From: Escallonia rubra
Lineage: Eukaryota; Streptophyta; Magnoliopsida; Escalloniales; Escalloniaceae
Assembly (NCBI GenBank): GCA_033065855.1
Contig: JAVXUO010001110.1
Location: 1 to 64,000, forward strand
Direction of reading: 5' to 3'
Length of the DNA: 64,000 bases
The translations under genes were made by a program, and so were the position numbers. Shown one piece after another: positions 1 to 64,000 of the stretch; the stretch's first letter is position 1, and every line of letters starts with the position of its first letter. A model generated the notes under the pieces. It was not told the origin of the DNA. It searched no databases and saw only the letters and a list, made by a program, of their open reading frames with translations.

Positions 1-1140
1 TAACTGATACGGGGAACCGTGTACCTTCGCAGTCTAATTTAAAATACCAAGCTAGCGCGATTTCGCGCGAAACTTTTACGAGCACCCTAGGATCTTCGGA
101 AGTTCCATTCCCCAGGATTCGCGCCTGATTCCGGAGCCGTTTGCTTTTTTTTTGCCCGAACGGCCCTTTCAGCGCCCGCCCTTTAATTAGACAGCTTTTT
201 CACGGATTTATAAAAAATAGCTAGAGCGTGATTTGGCCAAAGTGCAAAAAAGAGACCCTAGTTATTCTGAAAGCATCTGTATCAGGTAAAAATTTCAGAT
301 TTTTCCAAGCGCTGTAGAGGGGCTAACTGATACGGGGAACCGTGTACCTTCGCAGTCTAATTTAAAATACCAAGCTAGCGCGATTTCGCGCGAAACTTTT
401 ACGAGCACCCTAGGATGTTGGGAAGTTCCACTCCCAGGATTTCGCGCCATTCCGGAGCCGTTTGCTTTTTTTTTGCCCGAACGGCCCTTTCAGCGCCCGC
501 CCTTTAATTAGACAGCTTTTTCACGGATTTATAAAAAATAGCTAGAGCGTGATTTGGCCAAAGTGCAAAAAAGAGACCCTAGTTATTCTGAAAGCATCTG
601 TATCAGGTAAAAATTTCAGATTTTTCCAAGCGCTGTAGAGGGGCTAACTGATACGGGGAACCGTGTACCTTCGCAGTCTAATTTAAAATACCAAGCTAGC
701 GCGATTTCGCGCGAAACTTTTACGAGCACCCTAGGATGTTGGGAAGTTCCATTCCCCAGGATTTCGCGCCATTCCGGAGCCGTTTGCTTTTTTTTGCCCG
801 AACGGCCCTTTCACGCGGCAGCTTAATTAGCCAGCTTTTTCACGGATTTATAAACAATAGCTAGAGCGTGATTTGGCCAAAGTGCAAAAAGAGACCCTAG
901 TTATTCTGAAAGCATCTGTATCAGGTAAAAATTTCAGATTTTTCCAAGCGCTGTAGAGGGGCTAACTGATACGGGGAACCGTGTACCTTCGCAGTCTAAT
1001 TTAAAATACCAAGCTAGCGCGATTTCGCGCGAAACTTTTACGAGCACCCTAGGATGTTGGGAAGTTCCATTCCCCAGGATTTCGCGCCATTCCGGAGCCG
1101 TTTGCCTTTTGTTTTGCCCGAACGGCCCTTTCAGCGCCCG
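1..1140 (+). repeat. Tandem array of ~322-bp unit in left TIR
   Basis: The word TAACTGATACGGGGAACC recurs at 1, 324, 644 and 963, a period of 319-323 bases. Each unit holds GCGCGATTTCGCGCGAAA, a CG-rich partial palindrome, and an A/T tract before GCCCGAACGGCCC. The innermost unit runs directly into the unique part of the TIR. Confidence 0.93.
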
Positions 1141-1895
1141 CCCCGGACACCGGTTCGCGATTTTTGCGCGAAAAATCCGTAAAGTACTTTTTAGGCCAAT
1201 GATGAACTCACGAAGCGTAAAGTAGAATTTCGAGGCACCTTTGAGATTTTTCCTGATGCCAGGGGCATTTCGGTAATTTGCCACCCCGCGAGGGGTGTTT
1301 CGGTGTTTTTCCCGCGCCAAGTTTTTAATTACACAGTTTTAGTCCAGGAATGTAATCACAGAAACTGAAATGTTGTTTTCAAGCTGGTTCGGGGGCGTTG
1401 GGGTGATAGTGAACCCCCGGGGGCATTTCGGTAATTTGCCGCTCATCGGTGACTATTTTGCTAGGAAGGATCCAGCCTCATGATACATGCCTTAAAATAA
1501 CTTTTAGTTCGGCAAAGGGTGTCAGACACCAAAAACTTTTATCCCCGGGTGAATTCAGGAACTTGTGACGCACCGGCGATGACTGCCAGGGGGTATTTTG
1601 CACAAGTAGCGGGTGTTTTGGTAACTTTCCCCCTTTAAAATTTTTCCTGATATATTGGGTATATAATTGACGTAATACATTTAAAAACTTGACTTCAAAG
1701 CGGTTTTGAGGTCTTGGGGGTGTAGGGGCCGTCGGGGGGTATATTGCTATATAACCACGTTGGCGCTACATTCAGTGAGAACTGGCGTAATTAACCGTTC
1801 GGAGTGGTGGGAAGTGAGGATTTGTTTTAATACATTTAAATAATGACTATTGCTAATGTGTTGGTAAGCTAGGTTAAACATCCAGATATGTTGGT
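1..1895 (+). repeat. Left terminal inverted repeat of the MULE (outer tip outside window)
   Basis: This arm is the inverse of 8858-11215. The inner boundary is near 1895, where both copies share the words around ATATGTTGG and then diverge. The outer 1140 bases are a tandem array; the inner part (1140-1895) is single-copy within the arm and contains GGGGGCATTTCGGTAATTTG-like words. The transposase start codon lies about 520 bases inside this arm. Confidence 0.88.
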
Positions 1896-2330
1896 TACCC
1901 CCTGGGGCATTTCGGTAATTTGCCGCTCATCGGGGGCTATTTTGTTAGGAATGATCCAGCTTAAAGGGCCATACCTTAAAATAACTTTAGTTCAGCAAAG
2001 GGTGTCAGACACCCGAAAACTTATTTTGTCCCGGATGAATTCAGGAAGCTTAAAATGCCGTTTCAAAGCACTCGGAACGATTTTTTGATGCCATGGGGCA
2101 TTTTTCGTTAATTCGCAGCCCCGAGGGGGTATTTTTGTAATTTTACAGCGTTAAGTCTTTTAAAGGACTTCTTAGTCCAGAAATGTAAGCAAAGCACCTA
2201 AAAGGTTGTTTTCAAGCTGATTTGGGACGTTAGGGTGATAATGAACTCCCCGGGGGCATTTTGCTAATTTGCCCCCGTCGGGGGCTATTTTGATAATTTT
2301 ACATTATACAAATCAGCTTAAGCAATTACG
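1895..2330 (+). repeat. Diverged direct repeat of the inner TIR, upstream of the transposase
   Basis: Words of 1320-1560 (GGGGCATTTCGGTAATTTGC, GGGTGTCAGACACC, TTGTTTTCAAGCTG) return in the same order between about 1900 and 2290 with clear divergence. The region therefore looks like an old internal duplication of the TIR flank. It forms the presumed promoter/5' leader of the transposase gene. Confidence 0.7.
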
Positions 2331-2417
2331 TTTAAATAATTTTTATTCTTCTTTTATTTAATTCTATGACTTGTTGATAATCGTATTGGTTTTTATTTTT
2401 TAGATTTCAGTATAAAT

Positions 2418-4709
2418 ATGGATGCAACTGGAGGAAATATTTTTTGTGAAGGTTCTGATCCACCTTACTTGGGTCAAGTTTTTCAAACACTGGACGAAGT
2501 CGAAGCATACTACAGAGCATATTCGAAATCGATGGGTTTCGGTATTAGAACTAAGACGACTAGAAAACGGGTGAATACCGATCAAATTGGTGCAAGGTTA
2601 TTTGAGTGTCATAGAGGAGCACCGTATGTACCCCCCGTCGTTCAGATCAGTGACGAAGGGACAACAAGACAAAGAAAACGGGACACATTTCCGGGTACCG
2701 GCTGCAAAGCCCATGTGTATGCAGTACACCGGAAAAATGAAAACCATTGGGTTTTGACGGCTGTGGAGTTGAGCCATAATCATCAGTTTTGCACCCCAAG
2801 TATGATTGGTCAAATTCATCAACACCGACAAATAAGCGCGGCACACAGACAACTGATTTCAACAATGGCCGACGCTAAAATATCACCTTCTAAGATGATG
2901 GGGGTTTTCTCAAGCCAGGCTGGGGGGATTGACAAGTTGACTTTCAACGACGTTGACCTTCGAAATCAACTCCGTGCTCAGAGGAGAGAGTCTTTCGGTC
3001 AGATCGATTCTCAAGCTACACTTGATATCTTCAGGTGCCTTCAGAGTGAGAATTCTGGATTTTTCTACAGTCTCCAAGTGGATGATGAGGGCCGCATTAG
3101 TACTATATTTTGGGTGGACCCCCGTTCTAGAGCTGCTTACCAAAATTTTGGGGATGTTGTGACGTTTGACACCACATACCGCACCAATAAGTACTCTATG
3201 CCTTTTGCTCCGTTCACCGGGGTGAACCACCACTATCAGTCAATCTCATTTGGCTTTGCCCTGCTTAGGGATGAGACGGAGGAGTCATTTACGTGGTTAT
3301 TTGAAACGTGGCTTCAAGCCATGTATCATATTCCTCCAAAGACCATCATCACCGACCAAGATCTGGCAATGAATAATGCAATCGCTAAGGTCCTTCCAGA
3401 TACTCACCATGGCCTGTGCACGTGGCACATAAGCAACAAATATCCCGAACGGCTTCACAATGTATATGCAAAGCATCCGGAATTCAAGACTGACTTTAAT
3501 ACATGCGTGAAGAAATCGTTGACGGTAGACGTGTTCGAGGAGAGGTGGGCCGCGTTAATGGATGACTACGGTTTGCACAATCATGGATGGTTAAAATCGT
3601 TGTATGAGATCAAGACACAGTGGGTCGGTGCCTACACCAAGAAGTTTTTTGCTGCCGGAATGACTACGACATCGAGAAGCGAAGCTATGAATTCATTCTT
3701 CGATGGGTACGTAGGTCAGTCTTCAAGTATAGCGGAGTTTGTACTAGAGATGCAGAAAGTCCTTGAGAGGCAATTGTACCGTGAGAGAGAAGCCGACGCG
3801 GCTACAGTTTACAAAGAAAGATCCATACTACTTCGTTCACCATTGGAGGCTCATGCGGCTCAAGTCTATACGAAGGAAATGTTTCGACAGTTTCAAGAGG
3901 AACTATTAAAGTCGAATCAATATGGCATGACAAAGTTGCACGAGTTTTCCACCAGAGATCTCAAGGTTTATGCTTTGACAAATGTGACGAATTATGCCAA
4001 TCCGTGCTCTTCGTCGGCTCCGAGGAACAGAAGACATTTTACCGTAGCTAAATGTATGGACACCGGGTTGGTAAATTGCAACTGTCAACTCTTTGAGCAT
4101 AAAGGTATACTTTGTCGACATGCGTTGAGGGTTTTGAGCGCCAAGAATGCAACTCAAATCCCTCCACAGTATATCTTGGAACGGTGGACGAAGGAAGCCA
4201 ATAGAGTCCACGGTCACATTCCTTACGTGCCCAGTGTTTCAGTTGATTTCAGGGAATCTGAGGCGCTGCGATATAATCATCTTTGTAACATCATGCACGG
4301 TTTATCGATGGATGCAGCGTCAACATTTGATGGGTACACTTATCAAGTTGAAGCAGCCGCACGGGATCATGCTAAGCATGCACAGTTTAGGATGGCATTA
4401 CCAGAAAGTCGGGACCCTCGGCCGACTCCAGCCGGTAGATTCAATCGAGCCAAACAGCCAATCATTGACGGCACTAGCATGCAAGGTGAGGAGGACCACA
4501 TTTTTGATCCCATTATTTCTCAAACAAAAGGGCGAAAACGAGAAATCCGCATGAAGAATCCGATTGAAAAAGCAACGGGTCAAAAAAAATTGCGAAAGTG
4601 TGCGTTGTGTAATAAGATGACTAATCATGACAAGAGAAACCATTACAAAGTGTTAGGTATGGAACCTGGAAGTATGGTCGAGGAGGACGATGAGGAGGAA
4701 GAGTGTTAG
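2418..4709 (+). CDS. MULE transposase (FAR1/MudrA-like), 763 aa
   Basis: This is the DNA-cutting transposase of the surrounding MULE and would act in the nucleus on its TIRs. The reading frame is open over 763 codons without an intron. Residues about 30-122 form a FAR1-type zinc-binding DNA-binding domain (AYYRAYSKSMGF ... TGCKAHVYAV ... HNH). A MULE DDE domain follows: D251 in TFDTTY, D313 in ITDQD, the CTWH block shortly after, and E422 in SRSEAMNSFF as candidate catalytic glutamate. A SWIM zinc finger (C554-x-C556 ... C566-x-H568) and a short C-terminal CxxC/H cluster complete the usual order. The size fits the family. The start follows a T-rich tract ending in AG, so a 5'-UTR intron is possible; TATAAAT lies directly before the ATG. 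A domesticated host FRS/FAR1 gene is unlikely because of the TIRs. No inactivating change was seen. Confidence 0.93.
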   Translation: MDATGGNIFCEGSDPPYLGQVFQTLDEVEAYYRAYSKSMGFGIRTKTTRKRVNTDQIGARLFECHRGAPYVPPVVQISDEGTTRQRKRDTFPGTGCKAHVYAVHRKNENHWVLTAVELSHNHQFCTPSMIGQIHQHRQISAAHRQLISTMADAKISPSKMMGVFSSQAGGIDKLTFNDVDLRNQLRAQRRESFGQIDSQATLDIFRCLQSENSGFFYSLQVDDEGRISTIFWVDPRSRAAYQNFGDVVTFDTTYRTNKYSMPFAPFTGVNHHYQSISFGFALLRDETEESFTWLFETWLQAMYHIPPKTIITDQDLAMNNAIAKVLPDTHHGLCTWHISNKYPERLHNVYAKHPEFKTDFNTCVKKSLTVDVFEERWAALMDDYGLHNHGWLKSLYEIKTQWVGAYTKKFFAAGMTTTSRSEAMNSFFDGYVGQSSSIAEFVLEMQKVLERQLYREREADAATVYKERSILLRSPLEAHAAQVYTKEMFRQFQEELLKSNQYGMTKLHEFSTRDLKVYALTNVTNYANPCSSSAPRNRRHFTVAKCMDTGLVNCNCQLFEHKGILCRHALRVLSAKNATQIPPQYILERWTKEANRVHGHIPYVPSVSVDFRESEALRYNHLCNIMHGLSMDAASTFDGYTYQVEAAARDHAKHAQFRMALPESRDPRPTPAGRFNRAKQPIIDGTSMQGEEDHIFDPIISQTKGRKREIRMKNPIEKATGQKKLRKCALCNKMTNHDKRNHYKVLGMEPGSMVEEDDEEEEC

Positions 4710-4971
4710 GGTTAATGTTTCAGTTGTATAACGAATAACTTTTTTAATGTTTAAATTTGTGATTTGATTTGTTGAATCTTTAATTTGTGATTTGGTTTGT
4801 GGATTATTGAAAATTTTTGAATGGCATATTCGCGCACGCTTTAGCGCCCAATTCATAGGTTCCTGAAAAATCTTTTAATTTGTTTTGTTCATTGCACTTT
4901 AGTCACGCTTTAGTGGCCACTTCATAACTTTCGAAAAATCTTATAAATTTTTTTGTCGCGATTTTTCCGCT

Positions 4972-5706
4972 CATTGCACATGAGGCGCGCTAGTTATCCC
5001 ATTCTTATGTATTTCGGCGAAAAACGAGACACGTTATTTTTTCGGTTTTCCTATGAAGGGCCTATTCGGGCACACTTTAGGGGCCAATTCATAACGCTCG
5101 AAAAATCTTGTAAATTTTTTTCTCACTTTTTTTCCGCTCATTGCACATGAGGCGCGCTAATTATCCCATTCTTATGTATTTCGGCGAAAAACGAGACACG
5201 TTATTTTTTCGGTTTTCCTATGAAGGGCCTATTCGGGCACACTTTAGGGGCCAATTCATAACGCTCGAAAAATCTTGTAAATTTTTTTCTCACTTTTTTT
5301 CCGCTCATTGCACATGAGGCGCGCTAATTATCCCATTCTTATGTATTTCGGCGAAAAACGAGACACGTTATTTTTTCGGTTTTCCTATGAAGGGCCTATT
5401 CGGGCACACTTTAGGGGCCAATTCATAACGCTCGAAAAATCTTGTAAATTTTTTTCTCACTTTTTTTCCGCTCATTGCACATGAGGCGCGCTAATTATCC
5501 CATTCTTATGTATTTCGGCGAAAAACGAGACACGTTATTTTTTCGGTTTTCCTATGAAGGGCCTATTCGGGCACACTTTAGGGGCCAATTCATAACGCTC
5601 GAAAAATCTTGTAAATTTTTTTCTCACTTTTTTTCCGCTCATTGCACATGAGGCGCGCTAATTATCCCATTCTTATGTATTTCGGCGAACAACGAGACAC
5701 GTTATT
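4972..5706. repeat. 167-bp tandem array between the two MULE genes
   Basis: CATTGCACATGAGG recurs at 4972, 5139, 5306, 5473 and 5640, an exact 167-base spacing. Units two to four are almost identical, so the amplification is recent. A diverged related unit precedes the array (about 4830-4970) and the last copy decays after 5706. It fills the space between the 3' ends of the convergent transposase and protease genes and may hold their terminators; that role is inferred from position only. Confidence 0.93.
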
Positions 5707-5821
5707 TTTCCGAATGCGTCATATGAAATGTATATTCGCGCACATTTTAGCGCCAAATTCATAGCATGCGAAAATTTATGTACATTTCTTTCTGGTACAG
5801 TTTGTCGTAACATCACAGCAG

Positions 5822-8794
5822 CTAGCCACACACGTCAGGATAATGGTAATGAAGTCGTCTGGCTTCATTCTTTTTCAGTTCCCAGGCTATCCTATACCTA
5901 AACGTCAAGGCATCCTTCCGGGTCCACGAGGAGTGTTTGAGCACTTCCGATCGAGCAATGTAGTCCATGTACTTGAGGACGTAAATCCCGCAATCGTTAC
6001 CGTTACATTGCTTTGGTCGGTCCTTTATCATCACGACCGTCCAAGGCTCCCCCCGTGGCCGTCCGCACGCTATCGAGAGGACAGTAGTCTGCATCCAACA
6101 ATAAAATCGCGAATCAAGCCTATGAAACAACAACAATATACTATGAGCCAAGGTCAAAAAATAAAAACTAACCACTAAAGTGATGTAGTCGTCGTACATC
6201 TGTGCCAGCAGCTGTCCGGGCTCGTCCTCCCTTAGGCTATCGTATATGTGAACCGTTCTGAACGCTGGATGGAGAACTAATAGGAACCAGTGGTGCCCAT
6301 GAAGACAAGGTATCATGATAAGGTTCGCATCAGCAGCGGGACATTGATACTCTGCGTTCATCATGCATAACATGTTTCGACCTGGTTTCCAATTACTCCA
6401 GTTGCCCCCTTGCTTCCATTGATGGAATTCCCGGATCGCTAATGCCACAAAATGAGTGGGATACATGTTAAGCTTACAGTATTCAGAACGGTTAAATTTA
6501 TGCTCTCTAATCCGGAGCAGATCTATATAAGCGTTGATGACAAAATTTGAAAGATCTGTCTCCGGCGCCAACATTCTGATATCCGAATGACCTAGTCCTG
6601 TCCCAAGAGGGAAGTCTGTTGCACTGACAGGCTCATGCCCGAAGTAGTGCCGGTCGATCCAAGCCATCTTCTCCGGCCTCAATGGCTTCGTCGCTTGTCC
6701 TTTGTTCGACCGGAAACTTGGGCGCGAGGCATGGATTCCTACTTGGGGAACCTTACTCTGGCACAGAGAGTCGTACGCGTCAGGAGGAGGGCGACTAGAC
6801 GGCTCCCACACCTGACTGGAAGTTCCGTAGTCGTACGCGTCAGGAGGAGGGCGACTAGACGGCTCCCACACCTGACTGGAAGTTCCGTAGTCGTACGCGT
6901 CAGGAGGAGGGCGACTAGACGGCTCCCACACCTGACTGGAAGTTCCGTAGTCGTACGCGTCAGGAGGAGGGCGACTAGACGGCTCCCACACCTGACTGGA
7001 AGTTCGGTAGTCGTACGCGTCAGGAGGAGGGCGACTAGACGGCTCCCACACCTGACTCTGAGGCTGATAGTCGTACGCGTCAGGAGGAGGGCGACTAGAC
7101 GGCTCCCCTTGGCAACCCCGGTACGCAAGACTAAAGTTTTGAACATCAGTCTTGTACCTCTCAATGGACCTCTTAATATTGTCAGGAGCCTGCGCGACAA
7201 ACCAGTCAAACGACTCCAGCTGCTTGAAAACGTCAGTGGCCTGGTCAACCTAACAAACATGCATAGAAAATATGGCAAATCATATCATTTGATGGTCGAT
7301 ACGCGTGTGCAAATAAATTATCAAACAACACTAGCATGACTTACAATGGCCAATGCCCAGAACTGGTCATAGACCTCACGGGGCGCATAGGATTTGGTCC
7401 TCACTGGGGCAGGGCGAGTCACCCGCGTGCGCGTCACCCTGAGAAACCACTGTAAGTAGTCCTCAGTACTGGTGCCGTCGTGCTTCATCGATACAAGGCT
7501 GTCATACGTTTCCTGCCAGATATTCCATTGTTGCACCTCGTCACCCAACACAGTCAAGGCATTAGTCACCTCGAAGTTCGGCCCTCGACCACCCCTGTAT
7601 GGCCGCATGTCTACAGCGGGTTTCGGAATCCCCTGTGGACAGCCAGCTTGCTTCATAACTCGATCGGGCATCTGAAACTCACATTCTTCGAAGTGAATCA
7701 GCGGCACCCGAACCAAACCTGCAAGCACGTACGACACCGGAAGTTGCCACCATAACTCATCCAACAGATGCATCACCTTGTCGTATGGCTGCCACGCCAC
7801 CTGGTATGCATCCAGCATCTCTAGTTCCCCCCGATAGAACTGTAGATGGTTGTGAGGGTCTACCCGTCTCCTCCTCCGGTTGGTCGGAGGCCCCCAGGCC
7901 CACACCCTAGGCCACGTCTCATCGGAATCTACCAACGGCTCCGGACGACCCGTGGGTAGCCTCTCGTAAGACCAAACCTGTGAACGCAAACATTATATGG
8001 AATTAGTAATGAATCCCGAATATATTGACTAAGGATCCGGATAAGAAAATAAATGCTCATACCTGTAATAGAGTCAGGCAGGCGGCAATGGACTTGGCAC
8101 CGAATCTCGTAGCCTTATGCAGTGCTCGATATAGGTGCGCAAGGACAGCTGAACCCCACGAGTACGAGTATACCTCGTCAAGATCCTCCAATAACACCAT
8201 ATACCTCGGATGCACTGTGTTTTTCGAGTGCGTCGGAAGTAATATGGCTCCAATAATATACAGAAGGTATGCCCTCGTATACGTCACGAAATCCTGACGA
8301 GAGTACTCATCCGGTAGCACGCCATACTGCTCTCTCAGCCATTTAAGCTTGACGCCGTTCGTTGTAATAGCTGCCCTTGGAATTCCCGGAAAATAATGCC
8401 TAGCCATATTCGCTACGGATGCAGACGGCACGCTCAGAGTAACGGGTCTGCCGTGACATGGGATTCCAAGTATATATCCGACGTCCTCTAACGTAACAGT
8501 CATTTCACCAAACCGGAAATGAAATGAGTTCGTCTCGCTCCTCCATCGTTCAACTAGAGCGGATATAAGGCAATCGTCGTGGCGATACCATTTCCCGCAA
8601 TCGGTGAACAGGCTTAAATTTTGACCGTGTATAAGGGCTTTTTGTTCCTCGTTTAGTACCCACTCTTCAATTCCTCTTGTGGTTTGAATTGTTTCCAAAA
8701 CACCCCTATCGACACCGTCAAATACGTGCCTCGCGACGTGGTCATCGTCATCGTATAGGATTGATGTATCATGAGGTCCGGGGTTGAAATCCAT
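5822..8794 (-). CDS. Plant mobile domain (PMD)-Ulp1/C48 protease fusion, four exons, about 902 aa
   Basis: Inferred exons on the minus strand are 8794-8063, 7977-7345, 7249-6173 and 6088-5822. All junctions are phase 0 with GT/AG borders, giving 902 codons plus stop. Exons 1-2 encode a plant mobile domain (aminotransferase-like PMD: LVERWRSETNSFHF, TLEDVGYILGIP). Exon 3 has a linker of near-identical 20-residue repeats rich in P, S, D and Y (about residues 500-612). Then comes a C48/Ulp1 cysteine protease fold with H775-W776, D792 in IYDSL, Q841 and C847 in NGNDCGIYVLKY, i.e. the full catalytic set. Known: Ulp1-type enzymes process or remove SUMO-like modifiers, and Ulp1-like and PMD genes are recurrent MULE cargo. 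The ATG is 64 bases from the inner edge of the right TIR. Which modifier it cuts is unknown. The exact donor of intron 3 (about 6172) is the least certain boundary. Confidence 0.85.
6780..7110 (-). repeat. 60-bp in-frame minisatellite in the PMD-Ulp1 gene
   Basis: A 60-base unit beginning TCGTACGCGTCAGGAGGAGG is repeated about five and a half times with only a few changes. Because 60 is a multiple of three it encodes tandem 20-residue repeats (core WEPSSRPPPDAYDYGTS) that link the PMD to the protease. Copy number could vary without breaking the frame. Confidence 0.95.
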
Positions 8795-8857
8795 ATCTAT
8801 AAGAACAAAATATAATCGTAATCCAACATATCAGGTTATAATATTTACATTCCAAAC

Positions 8858-11215
8858 CAACATATCTGGATGTTTAACCTAGCTTACCAACACATTAGCA
8901 ATAGTCATTATTTAAATGTATTAAAACAAATCCTCACTTCCCACCACTCCGAACGGTTAATTACGCCAGTTCTCACTGAATGTAGCGCCAACGTGGTTAT
9001 ATAGCAATATACCCCCCGACGGCCCCTACACCCCCAAGACCTCAAAACCGCTTTGAAGTCAAGTTTTTAAATGTATTACGTCAATTATATACCCAATATA
9101 TCAGGAAAAATTTTAAAGGGGGAAAGTTACCAAAACACCCGCTACTTGTGCAAAATACCCCCTGGCAGTCATCGCCGGTGCGTCACAAGTTCCTGAATTC
9201 ACCCGGGGCAATAAAAGTTTTCGGGTGTCTGACACCCTTTGCCGAACTAAAAGTTATTTTAAGGCATGTATCATGAGGCTGGATCCTTCCTAGCAAAATA
9301 GTCACCGATGAGCGGCAAATTACCGAAATGCCCCCGGGGGTTCACTATCACCCCAACGCCCCCGAACCAGCTTGAAAACAACATTTCAGTTTCTGTGATT
9401 ACATTCCTGGACTAAAACTGTGTAATTAAAAACTTGGCGCGGGAAAAACACCGAAACACCCCTCGCGGGGTGGCAAATTACCGAAATGCCCCTGGCATCA
9501 GGAAAAATCTCAAAGGTGCCTCGAAATTCTACTTTACGCTTCGTGAGTTCATCATTGGCCTAAAAAGTACTTTACGGATTTTTCGCGCAAAAATCGCGAA
9601 CCGGTGTCCGGGGCGGGCGCTGAAAGGGCCGTTCGGGCAAAAAAAAAGCAAACGGCTCCGGAATGGCGCGAAATCCTGGGGAATGGAACTTCCCAACATC
9701 CTAGGGTGCTCGTAAAAGTTTCGCGCGAAATCGCGCTAGCTTGGTATTTTAAATTAGACTGCGAAGGTACACGGTTCCCCGTATCAGTTAGCCCCTTTAC
9801 AGCGCTTGGAAAAATCTGAAATTTTTACCTGATACAGATGCTTTCATAATAACTAGGGTCTTTTTTTTGCACTTTGGCCAAATCACGCTCTAGCTATTTT
9901 TTATAAATCCGTGAAAAAGCTGTCTAATTAAGGGGCGGGCGCTGAAAGGGCCGTTCGGGCAAAAAAAAAGCAAACGGCTCCGGAATGGCGCGAAATCCTG
10001 GGGAATGGAACTTCCCAACATCCTAGGGTGCTCGTAAAAGTTTCGCGCGAAATCGCGCTAGCTTGGTATTTTAAATTAGACTGCGAAGGTACACGGTTCC
10101 CCGTATCAGTTAGCCCCTCTACAGCGCTTGGAAAAATCTGAAATTTTTACCTGATACAGATGCTTTCATAATAACTAGGGTCTCTTTTTTGCACTTTGGC
10201 CAAATCACGCTCTAGCTATTTTTTATAAATCCGTGAAAAAGCTGTCTAATTAAAGGGCGGGCGCTGAAAGGGCCGTTCGGGCAAAAAAAAAGCAAACGGC
10301 TCCGGAATGGCGCGAAATCCTGGGGAATGGAACTTCCCAACATCCTAGGGTGCTCGTAAAAGTTTCGCGCGAAATCGCGCTAGCTTGGTATTTTAAATTA
10401 GACTGCGAAGGTACACGGTTCCCCGTATCAGTTAGCCCCTTTACAGCGCTTGGAAAAATCTGAAATTTTTACCTGATACAGATGCTTTCATAATAACTAG
10501 GGTCTCTTTTTTGCACTTTGGCCAAATCACGCTCTAGCTATTTTTTATAAATCCGTGAAAAAGCTGTCTAATTAAGGGGCGGGCGCTGAAAGGGCCGTTC
10601 GGGCAAAAAAAAAGCAAACGGCTCCGGAATGGCGCGAAATCCTGGGGAATGGAACTTCCCAACATCCTAGGGTGCTCGTAAAAGTTTCGCGCGAAATCGC
10701 GCTAGCTTGGTATTTTAAATTAGACTGCGAAGGTACACGGTTCCCCGTATCAGTTAGCCCCTTTACAGCGCTTGGAAAAATCTGAAATTTTTACCTGATA
10801 CAGATGCTTTCATAATAACTAGGGTCTCTTTTTTGCACTTTGGCCAAATCACGCTCTAGCTATTTTTTATAAATCCGTGAAAAAGCTGTCTAATTAAGGG
10901 GCGGGCGCTGAAAGGGCCGTTCGGGCAAAAAAAAAGCAAACGGCTCCGGAATGGCGCGAAATCCTGGGGAATGGAACTTCCCAACATCCTAGGGTGCTCG
11001 TAAAAGTTTCGCGCGAAATCGCGCTAGCTTGGTATTTTAAATTAGACTGCGAAGGTACACGGTTCCCCGTATCAGTTAGCCCCTCTACAGCGCTTGGAAA
11101 AATCTGAAATTTTTACCTGATACAGATGCTTTCAGAATAACTAGGGTCTCTTTTTTGCACTTTGGCAAAATCTCGCTCTAGCTATTTTTTATAAATCCGT
11201 GAAAAAGCTGTTTAT
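8858..11215 (-). repeat. Right terminal inverted repeat of the MULE
   Basis: This is the inverse copy of 1-1895. The inner part (8858-9600) mirrors 1140-1895. The outer part is an array of the ~322-bp unit, with GGTTCCCCGTATCAGTTA ending at 9790, 10112, 10434, 10756 and 11078, a constant 322 bases. Homology stops around 11215 after GTGAAAAAGCTG. Confidence 0.9.
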
Positions 11216-11630
11216 AAATGTAATGTAATACGCTATTTTGAATCGCTATAAATGTAATACGCTAAGTGTAATACGCTGACTTGATGTATAAAGAAATTCA
11301 AAATACTTACTTGTTGTGACTTGATGTATTTGAAGAAAAATCTACCGATCTTCTAGCGATTATTCACCGATCTTCTTCTAGCGCTAAAATTTTTTGGTTT
11401 GTGGAGAAAAAATTCGGAGCAGAGCATAAATGTGGAGAAGAATGGTTGGGGGGAGGGGATTATAAAAAAAAAAAAAAAAGGAAGAGAGAAGAATAAAGAG
11501 GGTTCGTGTGTGTCTGCAGAAAACACCCGTGAGTGGTGGCAGAAAGAAATCGTGTCTCTGCAAAAAAGGACGGTCACGGGGTGCAAGGACAGACTCACGG
11601 GGAGCCAACAGGCGCGTGGGGGGAGGGGCG
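11216..11630. other. AT-rich flank between MULE and G-box array, no gene seen
   Basis: Short repeats of GTAATACGCT occur near 11228-11280, and a poly-A tract lies at 11466-11480. The reading frames crossing 11350-12250 on both strands have repeat-derived, low-complexity translations and are not taken as genes. Confidence 0.5.
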
Positions 11631-12150
11631 CCACGTGGCAGAAGGAGAGGGCTTCACGCGGGGACCCTTCACGCCGTTGGGCCACGTGGCAGGAGCGGGG
11701 GAGGCCACGTGGCACCGCCACCGTAGCAACAGGCACAATTGCCAGCGTTTGGCCACGTGGCAGGCGCGTGGTGGCCACGTGGCAGGCGCGTGGAGGCCAC
11801 GCGGCAACAACCGGCGTCCTTTCACGCGGTTGGGCCACGTGGCAGACGCTGAAGAGGCCACGTGGCAACAACCGGCGTCCTTTCACGCGGTTGGGCCACG
11901 TGGCAGGCGCGGATGAGGCCACGTGGCACCGCCCAGGCGCACCTTCCCGCGTTTGGCCACGTGGCAGGCGCGTGGTGGCCACGTGGCAGGCGCGTGTAGG
12001 CCACGCGGAAACAACCGGCGTCCTTTCACGCCGTGGGCCACGTGGCAGGCGCGTGGTGGCCACGTGGCAGGCGCGTGTAGGCCACGCGGAAACAACCGGC
12101 GTCCTTTCACGCGGTTGGGCCACGTGTCAGGCGCGGATGATGCCACGTTT
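11631..12150. promoter_or_regulatory. Dense array of G-box palindromes (CCACGTGG x13)
   Basis: Thirteen exact CCACGTGG sites, most within the 10-bp palindrome GCCACGTGGC, lie in about 510 bases, plus one more CACGTG at 12120 and several CACGCGG variants. They sit in a loose repeat of about 20-60 bases with GGCGCGTGG and ACCGGCGTCCTTTCACGC. Known: CACGTG is the G-box core bound by plant bZIP and bHLH factors. Whether this array is a working enhancer or merely a GC-rich minisatellite cannot be told from sequence. Confidence 0.75.
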
Positions 12151-12240
12151 CCGCCTTGGCTCGAATTTTTTTTTTTTTCTTGTGCCACCCAATCAAACAA
12201 TGTGAAAAGTTGTGTGCGGGAGCCACCCAAAATTAAAGCC

Positions 12241-12514
12241 ACCAACCGCTTGTTTTAGATGCGGTTGGTTGTTTAAAAAATTATTAAAAAAGAAGGGGGT
12301 GACGAACCGATTCTAGGAGAAGAGGAGGGGCAAAAGTTTGTTTTTCCCAACCGCGTATAAGAGAAGCGGTTGGGTGGAGTGGTTTTTTATGGGGGGGCCA
12401 GGTCAAAAAAATAATCATACCCAACCGCGGCTCTTACATGCGGTTGGGCTTTTTGTGGTGGGGCCCACGAGAGAATGACACAGTAGCCAACCGCTTGTCT
12501 TACAAGCGGTTGGG
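12241..12514. repeat. Four interrupted palindromes CCAACCGC-N11-GCGGTTGG
   Basis: Nine-base arms enclose exactly 11 bases in each of four copies: 12241-12269, 12346-12374, 12420-12448 and 12486-12514. The spacer is also related between copies (a shared CTTA core), and copy two carries it in the inverse direction. Each arm contains CGGTTG, which fits the MYB core CNGTTR. They may be protein-binding sites or transposase-binding subterminal motifs. Confidence 0.85.
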
Positions 12515-13756
12515 TGGAGAAAATTTTTTTCTCCACCGGTGGGTGTGGATCGGGCCCCTATATATATATATATATATATATTTCCTCCAAGGTTTCATTG
12601 TGAATCAATGAGCGTACGTTTATGGGAAACGGTGCACAGGAATGCGGGGGTAATATTTGAGCAACCTTTTTAACTATTTTAGCCTTAATTAAAAGGTTCT
12701 TTAACGATATTTGAGGAGATCAAATGCTAAAAGTAATCAACTCCAAAAGTAAACCATTCCATTTTAACAAGAGCATAAGTAAATATGCTTAAGTATATAT
12801 TGCATGATATAAGATGGAGCGTGTTACTATATTCCGATTGCCCTAAATGGTTGACAATTAGTCCAGGGTCGCCAAATATTTGTTAGGGATTATTGGAATG
12901 AACATGTGAATATATATATATATTATCATTCCAAAGTCATCCAAACTACGTTCATTAACTTCTTTCAGCCGCACAAAGCTTGAAATTGAGCGGTCTATGC
13001 AACAATACTTTGAGAGTATTGCTGTAAAAACATTACCTCCCAAAGATTGAAGTGTGTTCATGTTGCAGTCACGTAACAATATTGCTATAAAAAATAACAT
13101 ATCGAAGATAGATGTGGCAATATGATTGAGAAGACGTTTGAAAAATAGATAATTGCACTGCACTGCACTTTAAATCATTTACAGTTAACTTTTATTATTA
13201 AAGATTTCAGAGACATATTTTACACCTTTAGTGACACTTTATTTAACTTTATCGGCAAAGATAAAGTATGAGCCGTAAAATGTTAAATGCGAAACTAGGC
13301 ATGTTGCTCCATTGGAGCGAGATTAATCAAGTGCTAGTGCTGTGTCCGATTCTACAATGGAGGTCGAAACTTGGAAGATCTCATGGTGTCGAATGAAACT
13401 TAATTTATCGGCAGCCAGGTTCAATGAATTCAAGGCGTCCTGTTATGTCAGCATTTATTATGAGACTGAGATTTGCAATGATGAACATTCTCTAAGCCAT
13501 CGCCACACAACCGGCCTATACTCGTAGCCCCGAAACCCTAAGAAGGAGACCACCAGGTTGGGCTGGTTGTGCCGGATCTCGGAATAAAAGCTATTGTAAA
13601 CACAGGTTAGTGCATAACTCGGCCCAAAGCTAGTCCTAACTATTATACTTTAGGGCACCAATTGATGTGTCGCTAATTCTTTCCTACACTTTAAGCTTTG
13701 TCTATTTTTACAAAAAACTGAGCAATTTTAGCAACAAACTGATCTATAGTACGTTG
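12515..13756. other. Intergenic, no gene recognised
   Basis: A (TA)n run lies at about 12559-12581. The rest is AT-rich with many stops in all frames and no recognisable protein similarity. A short ORF at 13342-13527 has no visible domain. Confidence 0.5.
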
Positions 13757-14135
13757 CACTCCCTCCTTCCCACAAAAATTGATCATATTTTTTTGAACCG
13801 TTTCATAAAAATTGCTCATTTTTATATTAAGAAATATTATGTATATACTTTTATATATTTATCTTTTTTATACTTTTATTCTATTTTATTTTATTTATCT
13901 CTCCACATTTAATCTTTATCAATTCATTTTCTCTCTCAGTCTACTTTTTTACACTTTTTTTATTCATTTCTTTTTTTACATTTTACATTTCACTAACTAA
14001 TTTTCTATCTCATGTTCCACTTTCTTTCCCTCCTCTCTCTAAAGGGTAGAATGAAAAATACACAATATATTACTTAAAATTTTAATTTACGTAAAAAAAA
14101 TTGATTAAATTATATAGAAGAGAGGGAGAATTAAT
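13757..14135. mobile_element. Possible Stowaway-like MITE
   Basis: The left end reads CTCCCTCCTTCCCAC and the right end contains AGAGAGGGAG, an imperfect inverse of it, around an AT-rich core. CTCCCTCC ends are typical of plant Stowaway MITEs, but a TA duplication is not clear and the match is short. Confidence 0.3.
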
Positions 14136-15360
14136 AACATAACAGTAATCCCTAATCAACACTCGTCAGAACTATGTTGTAACGACTGAATATGAATATG
14201 CTGTTATGAGTTCGAAACTTCTGAAAGTTCTGCTTTGAACTACTTGGGAAGTGAAACCAACTTCAATAATGAAGCAGCGGAGTCAGAGAAGAGCTTGATA
14301 AGGCCTAATATATACTCATCATGAGTTCGGCAATGCTTAGAGTCGGCTACTAGTTCGGAGCCCCTGCTTAGATGGACCAACAAGACACGTACTATTGCAT
14401 ACCATGTTGTGAAAAGTGGCAATGCCTCCCTGGTATGGAACTTATTCCCAATTTAGTGAATTTATAGATCTTGCCATGATGACATTGAGAAAGAGCGGTC
14501 TAAGACGGCTACAAATTTAGACGGTGTTTAAAACAGTTTTTATTTATACTTTTTCGGAAATGAACTCTGAAACTTAAAACGTTTTTAAGTTTTCACTTTA
14601 GCGGGTTGCAAAATCACATTGTGGTAACTATCTATGTGCATTTGTTTCCATTTGAACCACACTGCACTACAGTGTCTGAATGAAATCTCAACTCAACAGC
14701 AGAGGAAGTGTAGAGTCAATGGCATGGGTTCTTGACTTTGACTCGGAAGGTGACCACTAGCCAATCCTGTCCTCGTAAAGCACGCACGTTATTCGTGGAT
14801 CATGGCTATCAACGGGTATTTCAGAGGCCCCTTTCCCATTTCTTGTCGGAAAAATTACAGAAAGTAGAATTCTCGTCAAAAAGACAAGAAGATTCTGTCT
14901 TCATGCACTTTTATTGTCAAGAAAGATATTAACATCTAGAACCAAAAGACCTTTCAAAGTCTCTTCAAAATATAGTATCTGGCATAATCATATCTGTTGC
15001 TCCATAAAGAAGTGCAAACACGACATCAAACAACATCCACAAACACATTTTGAGTAGCCCCACAGGTTGTCAATTACCCTAAGAAGATTACTGGCAACAG
15101 CAACGGGATAATTTCATCTATGCCTAAAGTCTCAAGTCGCTGTAGCCAACAGTTTGTAACTAATTTGTTGGAATACTACTACACAAACGAAGAAAAAAAG
15201 AGCATGTTATTTAGAAGGAAAGACCTTACAAAGAAATGCCACGAAACTCTCTATAAGAGTCTAACAGGTTTCAGGAGATTTGGATTAGAAAAGAAAATTT
15301 AGATTTATCCCAAGACTATTTTTTGCCTCCGGGGCTACATTTGCCAAACCCTTGTAAAAT
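14136..15360. other. Intergenic, no gene recognised
   Basis: Only short unconserved ORFs are present (for example 14732-14932 and 15120-15302), without a domain or a splice-compatible partner. Confidence 0.45.
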
Positions 15361-16150
15361 GATCTTTTTTTTTTCCTAAGCAAGTTGCATTAATGAAAAT
15401 TAACCATTAAGACCTAAAGGTAATACCCAAATGAGCATTCCTGAAAAGACAGAGACAACTGCATCCAAACGGATGGTCCCAGAAATGGCCAACATGATCT
15501 TGGAGGAAATCAAAGAAAACATAAGAGCTACCTGTATTTGGGAGTACCAAATTATGGGTAGCTAAATCGGGAAGATGCAAGAAAATGCATCAGATCCCTC
15601 ACTCCGACTGAAGAGGTGAGAGCGTTGGGCCGCATAGAGTGGCAATTTACATTACTGCCACAGTCAACATCGGAGCCATAGAAGGTGGAGGGGGTCCTCC
15701 CAAGGCTGGATCAAAGCGATCCGCATCTCGAAGGGAGTATGCATCCTCCAAATCTAGTAGATCCTGCATCTTCAAGCCATCATCTCATTTTTTCTGACCC
15801 GCATCAGAGATTTCTAGCCAAACCCGCCGAATCAGCGGTTCAGAGACAACGACGGATCTGAGAAAAACTCTCAGATCTGAGAGTAGCGAAAGAGATAGAG
15901 TACCTATGGGGCTGAATGAGTTCCGATCTAGAGGGATAGTGGAGATCGGAGGGGGGAGGAAGGCGGTGGTGGGTGTTGGGAATCGACAGGGTGGGTTGTC
16001 GCAGATGGGGGAGGATGAGATGTAAGGGATAAGAAGGAAAAGGACCACAAAGGGGGGGCTCCCCTTCCAACCTCACAGCCGTGGAAACTGAAGGAGGAAG
16101 GGGCGGCTGAGCTATCTTCGGGAGAGAGAGATGTACAAAGAGTTATTTAG
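15361..16150 (-). mobile_element. Possible LINE/retroposon-like insertion, minus strand
   Basis: A T-run at 15364-15374 (poly-A on the minus strand) is followed by about 0.75 kb that becomes GC- and CTCC-rich toward 16100. This layout resembles plant non-LTR retroposon remnants. No target-site duplication was found, so the call is weak. Confidence 0.25.
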
Positions 16151-16354
16151 GGCCGGCTCAAAGCATACTACCGTGCGTAGAACTTCCTCAAGATCATCGG
16201 CCTTGTCTCACTGGATTAGGGAAATCAAATTTTGAATCCTCTTAGGTTTATCCCTGAGGCCATTTTTTTTTTTTTTGGTATTTATAAATTTCATCGACCG
16301 ACTTTTTGAGGACAAAATTAATGGTTTTCAATGAACGAAATACAAATAAAGTTA

Positions 16355-16681
16355 AGGACAAATCTCAAAACTGTACCCTGAATTTTGCATTTATATAGCT
16401 TTAGTACCCAATTTTGAAGGTGCGCCAAAGAAGTATCCAACTTTGAAATAGCGTACCAAATCAGTACCTCGGCTGACGGACGACGGATGCCGTTAGAAAG
16501 TCAGAGGGGTACGACTGTCATTATTAAAAAAGGACAAAAAGTTGTTCCCATGGCCACGTGGGCTGTCATTTTTTACATTTTCAATGCACTTTTTTACAAA
16601 TTGATTTTTTTCTCCTCTCTCTCTCATGCAGAGCCAGCACCCACTCTCTCTCTCTCTCTCTTCTCTTCTTCTTTCCCCCCC

Positions 16682-16730
<49 letters not shown>

Positions 16731-17490
16731 CCGTCACCTACTTTCTCTCTTTTTTCTTCTTCTCTCTCTCTCTCTCCTTCCCCCCCCTCTCTCTCTCCTT
16801 CCCCCCTCTCTCTCTCTCTTTCTCTCTCTCTCACATGCGGACCCATCACCTACTTTCTCTCTTCTTCTCTCTCTCACCCATCACCCAGTTTTCTCTATTT
16901 CTGCCTCATCTCTGTCTCTGTCTCTCTCCCCCCCCACATTGTACACCGCCATCGACCACTGAGGTTACAACCCATAATCACTAAGGCAAGAACCCAACAC
17001 CCACAATCATGACTCCATCATCGTCTTCGTCGACATGCTGAACATATGTGATACGAGACATATTTGAAGGAATTGCGTGAGTAGATGATGACATTGATTT
17101 TTGGGTTTTAGGTATTTATATAGATTCAGACATCCAAAAATTAATTAAAACTGTGAATCTATCAACAAAATTTAAAACTCTATTGACTTTCTTTCATCGC
17201 CAGCGATCTCTGTGCGTGTGGGTTGTGTTTGTGTGTATGAATTAAAGAGAGAGAGGGAGAGAGAGACAGAGAAAATGACATCCCACATAGCCACATGGAC
17301 AGACTTTATGTTTTTTTTTATAATGACAGTCCTACCCCTCTGACTTTCTAACGACATCCATCATCCGTCAGCCGAGATACTGATTTGGTATGCTATTTTA
17401 AAGTTTGGTACTTCTTTGGTACACCTTCAAATTTGAGTACTAAAGCTGTACAAAATATTAACTTGAGGGTACAATTTTGAGATTTTCCTT
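16355..17490. mobile_element. 1.1-kb non-autonomous inverted-repeat element, flanked by AAAGTTA
   Basis: The ends AGGACAAATCTCAAAA and TTTTGAGATTTTCCTT are inverse copies, and the similarity continues inward for about 230 bases on each side (16355-16580 and 17268-17490). AAAGTTA directly flanks both ends (16348-16354 and 17491-17497), consistent with a target-site duplication. The centre is a microsatellite-rich filler. No transposase is encoded. The superfamily is uncertain (MULE-like foldback or hAT-like). Confidence 0.8.
16615..16930. repeat. (CT)n/(CA)n compound microsatellite
   Basis: Long CT and C runs surround a CA run at about 16694-16727. The long ORFs here on both strands are low-complexity artefacts. 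Confidence 0.95.
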
Positions 17491-17497
17491 AAAGTTA

Positions 17498-18150
17498 ATA
17501 CATAATTCGCTAGTTTAACTAAGATGCTTCACGTGCACTTCTTTTTTCTCTTTTGGGTGTCCTCTCGTATACCTGTTTTGTTTGTTTGAGGTTTTTGTTG
17601 TTCTTAGCATATATGAAACAGGCCGAAGTTTGACTTCAATCCGTCCCAACAAAAATTAGCAATAGCACCTTTTGTATCGACGTCCGTGGCCATAGAGGGA
17701 CAGTTGCAGCATCACAAGAATCAGCGAGCTATTATGGATCAAATTTAAGGAGATTAATCTACGTAAATGTGCTAAACGGCCCACAGTAGACCAAAAAAGT
17801 TACAGTGAAATCCTATTTCATTTTGGCAAAAAAAATAATTTTAAAAGTTATAGTAATCATAAATAAGTGCAATACAACTTTTCAGATGGCACTAAAAATT
17901 CAAAATATGGACAACTTTTGCTACTTATAGACACTCGATAACCCTTAGACATTATAGATAACCTTATTTAAATGCTTTAAAGGTAATTTTGCTAGAATCA
18001 TAAAGTCTGAATAGGTAGTTGTTCCCAACCTATTCTGGTCATACCAAAGGGCCCAATAGGAGTCCTATTTCACGCGAACACGTCGACATTGTCAACGGTC
18101 AATTTTCCAACGCATCAAACCGGTCAGCGCCCGCGCGCCCAAGACACGTG
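17498..18150. other. Intergenic, no gene recognised
   Basis: AT-rich sequence without a supported reading frame or repeat ends. Confidence 0.4.
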
Positions 18151-19130
18151 TTTTTCTCGTTCCGCGTGCTTCGTGCGTGACTTAGACATTTTATTTCGCG
18201 TCGACGTCACTAACGCTAGCGCGATCGTCACGCCGAGACCATCCGAACACCTTTTCATCAAAAATATCGGTCGACGGCGCATTTGGAGAAGCGGGGTCAA
18301 GGGGGAAAATGGCCTTGGCCAACCCCAGGGGGTCGGCCTCGGCCTTCCCCAGGCCATAGGGGTCGGCCTCGGCCTCCTGGGGGGCTTGGCCTTGGCCACT
18401 TTCCCCCGGTGGTTCACCCCTTCATGCATACCCTTTTTTCGTACTTCTTTCCCCTCGTACGCTTTGTATGTAACCTTGATACCTTGATCGCTATGTGGGT
18501 ATAATTCTTGGCAACGCGCTCGTCATAACACAACTTTCGGATTCGTCATTGCTTATCAAAACACCTACCGACGGCGCACCCGAAGTTCGCAAAAGGAGAA
18601 GTGGCCTTGGGCTCCGAAAAATGGAAGATGGCCAAATGACCTTGGCCAACCCCAGGGGGTCGGCCTCGGCCTTCCCCAGGCCATGAGGGTCGGCCTCGGC
18701 CTCCTGGAGGGCTTGGCCTCGGCCATTTTCCCCCGGTGGTTCACCCCTCTGCGCAAACCCCTTTTCGCACTTTTTTCACTTCATACGCTTTGCACGTGAC
18801 TTTGACATCTCGTTCGTCATGTAGGTATGATTCGCGTCGACACACTCGTCATGATGCAAGTTTCGGATTTGTATTTGCCCATCAAAACACCTACCGTCGG
18901 CGTGCCCGAAGTTCACCAAGAGGGGGGAGTGGCCCTGGGCTCCTTCATGAGAGTTGGCCATTTGGCCTTGGCCAACCCCAGGGGGGTTGGCCTCGGGCCT
19001 TCCCCAGGCCATAGGGGTCGGCCTCGGCCTCCTGGGGGGCTTGGCCTTGGCCATTTTCCCCCGGTGGTTCACCCATTTCCCGCATACTTATTTCTCGAGT
19101 CTTTGCACCTCCGCGATGTTTACGGACGTT
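18150..19130. repeat. Three tandem ~326-bp GC-rich units
   Basis: The word CCTTGGCCAACCCCAGGG recurs at 18313, 18640 and (slightly changed) 18966, a period of 326-327. Each unit includes GGTCGGCCTCGGCC repeats and ends in CCCCCGGTGGTTCACCC. The contrast with the AT-rich flank is strong. Such arrays are common inside large LTRs, which fits the promoter block downstream. Confidence 0.9.
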
Positions 19131-19354
19131 CATACATCAACTCTGTGATGTCTCTCATCCGACGCCCATGATCACGCACCGCTCCCGCGATGCCCGTCAC
19201 CCAAAGTCGCATGCCACCTATGAACAACCCGTCATTGACAACCGCATACCATCACTCACCAACTTTGTCACTACTACATGTTGCATTCATTATCTTGTTA
19301 TGACAGGTACACTTAGCTCACATCCTGTCTTCGAGACACCCAACCCGCGCCCAT

Positions 19355-19560
19355 GCGCCATTCTCATGATACGTGCCCCGGCACCAAATATTGCTCCGCA
19401 ACGTTCGTCGCCGCGCCCTTGCGCCATTCTCATGATACGTGCCCCGGCACCAAATATTGCTCCGCGACGTTCATCGCCGTGCCTTTGCGCCATTCTCATG
19501 ATACGTGCCCCGGCACCAAGTATTGCTTCGCGACGATCGTCGCCGCACCACTTTCACAAC
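19355..19560. repeat. 66-bp minisatellite, about three copies
   Basis: GCGCCATTCTCATGATACGT recurs at 19355, 19421 and 19487 with a decayed fourth copy, an exact 66-base period. Frames across it give repetitive peptides only. Confidence 0.9.
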
Positions 19561-19633
19561 ACGTGCCCCAGGCACCAGGTATTGTCTCGTGCTATAGGCA
19601 CCACGCTCATGCACCACAATCATGTTGCATGCT

Positions 19634-20150
19634 ACCGGGATAGGCTCACAACCTTATAGCCATCGCCGTCTCAATCACAAGGGGGCTCCGGCCTCGTACC
19701 GGGATGGTCTCACAACCTTATAGCCATCGCTGTCTCAATCACAAGGAGGGCTTCGGCCCCGTACCGGGATGGGCTCACAACCTTATAGCCATCGCCGTCT
19801 CAATCACAAGGGGCTTCGGCCTCGTACCGGGATGGGCTCACAACCTTATAGCCATCGCCGTCTCAATCACAAGGGGCTTCGGCCTCGTACCGGGATGGGC
19901 TCACAACCTTATAGCCATCGCCGTCTCAATCACAAGGGGGGCTTCGGCCTCGTACCGGGATGGGCTCACAACCTCATAGCCATCGCCGTCTCAATCACAA
20001 GGGGGGCTTCGGCCTCGTACCGGGATGGGCTCACAACCTCATAGCCATCGCCGTCTCAATTACAAGGGGGGCTTCGGCCCCCATACCGGGATGGGCTCAC
20101 AACCTCATAGCCATCACCGTCACAGTCATAGGGGGCTCCGGTACGAGGAC
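19634..20150. repeat. 63-66-bp minisatellite, eight copies
   Basis: ACCGGGATGGGCTCACAACC or a close variant recurs at 19634, 19698, 19763, 19826, 19889, 19954, 20019 and 20085. Copies differ by 1-3 base indels in a G-run. No gene is involved. Confidence 0.93.
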
Positions 20151-20574
20151 CCCTCGCCAGGGACTCAGAGCACTGAGCTGCGACCATGTCCGCTCATGTT
20201 ACCATTGATCGTCGACACCACCAGGGCAATGACCCTCGGGTCACTCCGGGACGGGAGCAGGTCTTTGGAGGGCATCGCGCCTAGTCCGCCTGACAGTTGG
20301 CTACAAGGGTAACCCTCACCACTGTCAGGTTCTCTGCGCGTCTCTTGACGCACCTCGTGGGATTCAGTAAGGGCTTGGATTGGTGGCTGGGGCAACGGGT
20401 TTACTCTGGTCATGCCGTCATGGTATGGTCAGTCTTCTCAGACAGGTAGAGCGACGCTGTGCGAGACAGGCAACGCAAATTTGGGAACTGGCAGTCCAAC
20501 GGAGAACCGGTATTTTGGGACCCCCTGGTGACGTGTCACTCCCAGGGGACGACATGTGGCACTTTATGACATAA

Positions 20575-20970
20575 GCAGATTGTTTCTTATAAATAGTGAA
20601 CTTTACAACTCAAGAAAGGACTTCTTCTTCATTCTCACAAAAATCACTTTCTCACTCTAGAATTGGAGAGCTTTTGGATTCTAGAGAGAGAAACACAAAA
20701 TTGGACATAACTTAAGATCGTAACGTTGGACCCTGACTTGGACCTCGACTCGGACCCTGACATGGACTATCGACTGCCGGCCCTGTTCGTCTTAGCTTTG
20801 CCTTCGCAGCACTGCCATTCCTCACGGCCTGTCTGGGAAGCCTTGCTCTCAGCCCTTACTACATCCTTGCTGTCTCTCACTTTACATACTTGGAAGCTGA
20901 CACGGACTGCAGCCTTTGTGGCACCTCCACGTAAGTACGAACCCACTTTCTTTGGCATCAGTAGTTAACG
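20575..20970 (+). mobile_element. LTR-like promoter block (possible LTR retrotransposon fossil)
   Basis: A TATAAATA box at 20588-20595 is followed by a C/T-rich leader and then GC-rich sequence, the usual layout of a plant LTR promoter and R-U5 region. Together with the minisatellites upstream (18.1-20.15 kb) it may belong to one large LTR. TG...CA ends with a duplication were not found, so family and limits stay open. Confidence 0.35.
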
Positions 20971-21268
20971 GCACCAAAATGATGATGAAAGAAAGAATAG
21001 TTATGAACTTAATATTACATGGTACTAGCGGACATGCTTTCAAGTCCAAGTAGCCAAGAAAAACAGTATGAATATATCCACAAGGACCCTGATTACGAAT
21101 AGTGCAAGAGGTGAAACAATCAACTTAAATCTTAGTAGCCTTTTAATTTCATGGCTCCTTTTGGTGTCTTCCTTATGCAACACAAGTTTAATCCCCGAGT
21201 TTTTACAGGCGAACATGGAAACCGTCTACTACGTTGAAACTTGAACATTTTTGAGACTGAAACACTAA

Positions 21269-21600
21269 GAGCGTGTTTAGATGATTTTTTTTAAAATATC
21301 TTATATTTTAAGATCTATTCATTTTAAATTCCGCTGATTTACAGATTTATGTTATTGCAAATTTGGTGTTTGAGCTGTTTTATAGAAGTGAGTATTTTAT
21401 TCGTGAAAAGAATTTGCCAAAAAACTAGTTTGGATTAATTATTTATACAGGAAATTTTACCACACCAAATCTCCTTTTCAAATTCTTTATAAAATTTAGT
21501 AACTCCAACTCATCGTAATCCAGACAAGGGTTTTGTGACATGTATTTTCAAATTCTTTATATATAAATTTTCAGTTCAATTAATTCATCCAAACCCACTC
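21269..21600. mobile_element. Tourist-like (PIF/Harbinger) MITE
   Basis: The ends GAGCGTGTTTAGATGA and TCATCCAAACCCACTC are near-perfect inverse copies and are flanked on both sides by TAA (21266-21268 and 21601-21603), the typical PIF/Harbinger target duplication. At 332 bases with an AT-rich core and no coding, it fits a Tourist-type MITE. Confidence 0.8.
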
Positions 21601-21785
21601 TAATAGGGTAATATTTTTTTCCTTGTGAGCTTTCATGGGACTATCAAAACGAACTAAAATACGATGGAAATGGTTGAAAAATATCTTAAAAGGTTTACAT
21701 CCCGTCTGAACCAAATTTTAATCCACCCTGACAAAAATGTAGAAAAGAACTTAACAGAAATGGGGCTCAATTTTGAAGAACGATT

Positions 21786-21970
21786 GGATTCAATGTGGTA
21801 CACATGTCAGGTACGTAGTGACACGTTTTAGCAAAGCCCTTGTCTCTGGTTCCTTGAAGCTACGCGCCTTTACCGTCTACAGTGAAACTCAATTTGGTAC
21901 ACGTAGTCAGGTGGTCACCACGCGTTTAGCAAAGCCCTTCTCTATGGTTCCTTGAAGCTACATGGCTTTG
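21786..21970. repeat. 98-bp tandem duplication upstream of the first MYB gene
   Basis: GGTTCCTTGAAGCTAC occurs at about 21848 and 21946, with matching upstream words (GGTACAC, GTCAGGT, TTTAGCAAAGCCCTT) in both copies. The pair lies about 200-380 bases before the MYB start codon, inside the probable promoter. Confidence 0.85.
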
Positions 21971-22163
21971 CACTTAGCTAAACATAAAATGTGGAATAAA
22001 AGTCTTCTTGGAGGGACCCCTCGTTCTGATTAGTGGTGGGCGAGTGCTACATACACCACGTATCGCGTGTTACACGTGATGGTATGCACATTTATATGTC
22101 GAGGTTTGAAGTTGTGCGTTGAGGCCAAACAAACCGAGTGGAGGGAGTGTGAGAAAGAGAGAG

Positions 22164-23819
22164 ATGGTGAGAACTCCATGCTGTGACAAAAGTGGATTGA
22201 AGAAGGGAACTTGGACTCCTGAGGAAGATAAGAAGTTAATCGCTTATGTTACTAAACATGGCTGCTGGAACTGGCGTCAACTTCCCAAGTATGCAGGTAC
22301 CACTTAAAAGGAACCTAGAGAAAAGCCTAATTCTAGTATTCCTGTAGCTTAACTTCATTAATTCTGGTAGTACATGCTTAATTGAAGTGATTCTCCAATT
22401 CTTCTTCTTCTTCTTTTTTTTTTCTTTTCTTGCATGAATGATATTTCTTTACGTGTTTCAGTTTCATGATATATCATGAAACTGAAACGTAAGATATGCC
22501 GTGATAAATTAGGGTTCTTGGCATCGCGTTCATCTTCTTCTAATGCTCTCATGTAATACGATTGCCTTCTGAAGGACTGTCGAGGTGTGGGAAAAGTTGC
22601 AGACTGCGATGGATGAACTATTTGCGGCCAAACATCAAAAGAGGAAATTATAGCAAACAAGAAGAGGATCTCATTGTCAACTTGCACGCATCGCTTGGGA
22701 ATAGGTATTCTGACAAGAAACATTCTACCCACATACATTACCATGATCTCCTCTTTCTTACTTAAAGATTTTAGGGGCTTTAACACTCATGTAATTTCTA
22801 GTATAGCTGCATAGCCCAAACTTCTTTTTGTTCATTTCGCATCACAAAGGGTGCTTGGATATTAGATTGATGATCCAACACCAAACAAAATACGCATGCA
22901 TGTTAAGCTGGAAGATTGTTTTTGCAAGAAAGCAGGCAAAGGGCGGCCAGGCAAATAGATGAAAACTTACACAGAAAGTACTTCTCACCGTGAAAATCAA
23001 GACATCCAACCAATTTATTGGTGTTTGTACAATTAACTGCGTGTTTGTTTTTGTGGCGAAGAAGAAAGAAAGGAAAGTAAAACGTTATAAAACTTGACAA
23101 ACGCAACTATTTTGTCTCTAACGCAATTATTTTGTCTCGCTGCGGTGTCCTCTAGAAACTGGTGCAGGTGATAGGCAAGAAACAGACCTATCCTTTGGAC
23201 CTGGTGCATGCATGTGGCTGGCTCGTTTACCCTGCTAAGTAGTGCATATACATAAATATCTACTTGAGCCATCAAATTGTAAAATGCTACGCAGCTCAAT
23301 TACCAGCCAATCTGTGTCAGAGTTTCATACTTCTCTTGTTTTTTCAGATGGTCAGCCATTGCCGCTCAATTACCAGGGAGAACAGACAATGAGGTTAAGA
23401 ATCACTGGCACACTTACCTCAAAAAACGCTCGGGCCAAAATTCAATCTCCCGTGACTCAAAACTGAGCTCCAAGAAAGACGCGATCATCCAAAAGAAACT
23501 GTTGAAACCCGAACTTTCTCATTTACATAATGCAACCCACCAAATTCTCGAAAGCTCCCCATTTTTGCCACAAACATCTTCAAGCGAGCTTTCATCTTCC
23601 GCTTCGGGAACAGACTGCACAACCCGCGCCACAGAAGATGACGTGTCACCTATGGAAATGTTTGCAGATATCGGGGGGAATTTTTGGACTGAAGTGTTTT
23701 TGGCAGACAATTACCCCACAAATGAACATTTCCTGGCGCCGTTGATCGAGCCTGGAGTTTTATATCCACCTTCTCCTATCATTGGGGAAGAGTTGTTTAG
23801 CTTGTATGGTTTACAATGA
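22164..23819 (+). CDS. R2R3-MYB transcription factor, 244 aa, three exons
   Basis: Exons are 22164-22296, 22575-22704 (130 bases, the canonical R2R3 second exon) and 23348-23819. GT/AG borders join in frame to 245 codons including the stop. The ATG follows a GAGA-rich leader and starts [16 protein letters not shown]2 runs about residues 13-63 with the spaced tryptophans, and R3 about 66-116 with [33 protein letters not shown] joins them. The C-terminal half is acidic and Ser/Thr-rich with [11 protein letters not shown], a plausible activation region. Known: R2R3-MYBs bind CNGTTR or ACC-type sites in the nucleus and control plant metabolism, stress and development. The DNA-binding domain resembles the MYB13/14/15-like group, but subgroup assignment by eye is tentative. 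No bHLH-interaction motif was recognised. The gene looks intact. Confidence 0.93.
22455..22488. repeat. 34-bp perfect palindrome in MYB intron 1
   Basis: The two halves GTTTCAGTTTCATGATA and its reverse complement meet without a spacer; one base outside is inserted before the match resumes (ACGT). It lies near the middle of the first intron and could extrude as a cruciform or fold as an RNA hairpin. Confidence 0.9.
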
Positions 23820-24604
23820 AGGAAGCACTTCCTTGCTGATGTGCAAATTTCAAGAAATAGGAGTTACCCTCACTTATATGTTATTTTTACCTTCTCTCAC
23901 TGCTCATAAAAGTACGGTGACTCAAGGTTGTTCTATTGTAATTTCAAACAAGTTTGAAATGCAAAAACATATTTTTGTAATAATTTTAGTGACAAATGAT
24001 TGTCACTAAAAGAGTTTTGCCGCTGTTGCTAAAATTTGTAGTAACAATATTTTGTTGCTAAAATGAATTTAATTAGCAATATTTTTCTATACTAGAGAAG
24101 TGTTGTACGACGAAGAATTCTAGTCCAACCTTCTCGTGCCAAAACCTTATTAGAGTTGGTGAACCTTTCTTATTACATGCTGAATTTGAGTGAGATTTAT
24201 TTGGTCGAAAACCAGAGGCTACATTAAGTTACTACTTATTCTCAAATCTTTAATTATTAAAAAATTAGTCCAATAATGTGTATCATGCTTTAACACTCTT
24301 CCTCACATGCAATTCACACGGAGAGATAAATTTAGGTACACTATCATCAACTGCAAATGAACAGACTGTAAATTACACTATGATAAAGGGGGACCAAATA
24401 AGCAAGAGGGAAGAGCAGAACCAAACCTTACCAAACTAGAGTTCTGATACTATATTAAGTACCAATTTTTTAAAAAAACTTAAGTTATTACAGAATAAAC
24501 CTAATAATATATATGATGCTTTAATAGGATAAGTGCATTACATCTAAATCTTATGGAGAGTTTACATTCAATGTCAGACCCTTTCTTATTGGCCTTCTTC
24601 CTAT
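23820..24604. other. 3' flank of MYB gene, no gene; CACTA-like subterminal words
   Basis: From about 23985 to 24080 there are repeated words such as GTCACTAAAAG and TTGCTAAAAT, reminiscent of CACTA subterminal repeats seen elsewhere in this window. No terminal CACTA motif was found. The rest is AT-rich. Confidence 0.35.
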
Positions 24605-25264
24605 ATCCCCCGTAGTGGTGAGCACGGTTCGGTTTGTTCAGTTTGAGGGTTAAACCGCAAACCAAACCGTTACCCCTCGGTTGAAAAATGGTGCACTGAA
24701 CCAAACCAAACACCATCAGTTTGGACGGTTCAATTTGGTCGGTTTAAACGGTTCGGTTTAGTCGGTTTGGATCGGTTTGCATCCACTTAAAGACGACGTT
24801 CATTTGCAAACTTCTATTAGATCTAACAGTGATTAAAAATTGAAGTTATATGTTTTTTAAATTGCATATAATCTTGTTACATTCGATATATAAGTGCACT
24901 TTGATGTATGAGAAAGAATGATTAAATAGAGAACATTTATTGGTCACGGATTTTTTTTGTTATAAGTGTTCTCACTATTTTCTTTTCTTATATCTTTCAA
25001 GATTTGTATGTATGGATTTACTTACTACCGTATATGTGAAATTATTAATAAATGGTACTAAAAGTAGAGTAACATATCATAAGTCAGTTCAGTTTGGTTT
25101 GGAATCGGTTTAAAAAATGTGAACCATGAACCAAACCGAATCAAGGTCGGTTTGAGAAATGTGAAACCCAACTATTAATATCTTTGGACGGTTCGGATTT
25201 GATTGATTCGGTTTGAGCAGTTCAGATCGGTTTGAGCGGTCTGATGCTCACCATTACGGGGGAT
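24605..25264. mobile_element. hAT-like MITE with GGTTCGG repeats
   Basis: The left end ATCCCCCGTAGTGGTGAGCA matches the inverse of the right end with one or two differences. Inside, GGTTCGGTTT/CGGTTTGG motifs are repeated near both ends, a pattern familiar from plant hAT-type MITEs. A target duplication was not resolved because a further GGGGGATTCCCCC palindrome follows the right end. Non-coding. Confidence 0.65.
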
Positions 25265-25700
25265 TGCGGGGGATTCCCCCGCAATGGTAAGCCTTACCGG
25301 TTGTTGCCTTGAGTTTTTAGGGTCGAATGGTAGACCCTCAAAACTAGAATTAGGTTTTTAAATAAAATCATCAATGTAACTAGTCTTGAATTTGCTCTCA
25401 AAGGTTCTAGGGTTGATCCTCTAGCATTGCATAGACACTATAGATTCAAATATGAGGTTTAAAGGCAAAGCCATTTTCAAAATAAGGATAAACTTAGGAG
25501 TAGGAGGAAGTAGTGTTGGAAAATAAACTTGTTTTAGCTTTTAGATTGGTCATTAGTGCGATATGTTAGTGGGTTATCAAGTTATGTGCTAGTGGTGTGT
25601 AAGTTACAAATGCATTAGTGATATGTGCTTAGAGCAAGTAGTGAGCTAATAAGTTGTTGAACTAGTGGGTTATTGGTAACTTAATTGCTTGTCTAAGAGT
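25265..25700. other. Intergenic, no gene recognised
   Basis: A short palindrome (TTGCGGGGGATTCCCCCGCAA, split at its centre GAT) sits at about 25264-25284. The remainder shows nothing supportable before the copia fossil. Confidence 0.4.
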
Positions 25701-27597
25701 GACATAGAAACTCTTAGAAAAAGGCTATGAAATTGTTATGAAAAATCGTAGTCTTTTCATGAAAGATCCACTTGAAAATTTGGTTGTTAATGTTCCTATG
25801 ACAAGAAAGCGGGTGTTCTTTTAAGTATTCAAAGTGATGTCGCTAAATGTTTGAAGAGTTGCGTTAGAGATTCATCTTGGCTTTGGCATCTAAGGATTAG
25901 GCACCTGCATTTTGGAGGACTAATTTTGTTGTCTATAAAGGAGATGATAAAAGGATCGCCTCATATTAATCATCCAAATCAGCTTTGTGAAGGGTGCATT
26001 TTCGGCAAGCAATTCCGTAAAAGTTTTCCAAAGGAAGTTAATTCAAGAGCCACAAAGCCACTTCAACTTGTTCACTTGCATGTTTGTTGGCCAATCAATC
26101 CACCCTCACTTGTTAAAAACAATTTTTTTTGTTTATTGATTATTTTAGCCGCAAGGCGTGTTTATTTTCTTAAAGAAAAATCAGAGGTGTTTGTCGTTTC
26201 AAGAGGGTTAAGGCTCTTGTTTGAGGAGAAAGTGGTTATGATGTCAAGGCTATAAGATCCTATAGAGGAGACAAATTCACATCAAATGCTTTTAAAAGGT
26301 ATTGTGAAGAAAATAGAATTCGCCATCCTTTAACAATTCCAAGGTCCCACACAACAAAAATGGCATCGCCGAGAGGAAGAGTAGAACCATTCTCAACATG
26401 GCCCGGAGTCTATTGAAGACCAAAAGAATGCCCAAAGAGTTGGAGTAGAAGCTGCTGATTGTGCAGTCCACTTTGTCCCTCTCAAAGTGTTGAAGGTGAG
26501 ACACCATAAGAAGCATGGCATGGAAGAAGCCAAGTGTCTCTCATTTGCGAATTTTTTGTAGCATTGCTTATACGCATGTATCAGATGAGAAGCGGTCCAA
26601 GCTTGATGATAAAAGTGAGAAGTATGTTTTCATTGGCTACGACTCGAGGTCCAAAGGCTACTAGCTTTATAACCCAAGCAATGAAAAGATCATTGTCAGT
26701 TGGGATGTTATATTTGATGTAAGTGCATGGGAATGGAACATTCCGCAAGAAAGTTACAATATTTTCCTTTTTCATGATAGGGAGGAGTAAGAAGATGAAG
26801 ATACGGAAATGGTCATTTCTCCTTTGTCTTCTCCTCAAGTTTCCACACAAGAGGAAGCTTCACCTACTTCAAGTTAGAGTCCACAATGTCGCACAAGTAG
26901 CCTTCACGAGATATGAAGAAACATAAGAGGTAACTCAAAGAATAGGTGATTTGACTCTTTTTTTGTATTTCTGGTGATATTGAACATTTGAGTTTGAGGA
27001 AATGGCTAAAGAAAAGAAATGGAAAAAACGATGGATGAAGAAATTCAATCCATAGAGAAAAACAACACACGGGAGCTGACCATACTTTCAAAAGACCAAA
27101 AAGCAATTAGAATCAAATGGGTGTATAAAGCCAAGAAGAATGCAAGAGGTGAAATAGAGAGGTACAAAAAGCAAGGTTTGTTGCGAAAAGTTATAACCAA
27201 CGACATGGTGTTGACTATGATGAGGTATTTGCACCCGTTGCTCGCTTAGAAACTATTAGATTAATAATTTGGTGGCACAAAATGGTTGAAAAATCCATCA
27301 AATGGACGTAAAATTGGCCTTTTTAAATGGCCTCCTTGAAGAGAAGGTGTATGTTGAGAAACCCACGGGCTTTGTCATGAAAGGGCAAGAAGACAAAGTT
27401 CTTAAGTTGATGAAAACATTCTATGACCAAGAGTTAGGAATAGTAGATTTGACAAGTATTTTCAAGCCAATAACTTCTCCAAGTGTCCTCACGAGCATGC
27501 TCTTTATGCAAAAGTGAGTGGTGATGGAGATATCTTACTTGCTTGCTTGTATAAACATTACTTTCTTTTTATAGGGAATAACCAAAGCATGTTTAAG
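25700..27597 (+). mobile_element. Ty1/copia retrotransposon fossil (GAG-pre-integrase, integrase, start of RT)
   Basis: Translated pieces show the order expected of copia pol. First a GAG-pre-integrase zinc motif (WLWHLRIRHL ... CEGCIFGKQ), then integrase segments, then the copia-type linker, then the beginning of the reverse transcriptase ([34 protein letters not shown]). It is clearly broken, with several interruptions, and no LTRs were identified. The right side ends abruptly at about 27597 against CACTA-type sequence. An old degraded copy. Confidence 0.82.
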
Positions 27598-27714
27598 GTA
27601 GCGACGATATTTTCCGTCACTAAAAATTCCCATCGCTTTGGCTTTTAGCGACATACTTTTAGCAACAGAATATTCCGTCGCAAAAAGTCCTATCATAAAA
27701 GCCCTAATTTTTCC

Positions 27715-28550
27715 CTCTTCTTTCCACAGCCGCGGATGAAGTCCATCCCCCTCCACTCCCATTCTCTCAGCTCCACAGCCCACTGCCTCTGTCGCCTCCA
27801 ACAGCCACCGACCACCGCCTCTATCTCTTTTCTCCGACGTATCTGTTAATGCGCAAATAACCCACCTCCACTGCCTCCAACTGCAACGTCGCCGCCCCCT
27901 CCATCTTGGAATGTCGCCGTCGCCTCCATCATCTTTCTTTGGCAGATCTACCACTGCACTGGGTATGTCATCTACCACCGCCTCCATCTCTCAAATCTAC
28001 CCCTATTATTTGACTTGATGTGTTAGATACCACACTATTTGATGCGAAATGATGTTAGATGGCTTTAAGTTTTGTTGATGAGCAAATTCAGCCTTGGAGT
28101 GTTAAATGCTTGAATCTCTATGATAGTCTGCTATTTGAGATTGTCATTCGGTTACCCAATAGATAAATTCAGCTTTGCCCCTGTAGAAGCAAATTGAGAT
28201 TGTCATTTATTGTTTTATTGATTTCATTGATGGTATTAGCAATTTTGTTGAGATTGTCATCTTTTCTACTAGCAGATTGATGAATGAGGCTAGTTTGGTA
28301 TAAATTTAAATCAAGATCGAACTAGTAGCAGATTAATGAATAAGGCTTTGCACTTCTATCTATGTACTTTTTCCTTGTGATTTCTGTATGTTAAAGTTGA
28401 AGTATAAGTGTTTGAGCTAGGTGTGTTAGAATTTTAGGGTTTGCTGTTGATTGGGGCCATGTCTTATATCTCGAGTCAATTTGGTATTTTGTTTCATCTG
28501 GATCAAACTATGAGATAATGGAAGCTAATGTCACAATTGTCAGAGATACC
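27715..28550. other. GC-rich then AT-rich internal part of CACTA A, no gene
   Basis: The first 280 bases are rich in CCACC/CGCC on +, like the 5' region of the other CACTA elements at 48190-48410 and, inverted, 39540-39790. No domain was recognised. The rest is AT-rich. Confidence 0.5.
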
Positions 28551-28555
28551 GCCAA

Positions 28556-30360
28556 AATGGCATGCTAAACTAATAGCAAATTAGCCATTAATTTAAGTAA
28601 ACCAAATTAACCCTAATCAAACCATAATTATCCATAATCTATCCAATTAATAGTAATTAACCCCGAGTAACCCTAATTGAACGAATTAATCCCAATTGAC
28701 CCTGACTGAACCAATTAATTATAATTAATCCTTATACAACCTAATTGAACCAATTAGCCCTAATTAATCCCGATTTATCCTAATTGAACCAATAAACCCT
28801 AATTAGCCCTTATTAATCCTAATTGAATCAATTAACCGTAATTAGCCCCGATTAAACCTAGTTGAACCAGTTAACCTTAATCCCTAAACCCTAATTAAAT
28901 CCTAATTAGCCCGGATAAACCCTAATTACTTCTAATGAAGCCTAATTAATCGAAGAACATCCAAATTACTCGAATTACATCCGAATTAGCCTAATAAAGC
29001 CTAAGTACATCCAAATTACTCAAAGTACATGTTAGAATTATTATGATTTAATTTTTTGTGAAATGTCCTTTATTCCATTAAATGCAAAACTTACATGCCT
29101 ATGTTTATGTACGTTCTACATAGTACACTAAACCTTCAATTAATATGTCGTATCCCTATTTCATCAATCCATCATTCCCTGCTTAGTGCTATATTCTTGG
29201 CATTTGCTGTGACTTGTTGAATTATTCTGATTATAGTTAATTAGAATTATTTTTTTCTCAAGTTATTCTGATGTCGAAGTGTTCTTTCTGATTTTTAGAA
29301 TTGTTGTAATGTGAGTTTTAGAAATTGATGCCGTAGCCCCTTTGATTGATAGTTGGAAGTTATATGAAAATTGAATCCCTCTATAAGGGGTAACTGTAAG
29401 AAAATAATTTTTATTAACCCCGTTTAACCCCTAACACATCCCTACGCAACCCTAATTAACTATAATTAACCCTAATTAACCCTGATTCCCCATAATTAAA
29501 CCTAGTTAACCCTGAACAACCCTAATTAACCCGGATTAACTGTAATTAACTCCGATTCACCCTTATTAGACCTAATTAACTTATATTAAACCTAAATAAC
29601 CCTGATTAGCCCTAAGTAAACATAATTAACCCTGATTAACCCTAATTAGCCCTGATTAACCCTAATTTAACCCCGATTATCCCCTAACACATTTCTAGGT
29701 AACCCTAATTAACCCTAACTAAACTCTATTTAAACTCTATTAATATATTCCTAATTAACCATAATTATCCTAAGTACAATCTAACCCTAACTATATACTT
29801 AAACCCTGGACTCAATTAGAGGTGGGACAATATCAGCTCTGCGAATGAACTCAACGAATTCTAAAGTGACTCAATCACAGTTAACCCTAATTAACACATT
29901 AACTCTAATTAACCTTAATTCGCTCTTACTTAAACTCTAATTAACAATAGTTAAGTCTAATTAAACTCATTTAACCTTATTTAGGTCGAATTAGCCCTCA
30001 TTAGCATTAACCCTATTTAACTCGAATTAGCCTTATTAGCCCTAATCGGCCCTAATTAGCCCTAATTAAAACTAATTAACCATAATTAATATTAGTCAAG
30101 CCTAATTTACTGTTAATTTAATCTCTAATCAACCCTAATCACTGCTGATTAACCTAATTAAACCTTGATTGTCTTGATAAATCGTAGACAAACCCTAATT
30201 AAACCCAGTTAGGGTAATTAATTGTAATATGTTCTAATTAGGCTCAACTAGCCCTAAGTTGCTTGAATTAGCCTGAATTAATCCCTGAATAACACTAATT
30301 GAGTCTAATTAAATGCAATTAACTGTAATCAACCTTAAATAGCTCGAATTGCCCCTAATT
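28556..30360. repeat. Degenerate AACCCTAATTA array with telo-box motifs
   Basis: About 1.8 kb built from variants of AACCCTAATT in changing order. Exact telo-box words AAACCCTAA occur at 28794, 28886, 28917 and 30190. A non-array stretch lies at about 29035-29400. It resembles, but is not, telomeric CCCTAAA sequence. The inverse form (TTAGGGTTAATC) is found at 31390-31750 and 34390-35010. Confidence 0.85.
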
Positions 30361-30404
30361 AACACATAAACTCCGCATTTTCACCTTAATTAGCTCTTAT
30401 CTAT

Positions 30405-30848
30405 TTAGGTTCGGTACAAAATCATTTGGTTATAGTGAATTTGAGCAGATAAATTAAATCATCATTCATAAATCCTTCAATATGTAACGATCCACAAAAT
30501 CAGGATTCTCAAGTAAACCCGGTGCTTTTGGTTGGTATGTGATGGACTCAAAAATTTTCCTTAGCGCGTCATGTTGAACCATCTCGTCTAAGATCTTATC
30601 TTTCGAGACTTCAGATAACACTTTTGGTTCGCAACTCTCCATGTCTGCAGAAGACTTTCTGAGACAAATTTAAAGTCTTCCTCAGCCCGTCGTAAACATT
30701 TCCTGCCCTCCATTGTTCCTGAGGTAATTAGATGGTATATATACACAGTTTTCTTCTGACCAATCCTGTATGCCCGACATATGGTTTATTTTTCAACTGA
30801 TGGGTTCCAACCAATATCAAGCAAAACAACTCTCGACGCCCCAACCAG
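30405..30848 (-). pseudogene. SNF2 helicase C-terminal fragment, CLASSY-like (left arm)
   Basis: The minus strand translates to GASRVVLLDIGWNPSVEK, a stop, then TICRAYRIGQKKTVYIYHLI, which are SNF2/SF2 helicase motifs V-VI, followed by a tail containing VLSEVSKDKILDEMVQHD. The tail resembles plant CLASSY/DRD1-type remodellers, which work in RNA-directed DNA methylation; that assignment is from memory of the family. It has at least one stop and one frame change and covers only the C-terminal end, so it is a captured gene fragment, not a gene. Confidence 0.75.
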
Positions 30849-30950
30849 GGCCGATTAGGGCTAATTCGAGCTAAATAGGGTTATTGCTAATGAGGGCTAA
30901 TTCGAGCTAAATGAGGTTTGAAAGGCAAGCTATGTGGGGCATAAATTTGG

Positions 30951-31373
30951 TTGGGGCGACGAGATTTGTGTTGCAATCCATCAGTTGAAAGGAAAGTCAT
31001 ATGTCGGGCATACGAGATCGGTCTGAAGAAAACTGTGTGTATTTATCATCTAATTACCTCAGGAACAATGGAGGGAAGGGAATGTTGGCTACAGGCTGAG
31101 AAAGATCTTTTGTCTCAAAAAGTCTTCTCTTCTGCAGACATGGAGAGTTGCGAGCCAAAAGTATTATCTGAAGTCCCGGAAGATAAGATCTTTGACGAGA
31201 TGGTTCAACATGACGAGCTGATGGAAATTTTTGAGTCCATTACTTACCAACCAAAAGCACTGGGTTTACTTGAGAATCCCGATTTAGTGGATCGTAAGAT
31301 ATTAAAGGATTTAGGAATGATGATTTTCTCTACTCAAGTTCACTATAACCAAATGATTTTATACCGAACCTAA
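30951..31373 (+). pseudogene. SNF2 helicase C-terminal fragment, CLASSY-like (right arm)
   Basis: This is the inverted copy of the left arm. It keeps an open frame of 140 codons with NPSVERKVICRAYEIGLKKT, YHLITSGTMEGRECW and EVPEDKIFDEMVQHDELMEI. It lacks the motif V part present in the left arm because of a small deletion, and the RIGQ box reads EIGL, so helicase function is not expected. It may be transcribed as part of a CACTA transcript; that is inference. Confidence 0.75.
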
Positions 31374-31749
31374 ATAGATAATAGCTAATTAAGGTGAAAA
31401 TGTCAAGTTAATGCGTTAATTAGGGGCAATTAGGGCAATTCGAGCTATTTAGGGTTGATTACAGTTAATTACGTTTAATGTGACTCAATTAGTGTTATTC
31501 AGGGATTAATTGGGCTAATTCGGGCTAGTTGAGCCTAATTAGAACATATTACATTTAATTACCTAACTGGATTTAATTATAATTTGTCTACGATTTATCA
31601 GGACAATCAGGGTTTAATTAGGTTAATCAGCAGTGATTAGGGCAGATTAGAGATTAAATTAATAGTAAATTAGGATTAATTAATGTTAATCAGTTTAAAT
31701 TAGGGCTAATCAGAGTTTAAATTAACAATAAATTAGGGTTAATCAATTT

Positions 31750-32250
31750 TAATTATATGACTGCACGTGCCGTGATAAGAGCATCGTGATAAAAGTGTCC
31801 CCACCCCCTGCTGCATCTCCACAGACGCAGACACCGACCCTGGAGCGCTCGTCGTTACATGAGGACGAGGTCTGTTGCGTTGCTGCTGTGGTTTATAGGA
31901 GGATCAGGGCGCATAATCAGGTACAACCACTATACACGTTTAATTATTGAAAATATACGATTGTTATCGAGATTATTACGTCTATGCCTTTACATGTAGG
32001 GCACTGCTGCATCCGGGACTCGCCGAACCCTGATCAGCCCTTCCACTCCTAGAACTTTGTATCCCGCTCCTGTGCCCCCTCCCCCCAAACTTGTACTCGC
32101 TTCCCCTACTCTATTAGTGTACCCCGCTCTCGTGCCCTCTTGAATTTTGTATACATTTTATTGTTGGATTGTAATTGTAAGATTGTTGTTGTTGGATTGT
32201 GATAACAATGTTTAGGTATAAAAAAATTAATTTTTTTTAAAAAAAATTAG
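31750..32250. other. Captured-looking GC-rich segment in CACTA A, no gene recognised
   Basis: Two GC-rich blocks (31790-31920 and 31995-32150) are split by an AT-rich part that begins and ends like an intron (GGTACA ... TGTAG|GGC). The short peptides show no domain known to me. It could be the exon remnant of another captured gene. Confidence 0.35.
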
Positions 32251-32661
32251 TTTGACTTTTAGCGACAGACTTTATTCCGTTGCTAAAAGTTTACTTATTG
32301 TGAAGGAACGATTTTTTGCGATGGAATTTCTGTCGCTAAAGCTTTATACGACGAAATTTAGCGATGGAATTTCGTCGTTAAATATTTTACGTAATAAATT
32401 ATTACAAAAAAAATTAATTAATTAAAATACAGAAAATAGAATTAGTGACGAAAACGCCGTTGGCAATTGTGTTTGTATGTCCGTCGTTGAAGGTGGACTT
32501 TAGGCGACGTATTGAAATAATTGGTCGCAAAACTTTTAGAGACGGGGTTGTAGGCAACGAAGTTTTAGCGACGGGTAGTCCGTCGCTAAAACTCTTTTCC
32601 GAGGATTAAGTAATTTTAGTGACGGAATTTTCCTTCGCTAAAAGTCCTTTTTCTTGTCGTG

Positions 32662-34277
32662 TCTTCTGGTACCCCAAACCAAGTTTCATCATCATTTTCT
32701 TAGCACTATAGTGTGTCAAGCAACTTCTCATCCTTTGGCAACATTTCTTTATTAAGATTTAGAAAAGCATCAAAACCTCTATCACTTAGACCATGCTCAG
32801 ACTTTAAGTGCAGCATCGTTGTCACAGCAGATAACTTGGTGTGCTTTGTACTTCCATTCCATATTGGCTCCTCAGAGTCTTTTAACAATTTATAAAACTT
32901 TTGTTCACTCAGGTTTGGCTCTTCTTTCACATTAGGATTACCATCGTTAAAAAAGTTATCCCAGTTAATCCCACTAGGCCCAGCTAGGGCTGTATACAAA
33001 CCGAGTTCTAGCCGAATAGCAGTGTGTTCAAATTCAGTTCGTATATTTGTAGAGATGTTTGAGCTCGGCTTGTGTTCATTTAAGAGCCAAACATGGTCGT
33101 CAACGCACAACTCAGGCTCGACTCGGCTCGTTCTTCTAAAGAAACAAATTGAATCAACGATCGAAAAAATGGCCGGAGAAATGACCGGAGAAGAGATGAA
33201 GTCGAAGTTTTTCTCGATCTTAACAAATATCAAAGATTTGGAGTCGTAAAGGATCCCAGATCTGATCGAGGTAAAGCCAGATCTGTGTGGATGAGCAGCT
33301 GTCGTTTGTGGACCAGTGGCCTGACTTGGCGAAGGTCTAGCCGGCGATGTGGGCGATGGTTTGGCCGGCGGTATGCTTGTGTAATGAGCGAGAGAGAAAG
33401 AGAGAGAGCAGCTAGTGTTTGACTGTTCGAGTGTCTGAGGGAAGGCCGCGGCGTGGGGGGTGATCTGGCTGACGGTAAGGGTGATGGTCTGGGCGACGGT
33501 GTGCCCGTATGATGACTACGAATATTGGCCGGCGGTGTGGGTGTTTGACTGTTGAGTGTCTGTGTCTCTAATGAGATGAGGAAAATGAACTTAGTGATAG
33601 AGAGAGGAAGCATGGGTGATCCACATGCTTCCATGTCCCAACACAAGGCATAGATATTTTGTGCTAGGTTTGTAATATATATTATATTTTTTTAATGAAT
33701 AAATGAGCCGATGTTTGTTTATAAGGCTCGGCTCGTGTTCGGCTCGTTAAGTAAACGAGCCCTCTTGTTCATGAACATTAATAAACAAACATCATCATGT
33801 TCAAACTCGACTCGTTTAATTAGCGAGCTCGAAAATTATGTTCGTGTTCTGTTCATTTATTACATGAACGAGTTTCAGAGAGAACGAACAGCAAGTTGTT
33901 CGTAAATAACTCGGTTCATTTACAGCCCTAAGCCCAGCTTCCATTACCATATGTTGATATTTAGAAAATTCCAGATCTCTAGTACTATATTGTTTGAACT
34001 CATTGGACACCCTTAGAATTGGTTCCCCGTGCTGAGTCCAATTCGTATAGTTACTCATAAAACCTTTACGGAGGAGATCATAAGTTACATCGTCGAGGAT
34101 TTTCCAACTTAACAGCTGGCAATCATTGCACGGACATTTAATCGTGCCGTCATCCACCAAGTCTCGTTGATTCAAAGCAAAGAGAATAAACCCGTTCACT
34201 CCATGTCTAAACTCTTCCGATACCCCAATCTCACTTGGAGTAATCCTCCGTTGCATCCAACTTCTATCCACTGACAT
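32662..34277 (-). pseudogene. CACTA (En/Spm) TNP2-type transposase, N-terminal part, split by a hAT insertion
   Basis: On the minus strand, 34277-33931 encodes a transposon-associated domain (SVDRSWMQRR ... CPCNDCQL ... YTNWTQHGEP). After the inserted hAT element the frame continues in 32984-32706 with GPSGINWDNFFND and FYKLLKDSEEPIW...TMLHLKSEHGLS, typical of TNP2 transposases, and then AKKMMMKLGLGYQK beyond a stop. It ends at the right terminus of CACTA element A. Only the N-terminal quarter or so of a TNP2 protein is left; the catalytic part is absent. Non-functional remnant of CACTA element B. Confidence 0.85.
32985..33930. mobile_element. Non-autonomous hAT element (946 bp) inserted in TNP2 pseudogene
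   Basis: The ends TAGGGCTGTA and TACAGCCCTA are inverse copies. Flanks GGCCCAGC (32977-32984) and AGCCCAGC (33931-33938) form an 8-base target duplication with one difference. Inside are CGGCTCG-type words common in plant hAT MITEs and a GC-rich centre. The ORFs here are proline-rich and non-conserved. Confidence 0.85.
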
Positions 34278-34389
34278 GATATATACCTCTCACTGCCTGT
34301 TGAACCTATACAAGTCGAGTTCCAATTTAACCTTTAACTTGAAAAAAATATATTGAGTAGTCACTTACGAATGAACATGAAAAAGCTAA

Positions 34390-35010
34390 AGATTAACTAG
34401 AATAAGAATAATCAGTGTTGATTACGGCTAATTAGGGTTAATCAGTGTTAATCAGGACTAATTAGGGGTTGATTAGGCTAATCGGGGCTAATTCGAGCTA
34501 TTTGGGGTATTTATAGTTAAATGATTTAATTAGAGTTAATAAACGTCAATTATGCTTTAATTAATAGTTAATTAGGATTAGTCAGTGTTGATTAGGGCTA
34601 CTTATGATTAATCAGTGTTGATTAGGGCTAATTAGGGTTAATCAGTATTAATCAGTGTTAATTAAGGCTGATTAGACTAAATAGGATTAATCAGTGTTGA
34701 TTAGGGCTAATCAGGGTTAATCAGTGTTAATTAGCGCTAATTAGGACTGATTAAGCTAATCACGGCTAATTCGAGCTGTTTGGGGTAATTTATAGTTAAT
34801 TGGTTTAATTAGAGTTAATAACCGTCAATTAGGCTTTAATTCAGAGTTAATTAGGATTAATTAGTGTTGATTAGGGCTACTTAGGATTAATCAGTGTTGA
34901 TTAGGGCTAAATAGGGTTAATTAGTGTTAATTAGGGCTGATTAGGCTAATCAGGGCTAATTCGAGCTATTTGAGGTAATTTATAGTTAATTGGCTTAATT
35001 AGAGTTAAAC
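34390..35010. repeat. TTAGGGTTAATCAG array in CACTA B
   Basis: Variants of GGGTTAATCAGTGTTAATTA repeat about every 13-15 bases, in part as larger repeated blocks (about 34430-34800 resembles 34800-35010). It is the inverse type of the array at 28556-30360. Confidence 0.85.
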
Positions 35011-36028
35011 TTATTCTATCTATGCATCACCGTTCCTCAAATACTTGATTGACCAAGCTTAACCATCAAAATTCCCTTACCATAATAAAGTTGCCAAAAA
35101 CTGAGAAGTGAGAACCAATAACTAGCCAGACATCAAAAGACAAGATCAAATTCCAAACTAGGAGTCTAGCCATAATCAGTAAGCCTAATTCACAGTCAAC
35201 AAGTTTAACACTCAGACAACCAAACACAAGAAGAGTCATAATTGCACTTCCACATAATACCTATGAAGAACTGGGTTGGATATCTAGTGTGGCTAGAGGT
35301 TTCTAATTGAAATGGGCTTGAAATATGTTGAATTTGGGCTTTTAGCAAACTAAATTGGAAAAAGACAAGTGGCTAACTTACTATAATTGAGGGTTCTGGC
35401 CTTGACTTAAACCTTGTGGTAAAATGGGTACTTGGGCTTAATAGGTGGATAAGAAAAAGGAAAAGAACTCTCGTTGTTACTTCTTCTTTTGTGCGCAACC
35501 TTTGTAAAGCAAACCTTCAGGTAGAATTCAAATCCAAAGGTTAAATAATGTTCCCATAAGCCTTTTCATAAAGTTGAAATACTGTTAGTGGTAGATATAT
35601 TTGCAGCAAATAGAGAATCAGGGCAAAACAAAAGGATCTTGTGGGGGGGGGGGGGGGAGTCCTGGGATATGATATTAACCGGGGGAAGCTGATTGGATCC
35701 TTAACATCGCCAATAACATTGCTTTCCATTGCATCAAGAAGCTTGGTTAACTTGACATCATATGCTTAATCTGATCAAGTATTTGTAATTAGGAAAAATC
35801 CAGAAATACATGAATGGAGAACTTTTGGAAAAAAGGTCTTTTGGTTCTTGTTTCTACAAATGACGACTCTTCCCTAAGGAAGTACTGGAATTTGCTCAAG
35901 GGGAAACTGTTTAACGAAAATAATAAACTTATTCAAGCCTGAACACTCGATTGGAGGGGAGATACTCAAAGTAATACATGCAATATTTAGTGAAACTCTC
36001 AATGCCAGTAGAAATAATCCAAGAAAGG
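35010..36028. other. Internal CACTA B sequence, no gene seen
   Basis: AT-rich with a G homopolymer at about 35642-35657. No supported reading frame. Confidence 0.4.
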
Positions 36029-36033
36029 ATTAC

Positions 36034-38639
36034 TGTGAGACCCCAATCCAAATTAGCTGCTAATCATTTTATTAAGTTTAAACATATTTAAATTTGATTG
36101 AAATAATATAATTGTGTTACATTATTTGTTTACATAAAATAAATGTTGAAATTAAGTTATGGGCCAAAATATAACTATATAAAACTTGGGGGTTAAAAAG
36201 TAATTATACAAAACCTTGGGGCCAATATGCAAATATAAATTTTTGGTATTAGTGGCATTCCATGTGTTACTCTTGAATTAATTGTTGGAGGACTTGCCAC
36301 CTCCTATTATTTGGTGGTGAGTAATCAAAGGAAAAGAATAAAAAAATGGAAAGAGAAGTTAAGTGGATAACTTAGAAACAAAAGAGAAGGTGGAGGTGGA
36401 AGACCACCTTTCGGCCAAAATAGAAACAAAGAGAAGGGAAAGAGTAGGAAAAAAAGAGAGAGAAGAAGAAAGAAAAGAAAAGAGAGGAAGGAAGAAGAGA
36501 AGAAGAGAAGAAGAGAAGAAAGGAGAGAGGTTTGAATAAGCTTTCTTGAATTGGGTTGAGCTTAATCTTCTTGGAGGTAGGTTATCTTGTGCTTTTAAGT
36601 TTTTGAAGCATGTTAGAAGTATTATGAGTAGTGAAATACTTAAAAACTTGCTTGTAATGATCTTAAGTGAGATATGTTACAAAGTCTGCAAAACAGTCAT
36701 AAAAATGAAATAACTTTGGTGCCTAGAAATGTATAGTTTTAGTTAAGATATGGGTTTGGTTATTTTATATATTGTAATATTACATGTCTAGAGTATACGC
36801 ACCAACGTTCAGATTATTTTAAGTAGTATTACTATGGTTTAAAATTCGTGGCTTGAAACCTGTCCTGTAAAACTGTACTGTCATGAAATTAGAGTAACTT
36901 TGGTGCTTAAAAAGGTATACTTTTAGTTGATATATGGAGTTTGTTATTTTATATGTTATACTATACATGTATAGAATAGACACAAAAATTTTCAATTTAT
37001 TTCAAGTACTATTACTATGGTTTAAAAGTCGTGGATTGAAACATGTCCTGTAAAACTGTTGCTGGACAGATTCTGAAGTCTGTATTTGGAAGGGCTTAAC
37101 ATGACCTTAAAATAATATTTTCGTGCCAAATAAAATACTTGGATGTAAATATTTAAATCTAGTTTCCAGAAATATATAGTTTGACTGAAGAGGGCTTGTA
37201 ATTAGATTGTTATGATTTTCGGAGTACAGACTACTCCTGCTGCCAATTGAAATACTGGGCAGATTATGTAACCTAAACTAGTAGTTCTTTGTGTTGGGCT
37301 TAGTGGTGAATAACTAGGTAAATTTCAGGTCCTAAATGGACACTCAGATATATACATAATAATATAAGTATACATATGGTTAGGGTACTTAAGGAAGAAC
37401 GTCAAATTATCTTTTGCTTGATTACCGAATTAGTTTGTGCATTTAGAGATTAGTCTACATGTTGGCATGTGTTTTGTTGGTAATATGACAAATATGACTT
37501 GAGCTCTTTTGATGTACTTGATAACAATTTTTTGACATCTATAAATGATTATGCATGTCACGTGAAGGAGGAGGAAAAAGTGAGTTGAGGGTGTTATTGC
37601 CGGGGTTGGGAGTTATCGGGCCAGAGTTCTCGTTCACGTCTTGATAATACGCACTAGCTATGCGTACTACTTCCCGAAATGAATTATTGGCGTGCCTGTG
37701 ATGACGTTGAACTTCTTCTATCGAACTTACTATATCAGTTGGTTACGATACGAAAAGTCTCACGTACTCAGGGAAGGTTGGCTCGTGCATGAGGGGCATA
37801 TTTGCATATTGGTATCTATGTACTGGTCTCATGTTTTCTTGAACCTGTTTATATTGTTTTGGTTATATTTTAGATCATGTTAATATTAGGATCTTACTTT
37901 CCATTCTCGTATATATTTTACAAGATTTGATTTCAGATCTTGCTCAACATGATATTCTCGTTTCTTTTGAAGGCAAGTGTTAGAAAATATTTGTAAGTGA
38001 CACTCGATATGTTAGATTATTCTTAAGTACACATGTAGCATCTGTTCGAGTGATCTTGCATGTAGTACTAACCATTCATAATATAATCATTTCATGTTTT
38101 GAGTTAGAATCACCGGATACCCTACAAAGCCATCAGGCTGACCCATTCTTGACATTTTTTTTCTAGGTTCGGAGTTGATTTATTTGCTAGAGGTCGAAGA
38201 AAATTACTGAAACCAATAAAACAACCCTAAAGGGGGGTGAATAGGATTTTTGAAAAATAATGGGGAATTTGAACTAAGCACAATCATAAATCTCAATTAA
38301 ACCAAGTAATACTTCGATGAAGATGCTAACCAATAAATCTGATGTAAGCCTAGGTTATCCAACCATAGGGCTAACAATTACCTTGAGGAAGGTCAGGAGT
38401 ATTATGCAGGGTGAGCAGAGTTTTAATGTTTCTCTTTTGTTTTGGAGTGTAACACTTGTATAGGAGAGATGTGGTCTGTAATATAATGTTATGTTCAATC
38501 TTCTCACTGATGGACGACTGTAACGTTTAAGCCATACTCCGCTGGTGAGTTGAAGGTTTGTAGTAAAGCTCTGTTTACTCTTGAGATATATATGTTAACC
38601 AACTCGTTTAGCATTGCACCCCTTCCGGGGTGTGTGACA
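36034..38639. mobile_element. Solo LTR (retrotransposon fossil), 2.6 kb, ATTAC duplication
   Basis: The block begins TGTGAGACCCC and ends GGGGTGTGTGACA, matching inverted TG...CA LTR ends. It is flanked on both sides by ATTAC (36029-36033 and 38640-38644), a 5-base target duplication. No internal coding part is present, so it is a solo LTR left by recombination. The size and ends suggest Ty3/gypsy, but that is tentative. It contains a ~185-base internal tandem duplication (about 36700-37060). It lies within CACTA element B. Confidence 0.8.
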
Positions 38640-38644
38640 ATTAC

Positions 38645-39540
38645 AGTGCTTTTATAGAGAAGATCTAAAACCCTAATTTAGAGCTAAATACGAAAATACC
38701 CTAAATAAGCTAAATCAAGATAATATAAACCAACACATAAAATCTGAATAGAAGTTCATTTGATAATCTTGAGGTTCCTCCTATTCCAACTGCATCATTC
38801 TCCCCATCAATGAGAGAAACTTGTCCCCGAGTTTTCAAACGTGAGAGAGACCATGAAGAATCTTCATATAAGTCGTCAACTCTCTAACTCAAAATGTCAT
38901 CAGTATAATATTTGGAAAAAGCATAGCTACCAAGAAATTATTTCTAGCTTCAGGTGGATCAAGCAAACTGTCAGGAATGACAAACTCTGAATGCTCAATA
39001 GTTTGCTCATAACTAACCAGTCTGGCATGGGGGAAAATCCGTCAACACTATTGTCAAGTGCTTCAACTCTCATATAAATAATTTCAATTTTGTCAATAAC
39101 TAGGATCTTCACATTTGTGGATTCTTCAACAATAACAAATGGTTGTTCCTAAAAATATAGTCCTTCATCATAGATCGGTGGCTTTCTCCACTCAAGGACA
39201 ATTACACAAATCAAACATCCCAAGTGATCATTTCCGACATCACAAACTCAGATTACACAAATCAAACCTAAATCAGAAACTAACAAGCTAAATCACAAAT
39301 CAAACCTAAATCACAAATCAAACATAAATCACAAAGTCAGATTACTCAAGGAACTAACAAGCTAACGGGGAAGACATTTTAACCTAAATCAGAAATCACA
39401 AATCAAACATCTCAATTCTAAGAAATCAAGAAGTTTGGAACTAACAAGTAACAAACAAGCCAACAACGAAAATACAATGTGCATGTAAGCCTAAATCAGA
39501 AAAATTGAAACCTAAACCGTGAATTGGGATTGATGTAACA
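38645..39540. other. Internal CACTA B sequence, no gene seen
   Basis: AT-rich; repeated words CACAAATCAAACCTAAATCA between about 39200 and 39420 form a loose simple repeat. Nothing coding was recognised. Confidence 0.4.
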
Positions 39541-40061
39541 CACCTGGGGCGGGCGTAGTGTGTGGGCTTGGCGGTGGCACGGCTGGCAATAGTGGCGGCA
39601 AGGTGGCTTCGCGGTGTAGTGGGCTTGCATATTGGTTTTGGCGAGGTGGGCTTGTCGGAGTGGGCGGGGTCACAGAGAACTGGTCTTCGATGGCGAGGTG
39701 GGCTTCCCGGAGTGGGCGGGTTTACGGTGGTTGAGAACTGGTCTTAGCAGATTGGGAAGGAGAGAGAGAGAAAGAGAAGGGCTGATGGGGAAGGCATTAA
39801 GTACTAACCATTTAACGACTGCTATAACTATCGCTATATTTAGCGACTGTCATAACGGTCGCTGAAACAGGTAGTTAATTTAGTGACCGCCATAGCGGTC
39901 GCTAAATTAGGCGCCAATTTTTTTTTACCCCGTCAGATTTTGACAAAACCTAGCGACCGCCAAAAATAGCAGTCGCTAAATTATGATTTAGCGATCGCCC
40001 TAAAACGTGGTCGCTAAATGCTGTTGCTAAAGCCCATGTTCCTTATAGTGAATGAGCCAAG

Positions 40062-40121
40062 AATATTGTAGTTTAGGCTCACCTTCTTAAAAGTAAGAAG
40101 GTGAGTCTTACCTACAATATT
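40062..40121. repeat. Stem-loop with 4-base loop just outside CACTA B
   Basis: AATATTGTAG and GGCTCACCTTCTTA are followed after AAAG by TAAGAAGGTGAGTC and CTACAATATT, giving a two-block stem of 24 pairs with a small symmetric mismatch. Confidence 0.85.
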
Positions 40122-40380
40122 TTAACTACGATATTTTTGGCAAAATATAAACAATTTGCAGCTAAAGAGATTAAAAGTTCACTAATACGTCTTTAAGTGA
40201 TAAAAATGTGGGAGTAGATCTAGCCAAATCTTACAAATATGATGCTAAGTCTCTATTCACCTTTAAAGAAAATTCTATCAAAACATAAACTTAAAACTTA
40301 CCAAAATCAAAATTGATAAAATGAGAACCTTTACTTTTGGTACTCCTTAAAGAAATGTTCTTAAGTGTAGGTATTATCAT

Positions 40381-40443
<63 letters not shown>

Positions 40444-40499
40444 AGGTGCATCGGCTATTGCCTCTATTAACTTTTGCATATGACTACAAATTTCAATAT
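40122..40499. repeat. AT-rich gap with long (AT)n run
   Basis: An uninterrupted AT dinucleotide run covers about 40383-40440. The rest holds no recognisable feature. Confidence 0.9.
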
Positions 40500-41645
40500 A
40501 GGGTTAATGACAAAAGTGTCTCCTGAGGTTTACATGTATTTGCACTTCGTTCCCCGTGTTTGCAACTTCGACAAACTGTTTTCTGAGGTTGACAAAAGCA
40601 TTACAAACTACTCCAAAAATTGGATGACCGTTGAAATTCGGACGTTAAGTCTGCATGTGCACAATAGATGGCCGTTTTGGCATGAGCAAATCAGTCCATT
40701 CCCTTGCCAAAGCCCTTTGAAAATCCTAAACCCCATTACCCTCATATCTCTCTTCTCTCTCTTGCAGGATCTCAACGCCGGTTTTATTACCAGAAGCAAC
40801 AACAACGTCTCTTCTTCCATTTCCATCGAGGCTCCCAAAGGCTGCCTCCACTTTTTCCACTCGAACCTGTCGCCTAGAACCACCCTTATCTTTGAGCAAC
40901 CAAAATCTCTCTCCAAAACCACCTCCAAAATCAGCCCCAAATCAAACCAAACAGTCCTGCAAACCCTCTAATGAGAACCATTTGCCAAAACCCACCTCAC
41001 AGGAACCCATAAAAACCCTCGTTGCCTTTACTAATGGCAATCTGGTACAAGAACTGCTCCCAGACCTACTTCTTTGCATGACGTTGGCAAAATTTTAAAG
41101 AATTCTACATCCGGACTCCAAGAATTTAGTCAAAATGTATAGGATTTGAAGCAAACTGAGCTACTCAAGGTACCTGATTTGACTACTATCGGTAATGATT
41201 CTGAAAATTTTAAAGGATTCCCCATCTAAGCTCCTAGAATTTAGTCAAAATGTATTTGCCTATTGAAGCTTCAATAAGTTGGCTTTTATCTCCATGTCGT
41301 GAGGACGATGAAAGTCAGAAGCGTAAGATATGAGATGTCTTGTGGCCGGGTGAAAAATATATGGTTTTGCAACTCCTAGGAGAGGAAGAGAGAGAAGAGA
41401 GATAAGAGGGTTATTGGGTTTAGGGTTTTCAGAGGGCTTTGGTATGGGAATGGACTGATTTGTGCATGCCAAAACATGTGTTGTGGACATACGGACTTAA
41501 CGTCCAAATTTCAAAGGTCATCCAAATTCGGAGTCGTTTCATGATTTTGTCAATTTCAGGGAACAATTTTTGTCAAAGTTGTAAATACAGGGAGCGAAGT
41601 GCAAATACGTGTAAATTTCAGGGGATAGTTTTGTTGTTAACCCTT
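40500..41645. mobile_element. 1.15-kb non-autonomous inverted-repeat element (AGGGTTAA ends)
   Basis: The left end AGGGTTAATGACAAAA matches the inverse of the right end (TTTTGTTGTTAACCCTT) with small changes, and similarity continues inward for about 300 bases per arm (words GTATTTGCACTTCG, GGACGTTAAGTC, CAAATCAGTCCATTCCC in both). No target duplication was identified. ORFs at 40474-41098 are arm-encoded and unconserved. It resembles the element at 16355-17490 in style, not in sequence. Confidence 0.8.
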
Positions 41646-44590
41646 AAATTTATTGACATATGACAGTCAGAATATCTACAAGTTTGACAAGGTTTTTTTT
41701 TAAAAACTTTTATGATTAATTTATGTGTTATTACGTTTTTGGTAGTATATTGGATTGTTATAATTTTGGGACCCATGTCCCTGAGGTTAGAAGGAAATTA
41801 TAATCAATGCCACTAAGTTTCAAAAGATAAAGCTGTATTGATCCATTAAAAAAATATAGTTTTTGGCTTATGTCATCAATACATATTTTTTAAATGTCAA
41901 TATTGGTTACAACATTCCTTTCTATTGCGCCTAAAATCTCTATTTCCACTAATATTTCACGTTGTGGTGACATCCTTATTGATAATAACGTGGGCAAGGG
42001 CGGCCACCATTTAACTCATGCTTCTATTCTAAAGAGGAGGTGATGATCCCTCTTTTTCTATATGCCCTCATTTTGTATCCAGAATGTATATATAATATAA
42101 AAGTTTACAAATCCTAAATTTTCAAATTAGGGTTTCAACCCAAATTCTCCCCCACCCCGCCGCTGCACCTTTCTCGGCAAGCACTGAGCCTAAAAGTAAA
42201 AAAACTGGCTCAGCCCTATCGGCCTCATCCCGGCACCGCCGAATGCCGGCCTCCACATTATCCCACCATGTCCAGCCGCCTCCACTACTGTAAACACCCT
42301 TTTCAGGAGCACAAACATGAAAATTTCAAAGCCACCAAATCAGTCTTAAATCTGTAACATCAGTCATAAATCTGTAACATCAGTTGAGTGTGTGTGTGTG
42401 TGTGTACATGTGTGTGCATGTTAACCAAAGGTGTGATGGGTCGTGGAAGGTTAATTGATGGCAGATTGTGGTTTGTGGAGGGTCAATTCGAGCCGGTGGT
42501 GGGCCGTCTGGTGGCGGTGGGTGAATTGGGCAGGTGGTGGGTTGATTAGACGCAGTGGTAGGCTGATTAGTGATGGTGGAAGGCTACTTTGGTGGTGGTT
42601 AATGGCGGCAGTTGCTGTGGTGTTGGGTAGTAGTTTGACGCAGACAAGAAATCTTATACATCTTCTTCTAGATTTTAAACCCCAAATTCAAAATTTCATT
42701 TTTGTTCATTTAATTTGTTGAATCGTGATGGTTTTTGCAAGTTATTAGAGTGAGAAAAATATGACAATTGATTGGGGGTAAGAAGGCTGAAGAAAGGTTA
42801 GAAAGTTGAAGAATGCGATGAGGGTGGCATGCGATTGTGGCTGTGGTTGTGGCCTATGTGTGTGTGTGTGGGGGGGGGGGGGGGGGGAGTGCGTGTATGT
42901 GTTGTGTTGAAGCTGAAGAAGTGTAAATGGATGATGGTGGTGGTGGTGAGGTTGCATGGTGAGATGAAAGGACGAGGAATGAAATATGAAGAATTACATT
43001 CTTCAATGATGGGTATTCTGGTCTTTTCATCCTTTTAGTATTTTCGTTAGGTCAACGGACATTAGTATTATTTGTTGCAATTAATGGACACGCATGTAAT
43101 TTTACCCTAACCTTAATGTCGGGAGTGTAATTAACCCTATAATTTTTCTTAACTCTTAACACCTTATGCCATAGGTAATTTTTTTTTCCTTTTTATTTTG
43201 ATGATACATGTCTTTATATGATGAAATGATCAGAGTTATGAATTATTCTTGATAAACTTTTGTTGATTTTGTATTTATATTAAACCTATAATGTGTATGT
43301 ATAAATATACGGTGGAAAACATAGATTTGTGAACATTATTGAAATTACTTAGTTCATTACCATCATCTGATATCGACTTCACACATTCATTTCGTAGTAT
43401 AAATTTCAAAAGGACACACATAGACAAACATGCATATAGACTTTTTCGATGAGTACGTTTGGTGTATTATCATATAAGTTTGTGTTAAAAATAAAATTCT
43501 TATGGCAAATGTACGCTAACTTACATGGGCAACTAAATTAATAACCTTATTGTACTACTAAGATGAGAAAGGTCATGCTAGATAAAAATAAAAAAGAGTT
43601 TAGAGTACACTATTGAGAGAAATTTAGAGTACACTATAGTTTTTTAATTGAAAACTAGAAAAAAGAAAGTATGATTTAGGTTAAGAGTAGTTTTAGACAA
43701 ATTGTACTCGAAAGTTGTAACTTAAGATATAAAAAGTTGAAAAACTTGTTTTGTACTTTAATCTTAAAATAAGAGATACATGAAAGTTATACTCCCTTTG
43801 TCTCAAATTATTTGATCATATTTGACTACACGCTTATTTAGGATATGGTCCTATTATATGATCCTGAAGAAGGGGGGGGGGGGGGGGGGGGGGGTTGATA
43901 AAGTGGTTCAGTAGAGAGAAATGAGTATACTTTCGACAATCCTTTTCGGGTTAATTTTTAAACTTTTGTTAATATTGTTTAGTTACAATTCAAGCTTATT
44001 CTCGATTTCACTTCCTAAACTTATATATGCCATCAAAACATATTACTAAAAATTAGACAACTCCAATATATACAATTGACATTAATTATCTCTAAACATG
44101 TTTTTCACTATTACTACTGTATAATCAAACTTGTAGTGTTTCTCGAGAGTTGCATATTTCTGAAAGATGTTTGAGACTAATTAAAATGTCAGTGTATCTT
44201 GAATAACAAGGTATAATATGGAACAATCAAGATTTTCTTCAGCAGCAACTTGATATGACAAAAGAAATAAGTAAGATAAATAGTGACAATTTTTAATGAT
44301 AATTGGCATGAAAAATTCAGGTTTGAAAGTAAAACCATGTTATGTGCAATAAACTTTTTATACTTTGAGTCTTTGAGTAGCAGCTAACAATTGATTTATT
44401 ATTATAGTGTAATTATAATAGTCGTATTGATTAGTTTCAATTGTATTTTTCACCAGGTTTAGAATATTTTGTTTCAATCGTATTTTTATTTCAAATCACT
44501 ATATAACATGCAAAACACATGATCGTTACTAGTTTTTATAAAACTACTTATGCCTTGGAATAGTGAAGCTTCCAAGGGTGCCTTTTTTTT
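41646..44590. other. Intergenic, no gene; simple repeats and one TIR-like end
   Basis: A GT run at about 42385-42420, G homopolymers at about 42868-42887 and 43873-43895, and GGTGG-rich sequence at 42450-42620 are visible. At about 43095-43143 the sequence ends ...TTAACCCTATAATTT in the style of the AGGGTTAA element family, but its partner end was not found. ORFs at 42455-42957 are low-complexity. Confidence 0.5.
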
Positions 44591-44594
44591 TTTT

Positions 44595-45680
44595 TGTGTT
44601 GGCTGTAAATGCTTTATCCTGAATAGGCATTCTCATTTGAGAAAGTTTGATGCTAAATCTACCGAAGGAATTTTCTTTGTTTATTAATCTTCATCAAATG
44701 TTTATCATGTTTCCAATAATTCTGCTCTTGCAATAGAAAAAAAATCTATTCATGTTTATATTGACACTCGCCCCCCGAGTTGTTGTAAATGGCAAAGATG
44801 CAGGGAGTGTACAAGAAAAAATTGACAAGTTGACAATCCTCAATGAACAAAATAACTAGCACAAGGAGGATGAAAAGCTTGGAATAGATGAATCCCAAAT
44901 TGGGCCAAGGTGGTGATGCTTGCCCTCACGTGATCTTTCATGTTTAATTCATCACTCACCATCCAAAAGACTCATCATAGGAAACGTAAAAAAAGGGGAT
45001 AACTACTCGATCTGGTGCTAACCTTTGTACTCATTCATTAATCCTTATCTCAAATCAAGCATAGAAATATTGATGAAGCCTTGCTTGATATGCTTGGATT
45101 AAGGTATGTAAGAAGAAGAAAACCACTATCAAAGAAATATGGTTTGGATCTTAGTGACCCTCCCCAAAAGGCCTCAACAATAGCTATCAATTTGTATTTA
45201 TAAATAATTAGATGAACATGGTGCCATTGTGCATAAACAGCTAGATTAGTGGCTCGAGATTATGATTATGTTGATTAAATTGATTTTTAACGAGCCCGTA
45301 GGAAGGCCACTCGAATTTACTTGCATTTGCATCCTATACTGGTTTTAATATTTAGCAAATGAATGTCAAAAGTGCATTTCTAATTGTGTCATAAATGAAG
45401 AGCTGTGTGAAACATTTCCCAGGTTTTGAACATGATAAATTTACTAACTATGCTTTCATACTGCGAAAAGCTTTGTATGGCTAGCTCCTAGAGCGTTAGT
45501 ATGATTGTTCTAGCATGACTTAATTAATTCAAAGGATATATAATTGTCTTAATTAACAATTTGGCAAACTTACCTCCCCCTCTTAAATCTCCTCCTAATA
45601 TCCCTTGAGAGCTTGTTTATTTGGTTTTGCCCTTTGCTTTGTTTTCTCATCAAGTTTTAGTTTTACTTTTAACTATGCAA
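44595..45680 (+). mobile_element. Second Ty1/copia retrotransposon fossil (integrase end to RT)
   Basis: Translated fragments include HLRKFDAKSTEGIF (end of integrase), LDEHGAIV and EELCETFPRF and ALYG-like words of the reverse transcriptase, in copia order. It is heavily degraded, with many breaks, and no LTRs were recognised. Judged older than the fossil at 25.7-27.6 kb. Confidence 0.65.
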
Positions 45681-46087
45681 CTTTTTTAACTTGTGTCTTT
45701 TGATGGATCTCAAAAAAAAAAAAAAAAATTTGGTTTAAGAATTGCTTGCGAATCGTACGCTGGCTTAATCGTTTCATGCTTGATTAAATTACCATCTTAT
45801 AGTGCTGTATCATATATCTTTCCTCAAACCTGTAGTGTGTACGTTGGCATACTATGCTTAATGGTCTAGTCCTTATGCTTATGCTTACTCGATCTCTAGT
45901 GTTTGAAGTGTTAAGCCTTGGCCTCTGTAGAGAGATATATATGCCTAGAGATAGCAAATTGTTTTAGCTTGGACATGTTCTTATAGTTACATGTATGTCC
46001 ATTGCTCAATGCTTATTCAATGTCATAGAATTTATTACTATACTTAACTACGTCCTTCCCAACAAGCTTATGCCTTATAATTTCCAT
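45681..46087. other. Gap, nothing recognised
   Basis: A poly-A run at 45711-45728 and AT-rich sequence. Confidence 0.4.
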
Positions 46088-47431
46088 TATCTAACAAGAT
46101 TCTTTTTTTTGACTGTAGGTAAAAATCCTACCAATCCTCATATTATTAATAAGCAAGTAGTACAAGATAGAGTACAATAAAAGAAAAAGTAACCGGTGAC
46201 CGCATCCCCTGCATGGAACCACAGACAAGGACCGGCACATAGCCAGGCGTCCTTGAATAGTTGAGAGCGGCTAAAACAAGAACGGCTTTATCGCCAAGGA
46301 ACCTCCATCGAAGACTACCTGCATAAAAGATTAGTGCACATTTACCCAAGCCAAGACACTAACTATAAACAAGGGACAACACCCCCAGTCCCGAAGGGGA
46401 ACCTACGACTAGAGAAAAGACAAAAACTAAAAAAAATTGACAAATCCAAAAAAGCACAAAACCAAAGAACACAAAAAAAAAAGTCAACGAGGCAGCCCAG
46501 TGCCCAAGCTACACAGCTGTCAGCCATGCACAGCAAGTGCCCCCTGAGCCCCACGCTCGCGCGCCGCCTTGCACCGCCCCACGCTACCGGCCGCCAAGCC
46601 TGATACCGGCGCAATCACCGGCCTCCGTTCCTCCGTCAACCAGCAACTCCGGCATCCAAATCTACTACATCCACTCAGCAACGTCGGCACCGAAATCGAT
46701 CGAAAAATGGTTGCTCATCCCTCAGTCCACACCCCACCACCCAATCCCCAAGCCCTAACTGCCGAATGCCCTTAACACGACCAGCTAACCCGCCACCTCA
46801 ACAGCCACCACCATCACAAACCCCCACCGTCGGAGCATCACAACCCTCATCGGCAACAAGCCCACCAACCTTTCTGTGAACAGGGGGAGGGGGAACCAAC
46901 TAGGGGGGGAGGGGGATACAAACCCTAGAAGGAGAAAAAAAACCCATTCACAGACTCCCCTTGCCGGCCAACCATCCCAAATTCCACAATCGTCTCCGGC
47001 GTCCACACCTAAAACCCACCAATTTCAGTCTCCGGCCCCCACTCCCAAATCCAAACGGGCAACCACCACCACGCACGATCCCTACTCAGCAGCTTCCACC
47101 TTGCTGCCCAACCAGCCATAGCAATCCAAATCGTAACCCTTACCCACATAGGCCACCAAACCCACAAGATGGCTTCCGTCGGAAACTGGTGCAGTGAGCC
47201 ATCGATGGAGGAGAGCGAACCAAGCCTCCAATAGCAGCAACCACAGGCACAGAGAGGGGAACAACTCGCAAAAGAAGAAGAAAACAAGTACACAATACCC
47301 TATTCTACCACGCCACTAGACGCCGGAGGAAACCGACGGTGGCGGCAGAGACAACAAGACAGTGAATCGCTTTTTTCCGCTTTGTTTGAAAGGAAACAGA
47401 GTTTTTTGCAACAATATCTAACAAGATTCTT
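46088..47431 (-). mobile_element. LINE-like retroposon insertion with 17-bp target-site duplication
   Basis: TATCTAACAAGATTCTT occurs at 46088-46104 and 47415-47431. Between the copies lie 1310 bases whose minus-strand 3' end carries a short poly-A (T-run at 46105-46110) and whose 5' end is GC-rich, like plant LINE leaders. No reverse transcriptase or endonuclease is readable, so it is an internally deleted LINE or a non-autonomous retroposon. ORFs on both strands here are unconserved. Confidence 0.75.
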
Positions 47432-47950
47432 ATGTGACTTACTGCCTTCTTATGTGACACAGCCGCACCATCCTACCATGGCTACTTTAACCTCGGTCCC
47501 TACACACCCACACACTCGCCGCAGCCACCATGGCTGCCCCTCTTCTTACATACTCACAAAGCTCTATGGCTATACCCACACAATTCTCACACAAAACACA
47601 CACACACACACACACGATTGCCACCATGGCTACCCCCCTCATGCACACTTACTTCTCACAATTATTGATCACCCACATATATCTCCCTACACAACAGATT
47701 CATTTGGAAAAGAAGGGTGGAAATCTCCCCAGAAATTTGGACTATTCGTCGGATTTTTCTAACTGTCGTCCCACTCTCGAACATGCAATCTTCTTTCCCT
47801 TCTTCTACTTCTTTTATTTATTTATTAAGTGTAACCGTATCAAATTACCCCAATGAGTGCTGAGTTTTTCTGTACAGAGAGTAAGAGAAGGAGAAGAAGA
47901 AGAAGAGGGGTAGACAATTTATGAGTTTATGTAGTGGGGTGGTATACTGT
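47432..47950. other. Gap, nothing recognised
   Basis: A CA run at about 47597-47614 and a GAAGAA-rich stretch at 47885-47910. Confidence 0.4.
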
Positions 47951-48159
47951 CACTACAAGAAAATTAGGATTTTGCGATGGACTTTTAGCGACGGAAGTAA
48001 TTCCGTTGCTAAAACGTCTTTCAGCGACGGATAAACCTGTTTGTAAAATGTCCGTCGTTAAAACATTATAAGCGACAAAAAGTTACCATCGCTAAAAAGT
48101 CCGTCGTTAAATATATCTTTTGTCGACGGGCTTTTAGTGACGGTGTCATTCCGATGCTA

Positions 48160-50446
48160 AAAGTCCTTACATAAAACGCCTGCGTCTTTTTTTCACTCTC
48201 CCCGTTTCTCTCTGTCTCTCACTCTCACCCACTCACCGGCGATATTGGCGTTCTCCCTCTCCGACGACCCACCTCCGGCGACATCACCTCCCCTATCCCC
48301 CGACGTCGTGCCCCTCCATATCCGTGTGCCACCAACGCTGCGCCACCAATTCCCTCCACTGCCGCGCCACCAAGGCCCTTCATTGCCGCCGCACCACCTC
48401 TCTGTATGTCCATTTGCCCTAATTTGCTTTAATGCATGTTTAAGCGCCATTTGCCCTAATTTTCTTCAGTTCTGATTTATGTCAATTTGCCCTAATTGGA
48501 ACTTGCCCTAATTTGTTTATGGAATTATGATATGTTTCTTATAATTTCAATTATTTTTAATTGCAATTGATTTTGTAACTAATGGAATTATGTTGTTTAA
48601 TTGCTGATGGAATTGAGGGAAAAGGGGTGTGAATTGAGGGAAAAGGGGTTTGTATTGAGTGTTTGTGTGTGTGTTTTAGGAGTGTACAAGGTGTGTGTTT
48701 AAGTGAGTGTGTGTAGCAGTAGCAGCAGTGGTGTTGTGTGTGGTGTGTAATGTGCTGCACCAGTGGTTTTGGCATGTGTTTTAAGGGCTACAGCGCAGGG
48801 GGGGATGTGGGGTGGGTTATGGTGTGTGTTTTACAGGCTACAATAAGGGCCGGAGGTGTATGTCTTAGGGACTACAACATGTGTATATGGGTGTGCAAAC
48901 AGTGTGGATGAGTGTGTATTTGTGCAACTGTTTTGAGTGTATGTGTGTCCCAAATTAGTGCTTGTCTGTGTGAGTTTAGTGAGTGAGTGAATGGAGGGAA
49001 ATAGGTGTAGCTTATGACGTGCCGGGTGTGATTGCTGTGAGGTATGGAGTGGAAACAAATTCTATACCTCATTAACAATAACATCGACCTTAATGGGGGA
49101 AAATAGACTCACCACGAGAACAAAAGTAAGTCACTATCTTATAGTGAATATGAAACCGACCCCAAACCTAGAATCCACATATGCGTTTCACTATTTTTCA
49201 AGAACATGGAAGAGCGAGCACTTCTGAAGCACGGAAACCCCTCATAGGGGGGGTTTGGTGTCCTAAACGGACGGAAACCCCGACACCCACCGGACACCGC
49301 CCGACACGTGTTCGACACCGCCAATCGTGTCCGATATTTTTTTATTTTTATTTTCCGACACCGTGTCGGACACTTCATCGAGGAGTGTCGGACATGGTGA
49401 TGTGCAGTGTCCGACCGTTTGGGGCTACTTTGGAATTTTTGGAACTAATTTCGGGGGTCAATCGGTATTAAATGTAAGAAGTGGGGTTTTTTTTAAGAGA
49501 AATTGATTGTGCCCTAAATCCCTAATCTGAAAAAACAAACATTTGCGAATCTCACCTTACGGCCGAGAGCTTGAAAGCACCTCACGGAAGCCATTATCGA
49601 CTTGTAGCTGTCGCCGGAGCTGCTCGCAACCATTCCGAAGCCGAAGCCGACGATTCCATGTGTACACCTGGAATCACAAAGGATTCCAAAGCTTTTACAC
49701 AATTTGACGATTCCAAAGCTTTTACCCGCTGGAGCATAGCACTAGTTTATGGGGGGGTTAGAAGCTTTCATTTTATTGACATAATATTCCTGTGACACCA
49801 CCCCACTTGATAGATCACAACAAATCCTAACTATATACTACACCACAACGGCCATAGCTAAGCTCCTTAGTGTCAGCACAAGGCAGGATTGGTCTTCACG
49901 CTCTCCAAGGGAATAACAAACCAGAACAATTAAAAGAGTTTTAGTGACAAAGCTTTGTTATTACTTTTGCTTTTGTCGCAACACTAACAAGACAAGCCAC
50001 TAATCATTTGCACCAACATATTTTTTTCCATTCACAAGAATTCGAGCAGTATTTTTTTCAGTTCTAGAATATCAAATTAGCTGTAACTACCCCAAGTTAG
50101 CCCTAATTAGCAAATCTTTGAACTTTGGTGGTTTTTTTTTTGTCTTCGTTGAGATCCAGTGATTGGATTTGCACTAGGTTAGGTTTCATTCAGTGATTGG
50201 TTTGAGATTTTTGGGGTGTTATTTGTAATATGTGAGTGACGTTCAACAGTATAGGTGGCTATTTGGGTGGTGAAATGATGATGTGCGTAGTTGAGATTTT
50301 TGTGGTAGTCATTTTAGCTACAACTCACTGTGGATCTGTTTTTTTAGCATCACTTTAACATAATTTGATAGATTTAATTCAGCTATGAAATTGATGCTCG
50401 TCGATTGAATAATCATCGATTGGTTTTTCATGTTAAAGTAGGTTAA
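48160..50446. other. Interior of CACTA C before the B3 fragment
   Basis: It includes a CCACC-rich stretch (48230-48410), a TGTGTG-rich stretch (48660-48960), and a block with repeated GTGTCGGACA/CCGACAC words (49280-49420) followed by a 5'-UTR-like CGCCGGAGCTG sequence (49600). No reading frame could be assigned; some of these may be further captured pieces. Confidence 0.45.
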
Positions 50447-50889
50447 ATGGCTTCTGCTTCGGTGAACAGGGATCTTTCAGTCAGCAAGCACTTCTTCAAG
50501 GTCACGATGCCTGGTTTTCATACAGAACTTGTATGTCATCCCGCTTTCTCTGTGTTTTCGTGTGTGTTAAAAGTTTTATCTTTGGTTAAAAACTTACATG
50601 TCTTACTGTATTATGAATATGTTAGGCCATACTGGTAGCATTTTGGAGATTGCTTACCACATTGAGATTTGAAGCAACTTTAACCAGCCGCAAGGGGTCA
50701 TGGCTTGTTAAATTGAAGAAGAAGGTTTGCCAAGAGGTTCTTTGCTTCGAAGAGGGTTGGAACGAATTCGTGCAACAACATGACCTCAATCTAGGAGACT
50801 TTGTAATCTTTCAACACATGGGGCAAATGCGTTTTCAAGTCAGCGTGTTTGATCAAAGCACTTGTGAAAAACCTTTCCCCCAATGTTGA
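50447..50889 (+). pseudogene. Captured B3-domain (REM-type) gene fragment in CACTA C
   Basis: The first part encodes MASASVNRDLSVSKHFFKVT MPGFHTEL-like sequence (split here for length), the start of a B3 DNA-binding domain. It runs into a GT donor near 50530. From about 50673 the frame resumes with ATLTSRKGSWLVKL, CFEEGWNEFVQQHDLNLGDF and VIFQHMGQMRFQVSVFD, the C-terminal half of a B3 domain, ending at a stop at 50889. The middle (the PPAF...NLKG region) is missing or unrecognisable. Known: B3 REM proteins are plant-specific nuclear DNA-binding factors. This looks like a transduplicated host fragment; it could be expressed from the element but a complete B3 fold is doubtful. Confidence 0.82.
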
Positions 50890-51456
50890 ACTCTGAGGCG
50901 TAATTAGACAATATTTTAAATTAATCGCATCGGATATGTACATTTTGAACAATTTTGTGAACATTGACTATTTGTTTGATAATTTTAGGTTGTTAATTGT
51001 GATTATTGATCGATGATTTTAGATTGTTAATCGTGCATTTGATCTATTGAGATTGTTGACGGAGGAAGGGACCCAATTGGTTTGAATTTTTTACTACAGG
51101 TTTGGGCATTAAAAAATTAAAAAAAATTAAAAAATGACTTTAACTTTTAGCGACGGATTAATTCCGTCACTAAAAATTTTATCCCGTCGCTAATTTTGAA
51201 AAAAGAAAATAAATTAAAGTGCGTAAAACATAATTAGCGACGGATATTCCGTCGCTAATTCAGAAATATATCCGTCGCCAAACGTTCTATATTAGACGAC
51301 GGATTTTATAATTCCGTCGCAAAACTTTTAGCAACGGCCTTTTATACGAGGGACTTTTAGCGACGGTAATTCCGTAGCTAAAGGTTTTAGCGACGGAATT
51401 TAGGCTTTTAGCGACGAAAAAATCCGTCGCTAAAGGCCTTATTCCTTGTAGTGTGT

Positions 51457-52560
51457 GCTTGCACAATTGTACCGTGTGCCCATTGGATTGCTTGCAATGG
51501 TATTGCTGAAACTTTACAAGAAGGTTCTTGGGGCAATATTAGAATTACTAGTAAAGTTTCATATTTTTCTAAAATTATTTAGTATTTTTAATATTTTATG
51601 CAAGTTCAGTTCTTCTAAAAATTATTTCGAGTCTTTAAAATTCATATTAAATTCTGAAAAGATTACAGTAATTAAGTTTCATAAATTTTAGAGTTGAATT
51701 GGTACCTTTATCCATATCGCATTTAATTTAGTGAAACAAATGATTTTGAAATGATTTCGATTCTTTCTAAACTCTAATTTTAGTTTATGTATTTTTTTAA
51801 ATATATTACAAAATGTTTGGAATCGCCAATGAAACCCTACCTTGAACCTTAAAGCGATCATTTGAAATCCTTATTAATGATCATCTGTTTTGTTGTTTCG
51901 ATCTTTTTACAACATTTGAAATTGTGTTTATTTCTTCTAAACATTGACAAGGGATAGTAAATCTGAGACGTTATAAGGATGATCTGTACTGTTGGTATTA
52001 TAGGGATGATCTGTTCTGTTTTGGTTACAAGTAGTACGTAAATGGACTAGTTTATGTACTTATACATATGTAGTATGTATCTGATCACTGTGAGGGTGGC
52101 TTTGCTATTCTGTACTTCACATGTTTAATGTCATCTGTTTTTATTTTATTGTATCTAAAATGTTTTAAAATGTCAACTGATTGTGATTTTATTTAAATAT
52201 TTTTTAAAAAAAATACTGTCATTTTTCTGCATATGAAAAATCGTTTTATCCCCCAGTTTTATCATTGATTGACCTTATTGGGTTCTCATAAACTCACTCT
52301 CGTTTCACTTCCTTGTACATGTAATAACCAGCATTAGGTTAATTGAGTATGGATTAGAGCCAAGCAATTGAATTGATTTAAGTAACCGTATAGTCCATTA
52401 GAATCCCTGCGTGGGTGAACATTACTATTTAAAAATTTTCAAACTTAGATTTAGTATTTCATTTATGACAGTCTATTGAGAGTATTACATTATTTGATGG
52501 TTTAGTTGTTCTGACAAGTTGGATGTATTATTTTTGGTTGAGTTGATGACATTATTGTCT
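51457..52560. other. AT-rich gap, no gene
   Basis: No conserved ORF, and no terminal repeats were found. Confidence 0.4.
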
Positions 52561-52594
52561 TAGTGTAAATGATCGAGTCATTGGTTAATGTTCC

Positions 52595-53045
52595 AAATTT
52601 TCGGGACGTTTACAGAGCATCGGGGGCACGTATAGAAGTAGGCGGTGACGAGTGCTATAGAGTCGGGCGTCTTGTCCAGGGAAACGGACGTGAAGATCGG
52701 GCGTGATCAGGCGTCTCGACGTTCGGGCGCAACGTACAATAAAGGGCGTTATGCCAGAGGCTCGTGATGAGTACGTAGACGAAGCTCGGGCCCCACATGG
52801 AGCTCCCAAGGGGAGGAGGGAACAGGAGGTGAGGCAAAGGGCCCTCCAAGAATAGAGGATGCCCCCAAGGAAAAGAAGCCCCCAAAGGGCGAAGCAAGGG
52901 AGCCCCCAAGAGGGAGAACTTGGACCGACCCCTTAGAGAGAAGGGTAAAGGCGACCTCTTTTAGGGTATAGGTGCACCGTCGATTCCAACACTTCAAATA
53001 GTTTTGTGCCGGAGGGTGCGGCACATGACGTCGATTCCACATACC
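52595..53045. other. GC-rich island of unknown origin
   Basis: About 450 bases with CCCCCAAG/GGGGGC words and CGTCGATTCCA repeated near the right end (52978 and 53029) stand out from AT-rich flanks. Minus-strand frames (up to 97 codons) are open but match no domain I know. It may be part of a retroelement, but no ends were found. Confidence 0.4.
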
Positions 53046-54790
53046 CGTTTGTTGCTACTTTTTCGTAAGTAGCTTATTGTTAAAGTAATCTAAGAATATT
53101 ACTTTATAAGTTTGTATGTAGCACTCGTCATAATTACTTGAACAAGATTATTCTTGAAGTTAAAAGTCACGAAAATATCCAGCAAATTTTTACTTATTGA
53201 TATGCATAAAAACTTACCTTGTCCAGAAAATGTCTAAAAATATTCTTCAAGCATCTTAACGAGGTTAATTCAGTTGCAAGCTAAATGCAACTTGAAACAC
53301 TTAAGTCCGACAACAAATGAGTTAGAAAAAGTGAAATAAAATAAAATTAAAAAGAAGAGGAAAATATGCGAACACCGGACACGTGGCAGAATGTAATGAA
53401 TGAAGACTACTACAATAATTTGAAATTCATCAGTTGAAAAATCACCTACCTTTTTCGGCTTTAAAAAAATTGTACCTATCTACCTTAGCTTGTTACTCAA
53501 AAAGCTGCATCAACTACGCATTTTAAGAAAAGCGGCAACAAATGCATACCATAAACTTTTTCAAGCTATGAGTTAACGAAAATAAGTTACTGACAAATTT
53601 TAAGATAGTTAAAATTCAGGCTATTGTAAGATTTTCATCACGATACACTCTAACCGAGTTTGCAATATGATCATCACAATATGCATGGACACGCAAGAGA
53701 GAACGTAAATTTCTAACATAATAATAAATAAATAAATGAATAGCAGTAGTAATTTTAAGATTGGCAACCTGTAGAGACTGGGAACATGTGTAAATTATTA
53801 CGAAGGAAAAGGACAACAGAGGACTCTTATAAGAAATTGCACAAAACGACACCTTTAGGCCCCAACACAGATGCTTTAATGTTCTTTGGCATATATAGAC
53901 AATGATAAAATTAGTTGGATGCCTTGAGTCAAGGGTAATACAGAATTCTTTCTTTGACCTTGAAATTATTGTGTTATCATTATGATGTGAAAACAGCAGT
54001 GAGAATGGAAATGTTGAATTCACACTTGGATGCATGTGAACATTTTTCATTGTCACGAGGGGCCGGGATATATATATATATTAAACATAAAAATTAAGTT
54101 ACTCATAGCAACTCGTTCTGTATTCTATTTTTTATTTTACTCCTATACACAGGAAGTCAGAAATAAATTAGAATAAAAAACTAAAATTTGAAATATACAA
54201 GAGTCTTCCAGAAAAAAAAAGAGTTTCCTTTCTAAAATTACAATTACACTGTATCGTGCAATATACTGTACTATCAAAACCAGTTTTACCATTCTTATGT
54301 TGTTTTCTCGATTACATGCTCACTCATATTAAATAAGTTATATACAGTAAACTTGTCTAGATGATAAGCACTCGATTAATAAAACAGAACCACGAGAAGA
54401 GAATCAATAACCTAAGAAAGGTCTTCTACTCTCTCCTATCCAGTGTATTGATAAGTTTAAAGAGGAGACTGCAATTCACCGATGGAGAGTGAGACCAACT
54501 CTTATATTTATAGTTTTAGATGGTAAACCCATAATTCATAAAGGATTCAATTAAATTAGACCCAACCACATAACATAGCCCGTACAATGTCTGTTGTCAT
54601 CACACACATAAGCCCATAATGTCTGATGAGATCACACACATAAAGGCGCACCTAACTTAATGGTTCAAACCGATCACGACTATTAAATAGGATTACCAGT
54701 ATACTTTCCTCAGTTAAGCGTTTTATCAATCCGATTTTTCACAAAAGAAAGAAACAAATTGTAGTATGCCCATGGGGAAATGCTACAACC
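53046..54790. other. AT-rich gap, no gene
   Basis: The 146-codon minus-strand frame at 53616-54056 shows no domain and a skewed composition. No repeat ends were found. Confidence 0.4.
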
Positions 54791-54812
54791 TAGACACACA
54801 CAGCCACACAGA

Positions 54813-54813
54813 G

Positions 54814-54868
<55 letters not shown>
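54813..54868. repeat. (CT)n(CA)n microsatellite
   Basis: CT repeats followed by CA repeats and then CACAC-rich sequence to about 55075; the ORFs here are artefacts. Confidence 0.95.
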
Positions 54869-54873
<5 letters not shown>

Positions 54874-55079
54874 GAGAGCTTGTACACAGACCCACAAATT
54901 CACACGACATCACAGAGACATGCCCAACACGCGCGCAAGCACACACTGAAAAAGACACCTACAAAATCACAAACGCACAAACATGAGCGAGGGCACACAT
55001 AGCCGCACAAAAACCAGACATATGCACACACCCAATCATACCGATGCGTACACGCGACATCACACATCTACACCAAGTG

Positions 55080-56920
55080 AATCACAAGCACTTGTTGTAA
55101 TGTTTGGTCCTTTTATGTGTGTTGCTCCTATTTTTTCTTTTTTAGTGGCAGTGTTTGGATGGTAATTGGAAGTGCTAAAGCAGGTTATGGAGATTGTGAA
55201 ACTTGCAGCGATGAACGACAGGGTTTTTATGCTAGGATTACATAGAATGAGTTTACTTTTGTCTCATGTAGGGGCCAAAAGGGTTAAGGGTGTCTCCTCT
55301 TATTGTAATAATTGTTATTCGGATCAACTGGTATCCAATATTATTGTAAAACTTTAGGAATTGACATGTTATTTAAGTTATCATAAAGTGTAGGATATGC
55401 TCTATTTTAATTTAATTATAATGTGTCTGAGATTTAATAGGATAGTTTATTGTTAGTTTGACGTCAATATTGTGACTCAATGTTTAGTGTTTCGCTTTTG
55501 GACAACTGTCAAAATTGTGTAACTTTTGTAATCAATATAATTTTCCTATTTACTAAAAAAAGAAAAAAAAAAGTTTTGCGGATTTTATTAATCTGTCACC
55601 GTGGTTTGTTTGTTTGTTTTTTTTTTTTTTGGGATTTAATGTGGTTTGGGTTACGAAAACAAGAAGGGTTTGGTATAGGCTCGAATAAATACAGTAACAT
55701 AATCCGTCGTGGTCTGGGATCTCTGACTTGAGTTGCGCGTATGGACAGCCTTAACATCTCGAAGCTTCTTTCTGGGAACCTAAATTATTTGGTTGGGCAT
55801 GAATAATAAAACCTTAGATTTACCTCACGCTACATTCTGTGTCTTTTGCAGCCAAGTTGTGCGTAGAATAATGCGCCACATGTGACTTAATTTCCCAAGT
55901 GAGAAAGCAAATTCTGTGTCGACTTGTTGAGTGTGAACCTCATTAGTTATATGTATGTATATCTTCGCAACCTAAGACGCGACTTCATCTGTGATGTCCA
56001 AGTTGGCATGGCGTCGCTTTCTACGGTATAGACTGACATCGTGGAAACATAATATCAAGGAAGAGTAGCGATGCATATGAACTAGAAATTTAAGGCTTTG
56101 TTTGATTTCCTTACGTTTTCACTTTTTTCTTCAATTTTGTGAAGTGGGAAAAAAAACGTGTTTGGCACTAGGGGTGCAACTTGAGTCGGGCAAACCGCAA
56201 AAATATGGGTATGGACTTGCTTTTGTAGTGACCATGGTGAATGTGAGCTCAAAAATTTGGGCACGTAAAAAATATGGGCTGCACATGAGCAAAGGTTTCT
56301 ACAGGCTCGTCCAGCCCGTGAGAAAACCAGCTCGTCTAACTATTATATAATATAAATTATAATATATTCAGTGTGTGTGTGTGTGTGTTACAATATATTT
56401 ATTTTGTTTTCTTTAGTTATTAAAAATCGTGGATTACATAAGTCTATGCAATCTCGACCATCAAACTCTTAACCTAATAGAATACAATTTCTTTTTTGTA
56501 CTTTCTGAACTCTCAACCCCCACTTCGACAAAGTCAAAACCTCAAAGCCAAATGTATGCTCATATTCTTGTCTTATTTTTCTAAACTAGGTTGAGCGACG
56601 GTTCCCACTTTTCGTTCATGTTTAGAGATCTTTCAAGACTTTGGGCCCGTACGTTTACACTTTTTGTTTTGTGTATTTGTATTGTGTTTTCGTTTTCAAT
56701 ATTTTCGTATCCAATCACAAATTATGATTGCGTACTTTTATTTCTTTCACCATTTTTTTTGGGTCATTGTTTTTGTATGTTTACCATTTTCATTTCCGTT
56801 TTCATTATTGTTACCCCAATTTTTTTTGGTATTACCCTCACCGGAAACAACGTTCTGCCTCTCCTCCTTTTTTGGATCCAAACTTCTTTGTTCTTCGTAG
56901 GTCTTCTTTTTGCAACTTAA
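55080..56920. other. AT-rich gap; contains one copy of a dispersed repeat
   Basis: Apart from the repeat at 55895-56040 and a GT run at about 56372-56390, no feature was recognised. Frames at 56591-57033 are T/F-rich without a domain. Confidence 0.4.
55895..56040. repeat. Dispersed repeat, copy 1 (copy 2 at 59115-59255)
   Basis: Shared words in the same order and orientation: GTGAGAAAGCAAATTCTG, GTGTGAACCTCATTA, GTTGGCATG, CTACGGTAT, GACTGACATC. The copies are diverged. No terminal repeats were seen. Confidence 0.75.
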
Positions 56921-56929
56921 ATCTTCCCA

Positions 56930-57375
56930 GTTCCAATAAGATCCCGGGGCCAAGTTTTGATTCAAAGGATGACGGTCGGCGGGACACCCTTCTCCCCGCC
57001 CCTAGCGGCAGCCTGACCATCCTTTTCTTTTGATGCAGCCTTTCTTCTAATTAAGCAGCACAACAAAATAAAGCTAAGACTACCAGGAGAGCCCCAGCTG
57101 CTATGAGAATGATATCTTTAGCACTCAATTTCCGGCGACGCCCTTTGGTTGTTCCCCCGGCAATGGAGCCGGATTAACAGGAGGAGAAGGAGATATTGGA
57201 CATGGGGTTGAAAAACTATACACAGAGCTGAAGATTACCCACAAAGGAACTCGAATTGAATTTTTGAGACAGATGAACTGGAATAGGACCAGAAAGGTTG
57301 TTATATGAAACATTGAGGGATTCAAGATTTGGTAGATCACCAAGGGAGGCGGGGTGAGAAGCAAAGCTTCGGTGA
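56930..57375 (-). pseudogene. LRR receptor-like kinase fragment (IMK2/IMK3-like)
   Basis: The minus strand gives the last leucine-rich repeat and cap ([36 protein letters not shown]), then a Pro/Ser-rich juxtamembrane part (STPCPISPSPPVNPAPLPGE), then KLSAKDIILIAAGALLVVL, the start of a transmembrane helix, then GEKGVPPTV. This order and wording resemble the IMK2/IMK3 (MRLK) receptor-like kinases. Frame changes separate the pieces, and the kinase domain and most LRRs are absent. Non-functional fragment, perhaps carried by a transposon whose ends were not found. Confidence 0.8.
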
Positions 57376-57609
57376 AAGAGAAGGCGAACAACTTCCGGTA
57401 TGGGCACCTTGAGGGGATGGGGTGAGAGGGAGTTGAAGATCCAGGCAGTGGAAGTCAAAAGTAGAGAAGAAACTGAAAATAGAGAAGGCGAGCAGCTTCT
57501 GTGCCAGAGGCCAGAAAAGGTGAACAGTAATGGGGATGGCTTTATCTGACATGAATTCATCTATGTTGGAAAAAGGTGAAAACACATCTTTCCTATTTTT
57601 CGGCACTAT

Positions 57610-58329
57610 TTGGATTTTTTATCCAAAATGAATATCCAAACTAATAAAAGTACAAAAAAAGAGCATCTTTTTTGCCATCATTACAAAATTGGAGTACAGA
57701 AAAACACGAACGTACGCCCCCTTTACTTTTCTTACTTTATTTCTTATTATAGAATTAGAGACTCTTGTATTTTCTTTCTCATTTTGTCCCAAATATTTGT
57801 TTCCATGCATATATTTAAGTTCATTTTGAGACTTTAATGTATTTTTTTTTCATTATCATGAATAAATTATAGAGTTGGATGGTCAATGATATGTTTCGAA
57901 ATTATTTTTTTTAAAAAATAATTCATTGCCATGGACAATCCGTGGACAGCTCGCGTCCAACCTGTGTCCACCAAAATTTTGATGAGCTTGGCGTGAACAC
58001 GTATTATTTGACCCGTAGATGAGCTGGACTGGACATGGACACGACTTTTAGAGAATGTGCTAGTCATGATCTAACCCTTGGGCCCGTCCAATTTGCATAA
58101 AGTTTTTGTTTTTTTTTCCTTCAATTTTGAAAACCAATTTTTAAATGCATTTGACAGACATCATTTTGACAACAGGAGTAGTGGAACAGCTAAGTGAGTG
58201 TCTGGCAAAGAGCTTTCTTAGGTATATTAATTACATTAATCAATACAGTACTCGATCCCCTCATTTCTTCATCCTGTTACTCCTGCTCACAGGCTAATTA
58301 TCAAAATTCTTAAGAGGGAAAAACATGGT
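57610..58329. other. AT-rich gap, no gene
   Basis: A frame at 57867-58067 shows no domain. Nothing else was seen. Confidence 0.4.
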
Positions 58330-58925
58330 TGCTTTTTAAAACTTTCATTTAGGAGTTTTAGGTTTTCAGTTTTGGTTTCTATTTTGAGACCCCCATCACC
58401 ATCGTCCCACCGCAGCAGCCACCGCCAACCACCGGCAGCCATCATCAGCGACCACCGCCGTCACCGGCAGGCCACCACCACCACTGCAAACCACCACCAA
58501 AGAAAAATTCAAAATAAAAATTAGGTAATCAAACACCTAAAAAAAAACACAAAATAAAAGCTGGGTAATCAAACACCCATTTATTTCTGTAGAAAATAAA
58601 AACAAAACTGATTTTTGTTTTTGTTTTTTTGAAAACAGAAAATTAAAACTGAAAGTGATTTCAAACGCTACTTAAAACTGAATGTTTTCTTTGGTGGTGG
58701 TTTGCGGTGGCCGACAGTGGTGGTGGCTGACAGCCGGCAATAGCCAGCGGTGGTTGCCGGCAGCAGTCACCGGCGGTGGTGGTTGTCGGCAGCCGGTGGT
58801 GGGCGGTGGCTGCCAGTAGTGGGAAGAGGGCGATGGTGGTGGTCTCCAAATAAAAACTAAAATTGAAAACTCCTTTTTAGAGTTTTAAAAAACAGTTTTG
58901 TTTTAAAAACTGATTTTTAAAACTG
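58330..58925. mobile_element. Foldback element with CCACCACC-rich inverted arms
   Basis: The left arm (about 58330-58515, TTTTAGGTTTTCAG then CCACC-rich) mirrors the right arm (about 58675-58925, GGTGGTGG-rich then AAAACTCC). The spacer contains GGTAATCAAACACC twice, about 47 bases apart. Non-coding; family unclear (hAT- or MULE-like MITE). The ORF at 58661-58849 lies in the arm and is an artefact. Confidence 0.65.
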
Positions 58926-59114
58926 AAGAAAAAAATAAAAATTGTGTGACTAAACCGTTTATTTTTTGCAGTTTACAAAATTAAAAAAAATTAAAAAATA
59001 TAATGATTATCAAACGGTGCCTTAATTAAGGGAGACATTTCGGATAGATTTCGTAATCTTATAAAATCATTAAACAAGTCAAACTCGAACAACATAACAT
59101 GTGTGCCTTAAATA

Positions 59115-59255
59115 ACCATGTGAGAAAGCAAATTCTGAGTCAACTGTTGAGCGTGAACCTCATTAATGTTTTATCTTTTCACTCGGCACCTAAGAACATG
59201 ATTGTGATGTCGACAGTTGGCATGACGTTGAGCTCTACGGTATCGACTGACATCA
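59115..59255. repeat. Dispersed repeat, copy 2
   Basis: Partner of 55895-56040 in the same orientation; see that entry for the shared words. Confidence 0.75.
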
Positions 59256-59259
59256 GGGC

Positions 59260-59520
59260 CAAGCGTCATCCTATACGTGTTACATTACTTTCTTCGTTTG
59301 CAGGATATTAAATCCATGCCCAACAAAATTGACAAATTCATGTCTTGTCTGCGTAGCTGTTCGAAGTGAACCAGTTAATTGTTGTAGTACACTTGTCATT
59401 TTATTACTTGAGCTATCTTTATGTATTTGATATCCCAAACACTAATTTTAAGAAGTTTTTATCTCTATAAGGATATCAATATTTTGGTATTTACATACTG
59501 TGTAAAATCGTCGTCATCAT

Positions 59521-59561
<41 letters not shown>

Positions 59562-60750
59562 TACTTGCGCCACAAGTGACGAAATACAATAAAAAATAAA
59601 ATATAAAAAATACTAAAGAAATCAACTTTTTTTTTTAATTTTAAAAATGAAAAAGGTGCTTGAGCCGCTGTAAAAACTTTTTCGTACTGATTCTTAACTT
59701 AAAATCTCGTAATTTCATTGGATAGATAATTGTTTGTTTAGTTACTTTTTTGAATAATTTGTAATTTAAGATACGAAAAATGTGTAAAATATCAGTCTCC
59801 TATTTTTAAGGTACTAAAATAATACTTGAAAATTTTTAGTAACTTTTTTAGCAATACTTTTGAGCATATTATGTCATCGCCTTAAGTCCTTTCGCAAAGA
59901 AGATTGAAGTTGAGTGGGAGTGCATCAAATTTGCATAGAGGAGATACTATTAGCACCGTTGGTAACGTCAGATCAAAATTTTCATCGCAAGAAATTTTGA
60001 TTTTAGGTAACAATAACTAGATGCCACATCAATCTTCAGCTGCTATACAGTAATGCATTCTATATGAATTCATAAAGCTTTGGAGAAGCTAATCAATTTA
60101 CTGTATGTTAGAAACATGACATAATAGGGAGGGTATCTCAAGTCATTAGAATGAATCTATTCTTTTGCAAACAACATAATAAATCACTGTTTTAATCATT
60201 AAATAGTAATTTTTACTTATCAATGTCACTCTCTTATTATAAAATAAAAAAAATCATTGATCACCAGCCAGTGCGGTACATTGTGCTAATGCATCCAACG
60301 GCCCTGTTTGTCTCCATCCACTTTTAAATGCTGAGTTCACATTAGCTACCGCATTTCATTTGAAAGCATTAGAATATGCATCTTTCTTTCTTGATTGACA
60401 TAACTATTTGAAAAGTATTACGACTTTATTACTTCTATATGCATCTGATACTACTGTATTTAATTCCGGGTATGTAAACCGACCAAATACTTTAAACAAG
60501 GACAATGAAAGCTCTACATAGACTTTTCACCTAGGATTTCTTCAAGTTTGAGGTTTAACGACCTTGGTTTGAGAGCTTAAAATCAAATTAAAGGGGCCCC
60601 GAGCTGGTCTTTTCACACTATATATGGAAGGGGTGTTCATATGTCAAACCGTGTACGGCTTATTAAATATACCTTATCCTCCATTACAAGTGGAACGTGT
60701 TGACGACGACCTCTATAATCCAATGTCCAAACCATACAACCTATTCGAGC

Positions 60751-60793
<43 letters not shown>

Positions 60794-62835
60794 GGTTGTG
60801 ATTTTAGTTTTAAATGATTTAAAAACGTGTTTGTTGATATCCCATGTCAAACGAATAAGAATTAACAATTTAAGTATAAGTTCTGTTGCCTACTCTCCTA
60901 CTCTCACTCTCAATTGATTTTGTATTGAATGTTACTAGATATATTATCTCAGAACGTTCATGGATACTTTCACAATCTTTTGGAGCAAAAGCGTAACACA
61001 AAATGATGCTGGTGCACAATACTATTGCTCGTTTATCATCTTACAACGTCATTGAGATTTATTTTTTGATCGAAATCACTAAACATAGACCGTTTGTATG
61101 TGTTTTCTCTGATGCTTCAAGTGGAAAATAACACTTTTTAGCTGCTTTACAATTTCAAATTACAATAAGTGTTACTAGTCATATTTAGTCATAACTTTTC
61201 GCTGTTTATAATATCTAGTATAATTATGTGCCACTAAAGAAGTGCTTATAACCTTTCCTGAGAGCACCCAAGTTTTCTTCCACAAAACTTATCCCCAAAG
61301 ATGTTATGCTAAAGCAATTTTTGTAGTACCTCAACGCTAAAAAGTCCTTTATTGGCACATTCTGAAGTATCTTTGACGCGTAGCTAGTATGCGTGGCTTC
61401 AACCACCTGTCCTCCAACATCCGGTCCTACTTCATTTATGTTTGTTTGTTTGTGGGACTGACCAACATAAGATCTCTGAGGGCTGAAAAGTATAAGCAAA
61501 AGGGTCCATTCATTTCAGATAAATTGATGTTTAGGATTTAAAATATTCTATTGATTATATTTGTGTAGGTATGTTTCACATCTACTTGCATTTTGTGTAG
61601 GTATGTTTCACATCAACTTGCATTCTTTCTGTTTGATGAAGGGTCCAGCTGAATTCATACCCCATCTCTTGGGATTTCAAACCATGCCTGCGGCCTCCAC
61701 ACATATGGCGACCTATGATTAGAGGAACAGGTCTTGGTCTTTTTATATAGTAAAGTTAACAAAAACTGTCATTTGAACGTGCGCAAATTGGTAGAAGAAA
61801 AAGACATTATTGAAACTCTACAAAAAAAATAAATAAAAAAAATCACAATGGATCATTGTACTTGTTCACAGTTAGAGCGAACAAGATACACGAGAACTCT
61901 AAGATAAATAATAAAAATTGGCATGACACTTGTTCAACAAGTTTGTTATGTGACAATTGAACCTATGACATATTAATGATTGACCATTAGGATTCTACTC
62001 TACGAGGGTGTTTAGGATTGATTTTGGGATGGTCATACCTAATTTAATCTAGTTTAAATTAGGTATGTGAGTGTTTGGCCAAAAAAATTAAGAAATTTTA
62101 TCTATTTCAAAAGTTAAAAACTGATAAAATCCATAATCCCAGAAGGTGATGATTATGAAATAGTCACATTTTGCATAATCAGGTTTGACTTTTTAATTTA
62201 CCATAGTTTCCTTAATTGCTCACAAAAGGACATCTCATATTCTTTAACTAATTTGAAAAAGTAATAGTACTATGAAAACCAATGTGAGATTGTGGGTATT
62301 TTTAATTTCAAATAAGAATAAACAACTTTTGTAGGTGGGTGAAAATAACTTTTCAATAATTCATTTGTATATTATAGTTATTTACAAATGAAAGTTATGT
62401 TAATATTACCTTTTTAAATATAGATAAAAAAAATTTATTTATTTAAGTATCATATATCTATGGTCATTTTGTCATATAGTAGAACTGATTTAAACACTTT
62501 TATTTAAACACATTTTATAATTTTAAGCTAGTTTACAACTAATTTTGTCAAACAACAAACTGATTCTGATTAACGTATATTAAATCTGATTTTAAAAATT
62601 GATTAAAATTTAAGCTGAAATCTGATTTTTAGAATCAGTCCCAAAACTTTTGGTAAACTTTTAAAGGTTGGATATACTTAAGCCAATAAACGAGTATACA
62701 ACACAAAGCATAATGTTTAATTTTCCATCTTCTTGGTTTGGGACCCAACGATTTCGTCAGCAATTCCTCCCTCCTGGAAGCTTGATAGTCATTGTATTAC
62801 ATGCTTTACACGCTTTGGCTTGACTATTTGTTACG
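59260..62835. other. Long AT-rich gap upstream of the second MYB gene
   Basis: AT runs at about 59527-59557 and 60755-60789 and a 32-base direct duplication at 61560-61623 (TTTGTGTAGGTATGTTTCAC twice) are visible. A stretch at about 61998-62650 has GGGTGTTTAGGATTGATTTT on the left and a partly inverse TTTTAGAATCAGTCCCAAAA on the right, possibly a MITE. The short ORFs at 60624-60917 and 61224-61499 show no domain. Confidence 0.45.
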
Positions 62836-62843
62836 TATAAATA
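62836..62843 (+). promoter_or_regulatory. Probable TATA box of the second MYB gene
   Basis: TATAAATA lies 137 bases before the start codon, a suitable distance for a leader that includes the GT/GA microsatellites. Confidence 0.6.
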
Positions 62844-62898
62844 AGTTGAAATGAGCTTTCCCGGTACATCTATTTACTTTAAGCAAGAGATAAGTGGA

Positions 62899-62949
62899 GT
62901 GTGTGTGTGTGTGTGTGCGCGTCTTGAGAGAGAGAGAGAGAGAGAGAGA
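62899..62949. repeat. (GT)n and (GA)n microsatellites in the MYB 5' leader
   Basis: A GT run (about 62899-62918) and a GA run (about 62925-62949) stand 30-80 bases before the ATG and probably lie in the 5' UTR. Confidence 0.9.
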
Positions 62950-62979
62950 CAGTGGCTCTTATTTTTCTCAAGACAAAAA

Positions 62980-64000
62980 ATGGTGAGAACTCCTTGCTTC
63001 GACACAAATGGACTGAAGAAAGGTGCATGGAGTAAAGAGGAAGACGATAAGTTGAAAGCATACATTCAGAGATATGGACACTGGAACTGGCGCCAACTTC
63101 CGAAATTTGCAGGTAGAGATACGTTCTTCCTTATATTTACCGCTTTTTATGATGTAGCAAAGGATATAAGCAGATTCTTGTATTTTGGAGTGATATTCTT
63201 AAACTTGTCGCCACCTCAATATTTCCTTCTATCTCCTGTCATTAGTTTGTGTAGACCGTACCACCCAGGGGAAGTCGAATTCAAGCATGCTGCTTACGAG
63301 GTGATAGTCATTTTAGAGAGACCCCTTTTTCATGGCAATGATTGGAACTAACCGATTGTCCACCCTTTTTTATCTAATTTCCAAATGATCAGGACTGTTG
63401 ACCCATGAACAATGAATGTCTGCTCCAAGATATGGTTGTATGTCATGTTCTAGATATTTCTAGGTTTGTATAGGAAAAGAAAACTTTGAGGATGCAAGAG
63501 ATGAGAAATACAGTAAATATAACCTAATTTGATCTTTCAGGTCTATCCAGATGTGGGAAGAGTTGCAGACTGAGGTGGATGAATTACCTTCGACCTGATC
63601 TAAAACACGGCAGTTACAGCAAACAAGAGGAGGATCTGATCTTGAAATTATATGATGAACTTGGAACTAAGTAAGCATTCTCTTATTTTTTGAACTTTCA
63701 CTTGAATAAGTTAAGCATTTTCTAACGGCTGTCAGACGTTGTCAAGCGTAAACAAGTAAATGAAGACATGTATGACACATAAAAGTGGTCAGCTAGCTAA
63801 TACATAAGTACTGAAGTCTAGCGTTCTTTACATGTACAGATGGTCAACCATGGCAGAGAAATTACCAGGAAGATCGGATAATGAAATAAAGAACTACTGG
63901 CACACCCATCTAAAGAAACGAGCAAGATCAAATGCCAAACAAACCCCGGTAGTACGACAACCTAACGAAATTTCACCTGAAAATGTTGTGTCTGATTCTC
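62980..64000 (+). CDS. R2R3-MYB transcription factor, 5' part (runs off window)
   Basis: Exons are 62980-63112, 63541-63670 (130 bases) and 63840 to beyond 64000, with GT/AG borders at the same positions and phases as the gene at 22164. The protein starts [18 protein letters not shown]2 and R3 are complete, with [20 protein letters not shown] and [20 protein letters not shown], and the C-terminal region begins [10 protein letters not shown]. The usual MYB start MxRTPCC reads PCF here. Known role: nuclear DNA-binding regulator; target genes unknown. Clear paralogue of the gene 40 kb to the left, on the same strand; the subgroup (MYB13/14/15-like) is a guess. No defect is seen in the visible part. 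Confidence 0.92.

Follow-up and report, generated by a model that had tools for sequence, protein, structure and literature searches.

An amplified non-autonomous CACTA family of Escallonia rubra carries a long inverted repeat of a CLSY/DRD1-type gene fragment: a possible anti-silencing hairpin

Could a transposon turn a captured piece of a host silencing gene into double-stranded RNA against that gene? The question is raised by 64,000 nucleotides of Escallonia rubra DNA (contig JAVXUO010001110.1, positions 1 to 64,000; hereafter the window), in which a near-palindrome at 30062–31713 lies inside a CACTA element. An earlier note on this DNA had described two inverted copies of an SNF2 helicase C-terminus here and had suggested a hairpin aimed at a CLASSY (CLSY) gene. 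CLSY is an SNF2 cofactor of RNA polymerase IV.

The near-palindrome and the element that carries it

Both inverted copies were confirmed by blastn, gapped alignment and folding, with a spacing of 90 bases. Blastn of the region on itself gave 85.5% identity between the arms over 763 columns, a gapped alignment gave 658 identical columns out of 745, and a repeat scan of the window also detected the inverted repeat. Arm A (30393–30847, minus strand; blastn with the C2428 gene described below, and translation) contains the end of the coding region and the 3′ flank of a CLSY-type gene, so that the gene piece is antisense on the plus strand. It is followed by a loop of 90 bases (30848–30937; blastn bounds and fold) and by arm B (30938–31385, plus strand; blastn with the C2428 gene), which holds the same piece in sense orientation. 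Outside the gene-derived arms, the inverted repeat extends into a minisatellite-like outer stem of the TTAACCCTAATT type on the left (30062–30392, plus strand) and into its inverted copy on the right (31386–31713, plus strand). The plus strand of 30420–31390 folds at −604.8 kcal/mol, compared with −239.4 kcal/mol (s.d. 6.7) in 20 shuffles (z −54); the pairing of this stem is far beyond chance.

Helicase motif VI had been given as RAYRIGQ, which holds for one arm and not for the other. By translation the motif is intact in arm A, but a stop and frameshifts interrupt the reading frame there; arm B has a 142-aa frame open to 31373, with the motif decayed to RAYEIGL. This 142-aa frame matched no Pfam family over the cut-off. 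In PDB sequence searches, the best matches were general SNF2 proteins, with no CLSY entry among the matches listed, and an Rfam scan of the whole window at gathering scores gave no match.

The surrounding element is a non-autonomous CACTA copy at about 27598–32661, the span over which pieces of a relative, L022, align. Alignments of L019, L020, L022, L024 and L027 all stop at window position 32661, where the right ends of L019, L020, L024 and L027 read ...TTGTAGTG; the right end of L022 reads CACTATAACAAAAA. A pattern scan of the window placed the right terminus CACGACAAGAAAA at 32649–32661 on the minus strand (CACTACAAGAAAA in relatives). The left end of the window copy is gone, because the alignment with L022 starts only at 27598, and L022 continues 296 bases further leftward to its left terminus; the window copy has the right terminus only. 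The left part of the element is minisatellite-like (28560–30061; sequence, motif counts and matches in relatives), and its truncated end adjoins a Copia-type retroelement remnant at 25791–27597 on the plus strand (gag_pre-integrs domain, Copia continuation by eye). Termini of the CACTACAAGAAAA type stand at both ends of L014, L020, L022 and L024, with exact 3-bp target duplications in three of them (GAT/GAT in L014 and L020, CGA/CGA in L022) and an imperfect one in L024 (flanks ACA/ACC). Together with the right terminus at 32661, these relatives bear out the placement of the near-palindrome inside a CACTA element. The four full-length copies measure 4724, 5103, 5410 and 6671 bases. Judged by frame length only, they lack a TNP2-type transposase frame, the longest stop-to-stop frame being 153 aa, and they are therefore non-autonomous. 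Captured host-gene DNA, the mark of Pack-CACTA elements, lies inside all 39 sampled loci in the form of arm A, by which the loci had been chosen.

To the right of the element, 32709–35000 holds a CACTA transposase-type remnant (Transpos_assoc, 33819–34289, minus strand, Pfam) with a minisatellite at 34380–35000 that resembles that of the hairpin family; the remnant could be a relative of the family's autonomous partner. It is interrupted at 32985–33930 by a hAT-like insertion whose 10-bp inverted ends read TAGGGCTGTA/TACAGCCCTA and whose 8-bp target duplication is imperfect, both by eye. The pattern scan found another CACTACAAGAAAA terminus at 47951–47963.

The hairpin family and its source gene

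A DNA search of the species' own genome (566,129,122 bases in 3222 contigs) gave at least 84 matches to an arm A query, many of them as inverted pairs, with the best 40 of 464 first-look candidates scored. Our sample, selected by similarity to arm A, comprised 39 loci: 19 of up to 9.9 kb, 19 of 1.3–1.8 kb, and the window. A twentieth long locus, L017, is 99.8% identical to L016 over 8004 bases and was left out of the consensus and the locus counts, whereas L019 and L027 were both retained though they are probable haplotigs of one insertion (98.5% over 9131 columns). Both arms are present in 34 of the 39 loci. Of these, 33 fold as a hairpin, and the other, L020, has its arms split by an insertion, for which it was omitted from the 16-copy consensus and from the folds; L051 has both arms, and its arm B is missing from the arm-comparison figures and the tree. 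Arm A and all or part of the loop DNA occur without arm B in L012, L037 and L038, while L016 has neither loop nor arm B and L023 has a single arm.

A 30-base pattern spanning the junction of loop and arm B, with at most 3 mismatches allowed, was found at 98 places genome-wide (51 forward, 47 reverse), part of which are haplotig duplicates; the reversed pattern, used as a control, was found at none. The pattern recovered 31 of the 34 two-arm loci and none of the other five, and it excluded the gene itself, which has 4 mismatches. A query from a DRD1-like gene, which also met presumed hairpin copies through its last 46 residues, reached 26 further places by hand count, 7 of them within 200 bases of a loop/arm-B junction; the 26 presumably belong to the same family. 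These data indicate that the hairpin is no isolated event but a trait of the family, which numbers about a hundred copies. The consensus arms are identical at 731 of 748 positions (97.7%); thus, at the time of the family's spread, the stem was close to perfect. The 16-copy consensus palindrome folds at −1333 kcal/mol.

The search for the source gene that the earlier note had called for drew on 82 PF00176 matches in the genome, from which four loci were read and two contigs extended. It led to a gene on C2428, against which the hairpin consensus scores 220 bits, compared with 58–78 bits against the three other CLSY/DRD1-type genes read. The C-terminus of the C2428 protein matches the consensus at 109 of 127 positions, with the stop at the same codon, and the protein has SNF2 and Helicase_C domains over the Pfam cut-off. 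On these scores and the common stop, an unrelated SNF2 family was rejected as the source. The CLASSY-like origin claimed earlier thus stands as far as a CLSY/DRD1-type gene of this genome; its finer label is provisional. We take the C2428 gene to be putatively of the CLSY3/4 type, by elimination among the types in this genome, and we likewise assume that C2685 is CLSY1/2-like and that C1924 and C3003 are DRD1-like. The C2428 gene is 33–35% identical to the two other types, and identity between all types is 30–35%; a DRD1-like identity for it was dropped after side-by-side protein comparison, both labels being provisional. C1563, 99.2% identical to C2428 over 6.7 kb, is probably its other haplotype, and both have a helicase exon free of stops over 641 aa. 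The C2428 gene has a long last exon and one upstream exon-like frame, the first exon not being found in the fetched DNA. A study of this family gives three exons for most CLSY3/4 genes (18 of 22) and recognizes, next to one moss protein, the three clades CLSY1/2, CLSY3/4 and DRD1 (PMC12389316).

Consensus arm A keeps an uninterrupted frame of 120 codons down to the stop. It differs from the gene at 34 of 363 nt, 21 of these at third positions, when a 21-nt duplication is left out; dS is 0.30 and dN 0.053. The 21-nt duplication is present in today's gene, within the region that the hairpin matches, and together with the dS value it means that the matching between hairpin and gene has weakened. 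Exact 21-mers in common with the gene number 69 in consensus A and 29 in consensus B, 29 and 16 in arms A and B of the window, and between 5 and 60 across 20 A arms. A live effect of the window copy on the gene is disfavored by its missing left end, its diverged arms and its few common 21-mers. Because the differences are mostly at third positions, yet the copies drift without a third-position excess, most of the difference arose under protein constraint, which would place it in genes that were still functional, whether earlier than the element or in parallel with it. What the element captured may thus have been a paralogue, or else an older allele. The mostly synonymous differences between gene and consensus fit either RNA-target co-evolution or capture from an older functional relative.

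Other pieces of the gene are also dispersed in the genome. A query of the 483 aa that precede the hairpin piece (31 matches, 49 of 49 candidates scored) found the two intact copies and 21 matches of 62–85% identity at 16 other loci, which may not be independent captures. Two of the 16, L054 and L055, hold the gene stretches 4081–4534 and 6228–6339, with 5839–5890 in L055 only. By blastn with the gene, these pieces lie at L054 982–1586 and L055 681–1133; they are not inverted and have no similarity to the 21 hairpin-family stretches compared. Their flanks are 83–87% alike on both sides, and the two loci therefore belong to one repeat family. A CACTA-type terminus was looked for in the fetched L054/L055 DNA and none was found, and a 115-aa frame beside the gene piece had no Pfam match. 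For two control genes, a small set for this comparison, queries of equal length found no pieces of their own at 50% identity or more. With the CLSY1/2-like query, all 21 candidates were scored, and the 11 matches held nothing of the kind beyond the gene itself; with the DRD1-like query, 88 of 257 candidates were scored, and the 49 matches held nothing of the kind beyond the genes themselves and the presumed hairpin copies.

Order of events and decay of the copies

Capture of the gene piece, its inverted duplication and its amplification are recorded in the copies themselves. The mean divergence of single arms from their own consensus is 5.5% for A and 6.1% for B. In a FastTree tree, the 33 B arms group in a single clade (support 0.943) and the A arms are star-like, with L023 placed next to the gene at weaker support (0.795). 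L023 is collinear with the gene for 30–40 bases beyond the boundary of either arm (L023 4351–4900) and, past the gene piece, continues with no loop straight into the minisatellite and the element's right half; it is the only copy read with a longer, pre-duplication single capture. The simplest history would be capture, a single-arm element, one inverted duplication that included the minisatellite, a burst and then decay. Within the 3′ flank of the gene, 688 nt are missing from the hairpin. Capture from a spliced mRNA was considered for this break and rejected: inspected by eye, the break lacks GT..AG and its two sides overlap by 3 nt (GGA), so that a deletion or template jump is likelier than splicing.

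Transitions pooled over 37 arms reach 12.4% at CG, 10.5% at CHG, 5.7% at CHH and 1.3% at A/T sites; since they are commonest at CG and CHG, the host seems to have methylated the copies. Raw CHH transitions amount to 5.2% and 6.5% in the arms and 4.5–6.7% in five other segments of the element, a further segment with 2 copies giving no CHH rates, and there is no clear raw CHH excess in the arms over these five that would signal arm-directed methylation. Relative to transversions, CHH decay is 3.2 and 3.4 in the arms, higher than in four of the five segments (1.6–2.8) and equal to one (3.4).

An asymmetry of the kind that preserves pairing was seen neither in 72 arms of the 39 loci (plus-strand C>T 793/10376, G>A 788/9697, p 0.21) nor within the window copy (GU/AC 28 to 23, p 0.58), and these tests gave no sign of selection for pairing. 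Coding constraint was likewise not seen among the copies, which have no third-position excess. Arms of the same copy are slightly more alike than shuffled pairs (0.889 versus 0.884 over 33 loci, reached in 0 of 5000 shuffles), for which subfamilies, haplotig duplicates or gene conversion can each suffice. Individual copies thus give no clear sign of having been kept as RNA genes, as far as their sequences suggest, which says nothing on the master element during the burst.

Possible roles of the hairpin

The reading that we put forward, at somewhat less than an even chance, is an anti-silencing hairpin against the CLSY gene, carried by the amplified CACTA family. A non-autonomous CACTA would have captured the 3′ end of a putative CLSY3/4-type gene, and the captured piece would have been duplicated once in inverted orientation before spreading to roughly a hundred copies. 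Read-through transcripts of the ~740-bp stem, nearly perfect at the time of spread, would be cut by Dicer-like enzymes into 21–24-nt siRNAs matching the CLSY gene; these would lower CLSY expression, and the silencing of the hairpin family and of other elements would weaken. The window copy would be a decayed member of the family. Transcription, dicing, silencing of the gene and benefit to the element are what we infer from the DNA, and the scheme is plausible on that footing. About equally likely, and so also a little short of even, is that the hairpin is a passive passenger, produced by ordinary Pack-CACTA transduplication with a palindrome that arose from repair during transposition and never regulated the gene. 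Gene capture by CACTA elements is established (PMC13317346). The outer stem consists of minisatellite that belongs to the element itself, which means that the duplication was not aimed at the gene piece in particular, and the window arms are equally alike in the gene part (88.5%) and in the minisatellite (88.1%; gapped alignment). The freedom of the copies from coding and pairing constraint agrees with a passenger as well, although most transposon copies should be free in this way once inserted, and little about the master element follows from it. A passenger accounts less readily for the prevalence of the hairpin form in the sample and for a second repeat family with pieces of the same gene, when none was found for two related genes (for the DRD1-like one, among 88 of 257 candidates scored).

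Prevalence of the hairpin form also weighs against a self-silencing trigger, in which, after the manner of maize Mu killer, hairpin siRNAs would mainly methylate their own family, and perhaps the gene, at the element's cost. We regard this as quite improbable, even though CG and CHG decay is strong over the 37 pooled arms and inverted repeats of a methylation gene in Arabidopsis Cvi give siRNAs that act in cis and in trans (PMC13213937). CHH decay points both ways here, being higher in the arms than in most other segments relative to transversions and not raised in raw terms. It is very improbable that arm B acted through a peptide, a truncated CLSY C-terminus interfering with the full protein. 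Consensus arm B is open from its own ATG to the natural stop (133 aa), L014 keeps this frame whole, and the A and B consensuses differ by 7 synonymous and 6 non-synonymous changes; however, the copies have no third-position excess, motif VI is already changed to RAYGIGL in consensus arm B, and the consensus frame is interrupted by one or more stops in 11 of 17 B arms. Both the self-silencing trigger and the peptide are less likely than a source of double-stranded RNA or a passive passenger. A wider account, rather unlikely as a whole, is that in this plant lineage mobile elements raided one RNA-directed-methylation gene repeatedly, sparing its CLSY1/2 and DRD1 relatives, that one CACTA lineage made a double-stranded RNA gene against CLSY3/4, that the inverted duplication triggered the burst, and that the gene has since drifted away from the hairpin by synonymous changes and the 21-nt duplication.

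The earlier note had drawn a parallel with maize Mu killer, which is reportedly a long hairpin from rearranged transposon DNA that acts against its own family; it is not known to carry a host gene piece. TART-A of Drosophila is a retroelement, its setting the piRNA pathway, and is not known to have an inverted duplication of its nxf2 piece. An RNA-based attack of plant transposons on the silencing machinery has, to our knowledge, one worked case, miR820 against DRM2. The analogy with miR820 and OsDRM2 is closer than that with Mu killer. In rice, the miR820 fold-back lies in a CACTA element, resembles OsDRM2 and lowers it (PMC3459959). Common to both systems are a CACTA host, multiple copies and a fold-back derived from a gene of RNA-directed DNA methylation, a role that for the Escallonia gene goes with its putative CLSY label. 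The Escallonia stem differs in being ~740 bp long and not a miRNA precursor, and its gene is putatively of the CLSY3/4 type. The junction pattern occurs at 98 places in Escallonia, whereas the rice paper counts 5 miR820 copies in Nipponbare and at least 18 in the BB genome (PMC3459959).

Pack-CACTA or Pack-TYPE transduplication likewise yields non-autonomous CACTA elements with captured gene DNA (PMC13317346); in Escallonia the captured piece was inverted-duplicated before the burst, and the gene resembles a silencing factor. An inverted repeat of DNA-methylation genes is known from the Arabidopsis Cvi VIM4-VIM2 locus, which yields siRNAs that lower a relative; it is a single host locus, in contrast to the mobile family described here (PMC13213937). 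Drosophila TART-A with its nxf2 piece is reportedly also a transposon that carries sequence of a silencing-pathway gene (PMC7785250).

Our literature search found no paper joining CLASSY, CACTA and a gene fragment, and none combining CACTA, inverted repeat, hairpin, siRNA and a captured gene. If the anti-silencing reading is true, this large CACTA family with its long CLSY hairpin would be the second such case after miR820, and its target would be a factor that decides where Pol IV is active. The copies preserve the order of capture, inverted duplication, burst and methylation decay, so that ordinary small-RNA and expression data could be used to test for an arms race. Should the hairpin be silent, the family is still a clear record of a long palindrome forming and spreading inside a transposon.

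Elsewhere in the window, 2370–8830 contains a 779-aa frame with MULE transposase, FAR1 and SWIM domains (Pfam), near which lie a Ulp1-type peptidase frame (5822–7249, minus strand) and a plant mobile domain frame (8057–8830, minus strand). The stretch is possibly a MULE that has captured a Ulp1; among Vandal elements, MULEs of this kind have been connected with anti-silencing (PMC13317346). An R2R3-MYB-type gene occupies 22164–23820, with the Myb domain in 23283–23816 (Pfam) and the first exon assigned by eye.
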